A DNA stretch of 64,000 bases, from NCBI GenBank assembly GCA_030431255.1, contig JAUIJL010000009.1, forward strand, positions 248,001 through 312,000, in the 5' to 3' direction. Under the pieces are notes generated by a model. That model did not search any database and was not told where the DNA came from. It saw only the letters and a program-made list of their open reading frames with translations. Within the stretch, counting starts at the first letter, position 1, and each line of letters begins with the position of its first letter. This DNA comes from Thermoanaerobaculia bacterium. GTDB taxonomy: Bacteria; Acidobacteriota; Thermoanaerobaculia; Multivoradales; J023. The position numbers and the translations under genes were made by a program. This document shows, piece after piece, positions 1-64,000 of this stretch.

Positions 1-182
1 CGTGCCAGACCCCAGCCGACGAGCAGAATAACGCTCGCTTCCATCAAGGAAAAAAAGATCGCGAGTCCCTGGCTCATCCAAGCCGAAAGGTCAAAATTCG
101 CCCAGGAAAACGATGCTACGCTTCCCGCAGATTTCACAGAAAAACCTTTAATTTGAATCCCATACCAAACCGCGAGGCTCAT
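1..182 (-). CDS. Partial membrane-protein gene, C-terminus off the window
   Basis: Reading leftward from an ATG at 182, an open frame runs off the window edge after 60 codons. It starts MSLAVWYGIQIKG and contains a hydrophobic stretch (GLAIFFSLMEASVILLVGWG) at about residues 40-59, which suggests a membrane segment. The start is supported by a strong Shine-Dalgarno sequence (AAGGAG, 5 bases before the ATG). It follows the two small lipoprotein genes on the same strand. I do not recognise the family, and the fragment is too short for a function. Confidence 0.6.
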   Translation of the reverse strand, partial: MSLAVWYGIQIKGFSVKSAGSVASFSWANFDLSAWMSQGLAIFFSLMEASVILLVGWGLA

Positions 183-207
183 GATGTCTCCTTCGTAAGC
201 AATCGAC

Positions 208-227
208 GGCTCACCCACCTGTGAGCC
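208..227 (-). other. Short hairpin between two minus-strand genes
   Basis: GGCTCAC and GTGAGCC form a perfect 7-bp stem around a 6-base loop. It lies between the stop of the PKD lipoprotein gene and the Shine-Dalgarno sequence of the next gene. No T-run follows on the minus strand, so it is a weak terminator candidate or an mRNA-processing structure. Confidence 0.35.
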
Positions 228-250
228 GCCGTAGGTAGTCGAACGAGCTG

Positions 251-628
251 TCAGACAGGTGGGCCGGTGCTAGAAATCCGAACAGGTTTCTGCGCCGAGC
301 TGCAATCGTCCGCTTGCCGTTCTACGGTTTCGCAAACCGTCAGGCGAACGATATAAGTCTCGGGGAATGCGATCGGTGAGTATTCATGGACGGGATTTCG
401 CAACGTGCTGGTCTCGCCGTCACCAAACTCCCACAACCATTGGGTCACCGGCCCGGCGGACGCATCGAAAAACTCCACGATGGGCCCCTCACCTCTAAAC
501 GTAAAACCCGCCAAGATTTCGGGCTCTGTGGGCGAGTCGCCGTCGCAGCCCGAGGTGGTCGAAAGTAGAAGCGTGACCAACACCGGCCAGAGCCACCGTT
601 TTCCGCCACCGGATCTCAAAGCAAACAT
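251..628 (-). CDS. PKD-domain lipoprotein
   Basis: This is a 125-residue secreted protein. A basic start and hydrophobic segment (WLWPVLVTLLLSTTSGC) end in a lipobox-like Cys followed by an acidic, Pro-rich linker. The rest matches a single PKD domain, with the hallmark WEFGDGE and a following NPVHEY. PKD domains are Ig-like modules of surface proteins, usually for protein or polysaccharide contacts. The ATG at 628 is chosen over a GTG at 634 because GGAGG lies 5 bases before it and would overlap the GTG. It sits 2 bases after the upstream lipoprotein gene, so the two are probably co-translated. It lies downstream of the CIS operon, but no direct link can be shown. Confidence 0.7.
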   Translation of the reverse strand: MFALRSGGGKRWLWPVLVTLLLSTTSGCDGDSPTEPEILAGFTFRGEGPIVEFFDASAGPVTQWLWEFGDGETSTLRNPVHEYSPIAFPETYIVRLTVCETVERQADDCSSAQKPVRISSTGPPV

Positions 629-630
629 GT

Positions 631-1026
631 TCACCTCCGTTGAATGATGATGTTTTGAGCGATGAGCACTTCTTGTGCAGGCCCCTCAAAGGTGCCGATC
701 ACCGTCACGATTTGATTCATTTTCGCGGATTCCGCGCGATCCACTAGACCAGTTCCCAGGGTGACCAAGACTTTCCGCGACTGGCCTTCACACGAATGGC
801 CGAACACCGCGAAATCGAAACTGACACCAACCACGATGCCGTCAGTGTTTTCGAAGCGTTCCGGCAAGGAGCAAACCACCCCTTCCCCGCGATAGAACTC
901 ACTCATCATTCGGGGCCCCACGAGGTCGAAATAGGACCGGGTTCCTCGAAACATGCAGCCGTTGAAAAGCAGGCTCAACCCCAAGAGCAAACCCATCAAC
1001 GCCCACCTCGTGGTCTTTTCTTTCAT
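631..1026 (-). CDS. Small lipoprotein of unknown function
   Basis: The product is 131 residues with a basic N-terminus, hydrophobic core and lipobox ending LLFNGC (Cys at about residue 24). The mature part contains mixed beta-type sequence and ends IIIQRR; no family is recognised. The start has AAGGAG 8 bases upstream. The preceding stretch, 1027-1311, holds no gene that I can support. It contains an inverted repeat GGCGGG/CCCGCC near 1106-1129 that may terminate the CIS operon, and presumably the promoter of this gene. Confidence 0.6.
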   Translation of the reverse strand: MKEKTTRWALMGLLLGLSLLFNGCMFRGTRSYFDLVGPRMMSEFYRGEGVVCSLPERFENTDGIVVGVSFDFAVFGHSCEGQSRKVLVTLGTGLVDRAESAKMNQIVTVIGTFEGPAQEVLIAQNIIIQRR

Positions 1027-1311
1027 GCCGTCGGCTCCTTGTCGGCAGTGGGCATCCTCCGTGGCGTTCCCACGGCGAATGCAAATTCACAATTCGGTCA
1101 ATGAAGGCGGGTCCACCCTACGTCCCGCCGAATCACGTCACTATGACCCGTGCTCTTTGTGGTTTTTCTGGCTGGCCCGCAAAACCCCTGACGTCACCAA
1201 GCCCTCATCTAAAATCCATTTTTCTGGACATAGCAGAGAAGGGCGCACCAATGCCTCAGCCGCCGAATGGGCATTGCAAGGTTTTCCGCGCGTGAAAGGG
1301 GATGTCGCGAG

Positions 1312-2676
1312 CTATTCGGGAGGAATCGATTCGCCGGGGCAGCAAGTAATCCGCCACGCGTTGCAGGTTTTGCCGCTCAAACAGGCAAATTCGGCGACGA
1401 ATTGTCCCTCGCCACAACGCACTGGCTCCGAGCTCGATCCGTCGAAGGATCGGCACTCCGAGCCCTTTTTGAGGCGTGGGGTTTTGAGATAACGAGCCTG
1501 CATCTCCGAGCAACCGCTCTCCCGGCATTCCCACGCGTCGAGAAACGAGTCCTTGCGATTGGCGATCGTGCCCTTCGGCGAGATCCAATCCGACTTGCTG
1601 AGCTCTGCCTCGAGATCGGGGGTCGGCGAATAGGGGCAGCAATACAGCTGCCAGACCCCACACGGTTTGTCGCTGCAATACAGGCCAGAAATGGCGGAGC
1701 CGCTGCGACATCCGACCGAACCGAAGCCCTGGGTCAACGAAGGCGACCACTCACAGGTTCCGAGCGAAAACGTGATGTCCACGGAATTCCCCGCCTTGGT
1801 TTCGACCTTGGGCGGCACGCTCTGCTCGAGAACCTTGCCCGCTTCTTGGCGATCACTGATCCGATAGTTCACCTCTCCCGGCCAAATGCCCGCTTCGAGC
1901 AGGGCGAGACCGGCTTCCCCCTCTTCCATGCCCACCAAATCGGGCATATCCGCCGACAGCTCGAAGGTGACGGTGTCTCCTTCGCCGATCGCGTGGCCGG
2001 GACGAGGATCATGACCCGCTACGGTCAGCTCATCGCCACCGAGTGAAAGACCGCCGAGCGCAGGACCGGCACCCACGATCAGGCCGAGGGCCACAGCCTG
2101 CTTTTCGGCTTCGGCCCGGCTCAGCCCCATCAAATTCGGCATATATGTCTGGGCGGCGGGCTCGCCGGAGACTGTGTCGCCCTCATCCGCTCCTTGGTCT
2201 GCAGCGGCCGCGGCCGCGGCTTGCTCCTCGGGAGACGGCGCTTCCTCTTTGCTGCCGCTCACCACCCACCAGGCGACCAAACCGACGATTAAGAGAAATA
2301 CGATCGCCAAGAGGATCCACAACCAAAGCTTCGAAGCGGGCGGTCGAAGGACGGTGATCTCGGGCCCCTCCGAGAAATCGTCGTCGGGATTGACCTCGGA
2401 AACGACATCGATCCGGAACTTCAGCTCCCCTTCCGGCGCGTCCTTGGGCAGCTCCATGGACACTTTGACCGCTTCGGGAATCCCGGATTCCAGCTTTCGT
2501 TCTTCTTCGCCTTCGATGGTCAGCCAGCCCTCGTCGAGATTGCCGATCGGCACGATCAACGCACGGCCCGCCACGGATTTGGCGATGTTGGTGACCGTGA
2601 CCGTCACTTCGCCTCGCCCTTCTTTGTCGAGCTGAAGGGTCTCCGACGACGGGACGATTTGGAAGATATTTGCCAC
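1312..2676 (-). CDS. CIS-linked bitopic membrane protein with two PASTA domains and Cys-rich repeats
   Basis: 454 residues in three parts. Residues 1-115 look like an Ig-like domain (VTVTVTNIAKSVAGRAL) and should be cytoplasmic. One transmembrane helix follows at about 117-140 (KLWLWILLAIVFLLIVGLVA), then an Ala/acidic linker. Two PASTA-type repeats begin YMPNLMGLSRAEAE and DMPDLVGMEEGEAG. The last ~150 residues are Cys-rich with a visible duplication: CSDKPCGVWQLYCCP and CLSGKTCNAWRITCCP. PASTA domains usually bind peptidoglycan. As the last gene of the CIS operon it may tether the particle to the membrane and wall, much as the membrane protein CisA is reported to do in Streptomyces; that role is inferred. 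A GTG at 2676 with GAGG upstream is preferred to a TTG at 2712. Confidence 0.75.
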   Translation of the reverse strand: MANIFQIVPSSETLQLDKEGRGEVTVTVTNIAKSVAGRALIVPIGNLDEGWLTIEGEEERKLESGIPEAVKVSMELPKDAPEGELKFRIDVVSEVNPDDDFSEGPEITVLRPPASKLWLWILLAIVFLLIVGLVAWWVVSGSKEEAPSPEEQAAAAAAADQGADEGDTVSGEPAAQTYMPNLMGLSRAEAEKQAVALGLIVGAGPALGGLSLGGDELTVAGHDPRPGHAIGEGDTVTFELSADMPDLVGMEEGEAGLALLEAGIWPGEVNYRISDRQEAGKVLEQSVPPKVETKAGNSVDITFSLGTCEWSPSLTQGFGSVGCRSGSAISGLYCSDKPCGVWQLYCCPYSPTPDLEAELSKSDWISPKGTIANRKDSFLDAWECRESGCSEMQARYLKTPRLKKGSECRSFDGSSSEPVRCGEGQFVAEFACLSGKTCNAWRITCCPGESIPPE

Positions 2677-2708
2677 GTTCGTTTCCTCGTTCTCGGTCGT
2701 GCCGAGGC

Positions 2709-3272
2709 TCAAGCCTGCGGATCTTCGAAGCGCAGCTCGAAGGTCACATAGGCGGGTTTTTCTTCTCGAACAATGCGCTCGATCAAGGTTCGATGGCGTT
2801 CAGAATCCGGGATGACGACACGGATGTGGAAGGGCATGGGTCGACCGTCGGGACCGGGCACCGACTCATCGATCCGATAGCCCGAGATGCCGGTGGCCAG
2901 CTCGAGAAAGCGGCACAGCCCCCGGCGGGTGCCCCGCCATTTGGAGAGAAACGCCACGTCGGCGATTAAGTCTCGCACCCTCCCGATACCGCAGGAGAGA
3001 TTGCGTGCTTGGTCGGCCGCGTTGACCGGCCGCGTGGGAGACAACCCTTCCACTTGCCACAATCCATCCAAATCGACCCAAGTCGCCAATAATGGTACGA
3101 ACGGGTCGGGGGCGGCGTGGGGAGCAAAGAATCGCGGCAGATCCTCGAGGGTTTGCTCCACGGGCTCATGCAGGGCTTCCATGACCTCGAGCAACGTGAA
3201 AAGCACAGTTCCCGGTTTCGCCGTGCGCCGAAAGATCTGCGGCAGCAGACGTTCAATATTCCTCCGCTTCAT
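2709..3272 (-). CDS. Contractile injection system tail protein I-like baseplate component
   Basis: 187 residues resembling the phage tail protein I domain found in CIS clusters. It opens MKRRNIERLLPQIFRR, with a helical N-terminal segment containing EALHEPVEQTLEDLPRFF and the turn LLATWVDLDGLW. The C-terminal half (RGLCRFLELATG then FHIRVVIP and KPAYVTFELRF) is typical of proteins joining the baseplate wedge to fibres or the outer baseplate. It overlaps the end of the baseplate-J gene by 20 bases, which suggests translational coupling. The next gene downstream encodes the PASTA membrane protein. Confidence 0.8.
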   Translation of the reverse strand: MKRRNIERLLPQIFRRTAKPGTVLFTLLEVMEALHEPVEQTLEDLPRFFAPHAAPDPFVPLLATWVDLDGLWQVEGLSPTRPVNAADQARNLSCGIGRVRDLIADVAFLSKWRGTRRGLCRFLELATGISGYRIDESVPGPDGRPMPFHIRVVIPDSERHRTLIERIVREEKPAYVTFELRFEDPQA

Positions 3273-5841
3273 CCTCGGTCACCACCTCGATCTCATGCTC
3301 ACCGGAGCAAAATAGCCAGGTTTCAGGAAGGGTTACTTTGTCGAAGTCCCGATGGGAAAGCGCCTCGTATCGATCACCGCCGTCACCGCTGCGGAAGACG
3401 CCTTCGGGACCGCCGGCGAAAATCCACTTGCCCCCCGGATCGACCACCACGGTGTGGACCGGCACCAAACGTCCGCGATCTCGTGGCGGCAAACCCGAGG
3501 TCGCCACCGCCGACGGCTGCCAGGCGGGTTTGTCGGAGCTCGCGTCCAACCGCATCACACCGGCTCGGTGAGACGCCGCCAGGACCCGAGTGCCCTGAAA
3601 AGCCAGGCCGTGACAGCTACCGGCGGTCCAGCCCACGTCGAAGGCCCGCCATCCTTCCGGGGTCAGCTCGGAGAGATACCAGCGATAACAGCCTTTTCCT
3701 TTTTGATTGCCGGCGGCGGCGACCGCCGCCCACAACCAGGAGCTCGGCCCCTCTGCTTGAATGGCCAAGAAGCGGATGTCCTCGCCTCGGAGGCCCAAGA
3801 GCTGAAAAGTCCGGGGTTGCCCGCCCTGACGACTCAGATAGACACCGCCGGCCCGTTGGGCGGACACTGCCACCAACACGTTGCCGTGCGCATCGACCGA
3901 GGTCTGGACCGCGTAAAAACCCGTTCGATCATCGCCGCTGCCACCCGGATAAACCGGCACCTCCGCCAGCTCCGGCCCATGCCGTTCCAGCGAGACTTGA
4001 AAAAGGCCCTCGTCCGAAGCGAGCAGAATCGTCGGCGTTTGCCGACCGGGAAGCCAGGCCATGCCCTCGACCTCGAATCCGGTTTCCGCCGCCGTCCGCC
4101 AGGTTTCGCCGCAGTCCTCGGATACGTAGAGCACCGCTTTTTGCGCGTCCCGCGGTCGGGTGGCGACCGCCACCCGACCCGGGTGCTCGGGATGAGATCG
4201 CACATCGCGGATCTGCTCACCTTCGAAACACGCGACCCGCTCCCAGCCGTTGCCGTCGTTGATCGACCGTAGCAGTGAGTCACCGCCCGACACGTACCAG
4301 CATCGGGGCTGAAAACAATCCGCCACCAGGGCCCGCGCCTCGTCGGGCACGTGGTTCACCCGCAACCGAATGCCGTCGGCAAATTTGACCCCGGGCTCCG
4401 ACAAAATCATGTCGTAGATGTGCGACGCCCGCAGGGTCTCCCCAAAGCCCCAGCCGTCGGGCACGTAGTCGTTGGGAAGCGGCTGAATCGTGCGATAGAG
4501 GCGATCCAAGACCCGCCGTCGCAGGGCGATGGGATTCTCTTCCCGATAGACCACGATCCGAGCCACCACACTGACGGCCTTATACCGCCCCCACTGCACC
4601 AGACAGGCGGTGCCCAAAGGCCGTCGCTCGTTGAGGGCATCGAGGATCTGAAGCCGGGCGTCCTCGGTTTCGTGCTCGACCATGATCTCCGCCGTAATCC
4701 GCCCCTCGGCCTTGATCGCCAGGGGCAGATCCGGCACCACTACGACCTGCACCGTGCCGGCCACGGCGTGGCTCCACAGGCGCGCGAGGGTCAAAGCTCG
4801 GGCTCGGGCCACGGCCCCGGAGCTGCGGATGGCCACTCGCTCGAAGTCCTTGGACTTGACCACCCGCTCCAGGCCGTGGAGCTGTTGTGGGCCTCGAATC
4901 AACGCATTTTGCAGGCTCTCGAGGTTGCGACCTCCGGTGGCCGGCTGCGGATTGGTCACCTCGACCCCGGGGATCGGATCGAGCAACGCCGTCAGCGTTC
5001 CCGCCGCCACATTGCCCACATCTCCGCCCCCTCGGCGATACCAGACCCGGATCTCCCGGTCTGCCTTCGGCACCGCAGCCAGGGCCCGGGGGACCTGCTC
5101 CAAACGATCTTGCTCGTCGAGCCAGCGGGCGGCGGGAGCGAATTGCAGCAGGCCGGAGGCTCGGTCGGTCTTGTAGATGTGGGGCTCCGCGCCGATGTTG
5201 GCAAAACTGTCGACCTCGACCCAGATCCGGAACACCTTGTCGCCGTGGGGAATCGCCCGGGCGCGCTCGTCGAGCTCGTGGGGAAGGGCTTCGATCGCCA
5301 CCACCAAATCCCGCTCCGAGCCCGCCTGAGCCGTGATCGGCGGCCTTTGGATGCGATGGACCTGGCCGGGCAGCCCAGTGCCCAAAGCCACCAGCTCGGC
5401 GATCACCAGCTCCCCTTGCAACGCCGTGACGTCGACGTGATCCTCGCCTTCCACTAAGGTCACCAGCTTGGAGGTGACGAAAACCGGGGCTTCTTGGTCG
5501 TCGCCCGCTCGATCCGCCATCACCCGCGTGCCCCGGGGAATCTCGATCGATCGGCTCGACTCCTGAGACCTGGAGAATCGCAGCACCACAGAAGCGGAAA
5601 CGGGCGGCTCGAGACGCGCTCCGACAAGCCGCAGAAGCTCGACGTAGACCTTCTCCGGCAGACGGTTGAGCCGATAGATCAGCACCTCGGTGAGGTGGGC
5701 GAAGACCTCGAGAATCACTAGGCCCGGATCGCCGGGTGATAGATCGCTCCACTCCGGGCACTTCTCCCCCACGATCCGACGCGCCTCTTCCATCAGCTCG
5801 TAGAAGTCCCGGTCGTCGAGGTTGGGAACCGTCAAGGACAT
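3253..5841 (-). CDS. Baseplate J-like protein fused to a C-terminal beta-propeller
   Basis: 862 residues. The first ~510 match the putative CIS baseplate assembly (gpJ/gp6-like) family: an N-terminal wedge region (DDRDFYELMEEARRIV, then LSPGDPGLVILEVFAHLTEV) and a typical Baseplate_J centre. From about residue 510 to 835 the sequence changes to repeated blades of BNR/sortilin type, such as LYVSEDCGETW, LLASDEGLFQVSL and VFRSGDGGDRYEAL. This looks like a six- or seven-bladed beta-propeller, followed by a short acidic tail. Baseplate J builds the ring around the spike; a propeller could serve as a peripheral binding or sensing module (inference). The ATG at 5841 overlaps the TGA of the gp25 gene as ATGA, so the longer upstream extension is rejected. 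Confidence 0.85.
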   Translation of the reverse strand: MSLTVPNLDDRDFYELMEEARRIVGEKCPEWSDLSPGDPGLVILEVFAHLTEVLIYRLNRLPEKVYVELLRLVGARLEPPVSASVVLRFSRSQESSRSIEIPRGTRVMADRAGDDQEAPVFVTSKLVTLVEGEDHVDVTALQGELVIAELVALGTGLPGQVHRIQRPPITAQAGSERDLVVAIEALPHELDERARAIPHGDKVFRIWVEVDSFANIGAEPHIYKTDRASGLLQFAPAARWLDEQDRLEQVPRALAAVPKADREIRVWYRRGGGDVGNVAAGTLTALLDPIPGVEVTNPQPATGGRNLESLQNALIRGPQQLHGLERVVKSKDFERVAIRSSGAVARARALTLARLWSHAVAGTVQVVVVPDLPLAIKAEGRITAEIMVEHETEDARLQILDALNERRPLGTACLVQWGRYKAVSVVARIVVYREENPIALRRRVLDRLYRTIQPLPNDYVPDGWGFGETLRASHIYDMILSEPGVKFADGIRLRVNHVPDEARALVADCFQPRCWYVSGGDSLLRSINDGNGWERVACFEGEQIRDVRSHPEHPGRVAVATRPRDAQKAVLYVSEDCGETWRTAAETGFEVEGMAWLPGRQTPTILLASDEGLFQVSLERHGPELAEVPVYPGGSGDDRTGFYAVQTSVDAHGNVLVAVSAQRAGGVYLSRQGGQPRTFQLLGLRGEDIRFLAIQAEGPSSWLWAAVAAAGNQKGKGCYRWYLSELTPEGWRAFDVGWTAGSCHGLAFQGTRVLAASHRAGVMRLDASSDKPAWQPSAVATSGLPPRDRGRLVPVHTVVVDPGGKWIFAGGPEGVFRSGDGGDRYEALSHRDFDKVTLPETWLFCSGEHEIEVVTEDEAEEY

Positions 5842-6284
5842 CACTCCACCTCCCCCGCCAAGCTCATGGAAACGTTCAGAGCATCTTCCGTGCCACTGGC
5901 GGCGACCCGATATTCGAGCGAAATCTCCAATCGGGTCGCGTCCCGAGGATCCGGGAACGCATCTAGGTCCAAGATCTCGATGCGCGGCTCCCAACGTTGG
6001 ATCGCCTGACCAACGTAATGGATGGCTAGACCCGCGGTGGTCGGATCGTTGGGCAAGAAAAGAAGACGGTCGAGCTCGCAGCCGAAGTCGGGCCGCATGA
6101 CCCGCTCACCCCGCCGGGTGGTGAGCAGTAGGTGAATGGCCTGCCGCACCAAGGCATCGCCGGCGATCATGTCGAGGCTTCCGCGATTCGACAGTCGAAG
6201 ACCCGCGGGCTGATCACCCGCCAAGCTCGGGTGCCGAAACCGCAGGCCTTTGGCCTCGATATCGCTCATGTCGGCTGCGTGCAT
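5841..6284 (-). CDS. gp25/GPW-family baseplate wedge protein
   Basis: 147 residues with the classic gp25 pattern: LVRQAIHLLLTTRRGERVMRP in the middle, then DFGCELDRLLF and a C-terminal beta-strand part with WEPRIEI. In contractile tails gp25 links the baseplate to the first sheath ring and nucleates sheath assembly; it corresponds to Afp9 of the antifeeding prophage. GAGGAGG lies about 6 bases before the ATG. The stop lies inside the ATGA overlap with the baseplate-J gene, and only 12 bases separate it from the VgrG gene. Length matches the family. Confidence 0.9.
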   Translation of the reverse strand: MHAADMSDIEAKGLRFRHPSLAGDQPAGLRLSNRGSLDMIAGDALVRQAIHLLLTTRRGERVMRPDFGCELDRLLFLPNDPTTAGLAIHYVGQAIQRWEPRIEILDLDAFPDPRDATRLEISLEYRVAASGTEDALNVSMSLAGEVE

Positions 6285-6296
6285 CAGGCCTCCTCC

Positions 6297-7814
6297 TCAG
6301 GCTTTTTCCATGTCGATGCGCTTCGCTTTGAGGCACAGGCTTTTGCCCGGCGCCTCCAGGGTCAGGTCACCCGCCGCGTGCAGCTTGATCCCGTCGGGCG
6401 CCAGCTCGACATAGCTTCCCTTCTTATTTTCGATGCGGGCCGCGCCCCTTTTTTCGTCGAGGGTGAGTCTTTGTTCGCCCGCCCGGATCTGGAAGCGCCG
6501 CACCCTGCCGCCTTCGACGCCGCTGTCGAGGGAGCCGCGTCCATCGAAGATGCCGCCGAGCACCAGCCCCCTGGCGGGATCCCCGTGGGTCAGCGCCACG
6601 GCCACTTGATCTCCCACGTCCGGCACGGCGACGAATCCGCGATTCTTGCCGAGCCCCGGGCTCACCACCCGCATCCAATCCGTCTCGAAGCCGGCCAGGG
6701 TGGGCAGAGTCGCTCTGACCCGCCCCAGGTCTTCCGGATCTTTGACCGAGGTCACCGAGCCGGGCACGATCGACGTCGCCGTGGGGGCCGGCATGGGGCG
6801 CGGGGGATAGGACGAGATCTCCGTGACGAATCCGCGCAGACGATCGAAGCCGTGACGCACGGCCGTGAGCACGAATTGCCCTTCGAGAGAGGCATCTACC
6901 CCGCGGATTCGGACCGCGCAACCCGGTTGCAGGCGGACATCTCCGTCCGCCACGCCCCAGAGGGAGATCTCACCGCACGCGGAACGATCCAATACGGCTT
7001 GAGCGGCTTGCTCGACCTGGCGGGCGTCTTCGAGACCCAGGTCCACCAAGGACCTCATGCTCTCCTTCCGCCCCGACCGTGACCACGCAACCTTGCGGCC
7101 GGACCGCGGCCGGCTGACCCGACTGTCGACGGTCGAGCCCGTGGCCGGATCCCAGCCGAAGCCGGTCACTCCTGCCCACGCTCCCGAACCGACGGCGTCG
7201 AAACGGCACTCGAGCAGGCTCGAGCCTTGCTCGAGCTCGATGCACGGCTTCGAGCCTTCGAGGGTCAGCAGATGGAGCTTCTTGCCGCGGACCACGGCGA
7301 ATAAACCTTGGGTTTCCGTATGCTCCCGTAACAGCTCCATATCGGTCTGGCGGTGCTGCACGATCCAGCGCCGAGCCGCTCCGGAGTCCCCGGGCTCCAC
7401 CGACAATCCGAGGTCGGACACCAGCTCGCGGGCCAGCTCGGCGGGGGTCATCTGCTTCAAGCCACGGACCGATTGACGCGTGTGGAGCCGAAAGAGGGGA
7501 TCGTAAGCTCGAAGGTTTACTTTCCTGCCGCCCACCGGCGGATACGATTGCTCGACCCCCGCCAGCTCCCCTTCGAAGAGCTCGGAATCCCCTTGGCGGT
7601 TGGAGATCGACACCCTTATCGGGGTGCCCATGGCCCAGTCGCGAGGGCTCAGCTTGCCCAATTGCCGGCCGTCGAGCTGCAGCTCGCATTGGGTGGGTAG
7701 CCCCAGCCGTGCTCGCACCTGCACCCCCTCCAGGGCCTGGTACCAGAGTCGGTCGAGGGATCGCCCTTTCACTTGGATCTTGAGCCCCGGCATCCGAGCC
7801 CACGGCGAGCTCAT
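6297..7814 (-). CDS. vgrG: VgrG/gp27-gp5-like spike protein
   Basis: 505 residues forming the central spike. The first ~345 resemble the gp27/gpD-like domain, with paired beta domains and the region LARELVSDLGLSVEPGDS. At about 350-430 a gp5-type OB fold is visible (DPEDLGRVRATLP, then GFVAVPDVGDQVAVALTHGD). The remainder is the start of a beta-prism, with repeated strands such as GSYVELAPDGIKLHAAGD. In CISs the trimeric spike caps the tube and pierces the target; it equals Afp8. The ATG at 7814 overlaps the stop of the preceding gene (ATGA) and has GGGAG upstream. No separate PAAR tip gene follows, so the tip may be absent or encoded elsewhere. Confidence 0.88.
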   Translation of the reverse strand: MSSPWARMPGLKIQVKGRSLDRLWYQALEGVQVRARLGLPTQCELQLDGRQLGKLSPRDWAMGTPIRVSISNRQGDSELFEGELAGVEQSYPPVGGRKVNLRAYDPLFRLHTRQSVRGLKQMTPAELARELVSDLGLSVEPGDSGAARRWIVQHRQTDMELLREHTETQGLFAVVRGKKLHLLTLEGSKPCIELEQGSSLLECRFDAVGSGAWAGVTGFGWDPATGSTVDSRVSRPRSGRKVAWSRSGRKESMRSLVDLGLEDARQVEQAAQAVLDRSACGEISLWGVADGDVRLQPGCAVRIRGVDASLEGQFVLTAVRHGFDRLRGFVTEISSYPPRPMPAPTATSIVPGSVTSVKDPEDLGRVRATLPTLAGFETDWMRVVSPGLGKNRGFVAVPDVGDQVAVALTHGDPARGLVLGGIFDGRGSLDSGVEGGRVRRFQIRAGEQRLTLDEKRGAARIENKKGSYVELAPDGIKLHAAGDLTLEAPGKSLCLKAKRIDMEKA

Positions 7815-8512
7815 GGCACGTCTCCCGCGCCGGGCAGCCGCAAAGCGCCGCCGGCGGAGACCTCGAAGGGGTCTGAAATGCCGTTGGACGATGCCACCAA
7901 GCGCCAATAGGCCGGATCGCCGTAATGGCTCTGAGCCACCTGGTCGAGACGCTCCCCGGCTCTGCCGCTGCCGTCACCCGGCATCTCACGAAAAGCACCT
8001 CCTCGACCCGCGCCGAGGCTCATTCGGTCGAGCTGGGCCGGCCTAGGGGGCTTACGCGCGGCCCCCTTGCCGGGGACGGAGTCTTCGACCCGCAAGAAAC
8101 GCAGGGCCAGCCAAGAGCGTCGGGGCACCCCACCGACGTCGAATTGCTCCAAGCGCTCCGCCACCGCCGTCACCACCCCCGGCACATTCCACGACTTGCC
8201 CCAGATGAACCGCACCCTGGGCGGGTCCCCCTCAGCCATATTCCACAACGGCCGGGTCAAATGACGGACGTCGGACACCGACCGCTCAGAGCCTTCCACC
8301 GCCAAATCGAAGAGCAGGTGAAGACGCATCTCGGTGGAGCCGCCACCGATCGCCAGTAAGGTATCGTCGCTCATGCCTGCGGTCAGCAAAGGCCCTCCGG
8401 ACGACACACGCGGCTGAATTCCCGCGGAGCGACGAACCTCGATGCCCTCGGGATTCAATAGGCAGCGGATCCGCTCGCCGGTTTCCTCGATCAAAAAGGC
8501 CACCCGTTCCAT
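7811..8512 (-). CDS. CIS tube-spike adaptor (Afp7-like) with LysM domain
   Basis: 233 residues. The N-terminal ~165 match the CIS tube-like domain: MERVAFLIEETGERIRCLLNP, then FDLAVEGSERSVSDVRHLTRPL and RVRFIWGKSW. The C-terminal part carries a LysM-type module (LDQVAQSHYGDPAYWRLVAS, about 190-233). Afp7/gp53-type proteins link the inner tube to the VgrG spike, and a LysM end is usual for them. The start at 8512 has AGGAAGGGG upstream. The gene overlaps both neighbours: the small gene upstream and the vgrG start downstream. Confidence 0.85.
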   Translation of the reverse strand: MERVAFLIEETGERIRCLLNPEGIEVRRSAGIQPRVSSGGPLLTAGMSDDTLLAIGGGSTEMRLHLLFDLAVEGSERSVSDVRHLTRPLWNMAEGDPPRVRFIWGKSWNVPGVVTAVAERLEQFDVGGVPRRSWLALRFLRVEDSVPGKGAARKPPRPAQLDRMSLGAGRGGAFREMPGDGSGRAGERLDQVAQSHYGDPAYWRLVASSNGISDPFEVSAGGALRLPGAGDVP

Positions 8513-8688
8513 GACGCCCCTTCCTGTTCTCTTTCCAGCCAACGGCGACGATCGCCCGCGACGGCACCGGCCTGCGGATCCGGCACCGGCCGGGGAGCCG
8601 GATCCGCAGGCAGCTCGGGCCAGCCGTCCGGGATTTTTGCCCACCCGGCTCGGAGACCCGGTTCTCGGAGCCGCCGGGAATCTCTCAT
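8491..8688 (-). CDS. Possible small CIS protein between tube and Afp7-like genes
   Basis: A 65-codon frame starts MRDSRRLREPGLRAGWAKIP at 8688, where its ATG overlaps the TGA of the tube gene (ATGA). It ends 22 bases inside the Afp7-like gene. Its sequence is Pro-rich, followed by a basic/acidic helix-like run (GDRRRWLEREQEG). CIS loci often carry a small conserved gene at this place with an RRRW-type motif, and this could be its divergent counterpart. It fills an otherwise unexplained 170-base gap in a very compact operon. Identification rests on position and overlap, so confidence is moderate. Confidence 0.5.
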   Translation of the reverse strand: MRDSRRLREPGLRAGWAKIPDGWPELPADPAPRPVPDPQAGAVAGDRRRWLEREQEGASWNGWPF

Positions 8689-9119
8689 TTCAACGTCAGC
8701 CGGCCGTAGGCCAGGGTCAACGACTCGATGTGCACCCCGTTGTTCTCGGCGTGGAGAGCGCCGATCTTCAGGCTGCACGGCCAGGCGTCGTCGAGGTTCC
8801 AGCGCATGGCTTCCGTGGCGCCGTCGTTCTTCAGCACCACCACCGAAACATTTTTGCGGGCGTCTTGATCTTTCATCACCTCTTCCATCCACTGCCAAAG
8901 CTCTTTGGCCGCGGGGGTCACACCGTAGGAAAGAGTGACCGGGGTATAGCTCACGGCCCCCGGCAAATATTTAACGTCCTGGCCGCCCTCCCGAAAAGTG
9001 AGCACTTCCATTTCGACCCCGAGACCTTTGCAGGACACGAAATGACCGGCTACGCCTTGGATGTCCAACCTGAAATTTGCCGCCCGATAGGGATCGGGAG
9101 CTTTCGAGTCCTGTGCCAT
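8685..9119 (-). CDS. CIS inner tube protein (Hcp-like)
   Basis: 144 residues with the phage tail region/tube family pattern: DPYRAANFRLDIQGVAGHF, then CKGLGVEMEVLTFREGG and LPGAVSYTPVTLSYGVT. It ends GVHIESLTLAYGRLTLK, typical of Afp1/Afp5 tube subunits. Hexamers stack to form the inner tube propelled by sheath contraction. The start has GAGGA about 8 bases upstream, and 17 bases separate it from the sheath gene. Only one tube paralogue is present, whereas Afp-type loci usually carry two or three. Confidence 0.92.
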   Translation of the reverse strand: MAQDSKAPDPYRAANFRLDIQGVAGHFVSCKGLGVEMEVLTFREGGQDVKYLPGAVSYTPVTLSYGVTPAAKELWQWMEEVMKDQDARKNVSVVVLKNDGATEAMRWNLDDAWPCSLKIGALHAENNGVHIESLTLAYGRLTLK

Positions 9120-9136
9120 CTCTGGTTCCTCTTCGA

Positions 9137-10345
9137 TCAGCCGTCACCCTCCGCACCCGGTGCCTGTTGGCTGATGCGGAAGATGACGAATTCAGCGGGT
9201 TTGACCGGAGCCAGCCCGATCAAGGTGGTCACGAGCCCGGCGTCGATATCTTCAGTGGGATTGGTTTCTTCGTCGCATTTGACGAAAAACGCTTCTTCGG
9301 GTGTGGTGCCCATCAAAGCCCCGGTGCGCCAAACGCGTTTCAAAAAAGCGCTCACATCCCGCTGGATGGATTTCCACAGGGGTCGATCGTTGGGCTCGAA
9401 AACGATCCATCGAGTGCTGCGGCCGATCGACTCCTCGACCATGATGAACAGCCTGCGAACGTTCAAATACCGCCACTCACTGCTCGAGGCGGCCAGCGTT
9501 CTGGCTCCCCACACCCGAATGCCTTCGCCGGCAAAGAAGCGGATGCAATTCACACCTTTCGGATTGAGCACCCCTTGCTCCTCGCGGGTCAGACGGTAAG
9601 ACACGTCGAGGGCGCCGCGGATCAGCTCGTTGGCCGGCGCTTTGTGGACCCCGCGCAGACCGTCGGTGCGGGCCCAGATACCGGCGATATGCCCGGAAGG
9701 CGCGACCCATGCCGGCTTTCCGTCGAGGGGGTCTTTTACCGCGATCCGGGGAAAATAAAAGGTTCCGAAACCGCCGTCGCTGACCCGTGGGCGCAATCCC
9801 TTCAGGCCTTCGCCCCCAGAATCTTCGTCACCTTGCTCGGCATCGTCCACGGCCAGATCCGGAGTCGCGATTTGGGTCAGCTGGTCGATGCTCGACACCT
9901 CATCGGGGGGATCCAGGACCGCAACCCGATTCCTCAGCTTTTCGCAATGGGAAATGGCGGCGTCGTAGGAGGCGGCGTCCGTGAAACCGGGTATGGCGAC
10001 GATCGAAACCTCTTCCAGCTCTTCTAACAGCTGAAGGCCCTGCCGCTGCCGACCGGTTCCCGATACCGATCCGGCCTCCCCCACATTGACGATGTAACAA
10101 CGCCCTCCGCCATTGAGAAAAAAGCCGAAAACCGCGTGAGAAAGCGGCGTGCCGGCGCTGCCTTCCGCCATGAAAGCTTTCGTAAACTCGGTCCAATTGT
10201 TCACCGCCACCGCCTCGTGCATCCGCGCCGTCGGCTCCGGTGCTACCCCCACGAAGGCCGCCGTGCTGGTGCCCACCATCTCGATGGGACGCGCTCCGCC
10301 CGGCACCTCCTCCACATACACACCCGGTGTCAAATAACTCGGCAT
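9137..10345 (-). CDS. Contractile sheath protein
   Basis: 402 residues. It opens with the sheath signature (LTPGVYVEEVPGGARPIEMV, then GTSTAAFVGVAPEP). The conserved core has VFGFFLNGGGRCYIVNVG, and the C-terminal sheath domain contains GVNCIRFFAGEGIRVWGART and the strands toward DIDAGLVTTLIGLAPVKPAEFV. The C-terminal arm with VIFRISQ forms the inter-subunit handshake in known sheaths. It is at the short end for sheath proteins and the only sheath gene here, so the tail must be built from one sheath type. GGAG precedes the ATG at 10345. Confidence 0.93.
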   Translation of the reverse strand: MPSYLTPGVYVEEVPGGARPIEMVGTSTAAFVGVAPEPTARMHEAVAVNNWTEFTKAFMAEGSAGTPLSHAVFGFFLNGGGRCYIVNVGEAGSVSGTGRQRQGLQLLEELEEVSIVAIPGFTDAASYDAAISHCEKLRNRVAVLDPPDEVSSIDQLTQIATPDLAVDDAEQGDEDSGGEGLKGLRPRVSDGGFGTFYFPRIAVKDPLDGKPAWVAPSGHIAGIWARTDGLRGVHKAPANELIRGALDVSYRLTREEQGVLNPKGVNCIRFFAGEGIRVWGARTLAASSSEWRYLNVRRLFIMVEESIGRSTRWIVFEPNDRPLWKSIQRDVSAFLKRVWRTGALMGTTPEEAFFVKCDEETNPTEDIDAGLVTTLIGLAPVKPAEFVIFRISQQAPGAEGDG

Positions 10346-10357
10346 CTTCTCTCTCCA

Positions 10358-11047
10358 TCAAAGCTCGAAATAAACGAGCACAGGTTCTTTGGGATCCGCC
10401 GGTCTCTCCAGAGCCAACGTTCGCACGATCCCCCGCGCATGAATCTTGATCTCTTGCACGGCGGGCTCTTTCGGCACCGCTGGAAATCGGAAACGACCAT
10501 CGGCATCGGTGTAGGTCGCTTGGTCGAGGGTCGGCAATTCCACCCGCGCCCGCATCAGAGGAATATCTCCCGGTCCCACCACCCGTCCGACCAAGGGGAC
10601 GGAAACCGACGATTCCAACCGCGGTGGCTCTTGGACCTTCGGCAAAACCACTTCTTCCATTGGCCGCTGAACCGATACGAAAAGAAAAAAAGCAGGACGA
10701 GGCGGAATTCCGAGCAGCTGCCACAGGCAAGAGTCGGACCCTGACAGCTCAATGTCGAAATCCGCCTCGTCCATGGCGGTAAAGACCAATTCTCCCAAAA
10801 GCTCTTGAGCCTTCTGCGGGCTCGGCGCACCGGTGGTGATCAAAAAACGAAAACGAAAACCTTGGGGCGCGCGGCCGCCGGTGGTGCCATGGCGATACAC
10901 CAGCTCTTCCAACCCTAGGGCGTAGAGAAAAACCAGCGGCCTTTCTTCCACTTTCGACGAAGGAGCTCCGAAGGTCATCTCGACGTCTCCGAGGGTGTCC
11001 AGCACCCAGCTCCTCAGTCTTTGATGGTTGTCTGCCAAGGATCCCAT
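10358..11047 (-). CDS. Pvc16-like tail terminator/cap protein with C-terminal Ig-like domain
   Basis: 229 residues, first gene of the CIS operon. The N-terminal ~130 fit the Pvc16/DUF4255 family: DNHQRLRSWVLDTLG, the strand LVFLYALGLEELVY, and RFRFLITTGAPSPQKAQELLG. The remaining ~95 form a carboxypeptidase-regulatory-like domain (VPLVGRVVGPGDIPLMRARV, then ATYTDADGRFRFPAVP). Pvc16 caps the tube and sheath at the end away from the baseplate. I choose the ATG at 11047, which has GGAG 8 bases upstream, over a TTG at 11066-11068 with no such site. Confidence 0.75.
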   Translation of the reverse strand: MGSLADNHQRLRSWVLDTLGDVEMTFGAPSSKVEERPLVFLYALGLEELVYRHGTTGGRAPQGFRFRFLITTGAPSPQKAQELLGELVFTAMDEADFDIELSGSDSCLWQLLGIPPRPAFFLFVSVQRPMEEVVLPKVQEPPRLESSVSVPLVGRVVGPGDIPLMRARVELPTLDQATYTDADGRFRFPAVPKEPAVQEIKIHARGIVRTLALERPADPKEPVLVYFEL

Positions 11048-11157
11048 GCGTCGAGCTCCAACGACCAAAACCTATGGATTTTCCGTCCCTTCCGACATTT
11101 GGACCACGTGACCGAGACAGGTGACCGGTTCGGAATCGGCCCGCTCGGCAGCGTTTC

Positions 11158-11201
11158 GTAAGTATTTCCGCGATCTCGTAGGGCCACAATGTAAGTATTT
11201 C
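11158..11201 (-). promoter_or_regulatory. Two 11-bp direct repeats upstream of the CIS operon
   Basis: GAAATACTTAC (minus strand) occurs at 11191-11201 and again at 11158-11168, exactly 33 bp apart, which is about three helical turns. The pair lies 110-150 bases before the first CIS gene and upstream of the divergent lysozyme gene. Phased identical repeats in a divergent promoter region suggest an activator or repressor binding site. The rest of the 11048-11342 interval contains no supportable gene. Confidence 0.4.
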
Positions 11202-11342
11202 TTTAGGAAAGACCTGACCTACACCAGGGCGCGGCAAGCAATACACCAAGAATGCTCACCATAGAAATAACCCAAGGAACCTGCCACTTTGCCGTGCATA
11301 GGAGCGGGTTTTCTTCAGCGCCCATGAGGTGCCCACGCCGAC

Positions 11343-12236
11343 ATGAAATATCTATTCATATGGAAGGCATCCGGATACCTCTCGGTCGCGATCATGACCG
11401 GAGCTCTCGTCGGCACGGTGTGGTCGGACTTTCTGAAGGCCCGAGCCGCTCTCGATCCAACGCCTGCGATCGACTCGAAAACCCCCAGCCCGAAGCCGGA
11501 ACCACCGGCAGCCCCCATGACCTGCCCACGTGCCGATAGATCCATGAGCAAGACTTCTCCGAGCCACCCCCTGCTACCCGGCTTTCGGGGCGATACCCAA
11601 TGGATCCATCGACGGGAGGGACATGTCGGCCGGCCTTATTGGCCGGGAGGGGATTCCGGTATCACCCTCGATCCGGGCATGGACCTGGGTCATGCCGAGC
11701 CCTGGTTGATCGAAGCCGCCTTTGAAAAGCGCCTGCCCGCCCATCAGCTCAAGGCGGTCCGCAAAGCCATGGGAGCGCAGGGAACGGAAGCCCAGACCTT
11801 GCTTCGGCGCAGCGGCACCCTTCGGGGCATTCAAATCAGCCGCTCGACCGCGGCAGGCGTGTTCCCATATCTGCTAAAACCGTATTGGCGCTCACTGCAA
11901 CAGCGATTCCCGAGCATCATCGACCCGGAAGTGCCGCCGGAAGTGCAAACCGCCATGCTCTCATTGGCCTACAACCGGGGCACGTGGAACCTGGAGCTGA
12001 GCCCCATTCACCACCCGCTGAAAGCTCGTCGGTGGGAGGTCGTCGCGCGATTGATCCGCGACATGCAACAAGACCACCTGCTCGAAGGTATTCGACGTCG
12101 ACGACGTTTCGAGAGCCTTCTGATCTCCGAAAACCTCGCCGTTGAGCCGATGGTCGAGATCTGCCGCAGCATAGACTCGCCCGAAACGAGCCGTTTCAGA
12201 ACCGTTGAGAAAGAAATTCAAGAGCCCGAATCCTAG
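11343..12236 (+). CDS. Membrane-anchored or secreted lysozyme, pesticin/T4 type
   Basis: 297 residues. A hydrophobic N-terminal segment (LFIWKASGYLSVAIMTGALV) suggests a signal anchor, followed by a Pro-rich linker to about residue 75. The catalytic domain resembles the pesticin C-terminal phage-lysozyme fold: Glu92 in RREGHVGRPYW, then GGDSGITLDPGMDLGH holding the Asp and Thr expected for the active site. Further on, VQTAMLSLAYNRGTW fits the helical lobe. Such muramidases cut the glycan of peptidoglycan. The gene is divergent from the CIS operon and shares its upstream region, so the enzyme could help the particle cross the wall, act as cargo, or lyse the producer; these are inferences. Confidence 0.75.
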   Translation: MKYLFIWKASGYLSVAIMTGALVGTVWSDFLKARAALDPTPAIDSKTPSPKPEPPAAPMTCPRADRSMSKTSPSHPLLPGFRGDTQWIHRREGHVGRPYWPGGDSGITLDPGMDLGHAEPWLIEAAFEKRLPAHQLKAVRKAMGAQGTEAQTLLRRSGTLRGIQISRSTAAGVFPYLLKPYWRSLQQRFPSIIDPEVPPEVQTAMLSLAYNRGTWNLELSPIHHPLKARRWEVVARLIRDMQQDHLLEGIRRRRRFESLLISENLAVEPMVEICRSIDSPETSRFRTVEKEIQEPES

Positions 12237-12321
12237 GCGTGTCCAGGCGCCTCCGCCATCCTTGCGTCGAAAGCTTTAACCGCCTCCAAACAAATCTTTC
12301 GGAATCTTGAGGAAGGAACCC

Positions 12322-13182
12322 ATGGCTCATTTCAAATCAATCCATTGCCGCCTATTCTTGTTGTTCACCCTATTCTTACCGAGCGCCGTCCATGCCAACG
12401 ACTCCGTCGATCTCGGCTGGTCGTCCAGTGGGCGTATTTCATTGGTCCACAACCAAGGAAACGGCGACTTCACCGCGGCGGGCGTCGATCTTTCATTCCA
12501 TCATCAGTGGGTCGGCGCGGGTTTGGATCTCAGCTTGGGTACCGTGCAGGCCCAGAACCAAACCTTGGGACGTAGGGCCGTCGGCTCTCCGGACCGTTTC
12601 ACGGTGGAGGAAAATATCGAGGAAGAGAAGATCGAGGAAAATTGGTCGGTCGCCTTCAGTTACGACCACAAGCTTTCCCGAAAATTTTCCTGGGTGACCC
12701 ACGGCGGCTGGGAGCGCGACGAGCCCGGTGGATTCAGGAATCGCTACGGTTTCGGCATGGGTTTGGGCGTGCAAAGCGATCCCGATCAGGACGACTGCTT
12801 GAAGACGATCTTCAGCCTGACGTGGAATCGGCAGGAAAATTTGGTCAATCCAGGAAATACGGATCCCGAATTTCCGGGTTTTCGATGGCTGCTCGGTTAT
12901 AACCGGCCGATCAACGAGCACACCGGCTTCAGCAGCACCTTGAGCTATTTCGGCAACCTCGACGATCTCGACGACTTCCGCACGGATTGGAGCAACACGT
13001 TGACGGTTTCGATCAACGATTGGTTGGCCCTCGAGATTGAAGCCCAGTGGAAGCACGGCAGCAGACCTCCCCTGGAGCTGATTCCCTTGATCGATCCCAG
13101 CGGAGGCTCCAATCAGCTCGTGGCCGCCCCGCTGGACAAAAACGAGAGCCATCTCGCGTTGGCGTTCGTCTTTCACCACTGA
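12322..13182 (+). CDS. Outer-membrane beta-barrel protein, DUF481-like
   Basis: 286 residues with a signal peptide (LFLLFTLFLPSAVHA). The mature part is made of alternating amphipathic strands (SVAFSYDHKLSRKFSWVTHG, then GFGMGLGVQ and FSSTLSYFGNL). It ends in aromatic FVFHH, as in barrels that end with a terminal aromatic residue. The overall pattern resembles the DUF481/YdiY family of salt-induced outer-membrane proteins. The ATG at 12322 has AGGAAGG about 6 bases upstream; a TTG at 12307 is rejected. Its end is followed by a perfect hairpin terminator. Confidence 0.65.
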   Translation: MAHFKSIHCRLFLLFTLFLPSAVHANDSVDLGWSSSGRISLVHNQGNGDFTAAGVDLSFHHQWVGAGLDLSLGTVQAQNQTLGRRAVGSPDRFTVEENIEEEKIEENWSVAFSYDHKLSRKFSWVTHGGWERDEPGGFRNRYGFGMGLGVQSDPDQDDCLKTIFSLTWNRQENLVNPGNTDPEFPGFRWLLGYNRPINEHTGFSSTLSYFGNLDDLDDFRTDWSNTLTVSINDWLALEIEAQWKHGSRPPLELIPLIDPSGGSNQLVAAPLDKNESHLALAFVFHH

Positions 13183-13219
13183 CGACGCCGGTCCTTACCA
13201 AACCTCTCCAAAACACGAA

Positions 13220-13245
13220 GTGCCGATCGCATCCGCGATCGGCAC
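13220..13245. terminator. Bidirectional terminator, 11-bp perfect stem
   Basis: GTGCCGATCGC, loop ATCC, then GCGATCGGCAC form a perfect 11-bp stem between two convergent genes. Short C/T-rich sequence (CTTCCGTTTCC) follows on the plus strand. Near-identical hairpins occur at 22367-22400 and 32229-32255. Confidence 0.7.
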
Positions 13246-13258
13246 CTTCCGTTTCCGC

Positions 13259-14191
13259 TCAGTGACGCTCGGCTTCTTCCGCAACCTTGAAGGAATAACG
13301 CGCGACCGGAGCTGCGGCGTCTTGGCTTGCCCAGAGCTCAATGACGTAGGAATTGCCCGGCGGGAAAACACGGCGCGAGAACCAGAGCTGAATCTGGGGC
13401 GAGCCTTCGGCCATCCAGGGCTCGCTGTGCACCGGGGCTCCATTGGAGAGCACGTCGATGCGGTAGGCTCCTCGATCGACGTCCAGGGGCAAGGTCAAAA
13501 CGACGGGATACCGCTCGGCTCGCGGATCGATCCGGACCAAGGATTCATGCTCGCCCCGCAGCGACGAGTCCACGTTGAGCGCAAAAAGCGGTGTCGGCCG
13601 GAGCCGCGCCGGCTCCGGTCCAGGAAGCAGTCGGCCGGCGAGGAAACCCACTGTCAGCAGCAACAACGCGGCGGCCGCGCGACCGGCATCGCGAAACACC
13701 GACCGGTGAGGGTTCGACTTTCGAAAGGGAGTCGGTCGATGCTCGGTGGAAAGAGAAGGCTCCGGAGCTGCAAGCCGGCTCACCACGGAGCGCAGCCGAT
13801 CGTCGAGCTGCCGGTAGCCCGGGTCGTGGTCCATGTCTCGCTCGAGCAGACTCCCTGCCGGCCCCGACCCGTCGAGCTCCGTCAAACGAAGGCGAATTTG
13901 ATCGACGTATTCCGCTTCGAGCTCGCCGATTTTGCTGCCGTCTTCCAGGTAGACGGGGGGAATCCGAGCGGCATGTCGCCCCCTGAGGGTGAGGGCCCCG
14001 CAGCGGGAGCTCGGGGGCACCGCGACGTCACCGCTACCGACGCGGGGGTCCCAATCGGCCGGCACCCACCGGGCTTCCGGCCCGAGCTCGACCACCAACC
14101 ACTGCTCGGGCACGTCACCCAGCCGCGGCAAGATCCAAAGATCACCGATCGACAGCTGCGCCGTCAGCTGAGCCGGCCGTGGGGGTTTCAC
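13259..14191 (-). CDS. Single-pass membrane protein, possible anti-sigma-like partner
   Basis: 310 residues with one predicted transmembrane helix at about residues 167-186 (GRAAAALLLLTVGFLAGRLL). Residues 1-165 should be cytoplasmic, with a conserved-looking opening (LSIGDLWILPRLGDVPEQWLV). The ~115-residue exported part has Ig-like strands (YPVVLTLPLDVDRGAYRIDV, then FPPGNSYVIELWA). The GTG start overlaps the stop of the sigma-like gene (GTGA), so the two are co-translated. The topology fits an anti-sigma or signal-transmitting partner, but no known anti-sigma motif is seen and the role is inferred. Confidence 0.6.
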   Translation of the reverse strand: MKPPRPAQLTAQLSIGDLWILPRLGDVPEQWLVVELGPEARWVPADWDPRVGSGDVAVPPSSRCGALTLRGRHAARIPPVYLEDGSKIGELEAEYVDQIRLRLTELDGSGPAGSLLERDMDHDPGYRQLDDRLRSVVSRLAAPEPSLSTEHRPTPFRKSNPHRSVFRDAGRAAAALLLLTVGFLAGRLLPGPEPARLRPTPLFALNVDSSLRGEHESLVRIDPRAERYPVVLTLPLDVDRGAYRIDVLSNGAPVHSEPWMAEGSPQIQLWFSRRVFPPGNSYVIELWASQDAAAPVARYSFKVAEEAERH

Positions 14192-15255
14192 GGATTGCCC
14201 CGGCAGTCATGGACAAAGGACCTCAACCGTTCTTTCAGGCTTGCGATACGACGGCGAGGGATCTCGATCAATCGCTCCAGGGCGCGGTCGGAAGGAGGTT
14301 TGAGGTCGAGGGTCGACGAGGCCACCAACGAAAGCCAGATCTCCAACATCTGGAGACGGGTTTCCTCAGGATCGCGGTCTCCCTCGATCATCCGCTCGAC
14401 ACACTGCTTGAGGTCTTGGAACGCCCGACCCGCTTCGAAGGCGCTTCCGGGAAGCTGCTCGTCTACCGGGATCCGCTCTATCGACGCTCCGACGCGCTCG
14501 AATCCCGTGGAGACCGCTATTTCATCGGACAAACGGGCCCAATAGAGACGAGCCCGCTGTCGCCAAGCCGCATTCAAGTTGCCCAAGCTGAAGTCGAGCA
14601 CGCCTTGCTCCGCCAGCTCCGGCAACCGCGCGGCCAATCGCTCGACATAGGGCTCCCGTTTGCTCGGACCGAGCTCCATGATCGCCGGTAGAAACTCCGG
14701 AAGATGGGTGTCGGCCCATGCTTCCAGCACGCGGTTGTGGTTTCTTTCGAGCACCTCGGCGGGGATTCGTCCCGGCCCGGCAGCCGGCACCAGTCTCGAG
14801 TGGTGGTCCAACGGCTCAGCCGGAGCGTCCGCATGAAGAAGACCCAGCATGAGCGCTTTCTCGACGACGCTCGAAAGGAAGGAGTAGAGGCGGTATCCCA
14901 AGGGATCGAAATGCCTTTGCCGGTCGCTCAGAAAGTTGCGGATCAAACGCAGCAACAAACCCTCAATATTCCCCTTGCTGCGGGCATGACCACGCAACGT
15001 GGGAAGCCGATGCAGGACGAAGATCAAGCACTCCTGGGCCAGCTCGCGCAAGGCGGCGTCGTCGTCTCGGCTCCAGCTGTCGACGCCGATGATGCCGAAG
15101 ATTCGGGGCGAGACGCTCCACAGACGTCTCCGCTTGAGCTCGGCCGCCAATCCCGTTTTTAGACGAGCTAAAAACGGCTCCGAGATGTCGGACCTCACGG
15201 ACGGGCCCACGCCCGAAGCGCGAACGTAATCCGTGAAGGGTGTTTCCCTTCCCAT
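14188..15255 (-). CDS. Sigma-factor-like helical protein
   Basis: 355 residues from the ATG at 15255 (MGRETPFTDYVRA). Residues ~65-135 recall region 2 of sigma-70 factors: LAQECLIFVLHRLPTLRG then GLLLRLIRNFLSDRQRHFDP. The rest is helical with no region-4 match that I recognise, so it is at best a divergent relative. A longer frame from 15441 overlaps the CHAT gene as ATGA, but its extra 62 residues are basic and low in conservation signals. The spacer also contains a plausible promoter (TTGTGC-17-TATTCG near 15385-15415). Neighbours: a CHAT-TPR lipoprotein upstream and a membrane protein downstream. Confidence 0.55.
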   Translation of the reverse strand: MGRETPFTDYVRASGVGPSVRSDISEPFLARLKTGLAAELKRRRLWSVSPRIFGIIGVDSWSRDDDAALRELAQECLIFVLHRLPTLRGHARSKGNIEGLLLRLIRNFLSDRQRHFDPLGYRLYSFLSSVVEKALMLGLLHADAPAEPLDHHSRLVPAAGPGRIPAEVLERNHNRVLEAWADTHLPEFLPAIMELGPSKREPYVERLAARLPELAEQGVLDFSLGNLNAAWRQRARLYWARLSDEIAVSTGFERVGASIERIPVDEQLPGSAFEAGRAFQDLKQCVERMIEGDRDPEETRLQMLEIWLSLVASSTLDLKPPSDRALERLIEIPRRRIASLKERLRSFVHDCRGNP

Positions 15256-15437
15256 GAGCTTTCGGATCCGAAAAAGGCGAGCTCGAAACGACCCGGGCCG
15301 GATCGGCGACCGATGGAAGGCGGCCGGCGGCCCGATCCGAGCAACAGGGCTCCCTCGATCGGCCCTCACCTTTGAGTCGTTGACGAATAGGTCTGCGCGG
15401 AACCTAGCACAATAGAGCCGAGAAAGGAGCTGGGGGA

Positions 15438-18227
15438 TCATCGACCGACGCCGTCCAAGACGAAGGCGGCCCAGAAAAACGGGGCTCGGGTGCTCGGTTG
15501 AGCCAGCGTGGCGAGCTGCGCTTCGCGAAGCGCCTCATCGACCCGCCGACCGGCCTTCAGCTCGCCGTAGAAAGACTTCATGAGCGTCGCGGTCGACGGA
15601 TCCGAAACGTTCCACAAGCTGGCGATCACCCGGTCGGCTCCGGCGAATTGAAAGGCACGGGTCAAGCCGATCACGCCTTCACTGCCGGCGAGCCGACCCC
15701 GCGCCGTCGAGCAGGCGGAGAGCACCACCAACCCGGCATCCAGACGCACCTCTTCAAAGACCTCCCAAGCTTCCAAGATACCGTTCTGCTCGCCGTTGCG
15801 GTACGTCTCGGGCAGGGCCAACAAGAGCGCGGAATCCAACCCGAGCCGTGGATGGAAAAAGCCGTGGGTTGCGAAATGCAGCACGTCGACGCCCGGCTCG
15901 AGTTGCTTCACGCTTTGCTCGGTCGCCTCGGTGCCGGTCAGCATGCTGACGTCTTTTCCGAAGAGCTCGCCGATCGCCTTCAGCTCCCTGCGGCTCCCGG
16001 GAATCGGACCGAGCTCGAAATCCCGCAAATGGTGGCCCACGACCGCAGGGGCCGCAGCGGCCTGGGGCAGCTTCTCCGGAAAGTAGGGGTCTCCGAAGGC
16101 CAGGATTTTCGCGAGACGACGGCCGGGGTCGGCACGGTCGACCAACAACCGATGCAAGGAACCGCTGAGGGTGACCCGGGTGGTTTTGAGCTCCACCAGG
16201 AACGACGGCTCGTCGTCCCGCTCTCGGATCAACGCCGGGAACGGCAAGAGGTGCAGGGGACCATCGGGGAAAATCAATAGTCGCTGTGCCTCTTCCAAGA
16301 CGGGCCAGGCGGGCTCGAGCAAGTCTTGAAAAAGCTGCTTTGCCAACGCTTGCAGACGCCCATAGCCGGGGATGTCGGTCCGCCGGTGAAGCTCGATTTC
16401 CCGGCGAAAGCGCTCGACTTGCCGTTCGAGCTCGACGCCGGTGATCGACAGCCGTTGCCATTCCAGGACGTCCGCGCCCAAAATCCCGAGCCAGGAGCTG
16501 TCTTCGCCGAGGAAATAGGCCAAGGCTACGGTGCCGGGCTCCAGGCTTTGCCGCAGCTGATCGAGATCCACCGCCGAGCCCGCCTGGGCGCCGAGACGGT
16601 CCGCCTCTACCGTGAGCCGGCGGATCCGGGCGGCCAGATGGTCCCGCTCCCGGCGCAGCGACCGTGCTCGCTCGTCGAGCCCGTCGATCGCCTCTCCGCT
16701 GAATCGGGCGAGGACCATACGGTGCTGTAATCCATGGAGAGATTCGTCGAGGAGGTGCTTTTCCTCGACCAGAGCCTGAGGAGCCTCGGGCCGCGGGCCC
16801 GGATTGCGCGGTTGAAACATGGAACGAAGCTCAGCGGCCCGGGCCTGCTCTTGAAGGTTCCAGGCCTGCTTCCACAGGCCGAGCTCGACCGAAAGACGGA
16901 CCGGATCCCAATAGAGCTGACGGCGCCGGTCGCGGAATCGACCCCGGCCGTGCAGCCCGGGATCCAGCATGTCCACCTGCTGTTCCACCAGGCTCAAAGC
17001 GTCGAGGTAGTTGCCGAGGGCTCGATGGGGCTCGCCGAGGTGCTCCCAAATCTGGCCGAAACCATGGGCGAGCCATGCTTTCTGGTCTGGCCCGTGATTG
17101 GACATAGAAGCTTTTTCGGCAGCCGACGTCAATTGTTGCAGTGCTTCTTCGGGTCGATCTTGGGCCAGTAACACACGTCCCAAGGACAGCCGCGCCTCGA
17201 TAACGTCTGCGTGATTCGGCGCCGCTCTCAAGTAGTGATCCACCACGCTCCGAAATTCGGACTCGGCGGTCGCCAAACGCCCACGCCTCTCGGCCAGGAT
17301 GCCCCGATAGAAGCTCAGGGCCGGTAGCGGCGTGCCGGAGCCTCGGAGTCGGTTTTCGGCCCGTTCCAAGGCGCCTTCAGCATGATCGAGATCCCCTTGG
17401 TTGAGGTCGAGCTGCGCCACCATCGACCAAGCATGGGCCGCTCGACTAGGGATCTGACCGTCAGCCTCGGAAATGGCGAGAGCCCGTTCATAAAGCGAGC
17501 GAGCGCGCTCAAAGTCCCCCATTTCCTGTAACAAGTTACCCCACAGACCGAGGGTACGCGCCAGGGTCAAGCTCCCGGGCGCGTGCCTCTCCTTGAGCTC
17601 CGCCGCTCGGGCGTAGAGACGATCCGCCCGAGGGAATTCGCCCCGACGCCAAGCCAAATGAGCCAGGTTGTGGCATACCCATCCCAATTCGAGGCTGTTG
17701 GGATCGACGCGCTCCAAGGCCTGGAGCGCCGATCGACCGTGGCGCTCGGCCGTTTCCCAATCCCCTTGACGGCTCGAAATCGAGCCCAATCGATGGTGGG
17801 CCAGTCCCCGGAAGCGGTCGGATCCGAGGCGGTTCCCAAGCTCCAACACGTCGGCTGCCAACTCCCTGGCTCGAGCTGTTTCCCCGAGGCTCAGCTTTGC
17901 GTGGGCGAGACGCAGGAGGATCTCTGCCCTGAGGGTCTCGTCCTGAGACGACAGATCCGTGAGGGCGTCCTGGAGCAGGTCGACGGAGGCCGGCCATTGC
18001 CCGGCTTCCTGCCGAGCCACGGCGAATCGCAGCCCGGCGCGTGCCCGTTCGCGGACGTCGCTCGCCTCGGCCACCGCCCGCTCGAAGCGCGGCCAAGCTT
18101 CTTGCCAACGCCTTTCTTGGGCGTATCTTTCCGCCTCCTGCAAAGCCGGCGGCCGATGGCAAGCAAGCCAGCAGCAGGCCCCGACCAGGCCCAGCCACGA
18201 CATGGTTTTCATCGTGAGGGTCTTCAT
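15438..18227 (-). CDS. CHAT-domain protease-like TPR lipoprotein
   Basis: 929 residues. A short signal with a lipobox-like Cys (GLVGACCWLACHRPP) begins the protein. About 500 residues of tetratricopeptide repeats follow, for example AERHGRSALQALERVDPNS and ARSLYERALAISEADGQIP. The C-terminal ~300 residues are a CHAT caspase-like domain with both catalytic residues: His in LHFATHGFF (about 786) and Cys in VVLSACSTARG (about 839). It ends FFWAAFVLDG, as usual for CHAT. TPRs probably bind a partner that controls the protease. The ATG at 18227 is chosen because the 110 residues before it overlap the neighbouring gene and are unlike a signal peptide. Its exported location is inferred from the lipobox. 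Confidence 0.85.
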   Translation of the reverse strand: MKTLTMKTMSWLGLVGACCWLACHRPPALQEAERYAQERRWQEAWPRFERAVAEASDVRERARAGLRFAVARQEAGQWPASVDLLQDALTDLSSQDETLRAEILLRLAHAKLSLGETARARELAADVLELGNRLGSDRFRGLAHHRLGSISSRQGDWETAERHGRSALQALERVDPNSLELGWVCHNLAHLAWRRGEFPRADRLYARAAELKERHAPGSLTLARTLGLWGNLLQEMGDFERARSLYERALAISEADGQIPSRAAHAWSMVAQLDLNQGDLDHAEGALERAENRLRGSGTPLPALSFYRGILAERRGRLATAESEFRSVVDHYLRAAPNHADVIEARLSLGRVLLAQDRPEEALQQLTSAAEKASMSNHGPDQKAWLAHGFGQIWEHLGEPHRALGNYLDALSLVEQQVDMLDPGLHGRGRFRDRRRQLYWDPVRLSVELGLWKQAWNLQEQARAAELRSMFQPRNPGPRPEAPQALVEEKHLLDESLHGLQHRMVLARFSGEAIDGLDERARSLRRERDHLAARIRRLTVEADRLGAQAGSAVDLDQLRQSLEPGTVALAYFLGEDSSWLGILGADVLEWQRLSITGVELERQVERFRREIELHRRTDIPGYGRLQALAKQLFQDLLEPAWPVLEEAQRLLIFPDGPLHLLPFPALIRERDDEPSFLVELKTTRVTLSGSLHRLLVDRADPGRRLAKILAFGDPYFPEKLPQAAAAPAVVGHHLRDFELGPIPGSRRELKAIGELFGKDVSMLTGTEATEQSVKQLEPGVDVLHFATHGFFHPRLGLDSALLLALPETYRNGEQNGILEAWEVFEEVRLDAGLVVLSACSTARGRLAGSEGVIGLTRAFQFAGADRVIASLWNVSDPSTATLMKSFYGELKAGRRVDEALREAQLATLAQPSTRAPFFWAAFVLDGVGR

Positions 18228-18288
18228 CGTGAATGCTTCCCAAAACGGGCCGGCGGGCCGATCCACCGTTCGGCCCGCCGCACCTCGG

Positions 18289-21200
18289 CTAGTCGGTATG
18301 GGAGGTCCAGCGCCCGAGGGTGCCGGTTTCGAAGCTGTCGGCGAAGAGCTGCCCCGAGCGTACCGCGAACGGCACCCTGTCCGCATCGACCGGCAAAGAG
18401 ACTCCCGTCGGATCGGCCAGGGATGCCGCGGGCCGCTCGGAGAGGCGGATCCAAGTCGGCTCCGGCCCCGTGAGCCGCAGCTCCAGCTCGACCACCGGCC
18501 CGTCGTCCCAAGCTTGGGGATCCGAGCCGGTGGAGGCGACCAAGATGTCCAGCTCACCCTCCGCGTCGTCCATATCGACTACAAAATGGGTCGAGGTCGC
18601 CGGCACTTTTGGCTCGAAGCTCCCTTCCACAAGCTCGAGCTGCGGCCCTAGGTCGAGGGAGAACGCCGCTCCCGACACCGCCGCTCCGTGGTGGTCCAAT
18701 CGCACCGTGATGCGGACGATGCCCTCCGCCGTCACTGCGGGCGTGTCGAGGGTCAAGAGCGGTGTCTCGCCGCGCCCGGCCATCGATCCTCCACCGCCGC
18801 AGGCATTGCCGAAGATCAACAATCCGGTGCACACCACATCCGCCACGTCGATCACGGTATCGCCGTTGGCGTCGCAGCCCACCGGGTTGCCGACGAAAGC
18901 TCCCAGGGGCGCGTCGAGCCAATGGTCACCGTCGCCGTCGAAGATTTCCAACGGGCAGGCGGTGAGATCTCCCGCGTCCATCATGCCGTCGCCGTTGCAG
19001 TCGCCCCGTAGGCCCGAGAGCACCTCTACCGAGCCGTCGACGACCTCGCCGGGAACGCTCTGCCCGTTCAGATCTCCGAAGGAGGGAGAAGGCGTGGCGG
19101 TGAAGACCACCGGCGCCGTCCGGGTGGTGCCGGGGGTCGGCGAGCACGTGGAGAAGGTCAGCTCCAGCAGGGTGCCGTTGGGCAAGGGGGCGAGCGGCGG
19201 CAATTGCGAAATCAGGATCTCGAGCTCGCCGTCGACATCACCGCCGTCGTAGGACACGGAGAGGTCGAAACCCGCGGCTCCCACGGCGAGAACACTGTCG
19301 GGAAGACCGTCGGAATCGCCGTCGGTGGCGTCGAAGCCGAGGCAGGTGTGGTCGAAGTCCAGCTCGAACGCCACGGCTCCAATGGACGCGCCGTTGGCCT
19401 CGAAAAGCACGGGCACCGTGACCGTCGAGCCGGGCTGGGCGCCGATACCCACGGGCACAGAGAGGGTGGGCAGGAGCGTGCCGGGCAGGGATACCACTCC
19501 CTCACAGCGGGAGAATCGGGAAGTGCCTTCGCCCGGAAGGGTGGTCGTGGCGGTCACCACGTGGCCCACGGGCACCGGCACCGGAAAGACCACCGAGAAG
19601 TCGGCTTCACCGGTACCGTCTGCCGTCACCTCGAGCGCGCCGACGAAGTGCTCGCCTTCGCCATATCCCGAGATGTCACACATGGGACTGGCGAAGAATT
19701 CCAGGCGGTGCAGCCCGTTGGGGATGCCATCGACAAAGGAGCCCTCGACGCGGGTTTGGGTGGCGTTGGCGGCCGCCGACGAAAACGCAACCACCTGACC
19801 TACGAGATGGCTCCAGATAGTGGTACGGGCCTGGGTGTCGTTGGAGTGGAAAGAGTTGCCTAGCGTGAAGTTGGCCGGCCATCCGAGATACTCCACGGCA
19901 TAGTTGAGGTTGTAGGCCAGGACGTTGCCCTGCCCCGGCTCCGTGCCGCCCAGCAAATTATCGGTGGACCGCAGTCGCACACCTCCGGCCTCGTTGCCCA
20001 TGGGGGTCACTCCATCCGCACCGACTCCAATGGAGTTACCCTGCAGCACGTGACCCGACGTGAGGACGCTAAATCCGTGAAAGAGGCTGTTGGCAATGAC
20101 ATTGCCTTGGCCGGGGGCGGATCCACCGATCATCAGGCGGCTGCCGCCCTGAATCCCGGTGCGATTTCCCCGAGGCAGCAATCCCGATGCGTCGGTACCG
20201 ATGAAATTACCTTGGATCAGAGAATCCGTCCCGCCGAAGCAACCTACCGTGTGGTGGATCCCTCCATCTCCGGAAATCACATTGCCTTCCCCGGGAGCAG
20301 GACCCCCGACGGTGGTCAGCTGTGACTCGTCCCAGATGCCGTAATAGGTATTGCTCAGAGACGCTGTGCCGTCGGCTCCGATACCGATGTAGTTGCCTTG
20401 AACGACGTGGGCGATGCCGGTGCTACCGAGGCGCATGCCGGAATGGAGGTTGCTACCGAACACATTGCGATCCGCGGGATTCGAGCCGCCGATTTGGAGG
20501 TTTGCGGCCCGCAGGGCGTAGATGCCGTGAACCGCGTTGCCGACGAAATGATTGCCGATCACCGCGCTGTCACGGCCGTCGAGGGTCAGGCCCATGGGAT
20601 CGAAGCCGCGGATCACCAGACCTCGAATGCAGCTGTTGTCGACGCCGTTGCCCAGGGAGTCGGCCTCGAAGACCAACCCTTCGATGCCGGCATTGCCCAC
20701 CAGCTCGACGATCGGCTGCCCCGCGTATCCCGGCTGGGATCGGCCGTCGAGGGTAAGGGTCTCGGTGATCGGCGGCAGATCCGAAGTGATGGTGAGGGTC
20801 ACCGGACCGCTGCCGACGGCGAATTCGACGGCGTCGGCCCCGGCCGAGGCATTCGCCGCTTGGATCGCCTCGCGCATCGAGCAATGGGCGGCGTCACAGG
20901 CACCGTCGTCGAGGTCGTCGGCATGGGTGACCGTGAAGGTCGTCACCGGCAGACCGTTCACCGCTTCCGGGGCTGACAACCCCCGGCGCAAGATCAGGAG
21001 ATCGTCCAAACCATCTCCGTTGAGGCGAGCGGGCAGCACGGCGGTGACTTCGGCCCACGATTTCCCGAGGAGGGTCTGGGCCGGCTCGGCCTGGAACCCT
21101 ACGCCTGGTCCCCGAGAAAAGACCTGCGACGGCTCCCCCACGGCGAGCCAAGCAGGGCTACCACCGAAACCCACCCGAACGAGCTGAGACGGGTCGGTGC

Positions 21201-22227
21201 CGGCGAGCTCGATGGCGACCGGCTCGCCCCCGAGGTGATAGGTCGAGCCCTCACCGGCTCGCTCGAAGGTCCGTCGGCTGCCGTCCATTTCAATCCACAG
21301 GAACGACTCCCCCGCGGAGCGACGTAGGAAGGCCAGCTCACCCGTGCCCGAGAGCACCGCGACCTGCGCGCGTGCTCCTTCCTCCAGGTCATGGCCGGTG
21401 GCCAAAGCGGTCGGCACCCGATCCAGCTCAAAGCGCTCGACTTTCGAAGGCTCGACCTGTCGACGGACGCTCTCGGGCCGGCCCTGCTTTCGATCCCGCC
21501 CGGAAACTAAGTAGAGGGAGGAGCCCGCGGCCGCGACGATGTCCGTCCCGGGCAGGCCGTCGAGCTCGGCTGCGGCCAAGGCTCGCACCGGGCCGTCGAG
21601 CCCGAAGCGTTCGACCTCGCCCGCAAGAGCCCCGCGCGGGCTTTGGAAAATCAACAGCTCGGAGCGCTCGCCGGTGATCGCGACCACCAAATCCGCCAAG
21701 CCGTCTCGTCGGTGGACGTCCACCGCCATCACCACCGTGGGTAGACCGCCGAGCGGCACCTCGCGGGGTGAGCCGAGCTCAAAATCCCCGGTCGATGACC
21801 ACCACGTGATCGAGGAACGATCCACGGAGGCGGTGGCCACATCGCGCCGGCCGTCCGCGTCGAAATCTCCGGTGACCAGCCAGTCCGCGGCTGTCGGGAC
21901 ACCTTGGAGCTGTCCAGGCTCAAAGGGCGACGATCCAGGGGTCGAGACCGCCCGTCCGCGGTAGAAAGCCAACGCACCCGTGCCGTCCGCCAGCCGATAG
22001 CCGACCACCAAATCGAGCACGCCGTCATGGTCGAAATGGTCTACCGCCATGGCCGTCGCCTCGGAGCCGGCCGGCCATTCCGCCGTCACCGGCAGCTGAG
22101 CCGGCTCCGAATGCCTGATCGGAACAGCCGCAGCGGGCCAAGCCGCTCCGATTAAGCACCAGGCAAGGCAGGTCGTCAGTCGCCAAGGCCGATCGAGAAA
22201 ACGGGGACGCTCACGTCTTTTTCGCAT
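18289..22227 (-). CDS. Giant secreted FG-GAP/beta-helix/cohesin-dockerin protein
   Basis: 1312 residues. A signal peptide ends near AAAVP. Residues ~50-420 are VCBS/FG-GAP-type repeats (AVDHFDHDGVLDLVVGYRL, FDADGRRDVATAS), likely a beta-propeller. A CSLREA-type motif (CSMREAIQAANA, about 449) opens a right-handed parallel beta-helix to about 800, with repeats of the form GNVI..N. Cohesin-like strands follow (~930 and ~1180). These flank dockerin-type calcium loops (GDCNGDGMMDAGDL, then CDANGDTVIDVADVV, about 1074-1120). It ends LFADSFETGTLGRWTSHTD. Such proteins are usually surface adhesins or carbohydrate-binding scaffolds. It carries both cohesin-like and dockerin-like parts in one chain. 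Confidence 0.8.
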   Translation of the reverse strand: MRKRRERPRFLDRPWRLTTCLAWCLIGAAWPAAAVPIRHSEPAQLPVTAEWPAGSEATAMAVDHFDHDGVLDLVVGYRLADGTGALAFYRGRAVSTPGSSPFEPGQLQGVPTAADWLVTGDFDADGRRDVATASVDRSSITWWSSTGDFELGSPREVPLGGLPTVVMAVDVHRRDGLADLVVAITGERSELLIFQSPRGALAGEVERFGLDGPVRALAAAELDGLPGTDIVAAAGSSLYLVSGRDRKQGRPESVRRQVEPSKVERFELDRVPTALATGHDLEEGARAQVAVLSGTGELAFLRRSAGESFLWIEMDGSRRTFERAGEGSTYHLGGEPVAIELAGTDPSQLVRVGFGGSPAWLAVGEPSQVFSRGPGVGFQAEPAQTLLGKSWAEVTAVLPARLNGDGLDDLLILRRGLSAPEAVNGLPVTTFTVTHADDLDDGACDAAHCSMREAIQAANASAGADAVEFAVGSGPVTLTITSDLPPITETLTLDGRSQPGYAGQPIVELVGNAGIEGLVFEADSLGNGVDNSCIRGLVIRGFDPMGLTLDGRDSAVIGNHFVGNAVHGIYALRAANLQIGGSNPADRNVFGSNLHSGMRLGSTGIAHVVQGNYIGIGADGTASLSNTYYGIWDESQLTTVGGPAPGEGNVISGDGGIHHTVGCFGGTDSLIQGNFIGTDASGLLPRGNRTGIQGGSRLMIGGSAPGQGNVIANSLFHGFSVLTSGHVLQGNSIGVGADGVTPMGNEAGGVRLRSTDNLLGGTEPGQGNVLAYNLNYAVEYLGWPANFTLGNSFHSNDTQARTTIWSHLVGQVVAFSSAAANATQTRVEGSFVDGIPNGLHRLEFFASPMCDISGYGEGEHFVGALEVTADGTGEADFSVVFPVPVPVGHVVTATTTLPGEGTSRFSRCEGVVSLPGTLLPTLSVPVGIGAQPGSTVTVPVLFEANGASIGAVAFELDFDHTCLGFDATDGDSDGLPDSVLAVGAAGFDLSVSYDGGDVDGELEILISQLPPLAPLPNGTLLELTFSTCSPTPGTTRTAPVVFTATPSPSFGDLNGQSVPGEVVDGSVEVLSGLRGDCNGDGMMDAGDLTACPLEIFDGDGDHWLDAPLGAFVGNPVGCDANGDTVIDVADVVCTGLLIFGNACGGGGSMAGRGETPLLTLDTPAVTAEGIVRITVRLDHHGAAVSGAAFSLDLGPQLELVEGSFEPKVPATSTHFVVDMDDAEGELDILVASTGSDPQAWDDGPVVELELRLTGPEPTWIRLSERPAASLADPTGVSLPVDADRVPFAVRSGQLFADSFETGTLGRWTSHTD

Positions 22228-22366
22228 GATTCCTCCAAGTAAGAGGCACGGACGGTCTGTCCGGCCGTGCCCGGCTCGAGATGTCTCGACACTTGGGGAA
22301 CCTTTAACGATCGATTTTTACGATTGGCACACTTTCGGCGAAAAATATCTCCCCAAAAGACAAAAC

Positions 22367-22400
22367 ACCCGTGCTGATCGCATCGGCGATCGGCACGGGT
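22367..22400. repeat. Second copy of the long GTGCCGATCGC-type hairpin
   Basis: ACCCGTGCTGATCGC, loop ATCG, GCGATCGGCACGGGT: a 15-bp stem with one T:G pair. The core matches the hairpins at 13220 and 32229. This copy lies between divergent genes (starts at 22227 and 22590), where no terminator is expected. On the minus strand T-rich sequence follows (GTTTTGTCTTTTGG). It may be a leader attenuator or a repetitive extragenic palindrome. Confidence 0.6.
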
Positions 22401-22451
22401 TGAATCTCATAGAGGTTCAAACTGCTAGAAGTAGCAATTAATCTTACTCAA

Positions 22452-22474
22452 ACCACGTCGAACGTGGTATAAAA
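22452..22474 (+). promoter_or_regulatory. Palindrome next to a TATAAAA box
   Basis: ACCACGT-CGA-ACGTGGT (22452-22468) is a perfect 7-bp inverted repeat directly overlapping TATAAAA (22468-22474), a good -10-like element. It is about 115 bases before the plus-strand surface-protein gene and could be an operator over its promoter. No convincing -35 box is seen. The rest of 22228-22589 holds only the hairpin at 22367. Confidence 0.35.
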
Positions 22475-22589
22475 CCCCTCTTCATGCGCCGAGCGAGCCT
22501 GCTCGCAGACCAGTGTCTCGGGCGCAAAGCAGTGGATTCCCAGGTCGCCAACCTTGAATGGGGAGGCGCCTAAAGACTAGGGCGAGTGT

Positions 22590-23930
22590 ATGACAGCGAT
22601 TTCCGGCGCCATCCTAAGACGTGCCGCTTCCTTGAGCTTGGGGACTATGCTTGTGGCACTAGCCATGTCGGGCCCCCTGGCGGCGGATGACCGTGGCGGT
22701 GAGAGGATCTTCACCGACAGCTTCGAGCTGGGACATGTTTCAGCCTGGTCTCGATTTCAGCCTCAAGACTCGGCGGCATCGACTTTGGACTTGATCGAGC
22801 CCCAACAATCGCTGATCTTCAACGACCCGACTCCGGCCATCGTGCTCGGTTTTCGAGATCCGTTGAGCGGAGTCGATCTGTCTTCCTTGTCGATCCAAGT
22901 GGATGATCAAGTGATTTCCGGATGCCGGCTGAGCGCCCACTCGGCGGCCTGCGAGGCCCCCGCCCTCGACTCGGGATTCCATGCTCTTCAAATTAGCCTG
23001 GCCGACCGACAAGGCAATACTGTTGAGCTGAATCAGCAACTGGAAATCGTGCTCGACACCGTGCCACCGCAGATCGTTTGGCAAAGCCCTATCGACGGCA
23101 GCCTGTTGGCTACGCCCCAGGTGTCGGCCGAAGCTTTGGTCAATGATGCGGATGATCAGGTGTCCGCCATTCGAATCAACGGCAGCGGCCAGGTTCCCGA
23201 TGGTAAAACCGTGACCGCCAACGTGGCTTTGCAAGCGGGAGCCAACGAGCTGTGGATCGAGGCGGTGGATCGCGCCGGGAACCTGAGCCGCTCGGCGATA
23301 GAGGTCACCCTAGATTTGATCCCGCCCACCATTGCCCTCCTTGAACCGAGTCCCGGCGCCTTGACCCAGCGGCCGACGGTCCGTTTTCGGGGCAGTGTGA
23401 GCGATGATCATGGAGTCGAAGGCTTGTGGATCGAGGGTTCCCCGGTGGCCCTGATGGACGGTGATTTCGACCTAGAAGTGCCTCTGGTCGAAGGAGTCAA
23501 CGACATCTCACTATTGGCCCGAGATTCCGCAGGTCGCGAGGTGCAGTGGACGGTTGCCGTTGAAAGGGTCACCGTTCCCGAAGTGGTCATCACCTCCCCG
23601 GTGGATCGACAGCGCATCAGCACCACCACGGTGGACGTTTCGGGTGCATTCAACGGATCGGTGGCCGGGATCTGGGTGAACGGTATTCCCGCAACTCTCG
23701 ACGCCGGCACTTTCACCGTGGACAACGTGCCCTTGGATGGCGGGGCGACAGCCTTGATCGCCGCCGGTTTCACCGCCGGCGGATCGACGTCGACCGACAA
23801 GATCACCGTGTTACGCGACCTGGAGAGTCCGATTCTGGGCGTCTCTGAGCCACTGCCCGGGAGCGAAACCTTCGCCGCCACCACGACGGTGATCGGGGCG
23901 GTGCGCGATTGCTCACCCCGGACGGTGTGA
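22590..23930 (+). CDS. Ig-like repeat surface protein, N-terminal part before a frameshift
   Basis: 446 residues up to a premature stop. A signal peptide ends near PLAAD. Next comes IFTDSFELGHVSAWSRF, almost the same motif that ends the preceding giant protein. At least four bacterial Ig-like/glucodextranase-type domains follow, each with PP.I or PEVVITSP starts and G..G.WVNG.PA cores (for example GIWVNGIPATLDAG). In the fifth such domain the frame ends as TTTVIGAVRDCSPRTV. The expected continuation (LLTPDGVTVTVNGMPA) is found one base out of register, so this and the next entry are one gene of about 1307 residues. Confidence 0.8.
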   Translation: MTAISGAILRRAASLSLGTMLVALAMSGPLAADDRGGERIFTDSFELGHVSAWSRFQPQDSAASTLDLIEPQQSLIFNDPTPAIVLGFRDPLSGVDLSSLSIQVDDQVISGCRLSAHSAACEAPALDSGFHALQISLADRQGNTVELNQQLEIVLDTVPPQIVWQSPIDGSLLATPQVSAEALVNDADDQVSAIRINGSGQVPDGKTVTANVALQAGANELWIEAVDRAGNLSRSAIEVTLDLIPPTIALLEPSPGALTQRPTVRFRGSVSDDHGVEGLWIEGSPVALMDGDFDLEVPLVEGVNDISLLARDSAGREVQWTVAVERVTVPEVVITSPVDRQRISTTTVDVSGAFNGSVAGIWVNGIPATLDAGTFTVDNVPLDGGATALIAAGFTAGGSTSTDKITVLRDLESPILGVSEPLPGSETFAATTTVIGAVRDCSPRTV

Positions 23931-26512
23931 CGGTCACGGTCAACGGAATGCCCGCTTCGGTCGACGGCAGCACATTTTCTATCCTCGATGTTCCCCTGGT
24001 GCTGGGGCCCAACCTGTTGCAAGTGGAAGCGATCGACGGAGCCGGCAATGCCCGTCAAAAGGAAATCGAGGTCGTTCGACGACCGGCAGCGGGGGATCAA
24101 CTACGCTGGATTTCGGGCCAAGGCCAAAGCGCAACCATCGGTGAATCCTTGCCTCACCCTCTGGTCGTGCGGCTGGTGGGCGAGAGTGGCTCAGGTCTGC
24201 CCAACCGAACCGTGTTCTTTGAGGTGACTTCCGGTAGCGGTTCTCTGATCGCGGGCAAACGTCGCTTGGCGGTCACGACAGATCTCGCCGGCAATGCCGC
24301 AACCCCCTGGACCTTAGGCTCGAGCGCCGGCAAGGCCATTCATCGGGTAACCGTGACCGCACCCGGTGCCCGCGGTCGACTTTTGGCGGTCGCCGATGCC
24401 GAGCCCGGCCCGCCGGCTCGTCTCTTCTTGGATTCTGGTGACCAGCAAACCGGAATCGCCGGGCAGCGCCTTCCCGAGCCATTGGTGGTAGCGGTTACCG
24501 ACGCGGGCTTCAATCGCCTGTCGAACGCTTCGGTGCGCTTTACAGTGATCAAGGGAGGAGGGGCCCTTGCCCTTTCTGGGGACCCGGCGCCGTCGGGGAC
24601 GGAGCTGCAAATCTTGTCCAACACCCGAGGGCTGGCGGCCGTCGAGCTTCATGTGGAAGATGCGGAGAATATTGCCGGTAACGCCGTACGGGTGGACCTC
24701 CCAGGGGTCCCCGAAGCCGGTTTTGTGACCTTCAGTGCTTCGGCCAAATTTGCCGGGCTGCCCGCCAACACCGCTGTCAGCGGCTTGGTGCTCGACAACA
24801 GCAACCAGCCGGTACCGGGAGTGGCGGTTTCAGTGACCGGCAGCCGCTCGTCCACCACCACCGACAACGCCGGCTATTTTCGCCTCGACGGCGTACCTGC
24901 GGAGCCCTTGCATCTCCATTTTGACGGCTCCACATCCAGCCGGGAAGGCTTGTGGCCCCATCTGGAATTCGAGCTGACGCCAATACCCGGGCGGAACAAC
25001 GACCTCGGCATGCCGGTGTATATGGTGCAGTTGGATGAAGATCGGTACCTGGAGGTCGATGAAACCTCTGGAGGGGTGCTGGAGCTGGCCGAGATCCCTG
25101 GTTTCGCCCTGGAAGTAGCTCCTGGCTCGGTGACTTTCCCTGACGGTAGCCGCGCTGGACGCATTGCTGTGACTGCCGTTCACCATGACAAGGTACCGAT
25201 GGTGCCCAACTTTGGGCAACAGCCTCGGTTCGTCATTACCATCCAGCCGGCAGGAGCGATTTTCGATCCCCCGGCCAAGATGAGCCTGCCCAATGTCGAC
25301 GGCCTGGGGGCGGGGGAGCGTACGGAAATGTACTCCTTCGATCATGATCTCGGTCGATTTGTCACCATCGGGCCGGGACTGGTCAGCGAGGATCGGACTC
25401 GCATTGTCTCGGCCGAAGGCTTCGGGGTTTTGAAGGCGGGCTGGCATTGCGGTGGCGATCCCGCGGCAGACGGTACTCCCCACGATTGCAGCAGTTGTCG
25501 GACCTGCGATGGCAGCGTCTGTGTCGCTGCCTGTTCGGCGGGGGCTGGGCTACAGGAGTCCCTAGGCTGCCGGTGCCCCGAGGGTGCTGAGGACCGCTGC
25601 CGTTTCAACTACCGATGCGTGAACGGCGTTTGCGTGAGCGATGAGGTGAAAATCATGGACCTTGACGGCCCCTGTGCCGCCGAGGTTGGGGATCCTGTCT
25701 CCTTCACGGTGATGTCGAATCATCCGCCGAAGACCCGTTGGATCGCCCTTGGGGGTAGCCCGCCGGCTGGTACCAGCTTGCCGATCCAAACATCTTGGTC
25801 CGAGCCCGGCGAGAAGAGCGTTACCGCTTTTTGCACCAATTCGATGACCCAGACGATCGAGATCTTTGAAAGCTGCGGCAATCTGCAAACCGACTACGAT
25901 GTGGAGGAATTTAACCGGAACCCCACTGGCGGTGCTATGGGAGAAGTTTTTCGAGCCGGAATCCGTGGCGAGTTCGGGGGGTGCTTTTCTGGCGGCAAGT
26001 GGTGCCCGCACTTGGAAAAGGCAATCGAAAGAGTGGGTTGGGGCATTGACCCGTCGGCGTTCACGCCGGTGACCGGCGCCTACGACCCAGTGGTGACGGC
26101 CGCGACTTGCGAGCAAATCATCGAAGACCTGACCCCGGTGCAGTGGAACGACCCCTACCCGCAAGGGGCGCCCGCTCCTCCCGCAACGCAATATGACGTT
26201 CCCGATCTCATCGTACGCCACGAGCGCTTTCACATGAGTGACTACCGGGGCAAGGTTCTCTTTGAGTTGGGCCCCGAATTCACCAAATATCTCCAGCGAA
26301 TAGGAGTATGCTCCAATTGCCCGGCCAACTGGCCGAAAGCTCAGCTCGATTCTTGGCTAAAGGAAGTGATAGTCACTCTGGAACAGGATTACTACAACGG
26401 CGAGCATGAGAAGCGCGCTTTTGAAGACGGCAATCCAGAGTACTTGAGCCTCGTGAACGCTATTCGGGCCCGGGCCCGACTGGAAGACAACACTTGGGAT
26501 GCCTGTGAATAA
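23909..26512 (+). CDS. Continuation of the frameshifted surface protein, with Cys-rich and HExxH domains
   Basis: 867 codons in the second frame; the apparent TTG start is probably not used. It completes the broken Ig-like domain (VTVTVNGMPASVDGSTFS). Two invasin/big-1-like domains follow (LPHPLVVRLVGESGSGLPNR, then LPEPLVVAVTDAGFNRLS). A carboxypeptidase-regulatory-like domain comes next (VSGLVLDNSNQPVPGVAVSV), and then an EGF-like Cys cluster (CSSCRTCDGSVCVAAC, CRCPEG, CVNGVCV). The last ~200 residues contain VRHERFHMSDY (about 771), a full HExxH zinc motif. A Glu-rich helix (GEHEKRAFEDGN, about 831) could give the third ligand. The C-terminal domain may therefore be a metalloprotease; its family is not recognised. 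Confidence 0.75.
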   Translation: MLTPDGVTVTVNGMPASVDGSTFSILDVPLVLGPNLLQVEAIDGAGNARQKEIEVVRRPAAGDQLRWISGQGQSATIGESLPHPLVVRLVGESGSGLPNRTVFFEVTSGSGSLIAGKRRLAVTTDLAGNAATPWTLGSSAGKAIHRVTVTAPGARGRLLAVADAEPGPPARLFLDSGDQQTGIAGQRLPEPLVVAVTDAGFNRLSNASVRFTVIKGGGALALSGDPAPSGTELQILSNTRGLAAVELHVEDAENIAGNAVRVDLPGVPEAGFVTFSASAKFAGLPANTAVSGLVLDNSNQPVPGVAVSVTGSRSSTTTDNAGYFRLDGVPAEPLHLHFDGSTSSREGLWPHLEFELTPIPGRNNDLGMPVYMVQLDEDRYLEVDETSGGVLELAEIPGFALEVAPGSVTFPDGSRAGRIAVTAVHHDKVPMVPNFGQQPRFVITIQPAGAIFDPPAKMSLPNVDGLGAGERTEMYSFDHDLGRFVTIGPGLVSEDRTRIVSAEGFGVLKAGWHCGGDPAADGTPHDCSSCRTCDGSVCVAACSAGAGLQESLGCRCPEGAEDRCRFNYRCVNGVCVSDEVKIMDLDGPCAAEVGDPVSFTVMSNHPPKTRWIALGGSPPAGTSLPIQTSWSEPGEKSVTAFCTNSMTQTIEIFESCGNLQTDYDVEEFNRNPTGGAMGEVFRAGIRGEFGGCFSGGKWCPHLEKAIERVGWGIDPSAFTPVTGAYDPVVTAATCEQIIEDLTPVQWNDPYPQGAPAPPATQYDVPDLIVRHERFHMSDYRGKVLFELGPEFTKYLQRIGVCSNCPANWPKAQLDSWLKEVIVTLEQDYYNGEHEKRAFEDGNPEYLSLVNAIRARARLEDNTWDACE

Positions 26513-27395
26513 GCTAATGCAATACCAAAGCCGAGTCGTACTTTTTTTCCTCGTTCTGATGGCTCTTTTCGGAGCGCCGGCGAGCGTGGCCCAAGAGCGC
26601 CCTCGGCACCACGGAGGAGCTTCGGCTGAGGCCCCGTGGGTCGCCATGCTCGAGCGCCTTGGGTTGTCGACTGAAACTGAAGACCTGCCGGGGATCGCCT
26701 TGGGCCACCCGCAATTGGTGTCGCGATACACCGCCTTAAGGCTACTTCTATTTCGTCGAGATCCAGAACAAGTGATTCCGTTGATTTATCGACTACTAGA
26801 AGAAGACCTGCCCTATGCATCATTCGTCGCCTATCTCGACTCCTTGGGATCGGATCAGGGGCAGCGATGGAGAGAAGATGGGGAGGTACCTCCATTGATC
26901 CGGCACTTTCGGCAGGACGTGGCCATCCTACTGCTCCGTACCGACGAGCGAGAAAAGGGCCTGGGCTATCTCGATCGATTTGAGCAGCAAGAAGACGACC
27001 TGGACAGATTGCGCGCCATGGCCTTGGGACGAGCTCGAATCGGTGACTTTAGCCGCTATCGTCACATCGTCGCTGCGGCACGGTCAGATCAAGTCTCGAT
27101 CCGTCGCTGGGCGGTGGCCGACCTGGCCGAGCTGGCGCGAATGGAACCAGGGCCTGAAGCGACCGCAGGCGAGCGCCCCACGGACTTACTAAAAGTGCTG
27201 GCGACCGACGACGAGACTCGGATTAGGCGCGCTGCGGTATTTGAAGTCGCTGCCTGGCGACCGGGCGGCGCCGATGGTGCCCAGTGGCGAAAAATTCTCA
27301 AAAAACTGGCCTCGGGCGATGCCGACGAAGAGGTGCGCCGAACCGCCAAACGCGCGCTCGACGACTACCGCAAGCTAGAAGAATCCCATAGGTGA
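26499..27395 (+). CDS. Secreted HEAT-repeat protein
   Basis: 298 residues with a signal peptide (VVLFFLVLMALFGAPASVAQ). The rest is helical. The second half has HEAT-like pairs: SIRRWAVADLAELARMEPG, ETRIRRAAVFEVAAWRPGG and EEVRRTAKRALDDYRKL. HEAT arrays bind protein partners. The gene overlaps the end of the HExxH protein by 14 bases and lies 4 bases before the next giant gene, so the three form one operon. It may act as an exported scaffold or chaperone for the large neighbours (inference). GTG at 26505 or ATG at 26517 are alternative starts. Confidence 0.7.
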   Translation: MPVNKLMQYQSRVVLFFLVLMALFGAPASVAQERPRHHGGASAEAPWVAMLERLGLSTETEDLPGIALGHPQLVSRYTALRLLLFRRDPEQVIPLIYRLLEEDLPYASFVAYLDSLGSDQGQRWREDGEVPPLIRHFRQDVAILLLRTDEREKGLGYLDRFEQQEDDLDRLRAMALGRARIGDFSRYRHIVAAARSDQVSIRRWAVADLAELARMEPGPEATAGERPTDLLKVLATDDETRIRRAAVFEVAAWRPGGADGAQWRKILKKLASGDADEEVRRTAKRALDDYRKLEESHR

Positions 27396-27399
27396 ATCG

Positions 27400-30300
27400 A
27401 TGAGGCTGAGCAACATCTTGGCCAGCTTGGTCTTTGCCTCCTGCGTGACTTCCCTGTGGGCGGGCTCGATTCGGCAGGGCACCCAGCCACCACTCAAGGT
27501 GACCTCTATCGAAGTGGCCCCAATCCCGGCCTCCCTAACTGTAGGAGACAACCGTCAGCTGACGGTCACGGCGGGCTTTGAAGATGGCAGCTTTGACGAC
27601 GTCACCGCCAGTGAGATCACCTTCTACACCTTGCAGCCTGAGGGGGTCGTGCAGGTCGACAGCGCCGGCTTGCTCACCGCCGTCGCCCCGGGAGAGGTGC
27701 AAGTGATCATCACCCATACCGCCGGCTGGGAGTCGGCGGGAGCCTCAACTTCCATCTATCTGGCGGTGCGTCAGGAGGGCGATGCCGACGGTGACGGTAT
27801 GGGCGACGACTATGAAACCGCCAACGGTCTTAATCCCAACCTGGCTGATGCCCATCTCGATCCCGACGGAGACGGCCTCAAAAACATCGAAGAGCGAGAC
27901 CTCGGAACCCTACCTCTGCGCCCAGACACCGACGGCGATGGGGTTTGGGATTGGGTAGAGCTCCAAGAAGGAACCGACCCAACGATTCCGGATCAAATCA
28001 GCGGCCAGAGTCGGGAGCTGGACGAGAGCTGTTGGGTGAGTGCCTTGAATCGCACCACCCAGGCCGACGAAGACGGTATTTGGGTGCTACCCAACGTACC
28101 CGCCAACATAGGAAGGGTACGCATTCGGGCCACCTGCTTGCGCGACGGTGTAACTCGATCCGGACAATCGGACTTTGTCGCCGTGCCGGCCGACGGGATC
28201 ATTCAGGTTCCCGAGATCCGTTTTGACGAGCCCGCGCCGATCCCGGCCTCCCTGCGACTGACCTCGCCGATTCAGGTGCTCGATGAGGTCGGCCAAACCC
28301 TGCAGCTGAGCACTATCGCCGACCTGCCCGACGGTGGTGAGATCGATGTCACCAGCGGCGCCACCGATACCACCTATGCCACCAGTAACGACTCCGTGGC
28401 GACGATTTCCGAAAACGGTCTAGTCACTGCCCAAGGCAGCGGCACGGCGTTGATCTCCGCCATCCACGACGGCACCCTCGCGCTCCTTTCCCTGCAGGTG
28501 GTAACCCAAGGTGATGCCGATATGGATGGCATTGCCGACGATTGGGAGCTCGACAACGGTCTCGATCCCCAAGATTCCGACGATGCTTTGTCGGACCGTG
28601 ACTTGGATGGTCTCACAGCGCTTCAGGAATTCCAGCTCGGCCTCGATCCCAACGATAGAGATTCCGACGACGACCGGCTGGACGACGGTGACGAGGTCAA
28701 CGTCCATGGAACCGATCCTTTACGCTTCGATACTGACGGCGACCTCATTTCCGACGGACTGGAGGTCCAATCGGGATCGAATCCCCTCGATGCCACGAGC
28801 GCCAGTCTCACCGGGTTGGTGACCGAGCTCTCCGTGGATCCCACGTCCATGGAGCTGACCTTCAACACGATCATTGGCGAGGTCTCTCGACCGGTGGTGG
28901 TCACTGCCGTTCTCATCGACGGCACCGTGCTCAACGCCACCGGAGGTCCTTACAGCACCGTTTATTCCAGCACTGATTTGTCGGTAGCCGGCTTCGGTTC
29001 CGAGCCGGGTCGTATCTTCGGCGGCCAAAACGGTATCGCCACAGTGACCGCCACTGTGGACGGATTTTCGGCGGAGGTCGTCGTTGAGGTGGATTCCTTT
29101 GCCCCCCAAGCCCTCTCCTCACTGCGGCTTCCCGGATATTTGAACGCTCTCGATTTGCAGGGAGACCTGGCTTACATAGCCGCGGGCGGCGCCGGTTTGC
29201 ACATTGTCGATGTGCAGAATCCCGCCGCGCCGGTTCTTGTTTCCAGCTTGCGCTTGGGCGGCCTCAACACCAATGCGAATGGAATCGATGTCGAAGGCAG
29301 CTACTCCTACATCGCCGCGGGGGAGACGCTGCGGGTGGTCGACATCATCGATCCCCAGCAGCCGGTTGAGGTGGTCGCCAGGTCGGTCACCAAGGCAACG
29401 GCCGTCTTGGTCGAGGGTGGCTTGGCCTACGTCGGCGGCTCCTTTGGAGTGACCATTTTCGATCTCACGGATCCCACCTCACCCAGTCGAGTCGGCTCGG
29501 TGGCGACGGCTGATTTCGTCCGTGGCCTCGACCTTGTGGGCTCGACCCTCTACGCCGCCGACACCGAGGGTGGTCTGCGAGTCATCGACGTCAGTGATCC
29601 TTCCGCACCCGCGGAATTGGGCTGGGCTCCAACTCGGTTTGCCGGCACCTCGCGGGCAGCGGACGTGGCGGTCCGCGGTTCCTACGCCTATGTCGCTGAC
29701 GGGGCCGACGGTAGCTTGGGTGGCTTGCGCACTCTGAACGTAGAGATTCCTACCGCACCGTTTCTGGTGTCATCGAGCAGCGATGCTTTCGGGCTCACTG
29801 CCTTGGCCCTGGATGGCCCCTTCGCCTTGGCCGCCGATATCTTCTTCGTCAACTCGGTGCCAATTTTCCAAATCGAAGACCAACCGGCGGTATTCCAAGC
29901 ATCCCTTCCTTTCGACGGATCTCCCAGTTTCAGAGATGACAACGGCCAAGATTTGGTGGTGCGCAACGACCTTGTCTTCATGGTTGGAAATAGAGGTGTC
30001 TTCACCGACAACCGTAGCTGGGGCAACGGAGCGCTTCACATCGGCCGCTATGTGGAGCTCCAAGACCTTGACGGCGTGGCACCGGAAGTGAGCATCACCT
30101 CGCCGGCGGACGGCGATGACTTCTTGGAACGGCGCTCGGTGACCGTGGAGGTAGCGGCGTCCGACGACGTTCGAGTCGCTCTGGTGGAGCTGTGGCTCGA
30201 CGGCGCCAAGATTGCCGAGGATAGGTGGTCACCCTACAGCTTTGAAATTCAGCTTCCTTCCCAAGGACCGGATGCTCAGCTGGTCGCTCGGGCTGTCGAC

Positions 30301-32139
30301 TTGGCGGGTGCTCAAACCGACTCCGTGCCGGTAAACCTCGACCTTCTTCCCGATACGGTGCCCACCGTTCGCTTACTCGCCCCGGGTCAAGCCTCTGAGC
30401 TGTATGAAGGAAGTGAGGTTTCCATTTTGGCCGACGCCGGCGATGATATCGGCGTCGACTCGGTGGAGATCCTTGTAAATGGCAACCCGTTGGCCACCCT
30501 GAGCTCCGCACCCTATCTGGCCCAGCTGACGGTACCGGCAGGGCCGTCGGTTGAAATATCGGCCACTGCCACGGACGGCGTGGCACAAACCGCCCAAGTG
30601 ACCGAGACGTTCAGCGTATTGGCCGATCCTCCGCCGACGATTCGGATACTCGAGCCCACTGGCGATTCGCCATTAACAGGCGGCAGCCTTCTGACTTTCC
30701 AGGTAGCCGCCGCGGACAACTTCCCCCCAGCTCAAGTGGAGCTCGAAGTGGACGGAGCTACCCTCAGCCCGCTCGATGAGGAACCCTACCAATGGGCGAC
30801 GACCATCCCCGTCTCGGGAGATTTCCTGATTACAGCGACCGTTGAAGACACTCTCGGGCAGCGAGTCTCCGAATCGCTGACCCTTCAAACCCAACCCGAT
30901 CCCTTGACCTCTGTGGCGGGCACGGTTGAGGATTTGGCCGGCAACGGTATCGTGGCGATGGTCGAATGTGGGGGAGTGACAGGGAGCTCGTTGGCGGACG
31001 GAACCTTCCTGATCGCCAACGTACCCACCTTAGCATCTGTGGTGTCGTGCTCCGCCGAAGCCTTAGGAGCTACGGCTCTTTCCGCTCTCGTGCCGCCGGA
31101 ACCGGCCGGCGTCACTCAGGTAGGCCCCATCCGCCTGGGAGGGAGGATTCAGTGGATAGTCGGTGGTACCAACCGCGCCGTGGTTGAAGACGGCCTCTAT
31201 GCTCTAGATTCCGGCAACAACCGTTTGGTGGGTTGGAGCCAAGGCTTTTTGCCCAACCTCCGTGGTCTCGCCTTCGACGACACGGGGCGGCTGTGGGCGA
31301 CCGATTTCCAAGCCGCCTATTTCGGTCAGCCGGCTCGAAGCGAGCTGATGGAGCTGAATCCCAACACCGGAGAAGCTCTGGCCACCGTCGGTCTGGTGCG
31401 CGAGCAAGTGAGCAACGATTTGGTGGGAATCTCAGATCTGGTCTGGGACGCCGCCAACGGCCGCATTCTAGCTCTGGAAACTGATGGTTTGGCGGGCGGC
31501 ACTCGCATCTTTGTCATCGATCGGGCTACCGCTCAAGCTCAGGTGCTGGCTAGCACGACTCAATTCTTCGATGGCGGACTGACCATCGCCCCTGACGGCA
31601 AGCTTTACACCGTGCTGAGGCGTAGCTCGTTGGCATTGGAGATTCGCAGCGCCGACAGTGGAGCCTTGCTGGAAACCAGCTCGCTCGGGTCGGCCTCCGG
31701 TGGTGTGACGTCTTTGGATCTCGACGGCGAAGGCAACCTCTTGATGCTCTATCGTTCCCGGTTGTACAGCATTTCCGAAGATCCGTGGCAAATCACCCTG
31801 CTGCCAACTCCCGATCCGTTGGGTGGCGAAGGGAGTTTCTCCGCCCTGCTCGGCTGGGTTCCGGACTTCGCTCCCGTCACGGCAACCGTCACGGGGCTTG
31901 TGGTGGATAGTTTCGGTAGCCCGGTGGCCGGCGCCGACGCCCTTTACTTTGGTTCCACCGCCACCACCGGGGTCGACGGTCGATTCACTTTGCCGAATCT
32001 GCTCTTGGTCACCGAGGAATTCCGAATCTTTGCCACCAGCTTTGGAAATATAGGTATTTCTGCACCGGCAATGACCGGCAGCGGCACCATCGATGTGGGG
32101 ACTATTCAGCTGTCATCCGGTGGCGGTGGCGGCGGTTAG
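27400..32139 (+). CDS. Giant secreted Big2/TSP3/LVIVD/Ig-like protein
   Basis: 1579 residues with a signal peptide (SLVFASCVTSLWAG). In order: a Big2-type Ig domain (~30-125); thrombospondin type 3 calcium repeats (DADGDGMGDDYE, DPDGDGLKNIEE, DTDGDGVWDWVE); a second Big2 domain and second TSP3 block (DADMDGIADDWE, DTDGDLISDGLE); then LVIVD-type propeller repeats at ~565-880 (AYIAAGGAGLHIVDVQNPAA, RVIDVSDPSAPAELG). Three or four Ig-like domains of SVEIL..G type follow, then a carboxypeptidase-regulatory-like domain, a further propeller-like region and a second regulatory-like domain. It ends in a glycine run (SSGGGGGG). The likely role is surface adhesion or matrix; the protein is clearly modular and repetitive. 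Confidence 0.8.
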   Translation: MRLSNILASLVFASCVTSLWAGSIRQGTQPPLKVTSIEVAPIPASLTVGDNRQLTVTAGFEDGSFDDVTASEITFYTLQPEGVVQVDSAGLLTAVAPGEVQVIITHTAGWESAGASTSIYLAVRQEGDADGDGMGDDYETANGLNPNLADAHLDPDGDGLKNIEERDLGTLPLRPDTDGDGVWDWVELQEGTDPTIPDQISGQSRELDESCWVSALNRTTQADEDGIWVLPNVPANIGRVRIRATCLRDGVTRSGQSDFVAVPADGIIQVPEIRFDEPAPIPASLRLTSPIQVLDEVGQTLQLSTIADLPDGGEIDVTSGATDTTYATSNDSVATISENGLVTAQGSGTALISAIHDGTLALLSLQVVTQGDADMDGIADDWELDNGLDPQDSDDALSDRDLDGLTALQEFQLGLDPNDRDSDDDRLDDGDEVNVHGTDPLRFDTDGDLISDGLEVQSGSNPLDATSASLTGLVTELSVDPTSMELTFNTIIGEVSRPVVVTAVLIDGTVLNATGGPYSTVYSSTDLSVAGFGSEPGRIFGGQNGIATVTATVDGFSAEVVVEVDSFAPQALSSLRLPGYLNALDLQGDLAYIAAGGAGLHIVDVQNPAAPVLVSSLRLGGLNTNANGIDVEGSYSYIAAGETLRVVDIIDPQQPVEVVARSVTKATAVLVEGGLAYVGGSFGVTIFDLTDPTSPSRVGSVATADFVRGLDLVGSTLYAADTEGGLRVIDVSDPSAPAELGWAPTRFAGTSRAADVAVRGSYAYVADGADGSLGGLRTLNVEIPTAPFLVSSSSDAFGLTALALDGPFALAADIFFVNSVPIFQIEDQPAVFQASLPFDGSPSFRDDNGQDLVVRNDLVFMVGNRGVFTDNRSWGNGALHIGRYVELQDLDGVAPEVSITSPADGDDFLERRSVTVEVAASDDVRVALVELWLDGAKIAEDRWSPYSFEIQLPSQGPDAQLVARAVDLAGAQTDSVPVNLDLLPDTVPTVRLLAPGQASELYEGSEVSILADAGDDIGVDSVEILVNGNPLATLSSAPYLAQLTVPAGPSVEISATATDGVAQTAQVTETFSVLADPPPTIRILEPTGDSPLTGGSLLTFQVAAADNFPPAQVELEVDGATLSPLDEEPYQWATTIPVSGDFLITATVEDTLGQRVSESLTLQTQPDPLTSVAGTVEDLAGNGIVAMVECGGVTGSSLADGTFLIANVPTLASVVSCSAEALGATALSALVPPEPAGVTQVGPIRLGGRIQWIVGGTNRAVVEDGLYALDSGNNRLVGWSQGFLPNLRGLAFDDTGRLWATDFQAAYFGQPARSELMELNPNTGEALATVGLVREQVSNDLVGISDLVWDAANGRILALETDGLAGGTRIFVIDRATAQAQVLASTTQFFDGGLTIAPDGKLYTVLRRSSLALEIRSADSGALLETSSLGSASGGVTSLDLDGEGNLLMLYRSRLYSISEDPWQITLLPTPDPLGGEGSFSALLGWVPDFAPVTATVTGLVVDSFGSPVAGADALYFGSTATTGVDGRFTLPNLLLVTEEFRIFATSFGNIGISAPAMTGSGTIDVGTIQLSSGGGGGG

Positions 32140-32228
32140 CTCGGTGACTGAGCCAACACCGGCATGAAGGGCGGGCACACCCATTTACGAATGCTGACCG
32201 CCGACGGCTCGCCCCGCTTGGTCAAGAA

Positions 32229-32255
32229 GTGCCGATCGCTGATGGCGATCGGCGC
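32229..32255. terminator. Terminator hairpin, third copy of the shared stem
   Basis: GTGCCGATCGC, loop TGATG, GCGATCGGCGC: an 11-bp stem with one wobble, followed by ATCTTTATAGGG. It lies between convergent genes ending at 32139 and 32320. Its core is the same as in the hairpins at 13220 and 22367. Confidence 0.65.
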
Positions 32256-32319
32256 ATCTTTATAGGGCTTTGATCCCAAACAATTCTAGTTTGGGCCGGA
32301 ACCAAGCTCGGGCGAGGAA

Positions 32320-32982
32320 TTACTCGCGGACCACCTCAGCGCCTTGGATCTGCCCGCCCACGGAGGAGCCGTCGCGCAGGATGACGCGCACTTTGCGATC
32401 TTCGTCCTCGACGCGGATATCGCCGGAGACGGTGGAGCCGCCCCGCAACTCGATGTCGAGGGTGCCGCGCCAGTTGTTCTTGCCGCGACCCTTCGTGGCC
32501 GGCACGACGATGCTGCCGCGCACGAGGGCGCCTTGATCTAGCTTGATGTCGCCGTTGACGGTTTCGAGGTCGCGGTCGACGGTGGCGCCGTTGAGGTGGA
32601 TGCTGCCGTTGACGGTTTCGACGTTGCCGGAAATCGACGTTTGCCGGCCGATGCGCAGGGTGCCGTTGACCGTGCCGACGTCGCCGTCGATGGTCGCGCG
32701 CTCACCGACCCGTACGGCGCCGTTGACCGAGGAGAGGTTGCGGGTTTGGGCGCCGTCGTCGATCGACAGGCTGCCGTTGACGGTTTCGGCGTCTCCCTGG
32801 AGCACGGCATCGGCACCGACGTGCACGCTGCCGTTCACGCTGCTGACGCCTTCGCTCAAAGTCTCGCCGGCGGCGACTTTTACGGATTTATTGACCGACG
32901 AGCGGGCTTCCGCGGCGGAGCCGATCAACAAGAGGGCGGTCGCGACTACACATATCTTCGAGAAAGCTAGGGTCTGGCGCAT
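32320..32982 (-). CDS. Envelope protein with VNG repeats (polymer-forming/DUF4097-like)
   Basis: 220 residues with a signal peptide (VVATALLLIGSAAEA). The body is a chain of ~18-20 residue repeats with the pattern ..(S/T)VNG(S/T)..: SSVNGSVHVG, ETVNGSLSID, SSVNGAVRVG, GTVNGTLRIG, ETVNGSIHLN, ETVNGDIKLD. After a basic linker (KGRGKNNWRG) more strands follow (LDIELRGGSTVSGDIRVE). The periodicity suggests a small beta-helix like bactofilin or adhesin-like autoassembling proteins, here exported. Function is unknown. AGGAG lies 8 bases before the ATG. Confidence 0.7.
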   Translation of the reverse strand: MRQTLAFSKICVVATALLLIGSAAEARSSVNKSVKVAAGETLSEGVSSVNGSVHVGADAVLQGDAETVNGSLSIDDGAQTRNLSSVNGAVRVGERATIDGDVGTVNGTLRIGRQTSISGNVETVNGSIHLNGATVDRDLETVNGDIKLDQGALVRGSIVVPATKGRGKNNWRGTLDIELRGGSTVSGDIRVEDEDRKVRVILRDGSSVGGQIQGAEVVRE

Positions 32983-33132
32983 GGGGTCGTCTCCTGGTCA
33001 GGCCGAGCATAGGTCGGCGAATGTTCGTGTCTCGGTCTTGAGACGACGCTCGACGGGAGAAGGTTTGAATCCAGCACGAGAATTCACAAGAGCTCTTGGA
33101 GTCCGCCGAGGCTACCTCACCTTGAATCGCCG

Positions 33133-36024
33133 TCAATCCCTGGGCGGATTTCCGATCGCTACGGTAGTAATGGCTCGGGGCGCCGAAATGCCGGTCAGAC
33201 CGGAGGTCGTAGCACCATCGGTGATAGGCGCTTCCAGAGCCGTGACGACGCGGACGGGTTTCCCTTCGAGAGCCGACGCCAGCTTTAATTGAACGTTCTG
33301 TTCGGTATTGGTCGGCTGATAAATCCGCAGGATCAGCTCCTCAGGGTTCGCGGTACCGTCTTTTGCGGCGGTCAGCATCGCTGACGCAGGTTGGACGACC
33401 GAGGCGAGCGAGAACGTGGTCGGATACGAGCCCTGCTGCGATTGCACGAGCCGGCCGATGAGCGGCGTGTTGTATTGGCGCGCCTCTTGTAGAAGCGTTC
33501 CGGACGACGCTGCTTGGTTGCCCTGAGGAAGGTCGCCGGGAATGCGGAATGCGTAAGAAACGCTGTAAACGCCGTCGTCGCTACCCGTAGCGCCGGCGTT
33601 GCAATCGCCACTCGTATTTCGCAAAACCACGCCAAGGAGAGTCTTGTCGTCGACGGCCCAAGCGACAGGGACTCCAGGCGTGACCGGATCCGTCACCGGG
33701 CGGGTCAGCCCGTGGTAAACAGCCCCTAAGTTGTTACCGCCAACCTGGGGGACGACGAAATCGTGGGTGGCCTGGAAGATCGAGTTGAAACCCGTGGCGC
33801 CCGTTCGATAGTCCTTGGTGGGCTTGTAATCCCAATGATACGGCGTACCGTGGACCATGGTGTCTATGGCATCGGAGAAAGGAAATCCGACCGTGACGGT
33901 GGTATTGGAGGGGGCAGAGCCGGTAGTCGTCATGCGCAGCAACGGCTCGCCGGCCTGAAGCGTATATTGTTTTGTAAATGTTTCGGAATTGTAGGAAACC
34001 CGCGTGGTGATCCGGATTCGGAGATCCTCTTGCTCAACCTCCACCTCAGAAACAGGATCTTGCGAGTCGGTGCTCACCTCGAATTCTTGATTGCATTCGT
34101 ATCCGAAACCATAGATGTCGCCCCAGTCCGTATAGAAATCTAGATCGTTGGCGGGCTGGTTGAACATCTCGACCATCGGTGTCTCGAGATCGACCAGGGA
34201 GCTGATGCTCCAGTTGGACTCCTTGGTGATCGTCGCCCTGAGATATTTGTTCGTGAGCACAATCGTCGTCGGCTGGTTCTGGTTCGGCAGTAGCTCGACG
34301 CTCACGTCCCCGAGATCGGAGCAGCTCTGGTCGAGCGGTTGAACCTGGTAGCCGAGGCTGGGGGCGTCGGCACAGATGACCTGCTTCTGAGCACCGTCAC
34401 CGACCTCGACCAGCCCTTGGCGGCTCAGTCCAAGTGAGTTGAAGACCACAACCGACGGCTCGCTGACCGAGACTTGGCTGGTGATCGCGGAGATGGCTGA
34501 AGACAAGGCGCTCTGAGCGTCGAGGAGAGTGTTCTTCAGCAGCGCAAGCTGCTCTTTCCCCTCGAACGAGGTGTCGTTGAAGACAGAATCGATCGCAGTA
34601 CCCGTGATGTAGTCGTGATGGGTGCTGGGCACCAGATCGTTCCAGATCTCAAAAAGGGAAGCCGCAACCGCACCATCATCTCCGGAATCATCGTCAACGG
34701 TGCCGGAAACGGCGGTAAAAGTCTCAGCCGCGAGCAGCGTGCGGGTCGTTTGATGGTGAAGGCCCTTAAGACCCGTCCGGCTGGCGTAGAAACCCATCCA
34801 ATATGGTGTCGGCTCGAACGGACGATCGACGTCGTGGAAGCTCCGGGTCGCGAGCGTCTCGGCCGAGCTCTGCTCAACGTGCCGGCTGACCAACTGGACG
34901 TAGTCGTTGAAGGTGCCCACCATCGCGGCAATGCCGTTGGGCGGATGACCTTTGTCGCTGGTATTCCAAGCGTCGACGATCTGCAGCAAGTCGGGCGTTT
35001 CGTCACCGGTACCGACCGGCATAATAAAATCTCCGCTCACCGGCACATAGACAAACGGTGTCGGCGACACCGGTTGGTTGTTGCCGATAAAGCCTTCGAT
35101 CTGCGGGTTGCCCTGATCGCGTTGTTGTTGGTTGGTGCACAACGCCTGATCCTCCGGGGTGGTGTAGAGCGATCCTCCAGTCGCGACCTTATTACCTTGA
35201 CCATAATGGTCCTGCATCCAGTGGGACAGGATTTGGGAGCCATCGTTGGCCTGCCAGAAGAAATCCACTCCACCCGGGTCGCCGGGGATCTTGCCCAACA
35301 ACCGAGTGGCGGTCGAGGTCTCACGATCTCCATCTTGACCGAACCCGTCGCAAGCACCCGGGACACGTGCAAAGCCGACCCCTTCGGCCCCCATCGCTTG
35401 CAACATGGTAGGCAGCTGCGAGTCGTGACCGAAATCGTCGGGAAGCCAGATCTGGCCGGTCCAATCTAGGCCGACACTGGCCATCCAGGTCTTACCGACA
35501 AGATAGTTGCGCAGAAAAGTCTCTCCGTGTGGCAAGAGGTTGTCGGGCGAGGTGATTCCGCCACCGACGATGCGCAGCCCGCCGCTGTTTTTCATCCTCT
35601 CAAATGAATCGGGCAACGAATCGGCAAAATGACGTAGAAAGGCCATTTCGCACACTGAGTAGCGATAGCGATCAGAAGCCGTGAGCAGCTGCTCAGCCGA
35701 GGAAAAAATGCAACTAGTCGGTTTAGGCGCGTTACAAGATGCAGTTGTTTGATCGCAGCTGATCCCACCACAACCGAAGTAGCTCTGGTTGACGATCGGC
35801 GACGAGCCGTCTGCCATGGTGGGGAACCAGTTCTGCCAGTCCCAATCCAGGTGCCCCGCCTGGCTCAAGATCAAGATCCCATTGCAATGGCCATCTGCAA
35901 TGCCGAGCTCTTTGCAAGTCTTCTGCAGCGGATCCCCAGCCGGAGCGGGGGCGTCTCCGCCCGGCTCGCATCCGGCCGTCAGCAGGAATACCAAAAATAT
36001 AAAAGCCGAAGCTACATGTTTCAC
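33133..36024 (-). CDS. GH38-like alpha-mannosidase lipoprotein
   Basis: 963 residues. A signal with lipobox (FLLTAGCEPGGDA, Cys19) predicts a lipoprotein. The N-terminal ~350 residues follow glycoside hydrolase family 38: the metal-site His/Asp in GHLDWDWQNWF (H58, D60) and the nucleophile region IWLPDDFGHDSQLPTML, then DFFWQANDGSQILSHWM. The C-terminal beta-sandwich half (VVVFNSLGLSRQGLVEV, RATITKESNWSISSLVD, FTKQYTLQAGEPLLRMTTTG) is also GH38-like. The usual HTDPGW metal motif is changed to HLDWDW. GH38 enzymes cleave alpha-mannosides; the substrate here is unknown. The start is a GTG at 36024 with GAGGAGG upstream. Confidence 0.8.
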   Translation of the reverse strand: MKHVASAFIFLVFLLTAGCEPGGDAPAPAGDPLQKTCKELGIADGHCNGILILSQAGHLDWDWQNWFPTMADGSSPIVNQSYFGCGGISCDQTTASCNAPKPTSCIFSSAEQLLTASDRYRYSVCEMAFLRHFADSLPDSFERMKNSGGLRIVGGGITSPDNLLPHGETFLRNYLVGKTWMASVGLDWTGQIWLPDDFGHDSQLPTMLQAMGAEGVGFARVPGACDGFGQDGDRETSTATRLLGKIPGDPGGVDFFWQANDGSQILSHWMQDHYGQGNKVATGGSLYTTPEDQALCTNQQQRDQGNPQIEGFIGNNQPVSPTPFVYVPVSGDFIMPVGTGDETPDLLQIVDAWNTSDKGHPPNGIAAMVGTFNDYVQLVSRHVEQSSAETLATRSFHDVDRPFEPTPYWMGFYASRTGLKGLHHQTTRTLLAAETFTAVSGTVDDDSGDDGAVAASLFEIWNDLVPSTHHDYITGTAIDSVFNDTSFEGKEQLALLKNTLLDAQSALSSAISAITSQVSVSEPSVVVFNSLGLSRQGLVEVGDGAQKQVICADAPSLGYQVQPLDQSCSDLGDVSVELLPNQNQPTTIVLTNKYLRATITKESNWSISSLVDLETPMVEMFNQPANDLDFYTDWGDIYGFGYECNQEFEVSTDSQDPVSEVEVEQEDLRIRITTRVSYNSETFTKQYTLQAGEPLLRMTTTGSAPSNTTVTVGFPFSDAIDTMVHGTPYHWDYKPTKDYRTGATGFNSIFQATHDFVVPQVGGNNLGAVYHGLTRPVTDPVTPGVPVAWAVDDKTLLGVVLRNTSGDCNAGATGSDDGVYSVSYAFRIPGDLPQGNQAASSGTLLQEARQYNTPLIGRLVQSQQGSYPTTFSLASVVQPASAMLTAAKDGTANPEELILRIYQPTNTEQNVQLKLASALEGKPVRVVTALEAPITDGATTSGLTGISAPRAITTVAIGNPPRD

Positions 36025-36363
36025 GAAGTGACCTCCTCATTGCTCGATTCGTTTTACCGACAGGTCGCCGCAAGCAAGAATAGCCGGCCGAGTATTCGAC
36101 TCGTGTGGCCTCGGCACGCATGATCAGACCTCCCATTCGCTCTTCGGAAGGACTCAGCCGCTACCCAACGCTCAATCCTCCCCCGATCATCGACTTGAGC
36201 CCGATGAGATTCGGATGGCTTTTAGAACAAATTTGATGAATTGCTGCGCTCAATGATACACCACAGCGCCCACGCCATCGATGGCTCAAAATCCAAGAAA
36301 TCACCATGACGCGGGGTTGCACCGACCGGCGGGCTGCCGTAGCCTCCGGCCCGGAGGACTCAT
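36025..36363. promoter_or_regulatory. Divergent intergenic region with a ribosome-site hairpin
   Basis: No supportable gene lies between the GH38 gene and the aldolase gene, which are divergent; promoters for both must lie here. At 36343-36357, CCTCCGG-C-CCGGAGG forms a hairpin whose second arm contains the GGAGG Shine-Dalgarno sequence of the aldolase gene (ATG at 36364). This could mask the ribosome site and control translation; this is speculative. Confidence 0.35.
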
Positions 36364-38364
36364 ATGCAAAGTCGTTGGAATGAAAAGCAGGCGAAAGCGC
36401 TTGGAGATGACCCGCTCGCCTTGCGGGTTTATACCTCCCGCCTGATGGGCAATGACCCGTTCTTGGTGATGCACGGCGGTGGCAATACCTCGGTGAAGGT
36501 GACCGACACGGATTTCTTCGGCGATCCCGTGGACATCCTCTACGTCAAGGGCAGCGGCTGGGATTTGGCGACCATCGAGCCCCAGGGATTCGCGCCGGTT
36601 CGATTGGACGTGTTGAAGCGGCTGGCGACCTTCGAGACCCTGGCCGACTCGGACATGGTTCGGGTGCAAAAGAGCGCCATGCTCGACCCGTCTGCTCCCG
36701 GCCCGTCGGTGGAGGCGATCCTGCACGGCATTCTGCCCTTCCGATTCGTCGACCACACCCACGCCGACGCGGTGGTGGCGCTCAGCAACACCCCCGACGG
36801 CGAGGCTCGGATTCGCGAGCTTTACGGCGACTCGGTGTTGATCGTGCCGTACATCATGCCCGGCTTCGTGCTCGCCCGATACATCTACGAAATGACCCGC
36901 GACCTGACCGCGGACGATTGGAAGCGGGTCGACGGCATGGTGCTGATGAGCCACGGCGTGTTCACTTTTCACGACGACGGCCGCAAGAGCTACGAGCGCA
37001 TGATCGAAATGGTGGATGCCGCTGAGAAGCGCTTGCAGGCCGGCGGCGCTTGGTCCGCACCCCGGATCGCCGACGACAAGGCACCGAGCTTCGATCCAGC
37101 GACCCTGGCGGCGATCCGCAAACAAGTGGGTGAGCTAAGGGGATTTCCCGTCCACGCTCGCCTCGACGATTCCGCCGAGGCCCGGGGATTTGTCGACCGA
37201 TCGGACGCTGCCGACATCGCGACGCGGGGTCCGCTGACCCCGGATCACGTGATCCGCACCAAGCGGGTGCCGGTGATCTTGGACGGCTCGTCGCCTGCCT
37301 TGGATGCCTACGCCGAGAGCTATCAGTCCTATTTCGATGACCACAACGACGGCACCTTGAGCCGCCTCGATCCGGCTCCCCGCTGGGGTCTGTGGAAGGA
37401 TGGGCGGGAGGCATACGGAACCTTGGCCTTCGGGCGATCGATCAAAGAAACCCAGATCATCTCCGACATCGTGGGGCACACCCGTCGGGCCATCCAATGG
37501 GCGGAGCACCTCGGTGGTTGGACGGCCCTGCCTGCCAGAGACATCTTCGAGGTGGAATATTGGGAGCTGGAGCAGCTCAAGCTGAAAAAGGCCGGCAGCG
37601 TGCCCGCGCTCCAGGGCAAAGTCGCCTGGGTGACCGGCGCCGCCTCGGGCATCGGCAAGGCGGTCACCGAGATGCTGTTGGAGCGAGGCGCCGCGGTGGT
37701 GGGTTTGGATTTAGACCCCGCCATCGAGAGCCTCGGTGACTCGAATCCGGCGGCTTTGGGTTTGGTCTGTGACGTCACCCAATCGCAGGCTTTGGAAGAT
37801 GCCCTGGCCCGAACCGTGAAGCGCTTCGGTGGGCTCGACATCTTGGTGTCCAACGCCGGGATTTTTCCCGCCGGCGCGACGATCGAGGATCTCGACGACG
37901 AAGCCTGGGATCGGTCCATGGAGATCAATCTGACGTCCCACCGGCGAGCCCTGAAGACGACCATTCCCGTGTTGCGCCACGGTTTCGACCCGTCGGTGGT
38001 GATCGTCGGCTCGAAGAATGTGCCGGCTCCCGGCCCCGGTGCCGCCGCCTACTCCGCAGCCAAGGCCGGGCTGACCCAGCTGGCTCGGGTCGCCGCTCTA
38101 GAGCTCGGCACCGACGGCATTCGGGTGAACGTGCTGCACCCCAACGGCGTTTTCGACACCGCCCTGTGGACCGACGAGGTGCTCGCCGCCCGGGCGGAGA
38201 AATACGGCGTTACTGTGGAGCAATACAAAACCAACAACGTTTTGGGCACGGAAGTCAGCTCGAAAGACGTCGCGAAGGCGGTCTGCGCCTTGGCGGATCG
38301 GGATTTCGCGGCCACGACGGGCGCTCAAATTCCGGTCGACGGCGGCAATGACCGCGTGATCTAA
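36364..38364 (+). CDS. Bifunctional class II aldolase/short-chain dehydrogenase
   Basis: 666 residues. Residues ~25-390 match the class II aldolase fold: MHGGGNTSVKVTDTD, then VKGSGWDLATIEPQGF and the metal site FVDHTHADAVVALSN. From ~415 a short-chain dehydrogenase follows, with the Rossmann start AWVTGAASGIGKAVTEMLLE, NAG in VSNAGIFPAG, and the catalytic YSAAKAG. This arrangement is known for rhamnulose-1-phosphate aldolase/lactaldehyde dehydrogenase proteins (RhaEW type), so deoxy-sugar breakdown is likely, though substrate specificity cannot be read from sequence. GGAGG lies 6 bases before the ATG. The gene stands beside a glycosidase but on the opposite strand. Confidence 0.85.
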   Translation: MQSRWNEKQAKALGDDPLALRVYTSRLMGNDPFLVMHGGGNTSVKVTDTDFFGDPVDILYVKGSGWDLATIEPQGFAPVRLDVLKRLATFETLADSDMVRVQKSAMLDPSAPGPSVEAILHGILPFRFVDHTHADAVVALSNTPDGEARIRELYGDSVLIVPYIMPGFVLARYIYEMTRDLTADDWKRVDGMVLMSHGVFTFHDDGRKSYERMIEMVDAAEKRLQAGGAWSAPRIADDKAPSFDPATLAAIRKQVGELRGFPVHARLDDSAEARGFVDRSDAADIATRGPLTPDHVIRTKRVPVILDGSSPALDAYAESYQSYFDDHNDGTLSRLDPAPRWGLWKDGREAYGTLAFGRSIKETQIISDIVGHTRRAIQWAEHLGGWTALPARDIFEVEYWELEQLKLKKAGSVPALQGKVAWVTGAASGIGKAVTEMLLERGAAVVGLDLDPAIESLGDSNPAALGLVCDVTQSQALEDALARTVKRFGGLDILVSNAGIFPAGATIEDLDDEAWDRSMEINLTSHRRALKTTIPVLRHGFDPSVVIVGSKNVPAPGPGAAAYSAAKAGLTQLARVAALELGTDGIRVNVLHPNGVFDTALWTDEVLAARAEKYGVTVEQYKTNNVLGTEVSSKDVAKAVCALADRDFAATTGAQIPVDGGNDRVI

Positions 38365-38414
38365 ACCTAGCGCCTCCCCTCTGCAACCTAACCTTGGAAC
38401 CCGGTGAGATCCCC

Positions 38415-39602
38415 ATGCCCCAGAATCGACCCGCCTCGACCCTGATCCATTTGCAGTGCTCTCGAACCGGCAAGACCTACGAAGCCGATCAGCTCCGCAC
38501 CGTGGCCCCCGACTCGGGGCGTCCCCTGCTCGCCCGCTACGATCTAGAAGCAGCCGCGAAGACCTTGACCCTCGAAAGCCTCGCCTTTCGTCCGCGGGGC
38601 ATGTGGCGCTACTCCGAGGTCATGCCGATCCAAGATCCCGCCCACGAGGTCAGCTTGGGGGAGGGATCGACTCCCATGTTGTTGTGCCCGAGGTTGGGCG
38701 GAGAGCTCGGGTTGAGCGGGCTTTGGGTCAAAGAGGAGGGTCGCAATCCCACCGGCACCTTTAAGGCCCGAGGTCTGTCGGCGGCGGTCTCTCGCGCCCT
38801 GGAGCTGGGGGCCCGCGAGCTGGCGGTGCCCACCGCCGGCAACGCCGGGGCGGCCTTGGCCGCCTATGCCGCCCGCGCCGGGCTCACCGCCCACGTGGCC
38901 ATGCCCAAAGACGCCCCCAAGGCGGTGATGGACGAGGTCCGAGCCTACGGCGCTTCCCTCAAGCTGATCGACGGCTTGATCGGCGATGCCGGGCATTGGA
39001 TCGCCGAGGGCTGTCGGGATCACGGCTGGTTCAACATCGCGACGCTCAAAGAGCCGTATCGGGTCGAAGGCAAAAAAACCATGGGTTACGAGCTTTGGGA
39101 AGACTTCGGCGGTGAGCTGCCGGACCTGATTCTCTACCCTACCGGCGGTGGCACGGGTTTGATCGGCATGTGGAAGGCCTTCGACGAGCTGGAGGCCATG
39201 GGAAAGATCGGCTCCGATCGGCCGCGCATGGTGGCGGTGCAGGCATCGGGCTGCGCGCCGATCGTCAAAGCGGTGGAGGAAGGGTCCGACGAGGCGGAAG
39301 TCTGGCAAGGCGCCCAGACCCTCGCCCCGGGCATCCGGGTGCCCCACGCCTTTGCCGACGACCTCATCCTGCAAGCCGTGCGCGACAGCGGGGGCACCGC
39401 CCTGGCGGTGGAAGACGAGCACATCGTCTCCGCCATGCATCGATGGTCGGCCACCGAAGGCATCGACCCGAGCCCCGAAGGCGCGGCCACGCTCTGCGCC
39501 TTGGAGATCCTGAAGGAGCGCGGTGAGGTCGGTCGTGACGAGCGGGTCGTGCTCTTCAATTGCGGCACGGGCCTCAAACACCCCGAGCTTCGTCCACAGT
39601 AG
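38415..39602 (+). CDS. thrC: Threonine synthase
   Basis: 395 residues, a PLP-dependent fold type II enzyme converting O-phosphohomoserine to threonine. It begins with the short zinc-ribbon-like leader of this family (LIHLQCSRTGKTYEADQL). It has LGEGSTPMLLCPRLG, the PLP lysine in NPTGTFKARGLS, and the phosphate loop YPTGGGTGLIGMWKA. EEGRNPTG and VEGKKTMGYELWEDFG also fit. The ATG at 38415 with GGTGAG upstream is chosen over a TTG 21 bases earlier. It follows the aldolase gene by 50 bases. Related threonine dehydratase-like enzymes are possible but less likely, given the N-terminal region. Confidence 0.85.
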   Translation: MPQNRPASTLIHLQCSRTGKTYEADQLRTVAPDSGRPLLARYDLEAAAKTLTLESLAFRPRGMWRYSEVMPIQDPAHEVSLGEGSTPMLLCPRLGGELGLSGLWVKEEGRNPTGTFKARGLSAAVSRALELGARELAVPTAGNAGAALAAYAARAGLTAHVAMPKDAPKAVMDEVRAYGASLKLIDGLIGDAGHWIAEGCRDHGWFNIATLKEPYRVEGKKTMGYELWEDFGGELPDLILYPTGGGTGLIGMWKAFDELEAMGKIGSDRPRMVAVQASGCAPIVKAVEEGSDEAEVWQGAQTLAPGIRVPHAFADDLILQAVRDSGGTALAVEDEHIVSAMHRWSATEGIDPSPEGAATLCALEILKERGEVGRDERVVLFNCGTGLKHPELRPQ

Positions 39603-39622
39603 GTTATCCTCGAGCGCCCGTT

Positions 39623-40525
39623 CTACCTCCCTGGACCGCCATACCCGGTGCCCTGGACCAATTCCGTCAACAGCGCGCCGAGGCGATAGCCGGCCAAGGC
39701 GATGCGACGGCGAGCCACCAGCCGGCTTTTGACCTGGTAGACCTCCGACGGGGCGCGGCCTTCGGAGATGCCGACGTAGACCACCGAGGTCGCCAGATGG
39801 AAGCTTTCCTGGGCCCACACGGCGGGATCCAGCTCTTGCCATTCCGGCAGGGTGTCCTCGGGTACCGCAGAGACGATCTGCTTAGCGAGGGTCCGCACCG
39901 TGGCCGCGTCTTCCTCCGTGCCTTCGAGATTGGGCAACAGACCCAAGGTGCCGTCCCACAATTGATGCAGATTGCTCGGCTCGCCCTCCAAATCCAACAA
40001 CAGAAAATCGTTGCCACCACGGTCGCCCTTGGGATGCTCGGCGGTGATCCGGCTGGTGGCGTGCAGGGGCTGGTGCAGATCTCCGGCCACATGCAACAGC
40101 ACCCGCAGCATGATCGCTTTGGCCAGATCCGGGGATTCAGGGTTGCGAAGGGTGGCCATGGCCTCGCGCACCGCTTCCACCGCATTGTCCGTATCGACCT
40201 CGGGGACCGACGGCAACCCGCCGGCGTTGTAGGGAATGTTGATGTAGTGCCAACGGCGAAACGATCTCCAGCCCGCGGCCTGGGCTTGGTCCATCCACAG
40301 GGAAGCCGTCCGGATGCTTGCGTTTTTCGGCTCGAAATCCCCTAGGACCGCCACCAAGCGTTCGACTTCTTGGGCCACCTCCGGATCGAGACGTTGATAG
40401 GCGATTTCGGAGATCACCATATGGCCGGCGGCGCGCCAGGCCGAGGCCGGCCCGGCGACCATCATCATGCCGAGCACAAAAGCACCGACCGCCGAGATCA
40501 GCCTCCGGCTCCCCGAGCGCTTCAC
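39623..40525 (-). CDS. S1/P1-type nuclease, secreted
   Basis: 300 residues. A signal peptide (VGAFVLGMMMVAGPASA) is cut just before Trp (WRAAGHMVISEIAYQRL); in S1/P1 nucleases this N-terminal Trp is itself a zinc ligand. Further ligands are visible in RRWHYINIPYN, LLHVAGDLHQPLHA and DRGGNDF. The enzyme family cleaves single-stranded DNA/RNA and releases 5'-nucleotides. The GTG at 40525 overlaps the stop of the M28 peptidase gene (GTGA), with GGAGG upstream. It is the last gene of the operon that begins with the Pup-like gene. Confidence 0.85.
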   Translation of the reverse strand: MKRSGSRRLISAVGAFVLGMMMVAGPASAWRAAGHMVISEIAYQRLDPEVAQEVERLVAVLGDFEPKNASIRTASLWMDQAQAAGWRSFRRWHYINIPYNAGGLPSVPEVDTDNAVEAVREAMATLRNPESPDLAKAIMLRVLLHVAGDLHQPLHATSRITAEHPKGDRGGNDFLLLDLEGEPSNLHQLWDGTLGLLPNLEGTEEDAATVRTLAKQIVSAVPEDTLPEWQELDPAVWAQESFHLATSVVYVGISEGRAPSEVYQVKSRLVARRRIALAGYRLGALLTELVQGTGYGGPGR

Positions 40526-42006
40526 CGCCGTTGATCCTCCGGTGCCGGGCGGTAGTCGTCCGCCGGCACCAATCGATCCGGCATGTCCGCCAAGACATAA
40601 CCCATGACCCCGAGCACGGCGATGGCCCGGCGGAAATTTTGGGGATTCACCTTGTCGAGGGTGTCGGCGTGGGTGTGATGCCAATCAAAGTAGTGCTCGC
40701 CGACCGTGCGCAGACCCAGGCCGGGCACCCCGTCCCACATCAAGTCGCGAATGTCGGCTCCGCCGCCACCGCGCAAGATTTGTGACGCCTCGATGCCCTC
40801 GAGCAGGGAACCGATCTCCTGGAGCTGCTCGAACGCGCGCTCATAGACGGGATCCCCGGACTCCGGATCGATGCCCGACAGGCCGAAGCCGTAGCCCACG
40901 GGTTTCTCGGCACCGCCGTCCATCTCGATGGCTGCTACGTGGGTGGTGACGTCGTCTCCGAGACCCTGGCGATAGGCCTTGCCGCCGGCCAGCCCGTTTT
41001 CCTCATTGGTCCACAACACGACCCTCAGGGTGCGCCGGGGTCGCAGACCGAGCTGATGGATGAGATTCAAGGCCTGCCACACGGCGATACAAGCCGCACC
41101 GTCGTCGTGGGCGCCGTGACCGACATCCCACGAGTCGTAATGCCCGCCCATCACCACCACCTCATTCGGCAGCTCGGAGCCGGTGATCTCCGCCATCAGG
41201 TTGTAGCTCTGGGCATCGGGCAGGGTTTTGGCGCCCATTTCGAGATGTACCGTCACCGTTTGTCCGTGCGCTTTCATCCTCTTGAGCCACTCGGAATCCT
41301 CGACGGTCATGGCCGCGGCCGGGATCTTCGGCACTTCCTCGTCGTAACGCAGGGCGCCGGTGTGCGGGGTCGACAAGCTGGCGCCGGTGGCCGAGCGCAC
41401 CAACACCGCCACCGCGCCCAAGGCCGCCGCCCGAGACGCGCCGGTGCCTCGGTAGCGGACCGTCTTGCCGTAACCCATCCAAGGCACGGCGTAGGCGACG
41501 ATTTTGCCCTCGACCCCTTCCCGGCCCAGGGCCTCCAGCTCCTCAAAGCTCTCCACCACCACCACCGGTGCGGTGACGCCACCTTCGGGGGTGCCGACGC
41601 TCATGCCCAAGCCCAGGATCGTCATGGGGCGAGGCACCGGCGAGACCACCCGCGCCGACTCCTCACCACGCACCCAATGGGGCACCATCACCGATTGCAG
41701 CTGGATGTTCTCCAGACCGTCTTTGCCCATCTCACCGTGGGCCCACTCGATGGCCAGCTCGAGGGCCTTCGAGCCGCTCAGCCGATGTCCGATCACCGTC
41801 GATAAATAATCCAGGCGATCCCAGCCCTGGTCGTCCGCCAGGGCGGCGCCGAGGATCTGACCGGCGGGCTTTCGATATTGCTCCTTGAGGCTTTGCTCCG
41901 ACTCGTCGGATGCCGGCGTGTCGGCAACGCAAACGCCGGCGAGGACCAAGCTGCAGAGCCCAAAGAAGAGGAAAGTGACGGATAGGGATGGACGGTGAAT
42001 CATCAT
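40522..42006 (-). CDS. Secreted M28-family zinc aminopeptidase with PA domain
   Basis: 494 residues with a signal peptide (LFFGLCSLVLAGVCVA). A PA (protease-associated) domain lies at about 125-270 (APVVVVESFEELEALGREG, then AVAVLVRSATG). The M28 catalytic domain has every metal residue: GGHYDSWDVGHGAHDDGAA, WTNEENG, EMDGG and HHTHADTLD. These di-zinc enzymes remove N-terminal amino acids or act as carboxypeptidases outside the cytoplasm. The ATG overlaps the stop of the preceding membrane-protein gene (ATGA), and its own stop overlaps the nuclease start. Confidence 0.88.
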   Translation of the reverse strand: MMIHRPSLSVTFLFFGLCSLVLAGVCVADTPASDESEQSLKEQYRKPAGQILGAALADDQGWDRLDYLSTVIGHRLSGSKALELAIEWAHGEMGKDGLENIQLQSVMVPHWVRGEESARVVSPVPRPMTILGLGMSVGTPEGGVTAPVVVVESFEELEALGREGVEGKIVAYAVPWMGYGKTVRYRGTGASRAAALGAVAVLVRSATGASLSTPHTGALRYDEEVPKIPAAAMTVEDSEWLKRMKAHGQTVTVHLEMGAKTLPDAQSYNLMAEITGSELPNEVVVMGGHYDSWDVGHGAHDDGAACIAVWQALNLIHQLGLRPRRTLRVVLWTNEENGLAGGKAYRQGLGDDVTTHVAAIEMDGGAEKPVGYGFGLSGIDPESGDPVYERAFEQLQEIGSLLEGIEASQILRGGGGADIRDLMWDGVPGLGLRTVGEHYFDWHHTHADTLDKVNPQNFRRAIAVLGVMGYVLADMPDRLVPADDYRPAPEDQRR

Positions 42007-43043
42007 TTCTCGGTCTCCGGCTGGGAGCCGTCGCGCGGCTCCGTCGTGTCTTCGGTCGGATTGCTTGGGCTTGAATCTCTTGGGCTTGGTGCGCCCGGCG
42101 TTTCTGAAGAAGCTTCGATGGGCTCGTTCTGATCTCCGTAAGCATCGGGCTCCGGAAACGAATCGGGCTCGGGCTCAGCCTCCGAGGACGGATCAACGGC
42201 GTCCTCAGACTCTTCCTCCGGCTTCTGGAAAGCCTGCGTCGATACCTCTGGGGACCCCGGGAACCCCTCGGACCCTGGGGACCAAGCATTCACTGCTACT
42301 GCGAGCCGGCACAGGCCAAATAGGGTACCTGCTACGGCTAGGCACCGAGCCCACAGGGTCAGAGACCCGGTACCGGCATGGTTGAGGGTCGCCCAAGCGA
42401 TCGCGATAAGGGCGGCCCACTGCAACGCACCCCATAGGGCCGACTTCGCAAACACCCTGGGTCGACGACAAGCGTCGCGAAAAGCGCTGATCGTGGCGCG
42501 GGGATGCCAGCCGGATTGGAGCGCAAACACGACCCGGCACCGGGCCAGGTCGAGGGTGAAGGAACAGAAGCAGAGCAGCGCCAAGATGACCAACAAGAAC
42601 GGCAGGGGTATTCCATGCTCGAAGGCCTTGCTCAACGCCACGAAGGGCAAGACCACCAACACCAATCGGATCGGAATATGCCACAGGGTCACACCGATCA
42701 AGCCGCCAGCGGAACGCAGACCGACCGCCGCCAGGGACGACAACGACGACGATTGCCGAAGGGCGGCGATCACGCCCCCCAGGCTGATCCACCAGACCCC
42801 TAGGGTGATCAGCAACGCGACTGCGGACAGAATCGGGAAGTATTTGAGAAACCCACCACCACCCGACATCAGCTCAAAGAGCCCGGCGAGAAATTGCTCG
42901 CCACCGCCCCAAACATAACCCTTCATGCCCCCGCTCACGCTGGAGCCGATGGACACGCGAAGCAGCAGCACGGCGACCCCTTGAATCGCCAGCACCCACA
43001 GCCAGACTCTGAATTTTCGCAACACTTGAATCAACTCGCTCAC
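42003..43043 (-). CDS. Polytopic membrane protein with acidic Pro/Ser-rich tail
   Basis: 346 residues with about five or six hydrophobic segments (VWLWVLAIQGVAVLLLR, FPILSAVALLITLGVWWI, LVLVVLPFVALSKAF, PFLLVILALLCFC, ALWGALQWAALIAIAWATL, CLAVAGTLFGLCRLAVAV). The last ~90 residues form an acidic low-complexity tail (EPEPDSFPEPDAYG). No family is recognised. The GTG at 43043 overlaps the TGA of the M1 peptidase gene and has GGAGG 9 bases upstream. It sits between two secreted aminopeptidases in one tightly overlapped operon, so it may organise or export one of them; that is only an inference. Confidence 0.7.
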   Translation of the reverse strand: MSELIQVLRKFRVWLWVLAIQGVAVLLLRVSIGSSVSGGMKGYVWGGGEQFLAGLFELMSGGGGFLKYFPILSAVALLITLGVWWISLGGVIAALRQSSSLSSLAAVGLRSAGGLIGVTLWHIPIRLVLVVLPFVALSKAFEHGIPLPFLLVILALLCFCSFTLDLARCRVVFALQSGWHPRATISAFRDACRRPRVFAKSALWGALQWAALIAIAWATLNHAGTGSLTLWARCLAVAGTLFGLCRLAVAVNAWSPGSEGFPGSPEVSTQAFQKPEEESEDAVDPSSEAEPEPDSFPEPDAYGDQNEPIEASSETPGAPSPRDSSPSNPTEDTTEPRDGSQPETEK

Positions 43044-45202
43044 GGCAAGAACCCTCCGAGGATCACCCAACCCAGAGCTTCGGTGATCTCCGCCACCGGG
43101 CCGCTCAAGCCGTCGCCAGGCGGATCGCCGTCCCTCGGCCGATATCGGCGGATGTTGTTCAGCCGATGATGCTCCAACAACAATTTACGGTCGGGGTCCA
43201 CCTCGGCCCGAACCACCCGTTTCCCGGGCCATTCGAAGGTTTTGTAGGGATCGTTGCCCTGCCAAATCCGGCGCTCCGTGGAGCCGTCCTCGAATTCCAC
43301 CTCGAGCTCCACGGGAATGTGGAAATAACCCACCCTCTCGACTCGCACCACGGACTTCACTTGAGCATCTTCCAGCTCGTCGATCTCCTCGTCCAGGTAC
43401 CAAGGGGTCTCCTCGCCCCCCACCAGGCTGCCGTGCTCGTCTCGACGCCAACCTTCATCCCCCACCAAACGTTGATGGCTCAAATAACCGAGGGAGAAGT
43501 CGACGATGCGCACGGTCCTCAGGGCTTGCTCGAAGTAGGCCTCCAAGTCGAGCTGCACGCTGTCGCCCACGGCGCGGGTCGGCAGGGTGGGATTGGACCC
43601 CAAACGCTCGATGAAAAGACCTTCCAAATCCCGACCGCGGGGGTGTCGGAAACGAGCTTGCTCACCGTATTCCCGGAAGACCGCGTCGAACGCCTCGTGG
43701 CCGAGCAAATTGCGCAGGGTCAGCATGAGAGTGGCCGTCTTTTGATAGATGGTGACTCCGTAGCTCCCCGGCAACCCGGCAAAGGCTTGAGCGGGGCTGT
43801 CGACGGGGATCAGATTGGCCCGCCGACCGCCCGCCAGCAATCCCAATATGTCGGTGTGGTAGACCTTTTGGGTGCCGATTCTCACAACCCAAGGATCTTC
43901 GTAACGATCCAAATAGGCCAAGATATTCGACATGGAATTGAGGCCTTCATCGAGCCAGGGCTGCTCGTGCTCGCGGGTGGCGAAAAGGCCTTGAAAGTAT
44001 TGATGGCCGAATTCATGCACCGTGGTGAACACACCGCTCATGCGCTCGTCCATCACATGGCGACGAAACCAAGGCGGGATTTCCGCTCGATCGCTGGAGG
44101 TGAAAAGGGTGGGATATTCCATGCCCCCCGCCCCTTCCGCTTCCTCCGGAGGGTGCACGATGGTGATCGTGGACCACGGATACGGTCCGTAGCGCGCCTC
44201 GTAGCTGTCGAGGGCGGCGATGGTGGCGGCTTCGTGGTCGGCGGCGGTATCCACCAGGTCCGGTTGGATCAGCTGCCGGATGCGGATGCCCTTGTGCTCG
44301 CCGTCGACGATGACGAAATCCCGATCGGTCATCCACACGAAATCGTGGACCATCTCCGCTCGGTAGGTCAGGCGCTTGCGGCCGTCCTCCAGCTCTGCTT
44401 CGGCGGTTCGGATGCCGGTGGCGCCGACTTTGACGTCCGCGGGCACGTCCAGCTCCACGTGATAGTTGCCGAAGTCGGCGTAGAACTCATCGTTGGGCGT
44501 GAAGGTATGCGCTTGCCAGCCGTCCTCGTCGAGCACGCCGATCTTCGGATACCACTGGGCCACGGAATGAAAGCTGTCGCCGAAACCCGTGCGCGCCACC
44601 ACCTTGGGCAGCTGGGTGACGAATTTCAGCTCCAGCTCGATGTCCTGACCGGGCCCCACCTCGACCGGTAGCTCGACGGTCATGGTGGAAGGATCCGCGT
44701 CTTCCCGGAACGGCAGTGGAATCGCTTCGGCGGCAGGGGATTCGGGATCCCCGGTCGTGCCCGACGCCATGGTCACCTCGGTGACGTCGATATAACCCCA
44801 CGGCCCCTCTTCGTGCTGGGTCGAGCGTCGGTGTCGCCCGAGGGCTTGGCTCATCCAGGCCGTGTTCTCAGCCCGGAAGCCGTTCATATATAAGTGGAAG
44901 GGCACCGTATTGACGGTGAGCTCCGTGGTATTCCGCCACAACACCCGAGCCGTGCCGGTCACCCGGTGGGCCTCGGCGTCGAGGTAGGCTTCGAGCCGAT
45001 AATCGGCAATGCGGGCCTCGGGCAGCACGCCCCCGCCCAGCTCCGGAGAGCGCAAGGCGGATTCCGGCTCGGGCAGAATCTTAGGTTCCGGCGGCGCATC
45101 GGAGCACGCAGCCATCAGGCCCACTAGAGCCAAAACCCCTACCAACCCACGAGCCGATCTCCCGAAGAGTCGCCGACCCGCAATGCTCACACCCTCGATC
45201 AT
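43040..45202 (-). CDS. M1-family aminopeptidase lipoprotein
   Basis: 720 residues. A signal with lipobox (VGVLALVGLMAACSDAP) predicts lipid anchoring. The M1 catalytic signature is complete: the substrate loop GGMEYPTLF (GxMEN-like), HEFGHQYFQGL (zinc His pair and catalytic Glu, about residue 394), and the third ligand Glu in HEQPWLDEGLNS. An N-terminal beta domain and a C-terminal helical part are consistent with the family. AGGAGG lies 7 bases before the ATG. It follows the PafA/Dop-like gene by 63 bases on the same strand. The role is presumably removal of N-terminal residues from peptides at the cell surface. Confidence 0.88.
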   Translation of the reverse strand: MIEGVSIAGRRLFGRSARGLVGVLALVGLMAACSDAPPEPKILPEPESALRSPELGGGVLPEARIADYRLEAYLDAEAHRVTGTARVLWRNTTELTVNTVPFHLYMNGFRAENTAWMSQALGRHRRSTQHEEGPWGYIDVTEVTMASGTTGDPESPAAEAIPLPFREDADPSTMTVELPVEVGPGQDIELELKFVTQLPKVVARTGFGDSFHSVAQWYPKIGVLDEDGWQAHTFTPNDEFYADFGNYHVELDVPADVKVGATGIRTAEAELEDGRKRLTYRAEMVHDFVWMTDRDFVIVDGEHKGIRIRQLIQPDLVDTAADHEAATIAALDSYEARYGPYPWSTITIVHPPEEAEGAGGMEYPTLFTSSDRAEIPPWFRRHVMDERMSGVFTTVHEFGHQYFQGLFATREHEQPWLDEGLNSMSNILAYLDRYEDPWVVRIGTQKVYHTDILGLLAGGRRANLIPVDSPAQAFAGLPGSYGVTIYQKTATLMLTLRNLLGHEAFDAVFREYGEQARFRHPRGRDLEGLFIERLGSNPTLPTRAVGDSVQLDLEAYFEQALRTVRIVDFSLGYLSHQRLVGDEGWRRDEHGSLVGGEETPWYLDEEIDELEDAQVKSVVRVERVGYFHIPVELEVEFEDGSTERRIWQGNDPYKTFEWPGKRVVRAEVDPDRKLLLEHHRLNNIRRYRPRDGDPPGDGLSGPVAEITEALGWVILGGFLP

Positions 45203-45265
45203 CCATTTTCCTCCTGCCGGCCACGGCTTCCGCCTATTCGCAGTCTGGGCGGATCTTAACCGAGA

Positions 45266-47053
45266 TTAGGCTCCGGATGGGTCGGCCGACTCGCCGGTCG
45301 AGGATGGGGGCGGGGACGAGGCCGGGGCCGAGGACGGAGATGCCGAGGGAGACGGGAAACTAACCACTTTCGGCCGCAACCAGCTGCCCAAATGCACCGA
45401 ATCCCATGAAATCGCGGCGGACACGGCCATGCCTTGGTGATCTCGAATCCACCGGCCGCGGAAACGGGCGGGGCTTTGTCGGGGCGGCTCCAACATCGCC
45501 CGACGGGTTTCCTGCTCGGTGACCAACACCGGGGCCAAGCCGTCCCGCTCCAGGCGTGCCAAATAGCCGTTGCCCAGCTCGTGGTAGCGCAAGTCCAAGG
45601 TTTTGAGCACCGACTCCGAGCCCGTGGGAGCGCATTCTTCGAGCAAAGCCCGTTTGGTGATCCAATCCAATCGTCCGACCAACGATTCCTGCTCACCGCG
45701 CTCCAGCCGATCCAAGATCTCGCCCCACAGCCGAACCAGCTGAAACGCTTCCATGGAGGGAGAGCTCGCTTGTTTCAGATAGGCATTCGCTCGGCGCTGG
45801 TAGTCCCGCTGGATTTCCAGAGCGGACATGGACGCGGGTTCCTCCCCCTTTCCCTTCCGACGCAGCTCAAAGGTCTCCGAAAGGGCCGGATCCCGCACCA
45901 GGCGATGGAGCGCGTCCATGGGCCGCGCGAGCCGTGGGGCGTCGTCCAAGAAACCGTCTTCCATCATGTCGAGCACCAAAGAGGTGGCTCCTACTTTCAG
46001 CAGCTCGGCAGTCTGGGCCATGTTGGAGTCGGACAATCCCAGCTGTAGCCGCTGACGTCGGTAGAAAAGCGGTGGGATGGAGATCCGCCGGAAGTCCATG
46101 CCGATCAATAGCTTCTTGAGCAAATTGCCGGGATCGAGCACACAGCGATCCGCCGGCGCGATGGTCCAACGCATGACCCGCCGAATCACCGGCCCCTTTT
46201 CCGACAAGCCGAACCGCCCTCCCGGCTCGACGGTGCCGGCGCCGGTCAAGATCGGACGGGTGATCAAAAAGGCCAAGGCGTGCTTGCGGACGTCGCGAAA
46301 AGCACACAGCCGCAATAGCAGGAGATGGGGCAACATCACGGGAAAGGACAACCCATAGGAAAGCCAAAGCGACAATTTTCCCAGGGAGTCCTCAAATTCC
46401 GAGCCGCCATCGGCGACGGCACTCAGCCATCGCCACCGGCGCAGGGCCGGCACCAAGCTGTGCATCAACATCAGCACCAGAAAAAAAGGTACCAAGGTCA
46501 GCACCAGAGCCGCTTGGACCAGCCACGCGAAAGCGGTCCACAACATCACCCACGGCAAGAGAACCGCCATGCCCAGGCGATAGGCCGCGAGCCAAAAGCC
46601 ACGGCCGATATCCGCTTCGTAATTTTCTTGGGCGCCGTAGCGATGGCCTTCGGCGTCGCGGCAGTTTTTGAGCAGGCCCAATTCACCGCTGAAGCTGCCG
46701 AAGGTGATCCTTTCGACCTCGGCGACACATTCGAACAACAATAGATCCTGAGCTTTTTGATAGAGCAGCAGCTGGGACGGGCTGCGGCATTCCGGAGTCG
46801 CGCCTTCGATCAGGCCGCCGGTGGTGCAATGGGGGAGGTGCTCGTAGCTGAAGGCGCCGCCGTTCTGGGTGAACAGCTCTTGTTTTTGGCGCATGCCACG
46901 GCCGGGGCGGGTGGCCACACGGGCTCGCAGCTTGGCGCGAACATGCTCGAAGATCCGCCGATTACCCGGTGAGGATCCGGGCAATCCGAAGCGGATCGCA
47001 TATTCGGTTTCGAGACCGATCAAACGCCGGAGCACCGGCGTCGAGCGTGTCAT
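45266..47053 (-). CDS. PafA/Dop-family Pup ligase-like enzyme with a membrane insertion
   Basis: 595 residues, clearly PafA/Dop-like: RLIGLETEYAIRF (PafA R.MGIETE), QNGGAFSYEH with EGATPECRSP (PafA NGA..Y..AEC), LLKNCRDAEGHRYGAQENY, FLITRPILTGAG, LGLSDSNMAQTAELLKVGA, SALEIQRDYQRR, RLDWITKR and LDLRYHEL. The DSNM form is nearer PafA than Dop (DANL), and the ~40-residue Dop loop seems absent. Between ENY (145) and ITRP (264), where PafA has only a short linker, there are ~110 residues with two or three hydrophobic stretches, e.g. AFAWLVQAALVLTLVPFFLV. A Ser/Pro-rich tail ends the protein. It starts 24 bases after the Pup-like gene, with no clear Shine-Dalgarno sequence, suggesting coupling. Ligase versus depupylase cannot be settled from sequence. 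Confidence 0.85.
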   Translation of the reverse strand: MTRSTPVLRRLIGLETEYAIRFGLPGSSPGNRRIFEHVRAKLRARVATRPGRGMRQKQELFTQNGGAFSYEHLPHCTTGGLIEGATPECRSPSQLLLYQKAQDLLLFECVAEVERITFGSFSGELGLLKNCRDAEGHRYGAQENYEADIGRGFWLAAYRLGMAVLLPWVMLWTAFAWLVQAALVLTLVPFFLVLMLMHSLVPALRRWRWLSAVADGGSEFEDSLGKLSLWLSYGLSFPVMLPHLLLLRLCAFRDVRKHALAFLITRPILTGAGTVEPGGRFGLSEKGPVIRRVMRWTIAPADRCVLDPGNLLKKLLIGMDFRRISIPPLFYRRQRLQLGLSDSNMAQTAELLKVGATSLVLDMMEDGFLDDAPRLARPMDALHRLVRDPALSETFELRRKGKGEEPASMSALEIQRDYQRRANAYLKQASSPSMEAFQLVRLWGEILDRLERGEQESLVGRLDWITKRALLEECAPTGSESVLKTLDLRYHELGNGYLARLERDGLAPVLVTEQETRRAMLEPPRQSPARFRGRWIRDHQGMAVSAAISWDSVHLGSWLRPKVVSFPSPSASPSSAPASSPPPSSTGESADPSGA

Positions 47054-47077
47054 AGAAGGGAGAGACGACCCCCGCGC

Positions 47078-47257
47078 TTATTCGCCGCCTTCCGGCACGA
47101 GAGACTCTGCCGGATAGCGGTCGGATTTGGCCAGCGCATCGGCGGAAATATCGTCCACCGCGGCCCGCCAAAGGTCGGTCGGGCTGCGCTCATGCCGTTG
47201 CTCTTGGCTCGAGGCATCAGAGGTTTGGGTAGCAGGTGCAAATGCGTGTTTCATCAT
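47078..47257 (-). CDS. Pup/UBact-like small modifier ending Gly-Gly-Glu
   Basis: 58 or 59 residues, depending on which of two adjacent ATGs is used. A strong AAGGAG lies 4 (first ATG) or 7 (second ATG) bases upstream. The N-terminal half (AFAPATQTSDASSQEQRHER) is polar and looks disordered. A helix-like part follows (TDLWRAAVDDISADALAK), and the end is SLVPEGGE. Pup of Actinobacteria is of similar size, disordered, and ends GGQ or GGE. The Glu form can be ligated without deamidation; UBact proteins of other phyla also end in Glu. The gene directly precedes a PafA/Dop-family gene. No sequence identity to a named Pup can be verified by eye, so the call rests on size, C-terminus and context. Confidence 0.7.
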   Translation of the reverse strand: MMKHAFAPATQTSDASSQEQRHERSPTDLWRAAVDDISADALAKSDRYPAESLVPEGGE

Positions 47258-47654
47258 CGGTCTCCTTATGCTTAGGCTAGCACAGGTCGGAGAGACCTTC
47301 AGCTGCAGACCGACGCGGATCGCCCGCGGTGATTGGGGCACCGGATACCTGACGGCAATCCGCGCCGGTCGCGACCTGTAGATCCGAGAGAGCGGATCAC
47401 AGGCGAAGAAAACAAACTCCCTCGTCATCCCTTTCCCTTGTCGGATGCGCTTATAGAGCTAGCATCCGCGGTCCACCCCGCCCCCCACAGGCAAACGATT
47501 TTGACGGACGGTGTACCACGCCCTCCCCAAAGGCCTTCCGCCTCCTCCAGCCCGCTCCGTGGGTCTCTTGTGTAATAACAGCGATAAATCACCCTAAAAG
47601 GGATCATCGATCCGTATTTTTTTTCTGATCCGAGCCGATGTGGTCTTATTGGGC
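47258..47654. promoter_or_regulatory. Divergent region between the Pup-like operon and the S24/S26-like gene
   Basis: No convincing gene is present. On the minus strand, TGTGCTAGCCT about 20-30 bases before the Pup-like start resembles an extended -10 promoter element. A run of eight or nine T residues lies near 47617-47625, just before the S24/S26-like gene. A 60-codon frame on the minus strand (47425-47607) has no supporting signals. Confidence 0.3.
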
Positions 47655-48188
47655 ATGCCCAAAGCGGAAAAGCTTCCCCCCTTCGTCCACAACGCGCAAA
47701 CGCGACAGGTCGTGCTCGACCTGCTCACCGACGGCATCGGTGACGACGAAGAACCGGCCGAGATTCTGATCTCGGGCCAATGCATGGAGCCCTTGATCAT
47801 CGACGGTGACCGGGTCTCGGTGGCTCCGTGCCAAGGCTCTCCCGGATTGGGTGACATCGTCTTGGCGCGGACCCCAGACCAAGAGCTCGTCTGCCATCGC
47901 ATTTTGGGTCGCTCGGGCGACGATTATTTGCTCGCCGGCGATCGCACCCTTCGCCTGGATACCCACCCACCGGAGACCGTGATCGGCCGGGTCATCGCCG
48001 TGCATCGGGGCGCAAAAACCTTGACCCTTCCGAGGGCCGGACGGATCGCCCGCTTCCAGGCTTATCTGCACCTCAAAACCCACGCCTATCGAGGCCGGAG
48101 TCTGGCCCTGTTATTTCACTGGCCCAGACGTCTATTGATCGAGGCCCAGGCCTGGCGTTGGCATTCGGCCAGAATCCGACCGGAATAG
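47655..48188 (+). CDS. S24/S26 signal-peptidase-like protein with Cys at the nucleophile position
   Basis: 177 residues. The S24/S26 fold is visible: EILISGQCMEPLIIDGDRVSV, then GLGDIVLARTPDQELVCHRILGR and YLLAGDRT. Normal signal peptidases have Ser before Met (S.SM.P); here it is Cys43 (GQCMEP). The general base position in ELVCHRILG is His81, as in the SEC11/archaeal type rather than Lys. No N-terminal transmembrane anchor is seen. It may be a cytoplasmic S24-like regulator or peptidase acting with an unknown substrate. The ATG at 47655 is used; a GTG at 47640 is an alternative, and neither has a clear Shine-Dalgarno sequence. The gene lies divergent from the Pup-like operon. Confidence 0.7.
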   Translation: MPKAEKLPPFVHNAQTRQVVLDLLTDGIGDDEEPAEILISGQCMEPLIIDGDRVSVAPCQGSPGLGDIVLARTPDQELVCHRILGRSGDDYLLAGDRTLRLDTHPPETVIGRVIAVHRGAKTLTLPRAGRIARFQAYLHLKTHAYRGRSLALLFHWPRRLLIEAQAWRWHSARIRPE

Positions 48189-48265
48189 CGCCCGCATTCC
48201 CGGCCGGCCAAGGCGTTCGGCCCAGCTAGCGGTTGTTGGGTTATTGGGTTGTTGTCGTCTTTAAC

Positions 48266-48282
48266 TTACGCCCCATTTACGC
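48266..48282 (+). promoter_or_regulatory. TTACGC direct repeat upstream of dnaE2
   Basis: TTACGC at 48266-48271 repeats at 48277-48282, an 11-bp period (one helical turn), 12 bases before the dnaE2 start. It could be a binding site for the regulator of this damage-type gene. It does not match the classical LexA boxes that I know. Confidence 0.3.
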
Positions 48283-48294
48283 TAAACTCAGGAG

Positions 48295-51200
48295 ATGGCG
48301 AGGATCCCCTACGCCGTCGGCCCTGGAGCGCGCAAAGAAGCTACCCGTCGGCGGACTTACCCGAAGATCTCCGGAAGGCCGAGCGCCGCTTACGCCGAGC
48401 TTCACGCGTGCTCGGCGTTTTCCTTCCTCGACGGTGCGTCGGCCCCCGAGGACCTAATCCAACGGGCGGCGGAGCTGGGGCTACCCGCCGTGGCTCTGGT
48501 CGACCGTTCCGGCGTCTACGGTGCGCCCCGCTTTCACAAAGCGGCCCGGGAAGCCGGGATCCGCGCCTTGGTGGGAGCGGAGGTGGTGTTGGCCGACCGC
48601 GAGAGTGAGAAGAGCCACGCGAAATCCACCCGTCGTGAGGCCGCCGCCCGCGCCTTGGAAGGTCAACGGCTAACCCTGCTGGTCCGCAGCCGCGAGGGCT
48701 ATCGAAATCTGTGCAAGCTGCTGACCGCCGCCGCCCGTGGGCGCCCCAAAGGGGACGCCCGGGTGGATGAAGCTCTGCTCCAGCAATACCAAAAAGGTTT
48801 GCACTGCCTTACCGGCGGCTCGGAAGGTCTGATGGCCCATTGCCTGGCCCACGAAGGTTTGGACGCCGGACGCAAGCTTCTGGATCGTCTCGCGCGGCTC
48901 TTTGCGGGCCGTCTGCACGTGGAGCTGCAACGCCACCATTTGCGCTCTGAAGAGCAACGAAACCGTGCGCTGCTGGAGCTCGCGGACCGGCTGCGGCTGC
49001 CGATCATCGCTACCAATGGGGTCTGCTACGCGCGTCCCACGGACAAATCTCTGCACGACGTGCTGACCTGCGCCCGCCATTACACCAGCATCGACCACGC
49101 CGGGTCCCGACTTTCCGCCCACCGCGAGCGCCACCTCAAGGGTGCCGGCGAGATGGAGGTGCTTTTTCGCGATCTGCCCCGCGCCCTGGACGCCGCCGTG
49201 GATCTGGCCGAGGAGCTCGAGTTCACCCTCGACGATTTGGGCTACCGCTTCCCCGACTATCCCCTGCCTCCGGACGAGACCCCGGCATCGTTTCTGCGCC
49301 GCATCACTTGGAACGAAGCCCGGGCCAGATTCCGCCCGCTGACCGCTCGGGCCCAGCGGCAGATCGAGAAAGAGCTCAACGTCATCGAAAAGCTCGATCT
49401 GGCGGGATATTTCCTCATCGTTTGGGACATCGTGCAATTCTGCAAACGGCAAAACATTTTCGCCCAGGGCCGGGGCTCCGCGGCCAATTCGGCGGTGTGT
49501 TACGCCCTGTCCATCACCGCCGTCGACCCGGTCAAGATGGAGCTGCTCTTCGAGCGATTCCTTTCCGAGGAACGGGGGGAATGGCCGGACATCGACCTCG
49601 ATCTGCCGTCCGGCGAGCCCCGGGAACGGGTGATCCAATACGTCTACGAGCGCTACGGACCCCACGGCGCTGCCATGACCGCCAACGTCATCACCTATCG
49701 GGATCGCCTGGCGGCCCGGGAGGTGGGCAAGGCCTTGGGATTTTCCATGGAGCAAGTGGGCAAGCTGTCGAAACGGCTGGGTCGCTTGCGCTACGACGTC
49801 AAACGGGGGGATCAGCGGGATTTCGAGGCGGAGCTGAAGGCCGCCGGCTTGGACCCCACGGAGCTCAGGGTGCGCCACTTCGTCGAGCTCTGGGGGCGGA
49901 TCAAAAACCTGCCCCGGCATCTGGGCCAGCACTCCGGCGGCATGGTGATGGCCCAAGGTCGGCTCGACGAGGTGGTGCCCTTGGAGCCCGCGTCCATGCC
50001 CGGACGCACGGTGATCCAATGGGATAAGGAAGATTGCGCCGACATGGGCATCATCAAAGTCGATCTGCTCGGCCTCGGCATGTTGAACGCCCTGGAAGAA
50101 GCGGTGCCGTTGATTCTGCGTCACCAAGGGCGCCACGTGGACTACGCCCACATCCCCCACGACGACCCCAAAGTCTTCGAGCTGTTGCGCAAGGCCGACA
50201 CGGTGGGGGTATTTCAGGTGGAAAGCCGGGCACAGATGGCCTCCCTGCCGCGCAATCGACCCGACCGTTTCTACGATTTGGTGATCCAGGTGGCGATCAT
50301 TCGCCCCGGGCCCATCGTCGGCGGCATGGTCCACCCTTTTTTCGAGCGACGCCAGGGTCGGCAACCCGTGACCTACCCCCACCCCAGCCTGGAGCCGATT
50401 CTGAAACGCACCCTCGGCGTGCCTCTTTTTCAGGAGCAGCTCTTGCGCATCGCCATGGTCGCGGGCGGTTTCACCGGCGGCGAGGCGGAGGAGCTCCGCC
50501 GGGCCATGGGTTTCAAACGCAGCATGGACAAGATGGTGGCGATCGAAAGACGGCTGCGCGCGGGCATGGACGCCAAGGGCATCCGCGGCGAAACCCAGGA
50601 GCAAATCGTGCAATCCATCACGTCCTTTGCGCTCTACGGCTTCCCCGAATCCCACGCCGCCAGCTTCGCGCTGATCGCCTACGCCAGCGCTTGGCTCAAG
50701 GTCCACCATCCGACGGTGTTCTATATCGCCCTGCTCAACGCTTGGCCCATGGGTTTTTACCATCCGGCGACTCTCATTCAGGACGCCAAACGCCACGGGG
50801 TGGAGGTGCATCCGATCGACGTCAACTGCTCCGATTGGCGATGCACCTGGCAGGGCTCCAACGCGCCAGGCAAGGCGCGGGATTCCAACGCGCGGAGCTC
50901 CAACGCAGGTCGCAAGCTGTTGATCGACCGTCGCTCCTCGAGCTCCGAGGCTCCGTCCCCCAAAGCCGACGGCAGCCTGCGCTTGGGTTTGCGCTACGTG
51001 CGCGGTCTGCATCAGGACGTCGGCCTACGGATCGAAGAGGAACGACGTCGCAAGCCGTTCGCAAATCTGGACGACATGGCTTTTCGCTGCAAGCTCGACA
51101 GCTCGTCCCTAGATCGCCTGGCCCTCTCCGGTGCCTTGGCCGGCTTCGGCCTGGCCCGTCGAGCCGCCTTATGGCAGGCGGCGCGGGTCGCGCGCCCCGC

Positions 51201-51678
51201 GGGTCCGCTCTTTGCCGGCAGGGCGGATCTTGAAGATGCAGAACGGGGATCTCCTCTGCCGTCCATGACCCGCTTGGAAGAAACCGCCGCCGACTTCGAG
51301 TCCACAGGTCTGACCCCAGGCACCCACCCCATGGCCTTCGCCCGGCCCAATTTGGCTCACCAGGGGGTCGTCACCTGTGCCCAGCTCGAGCAGCTGCCCG
51401 CGGGTCGAAAGGTGCGCTTCGCCGGCTCGGTGATCGTTCGCCAACGGCCGGGAACCGCCAAGGGCATGCTCTTCATCACCCTGGAAGACGAAACCGGCAT
51501 GGCCCAGGCGATTGTCGGCCCGAATTTATTGGCGGAGCAGAGGGAAGTGATCTCCACCTCCGGCGGCTTGACCATCGAAGGCATCTTGCAACGACGAGAC
51601 GGATCCATGAGCGTGCGCGCCGACCGCGTGTGGCCCATCGCCCGGCTGGAAAAAACGCCGTCCCACGATTGGCATTAG
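48295..51678 (+). CDS. dnaE2: Error-prone DNA polymerase III alpha subunit
   Basis: 1127 residues, the DnaE2 translesion polymerase (about 1050-1100 is usual). An N-terminal PHP domain reads AELHACSAFSFLDGASAPEDL; the second His of the usual H.H metal pair is Cys here. The catalytic palm has PDIDLDLPSGEPRERVIQYV and GRGSAANSAVCYAL. Next come helix-hairpin-helix parts and the DnaE2-typical C-terminal OB fold (RPGTAKGMLFITLEDETGM). A basic, Ser-rich insertion at about residues 855-905 (SSNAGRKLLIDRRSSSSEAP) interrupts the region before LRLGLRYVRGL. The usual imuA and imuB partners are not adjacent. AGGAG directly abuts the only possible ATG. Confidence 0.92.
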   Translation: MARIPYAVGPGARKEATRRRTYPKISGRPSAAYAELHACSAFSFLDGASAPEDLIQRAAELGLPAVALVDRSGVYGAPRFHKAAREAGIRALVGAEVVLADRESEKSHAKSTRREAAARALEGQRLTLLVRSREGYRNLCKLLTAAARGRPKGDARVDEALLQQYQKGLHCLTGGSEGLMAHCLAHEGLDAGRKLLDRLARLFAGRLHVELQRHHLRSEEQRNRALLELADRLRLPIIATNGVCYARPTDKSLHDVLTCARHYTSIDHAGSRLSAHRERHLKGAGEMEVLFRDLPRALDAAVDLAEELEFTLDDLGYRFPDYPLPPDETPASFLRRITWNEARARFRPLTARAQRQIEKELNVIEKLDLAGYFLIVWDIVQFCKRQNIFAQGRGSAANSAVCYALSITAVDPVKMELLFERFLSEERGEWPDIDLDLPSGEPRERVIQYVYERYGPHGAAMTANVITYRDRLAAREVGKALGFSMEQVGKLSKRLGRLRYDVKRGDQRDFEAELKAAGLDPTELRVRHFVELWGRIKNLPRHLGQHSGGMVMAQGRLDEVVPLEPASMPGRTVIQWDKEDCADMGIIKVDLLGLGMLNALEEAVPLILRHQGRHVDYAHIPHDDPKVFELLRKADTVGVFQVESRAQMASLPRNRPDRFYDLVIQVAIIRPGPIVGGMVHPFFERRQGRQPVTYPHPSLEPILKRTLGVPLFQEQLLRIAMVAGGFTGGEAEELRRAMGFKRSMDKMVAIERRLRAGMDAKGIRGETQEQIVQSITSFALYGFPESHAASFALIAYASAWLKVHHPTVFYIALLNAWPMGFYHPATLIQDAKRHGVEVHPIDVNCSDWRCTWQGSNAPGKARDSNARSSNAGRKLLIDRRSSSSEAPSPKADGSLRLGLRYVRGLHQDVGLRIEEERRRKPFANLDDMAFRCKLDSSSLDRLALSGALAGFGLARRAALWQAARVARPAGPLFAGRADLEDAERGSPLPSMTRLEETAADFESTGLTPGTHPMAFARPNLAHQGVVTCAQLEQLPAGRKVRFAGSVIVRQRPGTAKGMLFITLEDETGMAQAIVGPNLLAEQREVISTSGGLTIEGILQRRDGSMSVRADRVWPIARLEKTPSHDWH

Positions 51679-51817
51679 CTGGATGAATGATCTCCATGAG
51701 CTGGTACCGAGCGACACCAGAAAAGAAGACAGCGAGAAGCTGAAGTACAATGGATGGAGGAGACCGTCTTCTGAAAACCTACCCCTCCAGCAACCTCAGA
51801 TCCCGACGACCCTCGCT

Positions 51818-52063
51818 ATGACACAACACCTCACTATCGAGTTCCCAGAATCCGCGAAGCTTCCACAGGGTTTGGCCGAAGACCAAGACTTTCTTCGTTA
51901 TACCGTCGTGGCTTCGCTCTATCAGCGAGGCAAGCTCTCAGGAAGAGCAGCTCGTGAGCTGACCGGTGACTCTCGACGGCGCTTCGAAGAGAAGATGGCC
52001 GAGTACGGCTACCCACTCTTAGGATCTGAGACAGACGACATCTCCGCAGAGCTGAACGCCTAA
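51818..52063 (+). CDS. UPF0175-family antitoxin
   Basis: 81 residues from MTQHLTIEFPE. The family pattern is visible: EDQDFLRYTVVASLYQRGKL, then SGRAARELTGDSRRRFEEKM and AEYGYPLLG. UPF0175 proteins are small helix-turn-helix antitoxins paired with PIN-like DUF3368 toxins. Such a toxin gene follows after 4 bases. A longer frame from 51683 adds 45 unrelated residues and is rejected. It lies 139 bases after dnaE2. Confidence 0.75.
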   Translation: MTQHLTIEFPESAKLPQGLAEDQDFLRYTVVASLYQRGKLSGRAARELTGDSRRRFEEKMAEYGYPLLGSETDDISAELNA

Positions 52064-52067
52064 TCCA

Positions 52068-52262
52068 ATGCCCCGACTTGTCGTCAGCGACACGGGTCCC
52101 ATCATTACGCTGGAAAAGCTGCCCGATGGTTTCGCCCTTTTGAGAAAGCTCTACGACAAAATCCTGCTACCCGAAGAAGTATTGGAAGAGCTTGCCGAAG
52201 GCTTCGAGACCCCTGAGGCCTATTTAAATCACTTGGAAGCGGTGAAAGCACAGGCCACCTAG
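52068..52262 (+). pseudogene. Truncated DUF3368 PIN-like toxin
   Basis: 64 residues begin like DUF3368 toxins: LVVSDTGPIITLEKLPDGFALL then LYDKILLPEEVLEEL, with the first PIN-domain Asp in SDTGP. Full-length members are about 150-170 residues. Here the frame stops after HLEAVKAQAT, so the rest of the PIN catalytic acids is missing. The toxin is probably inactive, and the antitoxin may remain as a regulator or remnant. Confidence 0.7.
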
Positions 52263-52293
52263 CAGAAGCGTCTGGGTGTCTGTGGATACCTGT

Positions 52294-52563
52294 CTAATCA
52301 GACTCCCGCTGGAGCTCTTCCGGCAGCTCTCCTTCTTCCAGCGGGCGCACGACGCAGGTCAATAGCTCTCGCACTTGCTCCACCGCGCTTTCCGGGACGC
52401 AGAGGGCGGCCCCTCCCGCGGGATTGGCGCCGGCGAAACCCGGGCCGAACATCCCGATGTCGGGAGATTGCACCATGAACGGAATGTCGTGCTCGTCCAG
52501 GGCATGCCCGATGGTCTCCGCTTCGAGACGGGATGGGAATCGGGCGATTTCAACAAAGCTCAT
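52294..52563 (-). CDS. DUF2007-family protein
   Basis: 89 residues. The pattern FVEIARFPSRLEAETIGHALDE, then IPFMVQSPD and a C-terminal AALCVPESAVEQVRELL, fits DUF2007, a small alpha/beta domain often called a putative signal-transducing protein. Its function is unknown. GGGAG lies 7 bases before the ATG. It stands alone on this strand, with its start facing the intergenic region that holds a palindrome array. Confidence 0.75.
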   Translation of the reverse strand: MSFVEIARFPSRLEAETIGHALDEHDIPFMVQSPDIGMFGPGFAGANPAGGAALCVPESAVEQVRELLTCVVRPLEEGELPEELQRESD

Positions 52564-52784
52564 ATTCGGCTCCCGCTGGTGAAGTTCGGAAAGTGGAATC
52601 CGCGGTCAGCATAGCATTTCCCACCTGATCTCTCGGGCGCAACCTGGTTTAGCCCGGAAAACCCTGAAGGACATTTGTCGACGTGCCGAGTTTCAAGTCA
52701 GTTGGCACCGGACTTGCTGTAATCCCTTGCATGAGGCCAAAAACAAAGAAAACAACCGCAAGTTAGGCCCTTGACCGATAAGCC

Positions 52785-52831
52785 GCTCAACGAATCGCTC
52801 AATTTTTGAGCAAAGCGCTCAACTTTTGAGC
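52785..52831 (+). promoter_or_regulatory. GCTCAA palindrome array upstream of the winged-helix gene
   Basis: GCTCAA-TTT-TTGAGC (52797-52811) and GCTCAA-CTT-TTGAGC (52817-52831) are perfect 6-bp inverted repeats spaced 20 bp apart, about two helical turns. A half-site GCTCAA lies at 52785-52790. They are 85-130 bases before the regulator gene and could be its autoregulatory operators. The remaining part of 52564-52915 shows nothing else. Confidence 0.5.
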
Positions 52832-52915
52832 AACCGGCTTGATGAGGCAGCCGCCTCCAGCGCGCGCGCCGAGCGCAACGAACGAGATCATTTCTCACGC
52901 ACCAAGGATTACGCC

Positions 52916-53506
52916 ATGAAGACCTTTCAATCTCCCGCTTCCGTGAGCACCGCCGACGCCCTTCGCCGACTGGAACGGTCCGTGATCTACCGCTTCGGCA
53001 CCTTCGAGCTGTCCACCCTTCCCCTCCGCTTGAGCCGGGCCGGCCGGCTGATCACTCTCCAGCCGCAGCCGGCCCGGGCCCTCAAGCTGCTGATAGAGCA
53101 CCGGGGAAAAATCGTGACCCGGGAGATGCTTCGAGATCACCTTTGGGGAAAGGGCACGTTTTTGGATCATGAGCAAGGCATCAACTTCGCCCTGCGCAAG
53201 ATTCGCATCGCGTTGGGGGACAGCCCCTCAGCCCCCGACTTCATTGAGACCGTGCCCCGACTGGGTTATCGATTCGTTGCCGACATCGAGGAAGTTTCGC
53301 CCGCCTCGGCCGGATCCACCCGCGCCGCCCGAGCCACCGAGCAGCCGCCGGAACGGCCCGACGGGCCCACCGAGCAGTCGATGGACCGGTCCGAAAGACC
53401 TGCTCGGACCCGTCGCTCCGGTCTATTGGGCCGATACCCGACCGCTTCCTGCGCCGGCCGCCATCGTCGCAACACCCAAAAACGGCAATGCCGTAGCTGG
53501 TCGTGA
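52916..53506 (+). CDS. CadC/OmpR-type winged-helix DNA-binding protein, truncated
   Basis: 196 residues. Residues ~15-115 form a Trans_reg_C winged helix: FGTFELSTLPLRLSRAGRLI, ALKLLIEHRGKIVTREML, LWGKGTFLDHEQGINFALRK and FIETVPRLGYRFVA. No receiver domain is present, so it resembles CadC-like regulators. Such proteins usually continue into a transmembrane helix and a sensor domain. Here a Pro/Arg-rich linker ends abruptly in NTQKRQCRSWS. An overlapping +1 frame (to 53615) reads more protein-like for a stretch (GPVAPVYWADTRPLPAPAA), which hints at a frameshift. AAGGA precedes the ATG. Confidence 0.65.
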   Translation: MKTFQSPASVSTADALRRLERSVIYRFGTFELSTLPLRLSRAGRLITLQPQPARALKLLIEHRGKIVTREMLRDHLWGKGTFLDHEQGINFALRKIRIALGDSPSAPDFIETVPRLGYRFVADIEEVSPASAGSTRAARATEQPPERPDGPTEQSMDRSERPARTRRSGLLGRYPTASCAGRHRRNTQKRQCRSWS

Positions 53507-53525
53507 CCGCATCGCTGGATTCACT

Positions 53526-53570
53526 TCAAGACGACGTGGCTCAAGAAGACGTGGCTCAAGACGACGTGGG
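53526..53570. repeat. Three tandem 15-bp repeats
   Basis: TCAAGACGACGTGGC occurs three times in a row (the second copy has one A for C change, and the third ends GGG). The third copy contains the stop codon of the minus-strand transglycosylase gene. Since the unit is a multiple of three, each copy supplies an in-frame TGA to that gene, giving three successive stops. Confidence 0.8.
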
Positions 53571-54302
53571 CTCGAGCACCAGCTCCAATCCCAGGTGTTT
53601 AAAGATCCGACGTAAATAACCCCGGGTTTCGCGATAGGGAGGCACTCCGCCGTATCGAGCGACCGTGCCTTCGCCGGAGTTATAGGCCGCCAGCACCCGG
53701 GTCAGATCATCGTCGAATCTATCCGCCAGCCAACGGAGGTATCGGCAGCCCGCGTCGACATTTAGGGCCGGCTCAAAGGAAAGATCGGGATCCAAGCCGA
53801 AACGCTCCGCGGTCGCCGGCATCAGCTGCATCAGCCCGCGGGCGCCTTTGACCGAAACCGCCTTCGGCCGATAGGCGGATTCTGCCCGGATCACCGCCGA
53901 GACCAAAGCCGGATTGAGACCGTGGCGCTGTGCGGTCTCGTGGATCAGCTCGCCGTAGGGTCCTTCCGGAACCGCTTGAGCCGAATCGAATCTCAAGGGA
54001 AAGACCCACGGAGCCGTGCTGTCCATGGGCTCGGGATCCTCCGCCACCACGTCGTCGATCACCCGGCTGATCCGTCGCAGGGGCAAGACCATGATGCCGC
54101 CGGACGGCAGCTCCAAACGCACCTTCTCGCCTTCCACCGAATAGGCGTCGACCCTGATGAAATGGCCGTCGGTGAACACCACCAGCTCCGCCGAGCCCGG
54201 CGCCGGCGAGGTCAATGACATCGCAGCCGACAAGACGAGGGCGAACCAGACGCACTGCGGGCGTCGACTCGAGGGCTCAGCTGCGGGGGTGGAATCGATC
54301 AT
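53556..54302 (-). CDS. Lytic transglycosylase (SLT domain)
   Basis: 248 residues with a signal peptide (FALVLSAAMSLTSPAPGSA). A short beta-rich part (VFTDGHFIRVDAYSVEGEKV) resembles DUF4124-like or SH3-like envelope domains. The C-terminal ~130 residues are an SLT domain: LIHETAQRHGLNPALVSAVI, catalytic Glu in RAESAYRPKAVS, GARGLMQLMPATAERFG, LNVDAGCRYLRWL and AAYNSGEGTVARYGG. It cleaves peptidoglycan to 1,6-anhydro products. The start lies 26 bases inside the end of xerD, so translation is probably coupled. Confidence 0.88.
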   Translation of the reverse strand: MIDSTPAAEPSSRRPQCVWFALVLSAAMSLTSPAPGSAELVVFTDGHFIRVDAYSVEGEKVRLELPSGGIMVLPLRRISRVIDDVVAEDPEPMDSTAPWVFPLRFDSAQAVPEGPYGELIHETAQRHGLNPALVSAVIRAESAYRPKAVSVKGARGLMQLMPATAERFGLDPDLSFEPALNVDAGCRYLRWLADRFDDDLTRVLAAYNSGEGTVARYGGVPPYRETRGYLRRIFKHLGLELVLEPTSS

Positions 54303-55176
54303 AGAGGCTCTTCAGCCGGGTTTGATGGATGTGGGTGTAGATCTGGGTCGTGGAAATATCCGAGTGGCCCAACATCATCTGCACGGAACGTAGATCCGCG
54401 CCGTGCTCGAGAAGATGGGTGGCGAAGCTGTGACGCAACACGTGGGGCGAAAGCTCCTTCAGCCCGAGGTGGAGACCGTAGGATTTCAGCAGCTTCCAGA
54501 AGCCTTGACGGGTCATGCGTCGGCCCAGACGGCTGACGAAGACGTCTCCGTGGCGCCCTTTGGCCAAACGTGGCCGAGCTTCCTCTAGATATTTACGTAA
54601 CCACTCCTCCGCCCGTTCACCCACCGGCACGATTCTTTCTTTGGAGCCCTTTCCTAAAACCACGATGAAGCCTTGATCCAGCCGCAACTGGATCAGCTGC
54701 AAACCCACCAGCTCGCTGACCCGCAACCCGGACGCATAGAGCAGCTCGATCATCGCCTTGTCACGAATCCCGAGCTCGTCGCTGAGATCGGGGGCCGCTA
54801 AGAGGGCTTCAACATCTTGTTCCGAAAGGACTTTCGGCAGCTGCTTCCACTGCTTCGGCGACACCAGGTTGATCGCCGGATTGTCTTCCCGACGGCCGTC
54901 GAGCACCAAATAGCTGTAGAAACCGCGAATGGCCGCCAATGCCCGGGCCGTGGAGCGGCTGGACAACCCGCCCTCCCGGAGCCGACGCAGATGGCCTTGT
55001 AGGTCCGGCGCTCCGGCCGTCAGAAGATCCACCCGACGCTCGTCGAGGTCCCGCCCCAGCCGGTTCAGATCCCGCTCATAGGCGCGAACCGTGTGCCCCG
55101 ACAATCCCCGCTCCATGGCCAGGGAGTCGAGATAGGCCTCCACCGAGCGACGCCAGAGGTCCGCCATCGTGCTCAC
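54277..55176 (-). CDS. xerD: Tyrosine recombinase XerD
   Basis: 299 residues, the length of XerC/XerD. The N-terminal SAM-like domain reads AYLDSLAMERGLSGHTVRAY; the catalytic residues are Arg in YASGLRVSELVGL, Lys in GKGSKER, His-Arg in LSPHVLRHSFATHLLEHGAD, His in MLGHSDISTTQIYTH, and the Tyr nucleophile in the latter. Xer recombinases resolve chromosome dimers at dif. No dif site was recognised here. The XerD assignment over XerC rests on overall similarity. The GTG start overlaps the LeuA-like stop (GTGA); an ATG at 55167 is an alternative. Confidence 0.85.
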   Translation of the reverse strand: MSTMADLWRRSVEAYLDSLAMERGLSGHTVRAYERDLNRLGRDLDERRVDLLTAGAPDLQGHLRRLREGGLSSRSTARALAAIRGFYSYLVLDGRREDNPAINLVSPKQWKQLPKVLSEQDVEALLAAPDLSDELGIRDKAMIELLYASGLRVSELVGLQLIQLRLDQGFIVVLGKGSKERIVPVGERAEEWLRKYLEEARPRLAKGRHGDVFVSRLGRRMTRQGFWKLLKSYGLHLGLKELSPHVLRHSFATHLLEHGADLRSVQMMLGHSDISTTQIYTHIHQTRLKSLYDRFHPRS

Positions 55177-56447
55177 CCAACGAGCCGGCTGTCGTGCTCG
55201 CGCACGATCGCCTCGATCTCCGCCTCGTCGAGCACCTCGGTGGCTTCCTTTGCCCGTTTGAAGATGGCTTGAACGACCTCCTCCCGGGGCTCGAAGCCAC
55301 GCTCCTCGAGCCAGTGAACGACGTTCGAAAGGCCGCTCATGGGCCCGACCTCGATCAGCTGACGGCTGCCCACCAAGGACGCCGGCACGCTGGAGTAGAC
55401 CCGATCCGCCAGCCAGGCCTGGCCTTTTTTGCGCGCTTTGATGATCGCCGCGGCGTGCACGCCGGTGGCGGTCCGGAAGGCGTCACGGCCGACCACCGGA
55501 TAGTTGTCGGGGAAGGGCACGCCGGTGCATTCGTGCACCACCTCGCAATAGCTCTGCAGGCGGGTCAAATCTCGCTCGCTCCATCCCAACAACGCCATAT
55601 TCACCAGCAGCAAATCGATCGGCGTATTGCCCACCCGCTCGCCGACCCCGAGGCAGGTGCCGTGCAGGCGATCGGCACCGGCGGTGGCCGCCGCCAGGGC
55701 GTTGGCCACCGACAAGCCACGATCGCGATGACCGTGCCAATCCACTTTGATCTTCTCGCCCGTGGCGTCGACCACGGCACGAATGAAGCGCACGCATTCT
55801 TTGGCGCCCCGTGGCGTGGCATGGCCGACGGTATCCGCCACGCACACCCGCTTGGCCCCGGCCTCCACCGCCGCCGTGTAGAGCCGACGCAGGTCTTCGG
55901 GTTTGGCCCGGGTCGTGTCCTCCGTGACGTACATCACGGGCAGGTTGTTGCGGGTGCAGAAGCTCACCGCTTCCTCGGTCAGCCGAACCAGACGGTCGAC
56001 CTCCCATTCCTCGGCGAATTGACGGATCGGGCTCGAGCCGATGAACGCCGCCACCTCGATGGCGATGCCGGACCGCTGGGACAGCTCGACGATCGGCTCG
56101 ATATCGGAAACCACCGTGCGCGCCGCAGCGTTGGGAGCCACACAGAGCTTGTGATCGACGATCTCCTTGGCGATGCGCAGCACATCGTCGAAGACGTGCT
56201 TGCCCGCGGCCGGCAACCCGATGTCCGCGCCGTCGATGCCCAAATCGTGCATCATGTGCACGATCTCGAGCTTTCGCTCGATCGATGGGGTTTGCACCGA
56301 GGGCGATTGCAGACCGTCTCTCAAGGTCTCGTCGTCGAGCTCGATGCGACGCTCTTGAAGGTCGATTTGGGCGGGGCCGTTCCAATCGTAGATCAGCTCC
56401 GACTCCTCGGGATTGCTCATCTCCGCTGCCTCTCCGCTTTCCATCAT
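55173..56447 (-). CDS. 2-isopropylmalate synthase-like acyltransferase (HMGL family)
   Basis: 424 residues with the HMG-CoA lyase-like TIM barrel. It opens ELDDETLRDGLQSPSVQ (normal LeuA has DTTLRDGEQ). The metal-binding HxH lies in VDWHGHRDRGLSVANALAA. Typical later motifs are HGTCLGVGERVGNTPID and GVHAAAIIKA. It condenses an acyl acceptor with acetyl-CoA; the adjacent LeuB-like gene suggests isopropylmalate or a homologue such as homocitrate. The C-terminal leucine-feedback domain of LeuA is absent: only a ~100-residue linker-like end is present. It overlaps both neighbours, with two adjacent ATGs (56447, 56444) preceded by AAGGTGG. Confidence 0.8.
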   Translation of the reverse strand: MMESGEAAEMSNPEESELIYDWNGPAQIDLQERRIELDDETLRDGLQSPSVQTPSIERKLEIVHMMHDLGIDGADIGLPAAGKHVFDDVLRIAKEIVDHKLCVAPNAAARTVVSDIEPIVELSQRSGIAIEVAAFIGSSPIRQFAEEWEVDRLVRLTEEAVSFCTRNNLPVMYVTEDTTRAKPEDLRRLYTAAVEAGAKRVCVADTVGHATPRGAKECVRFIRAVVDATGEKIKVDWHGHRDRGLSVANALAAATAGADRLHGTCLGVGERVGNTPIDLLLVNMALLGWSERDLTRLQSYCEVVHECTGVPFPDNYPVVGRDAFRTATGVHAAAIIKARKKGQAWLADRVYSSVPASLVGSRQLIEVGPMSGLSNVVHWLEERGFEPREEVVQAIFKRAKEATEVLDEAEIEAIVREHDSRLVG

Positions 56448-57559
56448 CGGCCACCTTCGGCGATCAGCCGGGATACGTGATCTCCCACCTCGGAGGTGGA
56501 CAGCTCACCGCCGACGTCGGGAGTGCATTTGAGCTCACGCAGGCTTTGGGTGACGGCGTCCTCGACGGCTTTGGACGCCTCGCCGTGGCCGAGGTGGTCG
56601 AGCATCAGGGCCGCTGAAATCATCGCCGCCATGGGATTGGCCCGACCGGTGCCGGCGTATTTCGGCGCTGAGCCGTGCACCGGCTCGAACATCGACACCT
56701 TGCCCGGGTTGACGTTGGCGGAAGCCGCCAGCCCCAGCCCGCCTTGGAGCGCGGCGCCCAGGTCGGTGAGGATGTCACCGAACATATTATTGGTGACGAT
56801 GACGTCGAAACGCTCGGGAGCCCGGATCAGCTGCATGGCCAAGGCGTCGACATAGAAATGATCGGTTTCGATGCCGGGAAATTCTTCCGCCACCTCGGCA
56901 AAACACCTTTGCCAAAGGTCGTGACCAAATCGCATGACATTCGACTTATCGCTCATGGTCACCCGAGAGCGGCCGTGGGCGACGGCATATTCGAAGGCCG
57001 CGCGAATGATCCGTTCGACTCCCTTCCGGGTGTGGACCTCTTCCTGCACCGCCACCTCGTCCGGAGTGCCCTTTTTGAAGTTGCCGCCGATCCCCACGTA
57101 AGCACCTTCGGTGTTCTCACGGAAAACCGCCAGATCGACGTCCGCCGGCACCTTGCCTTTGAGCGGGCAGAGGCGTTCGTCGTAGAGCTTAATCGGGCGG
57201 AAGTTGATGAAGAGGTCGAGCCCGAAGCGGATACCCAAGAGGATGTCCCGGGCGTGTCGCATATCGGGCACCCGCTCGTCGCCGTAAGCGCCGATGAAGA
57301 TCGCCGACCAATGGTCGCGAAAATCGTCGAGGGCTCCGTCCGGCATGGTTTCCCCGGTTTCCAGGTAGCGATCGGCGTTCCAGGGGAATTCGTGCAGCTC
57401 CAGGGGTAGCTGGAAGCGCGACTTGACGGCTTCCAGGACTTTGACCGCTTCCACGGTGACATCCACCCCCACACCGTCTCCAGGAAGAACGGCGATCTTC
57501 TGTGGAGACGACTTCAGTGGGGAGGACGATTCGGCAGGGGATTCTAGCTCGGTTGGCAT
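56444..57559 (-). CDS. Isocitrate/isopropylmalate dehydrogenase family enzyme (LeuB-like)
   Basis: 371 residues. The family pattern is complete: IAVLPGDGVGVDVTVEAVKV, FRENTEGAYVGIGG, HGRSRVTMSDKSNVMRFG, the metal-site Asp in VTNNMFGDILTDLGAALQGGLG, and EPVHGSAPKYAGTGRANPMA. It performs NAD(P)-dependent oxidative decarboxylation of 3-isopropylmalate or a similar 2-hydroxy acid. Its stop overlaps the start of the LeuA-like gene, so both steps belong to one pathway. Substrate specificity (leucine versus lysine-type homologues) is not decided. An N-terminal Ser/Pro-rich extension of ~20 residues is unusual. Confidence 0.85.
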   Translation of the reverse strand: MPTELESPAESSSPLKSSPQKIAVLPGDGVGVDVTVEAVKVLEAVKSRFQLPLELHEFPWNADRYLETGETMPDGALDDFRDHWSAIFIGAYGDERVPDMRHARDILLGIRFGLDLFINFRPIKLYDERLCPLKGKVPADVDLAVFRENTEGAYVGIGGNFKKGTPDEVAVQEEVHTRKGVERIIRAAFEYAVAHGRSRVTMSDKSNVMRFGHDLWQRCFAEVAEEFPGIETDHFYVDALAMQLIRAPERFDVIVTNNMFGDILTDLGAALQGGLGLAASANVNPGKVSMFEPVHGSAPKYAGTGRANPMAAMISAALMLDHLGHGEASKAVEDAVTQSLRELKCTPDVGGELSTSEVGDHVSRLIAEGGR

Positions 57560-57630
57560 TGATGAAATCCTAACATAGGGGGTGCTTCAGGCTGTGATGC
57601 TTCAGGCTGTGGTTTCGTGCGCCGACGGCT

Positions 57631-58392
57631 TCAGCAGTCGGACACCGCGGCCACCATCCGATGACGGTTGGGCAAGCTCATCAGCCGGGGCTTGCCGACC
57701 TCGAATTGAAAAGGAATCTCGGGGCACAGCCACGACGAATGGGGTACCGACCAATGATCCATGGTGAGCGTTGGGAAGGCTTCCGCCAAGACCCCAGCGG
57801 TTTGAATCTCCGCCGCCAAGGGCCAGATTTCCGTCGTCGCCCGGCTCTTATTCACCGAGCGCAGACGATCTTCCCACATGGCATATCCCTTGCGGCGTTG
57901 TTGAAAATATTCGACGGCGCGGGTCCAGCCCCCGAGATCCGGACCGTCTCCCAAAATCGGAGACGCGATCCTCGCCGAAACCTCGAGGGCATGCCGATTG
58001 CTCAGGCTCCAGCGCCAACCGCCGACCTCGGGATCGTCGGACGGCGACGGGTAGACAAATCGCCCGGCCGTGGCCGGCTGGCGACCGGCCACCCGTGACA
58101 TCGGCAGGACCCAAAACGGCACCAACGTGCGCAGGTAGAGCACCGAGCGGGCACCCGACGCATCTCGGACGTAGATGCGCAAATTCATTTGTGGGTAGGA
58201 CAGGCGGAAAAAGGGCAGGACCTGCGCATGCAGCCCGATGAAGCGGAACAACAACGCGGTGACGAATACCCAATCCTGATCCCGCCAACGATGGATCTCG
58301 TAGCCGAGCTCACCCGGCAGGGGCGGAGCGGCATCGAGCGGGATCGCCCAATTGAGATAGAGACAATCTCGTGCGTTCGTGCTGAGTCGCAT
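57631..58392 (-). CDS. DUF2071-like protein
   Basis: 253 residues from MRLSTNARDCLYLNWAIP. The pattern is of the YqjF/DUF2071 type: hydrophobic LNWAIPLDAAPPLPG, then VFVTALLFRFIG, YPQMNLRIYVRDASGARSVL and a C-terminal MDHWSVPHSSWLCPEIPFQF. The fold resembles acetoacetate decarboxylase, but activity is unknown. The start has GGAAGG upstream. It lies 26 bases after coaD on the same strand, so it is probably co-transcribed. Confidence 0.65.
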   Translation of the reverse strand: MRLSTNARDCLYLNWAIPLDAAPPLPGELGYEIHRWRDQDWVFVTALLFRFIGLHAQVLPFFRLSYPQMNLRIYVRDASGARSVLYLRTLVPFWVLPMSRVAGRQPATAGRFVYPSPSDDPEVGGWRWSLSNRHALEVSARIASPILGDGPDLGGWTRAVEYFQQRRKGYAMWEDRLRSVNKSRATTEIWPLAAEIQTAGVLAEAFPTLTMDHWSVPHSSWLCPEIPFQFEVGKPRLMSLPNRHRMVAAVSDC

Positions 58393-58418
58393 CGAGCCGG
58401 TCCTTCCTGACGCAGTCT

Positions 58419-58895
58419 CTATCGGGCCAGGCGACGCAATACTTGGGGTGGCAGCAAACCTTGGCAATCTCCGCCCAGGAGATAGACCTCTTTCACCAAG
58501 CGGCTCGACAAATAGCTGAATTCTTCCCGAGAGGTGAGAAAAACCGTCTCCATGCGGCTGTCGAGGCGACGATTCATCAACGCCATCTGGAATTCCGACT
58601 CGAAGTCGGACACCGCCCGCAAACCGCGGACAATCGTTCGGGCGCCGACCGCCTCCATGAAATGGACCAACAATCCGGAGAAGCTCTCGACTCGAACGCC
58701 GTCGAGGTCGTTCAAGGTTTCGTCGATGATTTCTACCCGCTCCTCCACGGAAAACAGGCCTTTGCCCTTGGAGGTATTGCGCAAAACCGCCACCACCACC
58801 TCATCGAAGAGGGGGCGACAACGCTGGATAATGTCCAGATGACCATTGTGCAACGGGTCGAACGATCCAGGATAGACGGCAATCCTCTGGGTCAT
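58419..58895 (-). CDS. coaD: Pantetheine-phosphate adenylyltransferase
   Basis: 158 residues, the normal length for CoaD. The nucleotidyltransferase motif is AVYPGSFDPLHNGHLDI; further family motifs are VRGLRAVSDFESEFQMALMN, ETVFLTSREEFSYLSSRLVK and EVYLLGGD. It transfers AMP from ATP to 4'-phosphopantetheine in coenzyme A synthesis and is essential in most bacteria. The ATG at 58895 is chosen because the extra 73 residues of the longer frame are Gly/Arg-rich with no homology signs. Its neighbours, a beta-propeller protein and DUF2071, are not functionally linked in an obvious way. Confidence 0.93.
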   Translation of the reverse strand: MTQRIAVYPGSFDPLHNGHLDIIQRCRPLFDEVVVAVLRNTSKGKGLFSVEERVEIIDETLNDLDGVRVESFSGLLVHFMEAVGARTIVRGLRAVSDFESEFQMALMNRRLDSRMETVFLTSREEFSYLSSRLVKEVYLLGGDCQGLLPPQVLRRLAR

Positions 58896-58945
58896 CAATG
58901 GCTCCGGGAAATTTTCGGGCTCCGGGAAGGTCCCGGCGGTGGGGC

Positions 58946-61210
58946 TCAGTCTGTCGACAAATCCAACGTTACCACGTTGAATGCCGCGTCGGTGAGCCGC
59001 AACAACACCCACTGGGCGTCCGCCGGCACCTCGAGCTCCAATCGCTCTCGGCGGGAATCCAATAGGCCGTCCACCGCCCGAGCCGGCTGCCACTTGCCAC
59101 CGGCCACGCTCCATTGAGCGTCACGCAAGGGGCTGCGGGCGTCCTGGACCTCGAGCTCTAGGCGTCCTCCGTTTCGCTTGCGGCTGACCAGCTCCGGAGC
59201 CGAGTGATCCACCGTTACCGGATCGCTGAGCTCGCTACCCTGAAGCGCCCGGGCGCCCAGGTTACCCTCCCGATCGTCGGCGGTGAGACGGAAGCGGTAG
59301 ATGCCGTCCGGCAACACCGTCGAATCGAAGGAGAACCAGCTCTCCTCCAGCTCTTCCACCATGGAGATCCATTCTCCACCGCCGGTGTCTCCATAACCGC
59401 CGCCATCGGCCTCCCGTCGCACCTCGAGCCGGTAAACCAATGGGTCGTCGTTGGCGTCGCTCGCCTCCCATTGCAAGGTCCGATACCCCTTCTTCCACAG
59501 GGTCTTGAGCTGGCTCGATTCGCGCTCTTTACGAATCGAGGTGAAGATACCTTCGCGATTCGGCGTCCACGGCTCAAAGGTCGTGGAGGTGGGATTGAAG
59601 CTCTGGGGCACGAGGATCAAACCCGGATCGTGGGCTTCGAACGATTGAATCTCGGGAGCGCGGTTGCGCTGACGATAGCTGAGCTCGGTCCAGCGGACCT
59701 CGAGATCTGGCTGATCCCGCAGCTCCATGCGCCACTGCAGAAAACGACCGGAAATACCCGCCAGAGAAAGCTCTTCTCGGGCCTCGATATCGTTGGGAAT
59801 CGACCAGCCCGTCCAAGTGGCGTCGGGCTCGGACGACATGCCCGTGCGGAAGCTCACCCGCACCTTCGAGCTACTGGGCGCCTGGCCGTTCCAGCGGAAG
59901 ACCCCCATATCCGAGGGCTGCTTCAGATCGTAGATCTTGCTTTCGTAGGTGCCGCTCGCACGGCGGGAGCCGTCGAGCCGGTAGACCGCGGCGGAATTGG
60001 TGGTCACCACCCCGAGATGCCCGTCTGGTCCCTGGACTAAGGCCACCAGCTGCCGCTCGTCGAGCTCCAGCTCGCGGATCAGCTCATCCCCTTGCAAGCG
60101 GTAGAGCCTCCCGTCCTGACCGGTGCCGATCCACAGGCCCTTCTCAGCATCGCCCTTCTTGGGTTTACCCGGGTCGGCGCCGAAAGCTGCCAGGGCATGG
60201 ATCGTCTCATCCTCCAGACGGGCCGCCCGTTCCACGGTTCCGTCGCCGTGCAAGCGCAGCACCACGCTGCGGGGTCCTTCGTGATCCCCGGCCCGTGAGC
60301 CCAATGTCGGGGTCGGAGCCTCACTCGCCTCCTCGCCGTTTCCCTGGGCCGACGGCGGGCTGAGATCCACGTAGCTCGCCTCCGACGCCAGCAGGGCGAC
60401 ATAGACGTGCTCGCCGGCGTCGGCGAAATCCAGCACCTCGGGCTCGTCGGCGTCGTAGAGGGTTTGGGCTTTGCCCTCGGCGTCGATCCGGACCACCAAC
60501 CCTTGGCCGGCGGTTCCGAGGTAGATCGAGCCGTCTTCTCTGAGCAAAAGGCTGCGGACATGGGCGTCCGGGCTCTCGTAGAGCACCTCCATCTTCTTGC
60601 CGTCCCAACGCACCAAGCGGCCCGGTAATCCGGTGGCCGCGAGAATCCGTCCCCGGCTGTCCTCCGCCAGACGCCACACATAGGTCGCTTCCGGATCGAA
60701 GAGCTGCTCGGTGCCGTCGGCGGTCAGGCGATGGACCTTGCCGTCGGGCGAGCCGGCCGCGACCACGGACCCGTCCGCGGTGCCGAGAACGGCGAAAATC
60801 TCGGGCTCGGGCAGCCGGCCGATTTCCTCGGCCACACCGTCTCCGTTCACCCGGAAGATCTTGCCTTCATTGCCGGTTCCGAGAAGCCAAGACTCCCCGT
60901 CGGTCGAAGCGGAGTAAACGAAAGGCTCATCCAATCCGATCAGACGCTCGATGTCGGGCGCGGTCCTCAGCTCACCTTCGGCACCGATGCTGACCCCTTC
61001 CGTCTCCCCTTCGAGGGCCGCCTCCCGACCCGCGACCCGCAAAATCTCGGTCTCGGCGGCGGACACCACCTCGGGCGAAGCCAGGGCTGCCCCAAAGAGA
61101 AGGATCACCATCGCCATGCGGGTCAAAGGTCTCAAACCAGTAGATTGCACAATAGCTCCTCGATTGCAGAAACAGGATTCTTCACTGAGTTGGAAAACGG
61201 GCTGATGCAT
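58946..61210 (-). CDS. Secreted two-component beta-propeller/Ig-like protein
   Basis: 754 residues. A signal region (MAMVILLFGAALASPEVVSA) lies behind a ~30-residue leader. Residues ~70-440 are propeller-type repeats: GKIFRVNGDGVAEEIGRLP, VVAAGSPDGKVHRLTADGT, RGRILAATGLPGRLVRW, GSIYLGTAGQGLVVRID. The following ~300 residues have Ig-like/fibronectin-type strands (VFRWNGQAPSSSKVRVSFRT, IYRFRLTADDREGNLGARAL). The layout recalls periplasmic sensor propellers, but no kinase is attached. The ATG at 61210 overlaps the stop of the S55 peptidase gene, suggesting a functional pair. Confidence 0.75.
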   Translation of the reverse strand: MHQPVFQLSEESCFCNRGAIVQSTGLRPLTRMAMVILLFGAALASPEVVSAAETEILRVAGREAALEGETEGVSIGAEGELRTAPDIERLIGLDEPFVYSASTDGESWLLGTGNEGKIFRVNGDGVAEEIGRLPEPEIFAVLGTADGSVVAAGSPDGKVHRLTADGTEQLFDPEATYVWRLAEDSRGRILAATGLPGRLVRWDGKKMEVLYESPDAHVRSLLLREDGSIYLGTAGQGLVVRIDAEGKAQTLYDADEPEVLDFADAGEHVYVALLASEASYVDLSPPSAQGNGEEASEAPTPTLGSRAGDHEGPRSVVLRLHGDGTVERAARLEDETIHALAAFGADPGKPKKGDAEKGLWIGTGQDGRLYRLQGDELIRELELDERQLVALVQGPDGHLGVVTTNSAAVYRLDGSRRASGTYESKIYDLKQPSDMGVFRWNGQAPSSSKVRVSFRTGMSSEPDATWTGWSIPNDIEAREELSLAGISGRFLQWRMELRDQPDLEVRWTELSYRQRNRAPEIQSFEAHDPGLILVPQSFNPTSTTFEPWTPNREGIFTSIRKERESSQLKTLWKKGYRTLQWEASDANDDPLVYRLEVRREADGGGYGDTGGGEWISMVEELEESWFSFDSTVLPDGIYRFRLTADDREGNLGARALQGSELSDPVTVDHSAPELVSRKRNGGRLELEVQDARSPLRDAQWSVAGGKWQPARAVDGLLDSRRERLELEVPADAQWVLLRLTDAAFNVVTLDLSTD

Positions 61211-63213
61211 CACCGCTCGACGGTCAGGTCGACGCGATGGATGCCGTCCATGGGTGTGTCCAGAGGCTCCGTCCAATCCCCGGCGACCCTCAGCTGCATG
61301 GGTGAGACGTTCTTGCCGGTGGCCAGCACGGAACGCATGGAAGCCGGCAGCTCCGGCAGCGCGTGGCCGCCCACGGTGAGCCCTTTGGCCGCCACCAGGC
61401 CGAGCACCCTCAGCTCGCGGCGAGAGTGGAAGGAGCGCAGGAGCGCCAAGGATTCTTCCAAAGTTTCCGCCTCGGCGGGCTCGACCATCAAACGAGCCGC
61501 GTCGACGTTGCTACCGTCTCCGACCATCAAGTAGTACCGCCCGTCGGGGATATCTTCCGGCACGGTCACCGCCATCTTGCGCCGGATTCGCTCGCCACGA
61601 TAGGGCCGCAGCTCCAGGGTCAAGTGGACCTTCTCTCCGGGTTTGACCCGCAGACGATCCGCCGTCACCCGTTCCAAGACCTCGACCCGCGGCTCGAGCG
61701 CCTGCTCCATTTCCACGTCCACGGCGGTGATCGGCGCGTTGTCCAAATCGTTGAGCTCCAGAAACGCCGCATAGCTGAGCAAGAAGAGGGCACCGTCGAT
61801 CGCCGCTTGATTGCCGTCGAAGCTTTGGCGCACTTCTAGGTCGTCGTGTCCCTGGATGGAAAAGCGGGCGCGCACGTCGATGCCCTGAAAGCCCGCCGTG
61901 TGGCTGACCGCGTTGAGCGCCCCCAAGGCCGACATAGTGATGAGAGTCGGCTTGAAGATCGGAGAGTCGGCGACGAACATTTGGAACCGGCTGTCGGCCA
62001 AACCTCTGACCCGCACCGAAACCGGCACCAACGAGGGCTCGGCCCCGAGGATGCCGTGGGCTCCGGCCTCCCGATCTTGGTCGAAGACCCCGATCAGACG
62101 TCCGGCGTTGGAGAGCTTGAACGAGCTTTGCACGCTGGAGATGGTGGTGATCACCTCGGACTCCGCCATCGGTAGCCGAATCGGCCCCAAGGAGTAGATG
62201 GGGTGTCCGAAGGCGAGGATAGCGTCTCCATGCTGATCGGTCACCGTGCCGTGGGCCGCCAAGGTCAGGTCACCGCCTACCAAGAGCAACGACACCGCGT
62301 CTCCACCGGTGAGGTTGGCGGGCACGACCTCGGTGCTGAAAGTGGCCTCGCCGGAGCCCAGCCCCGAAGTCGGCAAGCCCGCGGCGGGAGCCAGCGCCGT
62401 CCCGAGACCGGACTCCAAAAGCCGACGGGAGGGACCGGTGAAACCGCCGGCGGTCCACAACAAGCTGCTGCGGGGTCCGGCCTCGGCGCTCGCTCCCGTA
62501 CCGGGCATCAGAGCTTGGATGTGTTTCTCCAGAAGGTCGGGGTCGAGATCTTGCTCCGCCACTTGGCGAAGGCTGGGAACCCAAATCGCGGGTCGGGAGC
62601 CCGGGCCGACCGGACCGGACGTCTTGGCTTGGGTCTTGGCCGGGGTCTTAGTTTGGGCGGCCATAGGGCGGATGCCGAAGCTCTCGAGCCCCAAACCACC
62701 CACGGAGCCGGCGATCTCGCGCATGGATTGGATGGGCGTGATGCCCGCGATGGGATCCTTGCCGAACGAGAAGCTGAAGGCGACGGCGCCGACCAGCTTC
62801 TCCCCGACGAAAACCGGCGAGCCGCTCATGCCGGCCAGCACACCACTGTGCTCCAAGTCCTGACCCGAGAGTCGAGCCAGCAGATAAGTCAGCTCCGGTT
62901 TGCTGTTCCGCCAAACCCCTAGGACCTCGACCTCGAATCGCTCCGGCTCCGTGCCTGCGAAGACCGAAAGACCGTAACCCTTCTGGCCACGCTCCAGGGA
63001 TTCCAGATCGGCGGTTTCTAACGGCAGCTCCGAGGCCGGGACCCATGCGCGCTTGGTGGACGGCTCTCGGGTCTGAGGTGGGGTCTGAGGCGAGTCGGCG
63101 GGACCGTCTGATCTCGCCGGGTCCGGGCCGCCGAAAACGCCGATGAGAAGCAGGCAGACGGCGGCCGGAATCCAATTCAGTCTATGTGGTCGTTCGAGGC
63201 CCAACGCTTGCAA
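61210..63213 (-). CDS. S55 (SpoIVB-like) serine peptidase, secreted
   Basis: 667 residues from a TTG at 63213 with GAGGAG 6 bases upstream. A hydrophobic export segment (NWIPAAVCLLLIGVFGG) and Pro-rich linker are followed by an S55 peptidase domain: LERGQKGYGLSVFAGTEPERF, LEHSGVLAGMSGSPVFVGEK with the probable catalytic Ser, LVGAVAFSFSFGKDPIAGITP, and later LTLAAHGTVTDQHGDAILAFGHP. SpoIVB of sporulating Firmicutes cuts SpoIVFA in sigma-K activation; here there is no sporulation context. The C-terminal half has beta-rich segments (KVHLTLELRPYRGERIRR). It overlaps tsaC upstream and the propeller gene downstream. Confidence 0.8.
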   Translation of the reverse strand: MQALGLERPHRLNWIPAAVCLLLIGVFGGPDPARSDGPADSPQTPPQTREPSTKRAWVPASELPLETADLESLERGQKGYGLSVFAGTEPERFEVEVLGVWRNSKPELTYLLARLSGQDLEHSGVLAGMSGSPVFVGEKLVGAVAFSFSFGKDPIAGITPIQSMREIAGSVGGLGLESFGIRPMAAQTKTPAKTQAKTSGPVGPGSRPAIWVPSLRQVAEQDLDPDLLEKHIQALMPGTGASAEAGPRSSLLWTAGGFTGPSRRLLESGLGTALAPAAGLPTSGLGSGEATFSTEVVPANLTGGDAVSLLLVGGDLTLAAHGTVTDQHGDAILAFGHPIYSLGPIRLPMAESEVITTISSVQSSFKLSNAGRLIGVFDQDREAGAHGILGAEPSLVPVSVRVRGLADSRFQMFVADSPIFKPTLITMSALGALNAVSHTAGFQGIDVRARFSIQGHDDLEVRQSFDGNQAAIDGALFLLSYAAFLELNDLDNAPITAVDVEMEQALEPRVEVLERVTADRLRVKPGEKVHLTLELRPYRGERIRRKMAVTVPEDIPDGRYYLMVGDGSNVDAARLMVEPAEAETLEESLALLRSFHSRRELRVLGLVAAKGLTVGGHALPELPASMRSVLATGKNVSPMQLRVAGDWTEPLDTPMDGIHRVDLTVER

Positions 63214-63865
63214 TCCTGTCTCCTCGTCTTTCCGCTGTTTCGAGGGTTTCGATCGGAAAACGCCCTTGGCGGATGACCCGCCAACCGGATTCCGTCCAAG
63301 TGACCAATGTCGAAGGCGCCCCACCCGGTAGAGTCCCTCCGTCGACGATCCAAACCGGTGGCCCGTCCAGGCCGGAAGCCGACTCGTTCAACCAGCTTTC
63401 GAGCCGGTCCGGATCCAAAATCGGCGCTTCGCCAGCGGCATTCGCGCTGGTGGCCGTCAGCGGCGATTGTACGTTCTCCAACAACTCTCGGAGCCTGTCA
63501 TGGGCCGGGATGCGCACCGCCAGGGTCGCATGGCCGCCGGATGCAGGCCACGGTCCATCAGCCCCTCCAGCCGGGGCCACCAGGGTCAGCGGAGCGGGCC
63601 AGAAATCGGCGACGATCCCGAGCTCCGGGCTGTCCACATCGATCCCGAGCAAAGCCAGCTGCTCGATGCTGGCGGCGACCACCGGCAGGGGCTTGCCCCG
63701 ATCCCGCTCCTTGATGCGATAGACCGCCTCGACCCCGACCGGGTTCCGAGGATCCACAGCCAATCCATAGCTCGACTCCGTGGGAATCGCCAACACTCCG
63801 CCCGAAGCCAGATGTCGACGCAGGGACTCGGGAGGCTCGGTTAGGGGGACTCGTTTCGCCTTCAT
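63182..63865 (-). CDS. tsaC: L-threonylcarbamoyladenylate synthase
   Basis: 227 residues of the Sua5/YrdC/TsaC family. It starts the family core at LASGGVLAIPTESSYGLAVD, then YRIKERDRGKPLPVV, FWPAPLTLVAPA, LAVRIPAHDRLRELL and PLTATSANAAGEAPI. It makes threonylcarbamoyl-AMP from threonine, bicarbonate and ATP for the t6A modification of tRNA. It is the short TsaC form, without the Sua5 C-terminal domain. It lies 9 bases after recN on the same strand. Confidence 0.9.
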   Translation of the reverse strand: MKAKRVPLTEPPESLRRHLASGGVLAIPTESSYGLAVDPRNPVGVEAVYRIKERDRGKPLPVVAASIEQLALLGIDVDSPELGIVADFWPAPLTLVAPAGGADGPWPASGGHATLAVRIPAHDRLRELLENVQSPLTATSANAAGEAPILDPDRLESWLNESASGLDGPPVWIVDGGTLPGGAPSTLVTWTESGWRVIRQGRFPIETLETAERRGDRIASVGPRTTT

Positions 63866-63874
63866 CGGCCGACT

Positions 63875-64000
63875 TCAGCCCGCCGCCCCGGCGATCATCT
63901 CCCGGGCGTGATCCAAAGACAGATCGGTGACCTCGCTACCGGCCAGCATGCGAGCCACTTCCTCCACCCGGCCCGTCTCTTCGAGCCGCAAGACGCGGGT
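63875..64000 (-). CDS. recN: DNA repair protein RecN, C-terminal end only
   Basis: The last 41 residues of a frame entering from beyond the window read TRVLRLEETGRVEEVARMLA then GSEVTDLSLDHAREMIAGAA and stop at 63875. This matches the conserved C-terminus of RecN, where R..E.ARMLAG and a following HA.E.L helix are typical. RecN is an SMC-like ATPase in double-strand break repair. The identification rests on this short end only. Confidence 0.75.
   Translation of the reverse strand, partial: TRVLRLEETGRVEEVARMLAGSEVTDLSLDHAREMIAGAAG

Follow-up and report, generated by a model that had tools for sequence, protein, structure and literature searches.

A small gene with a Gly-Glu end adjoining a PafA/Dop-family gene with a hydrophobic insert in an Acidobacteriota genome: a candidate membrane-anchored pupylation-type cassette

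The window analyzed here is a 64,000-nucleotide stretch (positions 248,001 to 312,000 of contig JAUIJL010000009.1, assembly GCA_030431255.1) of the genome of a Thermoanaerobaculia bacterium of the phylum Acidobacteriota. It contains two closely spaced minus-strand genes, a small gene that we refer to as the tag gene and, 24 nt downstream, a gene coding for an enzyme of the PafA/Dop family. The locus is laid out as follows:

47078..47257, minus strand: small tag gene, 58 or 59 aa, ending SLVPEGGE (sequence and the 30-member alignment A3)
47262..47267, minus strand: Shine-Dalgarno-like AAGGAG of the tag gene (sequence reading)
45266..47053, minus strand: PafA/Dop-family enzyme gene, 595 aa (PF03136, E 3.3e-71; model pLDDT 88.6)

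The tag open reading frame (ORF) may start at ATG 47257 (59 aa) or ATG 47254 (58 aa), lying 4 or 7 nt from the AAGGAG, and its stop codon ends at 47078. A first-pass annotation of the window had described an ORF of 58 to 59 residues with the SLVPEGGE end and a ribosome site, 24 bases before a PafA/Dop-family gene, and we verified both the coordinates and the motifs.

Pattern counts across the genome and in shuffled sequence indicate that the tag end at this locus is not a chance occurrence. A DNA pattern for VPEGGE followed by a stop codon has a single match in the 10.2-Mb genome, at the tag locus, and the reversed control pattern has none; the window likewise has one match and none of 100 shuffled windows has any. 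Among 5,882 ORFs of at least 40 codons in loci L011 to L039, 28 have a tag-like ending (a pattern defined post hoc, once the tags were known), and all 28 are ORFs upstream of the enzyme. The 30 aligned tags, a few of which are 49 aa owing to the start codon chosen in this analysis, give the consensus LxxxxxxIRxDxxxxPxxYLxExxVPxGGE, with G57 and E58 invariant in all 30 and D39, Y47, and G56 conserved at 90% or more. C-terminal to R46 (58-aa numbering) there is no Lys or Arg, and the predicted tryptic remnant on a conjugated lysine is thus YPAESLVPEGGE, linked via the terminal Glu.

Conservation of the small gene and its Gly-Glu end beside the enzyme, which the first-pass reading presupposed, is seen at 28 of 29 named loci and at 12 of 17 later ones, and fails at the remainder. 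The 29 loci come from an alignment-based scan of named genomes that required either of two short peptide patterns at each locus, and the number is therefore no census; the exception is L013, where a small membrane-protein ORF takes the place of the tag upstream of the enzyme. In all five relatives within the order of the window, a small ORF with a VPEGGE or VPGGGE end lies upstream of the enzyme, four of these relatives being the same contigs as L011, L012, L014, and L017 and so overlapping the named set. The 17 later loci are full-length planctomycete matches absent from the earlier sets, with L062 and L063 excluded as repeats of L020 and L038, and L080 to L082, L084, and L085 excluded as partial or distant matches; L070 to L073 and L075 have no GE-ending upstream ORF in the available flanking sequence. 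At L064, just the end of the tag ORF is present, at the contig edge. Tag dN/dS values are 0.13 to 0.27 in six close pairs, which derive from two trios of loci and are therefore not independent, and 0.65 in the pair L036/L037. With the saturated pair L020/L027 left out, six of the seven usable pairs thus point to purifying selection on the tag.

Pup-type modifiers are worded in PMC2588565 as proteins of 50 to 90 aa with a C-terminal G[EQ] and a ligase-adjacent gene, and the tag has 58 or 59 aa, ends in GE, and lies 24 nt from the enzyme gene. Profile searches do not extend the Pup likeness put forward in the first-pass annotation: none of the 30 tags has a Pup model (PF05639 or NCBIfam) among its matches in Pfam or NCBIfam at E 0.1. 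A single hhalign comparison of the tag with one proteasome-linked tag gave 11% probability and E 0.0027 over 21 columns excluding the GGE end, and a PDB profile search with the tag returned unrelated proteins, the best at E 0.47 and all at E values of at least that. These three results do not show homology of the tag to Pup.

The enzyme matches PF03136 at 241 bits (cut-off 25) over profile positions 1 to 440 of 441, and it scores below the equivalog cut-offs for both PafA (TIGR03686, 169 bits against 551) and Dop (TIGR03688, 150 bits against 492). An AlphaFold2 model built with the 25-row alignment A2 has pLDDT 88.6 and pTM 0.89. Its best solved-structure match is Dop (Z 38.9, rmsd 2.5, 422 residues), followed by PafA with Pup (Z 34.7); the best eight rows of Dop/PafA matches have Z 34.7 to 38.9, rmsd 2.2 to 2.9, and 373 to 427 aligned residues, and glutamine synthetases and glutamate-cysteine ligases stand at Z 11.5 to 18.9 among the matches listed. 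The enzyme as modeled has the PafA/Dop fold, a placement with which Foldseek agrees. The spacing from the GhExE motif to the NG motif is 52 in the window enzyme and 50 to 55 in 27 members, against 44 in the PafA homologue L040 and 73 in L041, which is over the Dop cut-off. We note that L047 has a spacing of 76 though it is nearer PafA by score, which makes spacing a rough test for the Dop-loop; by this test the enzyme likely lacks one.

The first-pass claim that the enzyme keeps the family core stands for the acidic ATP/Mg residues, since Glu15 and Glu17 of GhExE, Glu83, and Glu88 are kept in all 27 aligned members, together with R335, D463, W464, K467, R532, and W550. It does not stand for several other active-site positions. 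Relative to six PafA/Dop homologues from the phylum, alignment shows Asp replaced by Glu71 (26/27), Arg by Ala67 (27/27), His by Gln142 at strand 4 (26/27) and by Gln337 at strand 6 (27/27), Arg by Lys286 (26/27), and Arg/Lys by Gly309 (27/27); behind Gly309 lies a family-specific segment whose Lys313 is present in all 27. In Dop, D94 is most likely water-activating, R227 and H241 touch a bound phosphate mimic, and H155 stacks with a Dop-loop residue near the active site (PMC8599861). By numbering, the counterparts of Dop H155, R227, and H241 are Q142, G309, and Q337, and that of D94 is probably E71, judging from its distance to the conserved Glu that comes next. Two of the motifs were already given as [HQ]x[NH] and [QH]x4D in 2008 (PMC2588565). 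The strand-4 Gln is not universal among the 17 later loci (HENY in L073, L075, and L083; QHENY or QHESY in L076 to L078), so the active-site pattern is firm just for the 27-row set. The replaced residues suggest that the chemistry of the enzyme could differ from that of PafA and Dop.

Directly after QENY of core strand 4, in the alignment and in the model, the enzyme carries a long insert:

46271..46618, minus strand: hydrophobic insert, residues 146-261, placed after core strand 4 and before the FLITRP segment (alignment with PafA/Dop homologues)
46454..46600, minus strand: insert helix 1, residues 152-200, containing the most hydrophobic stretch (AlphaFold2 model and hydropathy)
46304..46402, minus strand: insert helix 2, residues 218-250 (AlphaFold2 model)

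The gap between ENY145 and F262 is 116 residues with a mean Kyte-Doolittle value of +0.84, matching the approximately 110 extra, mostly hydrophobic residues that the first-pass annotation had counted after ENY145, and the same gap is 17, 27, and 24 residues in three insert-free PafA/Dop homologues. A second model, of the planctomycete L020 enzyme (pLDDT 91.1), has insert helices at residues 145-157, 159-193, and 221-248, and the proposal of a membrane-bound enzyme is thus backed by hydropathy and by two models. The 17 residues up to F262 include at least two Arg/Lys and at most one acid in 26 of the 27 members (L034 has one of each), and the inter-helix loop is near neutral overall across members and strongly acidic in L034. 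Among the 17 later loci, the reading of the insert leaves out L071, L072, and L074. The charges and helices of the insert fit a cytoplasmic core with an even number of membrane crossings.

No proteasome gene lies near the pair in the window, as had been noted at first pass, and the rest of the genome is consistent with this. HslV is its only PF00227 match, and no 20S beta or Mpa-type ATPase is over cut-off, the top 20S beta match reaching 21.5 bits (cut-off 191.9), within the HslV gene, and the top pup_AAA match 136.8 bits (cut-off 504.75). Neither 20S beta nor pup_AAA is over cut-off in any of the 31 genomes with the pair, the window's own included, single absences being weak because many of these are draft assemblies. 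Both models pass in the control genome G064, which also carries a GGE-ending tag, a gene nearest to PafA, and a Dop that exceeds its cut-off; a second control, G303, has pup_AAA at 333 bits, under the cut-off, and no 20S beta match. Sub-cut-off matches to 20S beta occur in 11 of the 31 genomes (21 to 34 bits, strongest in G359), and 28 of the 31 have such matches to pup_AAA, the highest, of 211 bits, being in G362; we read these as HslV and other AAA proteins, as checked for the window genome's HslV only. Common genomes such as that of Escherichia coli likewise give sub-cut-off matches to 20S beta and pup_AAA. PF03136 is present in one copy in the window's genome and in 26 of the 30 other pair-carrying genomes; G362 has two matches, and G345, G352, and G363 have three, two of them distant.

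Besides the tag, no neighbor recurs across lineages in an all-against-all BLASTP of the ORFs of the 29 loci and the window, which gave just small clusters apart from the enzyme and opposite-strand overlapping ORFs. Similarity among the nearest genes, identified by codon-position score, is confined to close loci, except for a weak one among L033, L034, and L035; most neighbor genes were compared with each other rather than annotated. An S1/P1 nuclease ORF (window 39623-40684) recurs downstream in L011 and L012, the three loci all belonging to the window's order. Small membrane proteins of one kind follow in L020/L030 and of another kind in L021/L022, and one precedes in L013; in the window a small membrane-protein gene lies two genes downstream, and none was seen to recur across lineages. 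Downstream in the window, the genes for an M1 peptidase, a membrane protein, and an M28 peptidase were weighed as possible partners, but they do not cluster with neighbors in relatives and were dropped for that reason.

The enzyme is present in 6 of 72 genomes of the window's order (own included) and absent from the one other genome of its genus; a sample of 297 genomes from the phylum has any PF03136 match in 8, own included. In the class of L020, 21 of 297 sampled genomes match A2 at 1e-20, and 18 of these 21 yield 19 full-length matches. Viral contigs scanned with A1 gave 22 pattern matches, none encoding a relative, and no phage link was thus found. The enzyme alignments (A2 with 25 rows and A4 with 27 rows) cover part of the loci, and the 27-row alignment and tree exclude L017 (broken frame), L018 (odd N terminus), and L039 (contig-edge fragment). 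In the tree a branch with support 100/100 separates the 27 members from the six PafA/Dop homologues. One subgroup has 18 rows, 17 labeled as planctomycete and one unlabeled (support 99/98), and another has nine rows including the window, with labels Acidobacteriota, Myxococcota, and Pseudomonadota (support 89/91). Record labels of metagenome-assembled genomes may err, as shown by L011, which is labeled Deltaproteobacteria yet is a contig of G010, of the window's order. Kinship with the records of L012, L014, and L017 places the window's genome in Acidobacteriota, probably in Thermoanaerobaculia.

We propose that the two genes probably constitute a membrane-anchored pupylation-type cassette, which ligates the gamma-carboxylate of the tag's Glu in an ATP-dependent manner to amines at the membrane, lysines being the most likely. 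The enzyme would act as a carboxylate-amine ligase of the glutamine synthetase fold, anchored in the inner membrane by the insert and with its catalytic core in the cytoplasm. It would bind the conserved C-terminal part of the presumably disordered tag, phosphorylate the gamma-carboxylate of the terminal Glu with ATP, and join the activated Glu to an amine, most likely on a lysine of membrane or membrane-located proteins. Deamidation would be unneeded, as the tag already ends in Glu. The genomes mostly have no second PF03136 enzyme and never 20S or Mpa over cut-off, which makes the tag more likely a regulatory or FtsH-type handover signal than a proteasome signal; the modification may itself be regulatory, or the target may be passed to a general protease such as FtsH.

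The same two genes can be read differently. LysW is a carrier-type small protein, and a short Glu-ending peptide adjoining a carboxylate-amine ligase might likewise be a carrier or scaffold, or a ribosomal-peptide precursor, with the enzyme adding a small amine to the terminal Glu. We consider this unlikely: a biosynthetic path would be expected to keep recurring neighbors and none recurs across lineages among the 29 loci and the window, the enzyme is folded like PafA/Dop and not like the small-substrate ligases, and the membrane insert is left unexplained. That the enzyme is mainly a deamidase or depupylase, or works in both directions, seems quite improbable, even though the Z score of the model is slightly higher for Dop (38.9) than for PafA (34.7) and any removal of the tag would fall to this enzyme as the single PF03136 member in the window's genome and in 26 of the 30 others. 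The phosphate-holding Dop residues R227 and H241 (PMC8599861) align to Gly309 and Gln337, and there is no Dop-loop by spacing, with the caveat of L047. Tags ending in Glu offer nothing to deamidate, and a pure depupylase needs a ligase, for which the window's genome has no other PF03136 gene.

The acceptor could also be a lipid amine of the membrane, for instance that of phosphatidylethanolamine, or some other membrane amine, in what would be a glutamine-synthetase-fold analogue of the lipidation of Atg8/LC3. Such a reaction would suit the hydrophobic insert, the family-wide remodeling of the active site relative to PafA, and the finding of neither 20S or Mpa over cut-off nor any further recurring gene, but membrane-protein substrates account equally well for the membrane anchoring and lysine is the acceptor used by characterized PafA, and we regard it as very unlikely. 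More doubtful again is a third Pup-type branch in which a single tag and a single membrane enzyme, with an active-site pattern particular to the branch, label the membrane itself by joining the tag Glu to an aminolipid; this would be a bacterial equivalent of the Atg8-phosphatidylethanolamine linkage, arrived at from the glutamine synthetase fold. The replacement of several otherwise conserved active-site residues might even point to a degenerate or regulatory pair without catalysis; this is the least probable of these accounts, as the replacements are themselves kept in 26 to 27 of 27 members (labeled Acidobacteriota, Myxococcota, Pseudomonadota, and Planctomycetota), none of the 27 has lost the acidic ATP/Mg residues, and six of seven usable pairs suggest purifying selection on the tag. 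We favor ligation of the tag to amines at the membrane, most likely lysines, by a membrane-anchored enzyme.

The first-pass annotation regarded a membrane pupylation-like pathway unlinked to the proteasome as new, but this type of cassette was published in 2008. Iyer, Burroughs, and Aravind described Pup and a Pup ligase with a transmembrane insertion in Plesiocystis and Rhodopirellula, found no linkage of these systems with proteasome genes, and suggested that membrane proteins are modified; they predicted the same biochemistry and membrane anchoring as proposed here (PMC2588565). Within the open-licence PMC literature searched, the transmembrane form is described only in that paper, which is discussed in PMC2837639, and no experimental test of the prediction was found; a term search of a 2025 review (PMC12288473) gave no match for planctomycetes, membrane, or UBact. 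The additions made here are the Acidobacteriota members, the single-enzyme cassette, tags unseen by Pup profiles, and the active-site pattern, as well as the later tag test, the insert models, and the partner survey. The loci found include records labeled Pirellulaceae and Nannocystaceae, the families of Rhodopirellula and Plesiocystis.

If the 2008 prediction is true, a protein tag marks membrane targets without a proteasome, and pupylation would be more than a degradation signal. The pair is a minimal two-gene cassette with loci in several phyla by record title, which makes the prediction directly testable; the conserved tag end predicts a mass-spectrometric mark, and the family-specific residues E71, Q142, K313, and Q337 are candidates for mutation. 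The family also bears on the origin of ligase and depupylase, as it stands apart from the six PafA/Dop homologues (100/100) and single-copy planctomycete homologues have served as the outgroup of a PafA/Dop tree (PMC7947786).

Compared by the paper's description, the pair resembles the 2008 group in having a G[EQ]-ending small gene adjoining a PafA-family gene, a hydrophobic insertion immediately after strand 4, no proteasome linkage, and a predicted position on the cytoplasmic face of the membrane (PMC2588565). It differs in that the window member is in an Acidobacteriota genome and no constantly linked membrane-protein gene was found, and the paper states four transmembrane segments whereas the models here show two long helices. 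With the actinobacterial PafA-Dop-Pup system the pair shares PF03136, the fold, the C-terminal Gly-Glu of the tag, and a tag gene adjoining the ligase gene. Unlike in that system, PF03136 is represented by one gene, not by a PafA/Dop pair, in 27 of 31 genomes, the window's own included, no Mpa or 20S is over cut-off, the enzyme has a membrane insert and several replaced active-site residues, and the tag has no Pup profile match. UBact systems consist of a small tag ending GGE or GGQ and a PafA relative and are linked to proteasome genes; the likeness to the pair lies in the GGE-type tag end and the PafA relative. Loci L042 to L045 and L048 to L051 (in G303, G195, G165, and G269) may be of the UBact type: these genomes have two PF03136 genes each, their tags end QQGGQ or QEGGE, and the three of these loci that were aligned (L045, L049, and L051) have no insert. 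Glutamate-cysteine ligase and glutamine synthetase are distant fold relatives of the enzyme that act on small-molecule substrates and use no tag.

The membrane pair consists of a small tag ORF ending in GE next to a PF03136 enzyme (PafA/Dop family) with a hydrophobic insert. In one member, L034 (7989-10091), the loop joining the two insert helices carries about 120 additional, highly acidic residues; this loop contains 42 acidic against 18 basic residues, and the insert reaches a length of 241 residues. At locus L013, the tag's place directly upstream of the enzyme is occupied by a small membrane-protein ORF, and a search elsewhere in the locus for ORFs ending G[GED][EQ] found none. In genome G618, the membrane-type enzyme is matched over its full length twice (L069 and L083); the ORFs upstream of these matches end TQQQGE and VVPDGGE, so that two tag-enzyme pairs may coexist in this genome.

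Within the window, the following genes lie downstream of the ligase, possibly as one operon (39623-45202, - strand):

Starting 63 bases past the ligase, within 39623-45202, - strand: M1-type peptidase ORF (PF01433)
42003-43070, - strand: membrane protein, after the M1-type peptidase ORF
40522-42006, - strand: M28 peptidase, after the membrane protein
39623-40684, - strand: S1/P1 nuclease, after the M28 peptidase

Of these four, the S1/P1 nuclease ORF alone clusters with ORFs flanking the pair in other loci, namely L011 and L012, relatives from the window's order; the two peptidase ORFs and the membrane protein ORF do not. The window also contains a UPF0175 gene followed after a 4-base gap by a 64-aa ORF:

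51683-52262: UPF0175 gene and 64-aa ORF

The latter has no Pfam match and resembles the beginning of a PIN-type toxin; together they are perhaps a truncated toxin-antitoxin pair.

Four genomes of the window's phylum (G303, G195, G165, and G269; loci L042-L045 and L048-L051) each have two PF03136 genes, adjoined by a small ORF ending QQGGQ or QEGGE. A pup_AAA-like (Mpa-type) ATPase in G303 scores 333 bits, under the cut-off, and a profile search at 1e-3 found no 20S beta match in that genome. G362, a genome carrying the membrane pair, has two PF03136 matches. Three planctomycete genomes (G345:C394, G352:C75, and G363:C433) encode two distant, mutually adjoining PF03136 genes besides the membrane pair, immediately preceded in G363 by a pup_AAA-like ATPase (116 bits, under the cut-off), and these adjoining genes possibly constitute a second, separate Pup/UBact-type system.
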